6,518 nt of DNA from Thiotrichaceae bacterium (GTDB lineage: Bacteria; Pseudomonadota; Gammaproteobacteria; Thiotrichales; Thiotrichaceae). This document shows positions 1 to 6,518 of the stretch, in pieces (the first letter of the stretch is position 1; each line of letters begins with the position of its first letter). The notes under the pieces are model-generated. The model ran no database searches, was not told where the DNA came from, and was given only the letters and a program-made list of their open reading frames with translations. The stretch is from contig JALVRY010000110.1 in NCBI GenBank assembly GCA_027024625.1, forward strand, positions 1 through 6,518, in the 5' to 3' direction. The translations under genes and the position numbers were made by a program.

Positions 1-572
1 TCAATAATGATGGTGTCATATTGATTTAAAAAGCGATCATTTTGAATTTCAGCTAGCAGAATGCCATCTGTCATTAATTTAATGTAAGAATTGTCACTGA
101 CTTGATCATGAAAACGAACTTTGTAGCCTACAATTTGCCCCAGCTCAGAATTTAACTCTTCTGCAATTCGACTTGCCACACTTCGAGCCGCCAAACGACG
201 CGGCTGTGTATGCCCAATTAAACCATCGACACCACGACCAAGCTCTAAGCACATCTTAGGTAATTGCGTCGTTTTTCCTGAACCTGTTTCTCCGCAAATA
301 ATCACAACTTGATTATCTTGAATTGCTTGCTTAATTTCTTCACGACGCTCAGAAACAGGGAGATTGGGGTAATTAGGCTTAGGTAAATTTTGTAGCCGCT
401 GTTTACGCCTATCAATGGAACTGGCTAATTTTTTTTGTAAGCTCACCAATGCCTTTTCAGAAGGCTTTCTTTTTAATTGCTGGATATTTCTACGCAAGCG
501 AAAGCGTTCTGAACCAAGGCAGGAGTCTAGTTGTTTGTACAATAATTTATAATCTAGGTGATATTTGCTCAA
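1..572 (-). CDS. hrpA: ATP-dependent RNA helicase HrpA, N-terminal part (cut by window edge)
   Basis: DEAH-box (superfamily 2) RNA helicase, which uses ATP to remodel RNA and ribonucleoprotein in the cytoplasm; E. coli HrpA is about 1300 residues, and only the first 190 are here. Translating the minus strand gives Walker A GETGSGKT at residues 94-101, motif Ia TQPRRLAA at 122-129 and TDG (motif Ib) at 168-170, followed by [12 protein letters not shown], where the window ends just before the expected DEAH. The stretch from residue 88 onward follows E. coli HrpA almost residue for residue. The N-terminal LDS...RFRLRR part is also HrpA-like. The start is uncertain: no ATG exists in frame, the frame is closed by TAA at 603-605, and the most reasonable initiator is TTG at 570-572, which lacks a clear Shine-Dalgarno. 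The gene lies downstream of the lipoprotein gene, separated by a terminator-like hairpin. Confidence 0.93.
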
Positions 573-594
573 AGCAATGCAAACTACATAAAAT

Positions 595-631
595 AAGTCA
601 GGTTAGGATTATGAAAATCCCAGCCTGACTT
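595..631 (-). terminator. Probable terminator hairpin after the lipoprotein gene
   Basis: Inverted repeat with arms 595-610 and 616-631 around a 5-base loop. Fifteen of 16 positions can pair (one C-A mismatch and one G-U). Read on the minus strand the stem is followed by ATTTTAT, a weak T-rich tail. This fits an intrinsic terminator for the lipoprotein gene. Because it lies just upstream of the hrpA start it could instead act as an attenuator of read-through into hrpA. On the plus strand no T tract follows. Confidence 0.55.
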
Positions 632-692
632 GTAAACACAAAAGTTTTACCCAATGAGCTTTTCTTTAGAGCTAATGCATTTAATTTATGCT

Positions 693-726
693 TGTGTTCA
701 ATAGATTTAAAAATCTATCGAACACA
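693..726 (-). repeat. Long hairpin overlapping the lipoprotein stop codon
   Basis: Arms 693-708 and 711-726 are complementary over 16 positions with only two bases between them. The single non-Watson-Crick position is a G-U wobble in minus-strand RNA but an A-C mismatch in plus-strand RNA, so the structure suits the transcript of the lipoprotein gene. It covers the last three codons and the TAG stop. No T tract follows, so it is more likely a 3'-end stabilising or RNA-processing structure than a simple terminator. Confidence 0.6.
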
Positions 727-1068
727 GTAATAACCACCACCTTTTATTACATTTCCACGTAAATCCTTGGCTCTAGGGTGATAACCTATTGCTCTATTGG
801 CATTAATTAAACGGCATATTCTTTTAGACTCAGCCACCTTATCGCTTGGGACTGGGCCAAAATATTCAGGGTGATCCCATCCAGTTCTTCCCAGAATTTT
901 ACCATTTATTGTTGCAGGAGAGGTTTGATCATTTTTTTCAGTTTTCTTTTGCATCACAAGCTGTGGTGCTACTTTCCCATAGGAGCTACCAGGCCTTGCT
1001 CCTGTAGTACATGCTGTGAACAGACTTGTGCAAAGAGTGATGGCTATAATATTGATAATAGTATTCAT
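715..1068 (-). CDS. Small lipoprotein of unknown function
   Basis: A 117-residue protein starting with a short hydrophobic signal (residues 4-19) that ends in LFTAC, a lipobox with Cys20 as the probable lipidated residue; Phe at -3 is less usual than Leu. The mature part begins with a polar linker rich in Gly, Lys, Thr and Ser (21-55), followed by a compact region containing WDHPEYFGPVP (64-74) and a C-terminal segment GYHPRAKDLRGN...GGGYYCVR. The two mature cysteines (Cys85, Cys115) could form a disulfide. The ATG at 1066-1068 has AGGAT eight bases upstream, supporting this start. I do not recognise the family. The product is expected to be anchored to the inner or outer membrane facing the periplasm. 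The gene appears monocistronic, lying 161 bases after the antiporter and ending in a hairpin. Confidence 0.72.
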   Translation of the reverse strand: MNTIINIIAITLCTSLFTACTTGARPGSSYGKVAPQLVMQKKTEKNDQTSPATINGKILGRTGWDHPEYFGPVPSDKVAESKRICRLINANRAIGYHPRAKDLRGNVIKGGGYYCVR

Positions 1069-1229
1069 TTTGTAATATCCTATCGAAGTTAAACTAATAA
1101 ATCTGGCAAAAGGAAGAAGTAGATCTAATCTAACAATAGCTCCCTGTTATCAATTCTAGTTCAACTAAAGAAATATACGGCACAATTTTTCTTACAACAT
1201 GTTACAAATCAATATGTTATGCTTATTTT
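1069..1229 (-). other. Spacer between antiporter and lipoprotein genes
   Basis: An AT-rich 161-base gap with no coding potential that I can support. The lipoprotein promoter should lie here, but I see no hexamer pair close to consensus with 16-18 spacing. At its left edge there is a ribosome-binding site (AGGAT at 1077-1081 on the minus strand). At its right edge a 7-bp inverted repeat (1219-1225 with 1231-1237, five-T loop) overlaps the antiporter stop codon; it is too weak to call a terminator. Confidence 0.4.
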
Positions 1230-2468
1230 TTAAGCATTTTCAACTAATCTCCCAACCGTCAGCCCTTGCACTAAAATAGAAAAGACGACGACGATATAAG
1301 TTACGACCAACAGTGTTTCACGGATTTCGTTTTCCGGAAGGCTTAGGACAAGAGCTATGGATATCCCTCCTCGTAGTCCTCCCCATGTTAATATTCGTAT
1401 GACTCTTGGTGGGAATGTTTTTCTGATTTTCATTATTGCAACGGGAATGCCAACAGATGTAAAACGAGCTAATAATGTAATAGGAATCATAATTAAACCT
1501 GCCCACAGGTATTGAATATCCAGAGTGAGTACCAAGACCTCCAAACCTATCAATACAAATAAAATGGCGTTGAGAATTTCATCAATCAGTTCCCAAAAAT
1601 TATCTAGGTGTAAACGGGTTTTTTCTGACATGGCAAATTGACGCCCCGTATTGCCAATCAACAAACCGGCAATGACTATCGCAATCGGTCCCGATACATG
1701 AATAGCTGAAGCAAGTGAGTAGCCACCTAAAACAAGAGCTAAGGTTAATAGTACTTCTACTTGGTAGCTGTCAATACTTGCCAACATACTGTAAACAATA
1801 TATCCAAGTACAAAACCAAATACAGCACCACCTATTGCTTCTTGCAAAAAGAGCATTGCAACGGAAGTAGCCGTAACTTCTTCATGCCCATGATGCCCAA
1901 CACCTGCAATACCTAACAATGCAAGGAAAACAACAACGGCAACCCCGTCATTAAATAAAGACTCACCTGCAATTTTAGTTTCTAGCGATTTAGGTGCTCC
2001 CACAGTTTTTAGTATACCAATAACAGCAATGGGATCAGTTGGAGAAATTAAGGCTCCAAATAGAAGACAGTAGATCAGCGGAATATCTAAATTTAAAATA
2101 CTAAATACACCATAGGATGCATATCCAATTATAAAGGTCGATGCAATAACACCGACACTTGCCAGTGTTGCAACGACCCACTTTTGTTCAGCTAGCTCAT
2201 CCAGATGCACATGTAATGCACCCGCAAAAAGTAGGGCACTTAACATGCCTTGCATCAGTGTTTGGTTGAAATCAATTTGCTCTAATAATTGACGAACATC
2301 ATTTTCAATCCCCAAACCTAGTTTACCTAGACCAATAATGACTAAAGACATTAGTAAGGCAATCAACAGTAATCCAATACTAGATGGCAATTTTATAAAA
2401 CGGTAATTGATATAGCTAAATAAAGCTGCTAAAGAGATCAGAATGGCAAGGATGTCGGTTATATTCAT
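1230..2468 (-). CDS. Na+/H+ antiporter, CPA1 (NhaP-like) family
   Basis: Integral inner-membrane cation:proton antiporter of 412 residues, about the usual size for a CPA1 transporter without a long cytoplasmic tail. It would exchange Na+ (or another monovalent cation) for H+ in pH and salt homeostasis. Hydrophobic segments run through most of the chain. Family motifs are visible: ISPTDP at 141-146, ESLFNDG at 169-175 with the Asn173-Asp174 ion-site pair, the conserved Arg335 in LLARFTS, and WGGLRGG at 362-368 with Arg366. A histidine/acid cluster HHGHEE (192-197) sits in the loop after the ND segment. The ATG at 2466-2468 starts directly before the first membrane helix, but there is no clear Shine-Dalgarno. 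It lies 96 bases downstream of tgt on the same strand without an obvious terminator between them, so read-through is possible. Ion specificity cannot be read from the sequence. Confidence 0.93.
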   Translation of the reverse strand: MNITDILAILISLAALFSYINYRFIKLPSSIGLLLIALLMSLVIIGLGKLGLGIENDVRQLLEQIDFNQTLMQGMLSALLFAGALHVHLDELAEQKWVVATLASVGVIASTFIIGYASYGVFSILNLDIPLIYCLLFGALISPTDPIAVIGILKTVGAPKSLETKIAGESLFNDGVAVVVFLALLGIAGVGHHGHEEVTATSVAMLFLQEAIGGAVFGFVLGYIVYSMLASIDSYQVEVLLTLALVLGGYSLASAIHVSGPIAIVIAGLLIGNTGRQFAMSEKTRLHLDNFWELIDEILNAILFVLIGLEVLVLTLDIQYLWAGLIMIPITLLARFTSVGIPVAIMKIRKTFPPRVIRILTWGGLRGGISIALVLSLPENEIRETLLVVTYIVVVFSILVQGLTVGRLVENA

Positions 2469-2564
2469 TGTTATATTGTCTGTTGTTTATAAAGCTTCTC
2501 TGTCAACTCTGGGATTAATTTTCAATACATCATTGAGTTAATAAAAATGCTCTATAGCTGAATC

Positions 2565-3692
<1,128 letters not shown>

Positions 3693-3814
3693 CTAATAAT
3701 TTATTTTTGGCAGTCTACAAGGCATAAATAATATTACAATAAACATATGCAATCACTATATTATAATATTACTATATTACCATATAATTTCCTTTAAAAA
3801 CAAAGGTTTATAAG

Positions 3815-3832
3815 TGTTGCATATTGACAACA
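3815..3832. promoter_or_regulatory. Possible operator dyad over the -35 region
   Basis: TGTTG at 3815-3819 is mirrored by CAACA at 3828-3832, a dyad with an 8-base centre. It overlaps the candidate -35 hexamer at 3824-3829, where a bound repressor would block RNA polymerase. The arms are only 5 bp, so chance is a serious alternative. Confidence 0.2.
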
Positions 3833-3852
3833 AAGCTTTTGTTTGACATCAT
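3824..3852 (+). promoter_or_regulatory. Candidate promoter of the FadL-like gene
   Basis: TTGACA at 3824-3829 is a perfect sigma-70 -35 hexamer, and CATCAT at 3847-3852 (four of six to TATAAT) follows after 17 bases. It would give a leader of roughly 50 bases. A second TTGACA at 3843-3848 lies 19 bases downstream but has no good -10 partner. The AT-rich DNA upstream could act as an UP element. Confidence 0.4.
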
Positions 3853-3909
3853 CGCCCAACAGAGAATTGAGCTTTAGAAACCCGCAATATTAGGAGTTAT
3901 GGGGAAACT

Positions 3910-5193
3910 ATGAATAAATTAATAAAAAAATCAGTACTACCTACAGCCATTTTAATGGCAGTAGTCTCTCAATCAGCATTTGCAACAAATGGAATGGCAC
4001 CAACTGGATTAGGTCAGGCACATAAAGCAATTGGTGGTGCTGCGGCAGGTACGCCGATCAATACTATGAGTATGGCAACCAATCCTGCTGCAGGCGCTTT
4101 TATCGATGATGGTTGGGACGTAGGCTTGGAGGTTTTTAAGCCAAATAGATCTGCAAAAATTGCTGGTACTCCCTTTGGTTTTCTAGATGGTGATTTTACT
4201 GGAGACGAAGACTCTGCTTTTCTTATCCCTGAAGGTGGTTATAAAAGAACTGTAGGTAAATATGCTGTTGGTGTTACCGTATACGGTAATGGTGGCATGA
4301 ATACTAATTTTGCTGATAATCCTTTTGATCCTCTATGCTTAGCTGGATTGGGGCGTTCATGTGGTAATGGCGGTATAGATTTCCAACAATTATTTATATC
4401 ACCCGCTTTTGCAGCAAAAATCACTGAAAATCAAAGCGTTGGTATTTCTGCCAACCTTGTTTACCAAAAATTTAAGGCATACGGTCTAGATGCATTTGGT
4501 GCATTGAGCTCATCTCCAGCTAATCTATCTGGTAATGGTTATGACTCTGCAACGGGTATTGGGGCAAGTATTGGTTGGCAAGCAAAGGCATCAGATGATG
4601 TAATGGTTGGTGCATCTTATCGTTTCAAGACGAAAATGGGAAAATTTGATAAATACAAGGGCTTGTTTGCTGATCAAGGCCAGATGGATGTTCCTGCTGC
4701 ATTGACATTAGGCATGAGCTGGAAAGCTGGATCTAAGACAACAGTTTCAGCAGATGTACAACGAATTTTCTACAGTGATGTCGGATCTATCGGAAACAAA
4801 ACACCAACACCAGGTTTCCCCGGTGGCGTCGCTTTTGGTGGAACTGATGGCCCAGGTTTTGGCTGGAATGACCAAGATGTTATTAAAGTGGGGGTTAGAC
4901 ATCAATTAAATCCAAAAGTTGCATTAATGGCTGGATATAACCATGGTAACAACCCAGTGCCTGAAAATAACACCTTGCTTAATATAATTTCTCCCGCTGT
5001 TGTTGAAGACCACCTTTCTTTAGGTGCTGAATGGAAGCTAGATGATAAGTCAAGCATCATTGCCAGTTATACACATACATTTAGTAACACACTAGAGGGT
5101 GTAAATTCATTAGCTGGGCTAGGTTTATCAGGAGAAGCTGATATTAAAATGGATCAAGATGCTATTGGTATAGGTTACAGTAGAAAGTTCTAA
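3910..5193 (+). CDS. OmpP1/FadL-family outer-membrane hydrophobic-compound channel
   Basis: Outer-membrane beta-barrel of 427 residues that in this family carries long-chain fatty acids or hydrocarbons across the outer membrane. A Sec signal peptide (1-25) ends in AFA before TNGMAP. The mature N-terminus shows the FadL plug signature: GLGQAHKAIGGAAAG (33-47) and NPAAG (58-62). The rest alternates polar and hydrophobic residues as in beta-strands, includes the typical GFGWNDQDVIKVGVRHQL segment (316-333), and ends in ...GIGYSRKF with terminal Phe, the usual BAM recognition end. Cys143 and Cys151 lie in a probable outer loop and may form a disulfide. The ATG at 3910 follows GGGGA (3901-3905) closely, with AGGAG further up at 3892-3896. 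It stands alone, bounded by a strong terminator. The substrate is unknown, so no symbol is given; FadL, TodX-like and other members share this level of similarity. Confidence 0.93.
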   Translation: MNKLIKKSVLPTAILMAVVSQSAFATNGMAPTGLGQAHKAIGGAAAGTPINTMSMATNPAAGAFIDDGWDVGLEVFKPNRSAKIAGTPFGFLDGDFTGDEDSAFLIPEGGYKRTVGKYAVGVTVYGNGGMNTNFADNPFDPLCLAGLGRSCGNGGIDFQQLFISPAFAAKITENQSVGISANLVYQKFKAYGLDAFGALSSSPANLSGNGYDSATGIGASIGWQAKASDDVMVGASYRFKTKMGKFDKYKGLFADQGQMDVPAALTLGMSWKAGSKTTVSADVQRIFYSDVGSIGNKTPTPGFPGGVAFGGTDGPGFGWNDQDVIKVGVRHQLNPKVALMAGYNHGNNPVPENNTLLNIISPAVVEDHLSLGAEWKLDDKSSIIASYTHTFSNTLEGVNSLAGLGLSGEADIKMDQDAIGIGYSRKF

Positions 5194-5199
5194 ACAAAT

Positions 5200-5227
5200 A
5201 AAAAAACGGGGCTTGCCCCGTTTTTTT
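5200..5227 (+). terminator. Strong intrinsic terminator of the FadL-like gene
   Basis: A GC-rich stem CGGGG/CCCCG around a CTTG loop (5212-5215), extended by A/T pairs to about 11 bp (5201-5211 with 5216-5226), and followed directly by seven T. It begins seven bases after the stop codon. The upstream A run would also make it work on the minus strand, though no minus-strand gene ends here. Confidence 0.95.
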
Positions 5228-5248
5228 ATGTCCGTTATCTGAAGAAAA

Positions 5249-5266
5249 CCTAATTAGATTATTAGG
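5249..5266. repeat. Short inverted repeat
   Basis: CCTAAT (5249-5254) and ATTAGG (5261-5266) form a 6-bp dyad with a six-base centre, between the terminator and the 164-bp palindrome. It may be chance or part of a decayed neighbouring repeat. Confidence 0.3.
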
Positions 5267-5290
5267 ATCTGCAGACAATGACTTTGTATA

Positions 5291-5454
5291 ACCTGAATCT
5301 GTGACTTCACTACGGCAGATAGCACAAGCTACTGATTACACAGCGGTTTAAAAAATGCCCGTTTAGCCTAGGGGTGAAGCTAAGATTTTTTAAAATCCAC
5401 CGTGAAACCAATATCTTGTGCTCTCTTATACGCATTGAAGTCACGGATTCAGGT
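5291..5454. mobile_element. 164-bp imperfect palindrome, MITE-like
   Basis: The ends 5291-5309 and 5436-5454 are inverted repeats matching at 18 of 19 bases. Pairing continues inward: AGCACAAG (5321-5328) with 5415-5422, an 18-base segment 5329-5346 with 5397-5414 (12 of 18), and TTTAAAAAAT (5347-5356) with 5385-5394 (10 of 10). A 28-base tip (5357-5384) holds a small TTAGC/GCTAA stem. The trinucleotide ATA flanks both ends (5288-5290 and 5455-5457), as expected of a target-site duplication; TATA is the flank if the first A is left outside. No open frame lies within. Non-coding size, terminal inverted repeats and a possible duplication fit a miniature inverted-repeat transposable element; a dispersed palindromic repeat of ERIC or Correia type is the alternative. 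The parent transposase is not visible and copy number is unknown. Confidence 0.72.
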
Positions 5455-5459
5455 ATAAA
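5454..5459 (+). promoter_or_regulatory. Candidate -10 box at the palindrome junction
   Basis: TATAAA is formed by the last base of the palindrome (T5454) and its flanking ATAAA. It would place transcription start about 15-20 bases before the SCP2-like start codon. No good -35 hexamer lies 16-18 bases upstream, so this is weak. Confidence 0.25.
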
Positions 5460-5483
5460 TAAAGAAACACCAAGGAGACGATT

Positions 5484-6038
5484 ATGTTTAAAAAGATATT
5501 ACTAGGAACAACAATTGCGTTTATGGCTACTACCGCATCCGCTGACAATTTTATGAGTCCTACATGGGCAAAGGCTGCCTGTGCTGCATGGAATAAAAAT
5601 GCAACATTAACAGGTGAGTTAGGTGGCGATACATGGGCGGCCAACAACAATAAACGCGGCTATAAAATTATCCAAATGTATCGCACAGAATGTGGTAACG
5701 CAACTAAAGTGCAATTAACAATAGAAGACAAAGATGGTAAAGCCATGTGCACCTATGGCGGAGCACCTGATGGGAAAAAACTAAATACCAGCTACGACTA
5801 CATCATGAATGCAACTGACAAGCGTTGGACTGAATTGGGTGAGGGTAAATATGGTCCAATGAAAGCAATGATGTTTGGGCGCTTAAAATTTAAAGGACCT
5901 AAAACTGAAGCGATGAGTGTGATGGGAGCTTTTGGCTCATTCCTTAAATTAGCCGGTGGCGTTCCTGGTGAGAAAGGAAAAGATCACTGCCCAGTGATTC
6001 CTGATACAAAACAAGCTTCACCTGAAGCAACAAAGTAA
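5484..6038 (+). CDS. Secreted SCP2-like (sterol carrier-type) protein
   Basis: A 184-residue protein with a cleavable signal peptide (1-20, ending ASA before DNFMSP), so probably periplasmic. Residues about 60-157 resemble the SCP2 sterol-binding fold: strands around YKIIQMY and KVQLTIEDKDGKAMC, then YDYIMNATDKRWTELGEGKYGPMKAMMFGRLKFKG, matching the SCP2 pattern of a Trp-containing helix followed by a GRLKFKG strand, and a last hydrophobic helix (AMSVMGAFGSFLKLAG). SCP2 domains bind lipids in a hydrophobic tunnel; the ligand here is unknown. Four cysteines (33, 70, 89, 168) could form two disulfides, fitting an oxidising compartment. The ATG at 5484 has AGGAG (5473-5477) six bases upstream, a strong site. 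The start lies 29 bases after the MITE-like palindrome. The family call is from motif memory only. Confidence 0.78.
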   Translation: MFKKILLGTTIAFMATTASADNFMSPTWAKAACAAWNKNATLTGELGGDTWAANNNKRGYKIIQMYRTECGNATKVQLTIEDKDGKAMCTYGGAPDGKKLNTSYDYIMNATDKRWTELGEGKYGPMKAMMFGRLKFKGPKTEAMSVMGAFGSFLKLAGGVPGEKGKDHCPVIPDTKQASPEATK

Positions 6039-6061
6039 ACTCCTACTAAAATCTAGCTAAT

Positions 6062-6073
6062 AGCTTGCAAGCT
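6062..6073. repeat. 12-bp perfect palindrome
   Basis: AGCTTGCAAGCT reads the same on both strands, 24 bases after the SCP2-like stop codon. It is too compact for a good terminator hairpin but may be a protein-binding site or chance. Confidence 0.35.
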
Positions 6074-6077
6074 TTCT

Positions 6078-6118
6078 GACTTAGGAATGAGAGCATCATT
6101 CAAATCCATTCCTAAGTC
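6078..6118. repeat. Perfect 12-bp inverted repeat after the SCP2-like gene
   Basis: GACTTAGGAATG (6078-6089) and its exact reverse complement (6107-6118) flank a 17-base centre. A second hairpin, GAATGA (6085-6090) with TCATTC (6096-6101), uses part of the left arm, so the two are mutually exclusive. Position suggests a 3'-end structure of the SCP2-like transcript, but no T tract follows, so it is not a classic intrinsic terminator. A REP-like element is an alternative. Confidence 0.5.
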
Positions 6119-6119
6119 G

Positions 6120-6284
6120 TTAGTTACACCCCTCTCCCTTCCATATTTGATACTTTTCAAAATATCGTATAAAAAATAAGCTTAGTTTCCACATTTTACC
6201 TATCAATTTAAGCATATTACTCAATAACAACAGGTTTTCTGGTAATACATCATCAATTATTATTGCTGTAAATTTTCGCTTCAT
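6120..6284 (-). pseudogene. Possible remnant of a response-regulator receiver domain
   Basis: From the ATG at 6282-6284 the frame reads KRKFTAIIIDDVLPENLLLLSNMLKLIG, which follows the first strand and helix of a CheY-like receiver domain, including the acidic pair in IIIDD and the DxxPENLxLL pattern. After that the resemblance stops: the next 27 residues (KMWKLSLFFIRY...) do not follow the family, the phospho-accepting Asp, Thr/Ser and Lys positions are absent, and the frame ends after 54 codons, against about 120 for a complete domain. No Shine-Dalgarno is visible; extending to a TTG at 6309-6311 does not help. The best reading is a truncated, decayed copy; chance similarity over 28 residues cannot be excluded. 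Confidence 0.4.
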
Positions 6285-6432
6285 TGATGATTCAGGTAGA
6301 ATGTCTCCCAATGTTTATCTGCATGAAAGCTATTCTCATACGATTATCAATAAGAGATATATTGGTAATTGTTTTGGGCGATATATAGAATAATTTTTCA
6401 ATGCATCGCAATCTACTGGGGTTAGAAGCACT

Positions 6433-6460
6433 TAATTAGGTCTCCTAAGAGGAGAAATTA
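6433..6460. repeat. Hairpin-forming inverted repeat
   Basis: TCTCCT (6441-6446) pairs with AGGAGA (6450-6455) around AAG, and outer TAATT/AATTA sequences (6433-6438, 6456-6460) extend it after an internal loop. No T tract follows on either strand. Confidence 0.4.
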
Positions 6461-6506
6461 ATAGATTCCCCTCCCCTAGGAAAATAGCTCATGACTTAAT
6501 CAGAGC

Positions 6507-6518
6507 TTCCTTAAGGAA
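6507..6518. repeat. Perfect palindrome at window edge
   Basis: TTCCTTAAGGAA is self-complementary over its 12 bases and ends exactly at the window border, so it may be the centre or arm of a longer repeat that continues outside. Confidence 0.35.

Follow-up and report, generated by a model that had tools for sequence, protein, structure and literature searches.

The window analysed here, a stretch of 6,518 nucleotides from the draft genome of a Thiotrichaceae bacterium, contains a 162-bp, gene-free, multicopy miniature inverted-repeat transposable element (MITE) bounded by 5-bp direct repeats and likely moved in trans by a transposase of the IS1380 family. We put the probability of this reading at about 0.9. 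That the element is a MITE rests on its presence at many unrelated sites with common borders and target duplications, and on an uninterrupted counterpart of one of these sites; it is short, has inverted ends and holds no gene. The preliminary description of this DNA had already taken it for a non-autonomous mobile element of this kind, and the same evidence upholds that view. Its position and parts are given in Table 1, together with the genes on either side.

Table 1. Coordinates of the MITE, its parts and its neighbours in the window
Feature	Position	Strand	Remarks
MITE	5292..5453	.	162 bp, CCTGAATC...GATTCAGG; border common to 100 distinct full copies
Left target duplication TATAA	5287..5291	+	read directly; 5-bp rule from copies and empty site
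Right target duplication TATAA	5454..5458	+	read directly; 5-bp rule from copies and empty site
Left terminal inverted repeat, 18 bp	5292..5309	+	one base unlike right end
Right terminal inverted repeat, 18 bp	5436..5453	-	identical to first 18 bp of the IS1380-type element of G016
Non-coding core, quasi-palindromic	5310..5435	.	predicted single long hairpin when single-stranded
FadL/TodX-type outer membrane transporter gene (PF03349)	3910..5193	+	upstream of MITE
Terminator-like hairpin after FadL gene	5198..5229	.	scan places it on minus strand
SCP2-domain protein gene (PF02036)	5484..6038	+	downstream of MITE

The start codon of the SCP2-domain gene lies 30 bp from the MITE. Elsewhere in the window are genes for a queuine tRNA-ribosyltransferase (2565-3683) and a Na+/H+ exchanger (1230-2468), and a partial frame at 3-572 which, by eye only, we take to be helicase-like.

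A palindrome of 164 bp at 5291-5454 had been described at first. The locus was right and the length was not, since alignment of the copies with their flanks places the outermost A and T of that span within the flanking repeat TATAA, so that each border of the element proper lies one base further in. The palindrome itself and its matching inverted ends are borne out: the arms at 5291-5314 and 5431-5454 (24 nt) are 88% complementary, and folding of the 164 nt gave z scores of -8.1 on the plus and -10.5 on the minus strand against 200 dinucleotide shuffles, none of which was as low. As also described earlier, there is no coding frame, that is, no open reading frame (ORF) of 50 or more amino acids within the element; a 69-aa frame on the minus strand (5441-5650) overlaps its right end by the end of the frame only. 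No Rfam family matched the window at gathering score, and a consensus scan found no promoter near the MITE.

The window's own genome (G000) is a draft of 2.61 Mb in 490 contigs, 83% complete and with 6.6% contamination. A BLASTN search of this genome, the check put forward in the preliminary description, found the element to be multicopy rather than a single copy conserved at one locus, with 60 matches when both orientations are counted. From these, 22 full-length copies were extracted that are 78-100% identical to the copy in the window. With up to 3 mismatches allowed, the genome contains 146 occurrences of the 19-base end motif, against 1 of a reversed-pattern control.

To define the target duplication, copies at 182 places (55 of them partial) were compared and reduced, by removal of those with N, with short flanks or in duplicate, to 100 distinct full copies, all from loci fetched for MITE ends or IS1380 matches and therefore not a random sample. 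Each repeat length was tested in turn: the flanks repeat exactly over 5 bp in 70 of these copies, over 2 bp in 23, over 4 bp in 3, and over 3 bp and 6 bp in 2 each. In 85 copies the flanks agree at no fewer than 4 of the 5 bases, and an exact 5-bp repeat is absent in 30. When flanks were shuffled among copies (2000 shuffles), a mean of 5.0 and a maximum of 13 copies had an exact 5-bp repeat. The form T-N3-A accounts for 56 of the 70 exact repeats. A 3-bp duplication, ATA, had been suggested for the window copy; ATA does stand at both ends, within the 5-bp TATAA, and a duplication of 3 bp was rejected on the counts at the true border (2 copies vs 70 for 5 bp).

A search with joined flanks yielded one empty site, the only match across the junction among 96 queries. 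The copy in question (locus L171, 241-401) belongs to G016, a family-level relative, and has TAAAG on either side. Joined through a single TAAAG, its flanks give gap-free alignments of 61-71 bp spanning the junction, at 80-90% identity, with at least 4 other places (L192, L115, L206 and L213, all on contigs of G016, plus shorter matches). The MITE at L171 is thus an insertion into a member of a second dispersed repeat of G016, whose uninterrupted copies carry the single 5-bp target. This empty site is at a different locus from that of the window copy.

At the window's own locus, the spacers between the FadL and SCP2-domain genes of relatives are too diverged for an exact junction, and no exact empty site is shown for the window copy. 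The spacers of G002 (132 bp compared) and G026 (63 bp) align to the MITE no better than shuffles do, and a hidden Markov model (HMM) of the family found no match in the spacer pieces of G002, G026 and G035. For the 181-bp spacer of G001 the local alignment score was 44, where shuffles averaged 27.4 and 3 of 1000 scored as high, and the family HMM score was no better than shuffles. This spacer (L124, G001:C30) has a weak MITE-like similarity and is possibly a relic.

The ends had at first been said to match no family that could be named. This no longer holds: judged by their sequence, they are of the IS1380 type, and several IS1380-family elements have ends in CCTGAATCCGTG. Solo ends of the MITE type in G016 led to a longer IS1380-type element, which starts CCTGAATCCGTGACTTCA and then runs for 107 bp to an ATG (L090, 1502 to 1609). 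It has 18 of 18 terminal bases in common with the MITE, and the similarity between the two is confined to the ends. At L094 (G016:C140) the same 107-bp spacing recurs and the frame continues, matching the IS1380 model NF033539 at 58 bits. Of the two frames tested on contig C108 of G016, the larger matches NF033539 at 225 bits (cut-off 180) as well as Pfam DDE_Tnp_1_4, and the smaller has no Pfam match and scores 56.6 bits against NF033539. Altogether G016 has 8 matches to the IS1380 transposase, one of them above the cut-off, the copies being broken or cut by contig ends. The ends of the element have differing outer flanks at differing places. The same 18-20 bases recur at a second type of end (L081 and L132), probably the right end of the element; no single contig joining both ends was found in G016. 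On C108 (L129, near 260-400) the start of the transposase in one IS1380 copy is directly followed by another repeat-like insertion.

The same end occurs in IS1380 elements of other bacteria. Plasmid elements annotated as IS1380 in Magnetococcus, Aromatoleum (ISAzo40) and Halomonas end in CCTGAATC[C/G]GTG, and at this border ISAzo40 alone of the three has an exact 5-bp repeat (agtta). An IS1380 element on a plasmid of Methylomonas koyamae has the CCTGAATC end at one side only. In G197, a class-level relative, a 1690-bp IS1380 element has these ends in all 6 of 6 copies and an exact 5-bp repeat in 3 of 6, and in G212 CCTGAATC stands at both ends of the element, without an exact repeat. No such end was found in the stretch examined at the IS1380 loci of G070 and G073.

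End motifs of the MITE (up to 2 mismatches) are present in 14 of 63 genomes of the family, each of which has between 1 and some 200 matches, and reversed controls gave none. Exact ends were found in at least 98 stretches of the GTDB records, mainly from Thiotrichaceae metagenome-assembled genomes (MAGs); Methylomonas, Crenotrichaceae, Methylococcaceae, Methylophaga and Aquificaceae are further names among the matches listed. Some carrier MAGs therefore bear names of methane- and methanol-oxidising bacteria. Eight named genomes chosen from these matches have between 2 and 35 end matches; Methylophaga has two, both from a single 54-bp shortened form. The name 'Aquificaceae bacterium MAG 28' (QOAQ01; L156, L179, L193) is probably wrong, and its counts are as in the family genome G063. 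Plasmid and phage records held no match to the MITE, and viral contigs did not contain the left-end pattern of the insertion sequence (IS). In G058, which has about 200 end matches, those listed vary at the inner bases of the ends (GTGAGTCCA, GTGAGGTCA), and a given copy often shows the same change at both ends, as though the two ends of a subtype had changed together.

Horizontal spread of copies between genera is likely, because copies from different genera, G000:C363 (L015) and G016:C183 (L231), are 97.6% identical over 170 bp without a match between their flanks; contamination of MAGs (6.6% in G000) is a caveat to this comparison. Beyond the MITE nothing else aligns between the two loci, bar the palindromic self-match. 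The L231 copy has a neighbour from the window's genome at 98.1% in the family alignment, in which the nearest-neighbour comparison counted an own-genome copy, L040, among those of other genomes. When the FadL-SCP2 stretch of the window was used as the query, all G016 matches among those listed fell at the MITE.

In addition to full copies, the loci examined contain 33 shortened forms of 28-70 bp that keep the ends. Their flanks form an exact 5-bp repeat in 16 of the 33 and match at 4 of 5 bases in 8. The junctions, read by eye, are those expected if CGGAT or TTCA direct repeats in the 162-bp form had served as deletion endpoints, and this suggests that the shortened forms are products of decay in place. 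Two lengths, 31 bp (11 of 33) and 47 bp (8 of 33), recur in several genomes, many of them with the 5-bp repeat, and could on these grounds be separate miniature mobile elements instead of decay products, which is a side question compatible with the main reading. We regard separate elements as rather unlikely, given the fit of the junctions to those direct repeats and the fact that, of the second end, the 31-bp form has kept no more than about 10 bp. Longer forms of 181-197 bp are present too, and one copy (L075 333-517, G016:C33), which reaches the contig end, contains CCCCTATTAT units in tandem within the right arm.

The assignment to IS1380 has to be weighed against the distribution of its transposase. 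The window's own genome, an 83% complete draft, gave no match to an IS1380 transposase, and the solo ends inspected there as candidates for an autonomous element proved to be either shortened MITEs or single ends lacking an IS1380 gene. IS1380 is above the cut-off in 3 of the 63 family genomes, of which G016 alone carries the MITE. Accordingly, of the 14 family genomes in which MITE ends occur, only G016 exceeds the cut-off, weak matches fall below it in 2, and 11 are without any match. A separate search of ten carrier genomes, of which several are probably identical to family genomes, gave no match above the cut-off. All are fragmented MAGs, from which IS contigs may have been lost. This scarcity of the transposase in carriers is what would be expected if another IS family mobilised the MITE and the likeness of its ends to IS1380 were a convergence. 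We consider this highly improbable, as the MITE agrees in every one of its 18 terminal bases with an IS1380-type element from the same family, and both the core end and the 5-bp length of the repeat recur in unrelated IS1380 elements.

The hairpin raises another alternative, namely that the element is no transposon derivative, but an intergenic repeat maintained by the host, such as a REP- or ERIC-like regulatory or RNA-processing hairpin under selection. Of the 100 copies, 90 are 156-168 bp long; 74 of these entered the family alignment and 16 were omitted by hand for size. With the pairing drawn from one copy, 93.5% of cells in the 74 copies are paired (91.4 in shuffles), and two-sided changes affect 13 pairs and 90 cells vs 7.9 and 31.5 in shuffles. 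The hairpin is kept while both arms change, perhaps through selection, through templating of one arm on the other or through common descent. At several pairs the switch is wholesale from one subfamily to another, which implies few events; slid controls reached as many as 17 pairs changed on both sides, though with at most 25 cells, and the RNAalifold consensus is weak, with two-sided change in 0 of 23 pairs and no covariation support. A place outside genes would also suit a host repeat: 70 of 76 testable copies (24 of the 100 being too near a locus end) lie outside ORFs of at least 100 aa, called mechanically in six frames, although ORFs of that size make up 75.5% of the loci. The same bias is, however, expected under selection against gene breakage. 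The 5-bp target repeats and the empty site, the patchy occurrence within the family and the near-identical copies between genera with unrelated flanks all argue for a mobile element, and we judge maintenance by the host to be extremely improbable. There is also a bolder form of the mobile-element reading, in which a previously unreported IS1380-type MITE family has spread between genera and between orders among gammaproteobacteria of the sulfur and methane cycles as a mobile RNA hairpin that is actively kept. We hold this to be speculative and unlikely, and are just as doubtful of its further proposal that the arms change together through mutual templating or that the host uses the RNA hairpin in untranslated regions.

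For an IS1380-derived MITE, the mechanism would be as follows. An IS1380-family transposase would bind the shared 18 bp at both ends of the MITE and move it in trans, being supplied by an element with the same terminal 18 bp; the shared terminal bases make this mobilisation likely. Insertion would take place at A+T-rich sites by a 5-bp staggered cut. Copies would likely also transfer between genera and, once inserted, decay where they lie through deletions that join short direct repeats across the hairpin. If so, a MITE family gains a named likely partner in the IS1380 family. The MITE is nearly unchanged between genera, and the course of palindrome decay may be readable from the graded shortened forms.

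Elements of this kind, MITEs, are already known, and the one in the window is a further member. Our literature search on MITEs in Thiotrichaceae found none, and one on Thiothrix with MITEs returned nothing beyond work on aphid symbionts. Within the IS1380 family, ISEcp1 has an end of the CCTGAATCCGTG type, and ISAzo40 is like the MITE in both this type of end and the 5-bp repeat. Members of the IS1380 family are about 1.7 kb long, whereas the MITE, at 162 bp, is without a transposase gene and has only terminal bases in common with them. Two further members share the 5-bp repeat with the MITE: IS1247, with a DR of 5 (PMC3281130), and ISArsp10, with ends CCTTGATCC and a column for a 5-base repeat (PMC6305408). 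The excerpted text of PMC9330008, PMC4133298, PMC3281130, PMC9208149, PMC11578231, PMC3542288, PMC6305408 and PMC10813416 contains no MITE assigned to IS1380. Among the miniature elements described elsewhere, MITEPye1 of Paracoccus yeei is likewise short, non-coding and intergenic, with inverted ends, direct repeats and a long predicted RNA stem-loop; it is attributed to a different IS family, IS1182, and has 1-3 copies per chromosome, whereas the MITE of the window has far more copies and occurs in several genera (PMC11578231). The Correia elements (CREE) of Neisseria are also MITEs with A+T-rich target repeats, but their repeat is mostly TA and less often 3-5 bp (PMC9330008). The Tn3-derived miniature elements (TIMEs) are non-autonomous and have a repeat of 5-6 bp, as the MITE has, but they differ from it in their 38-bp ends of Tn3 type, their length of 262 bp and their usual presence as a single copy (PMC4133298).
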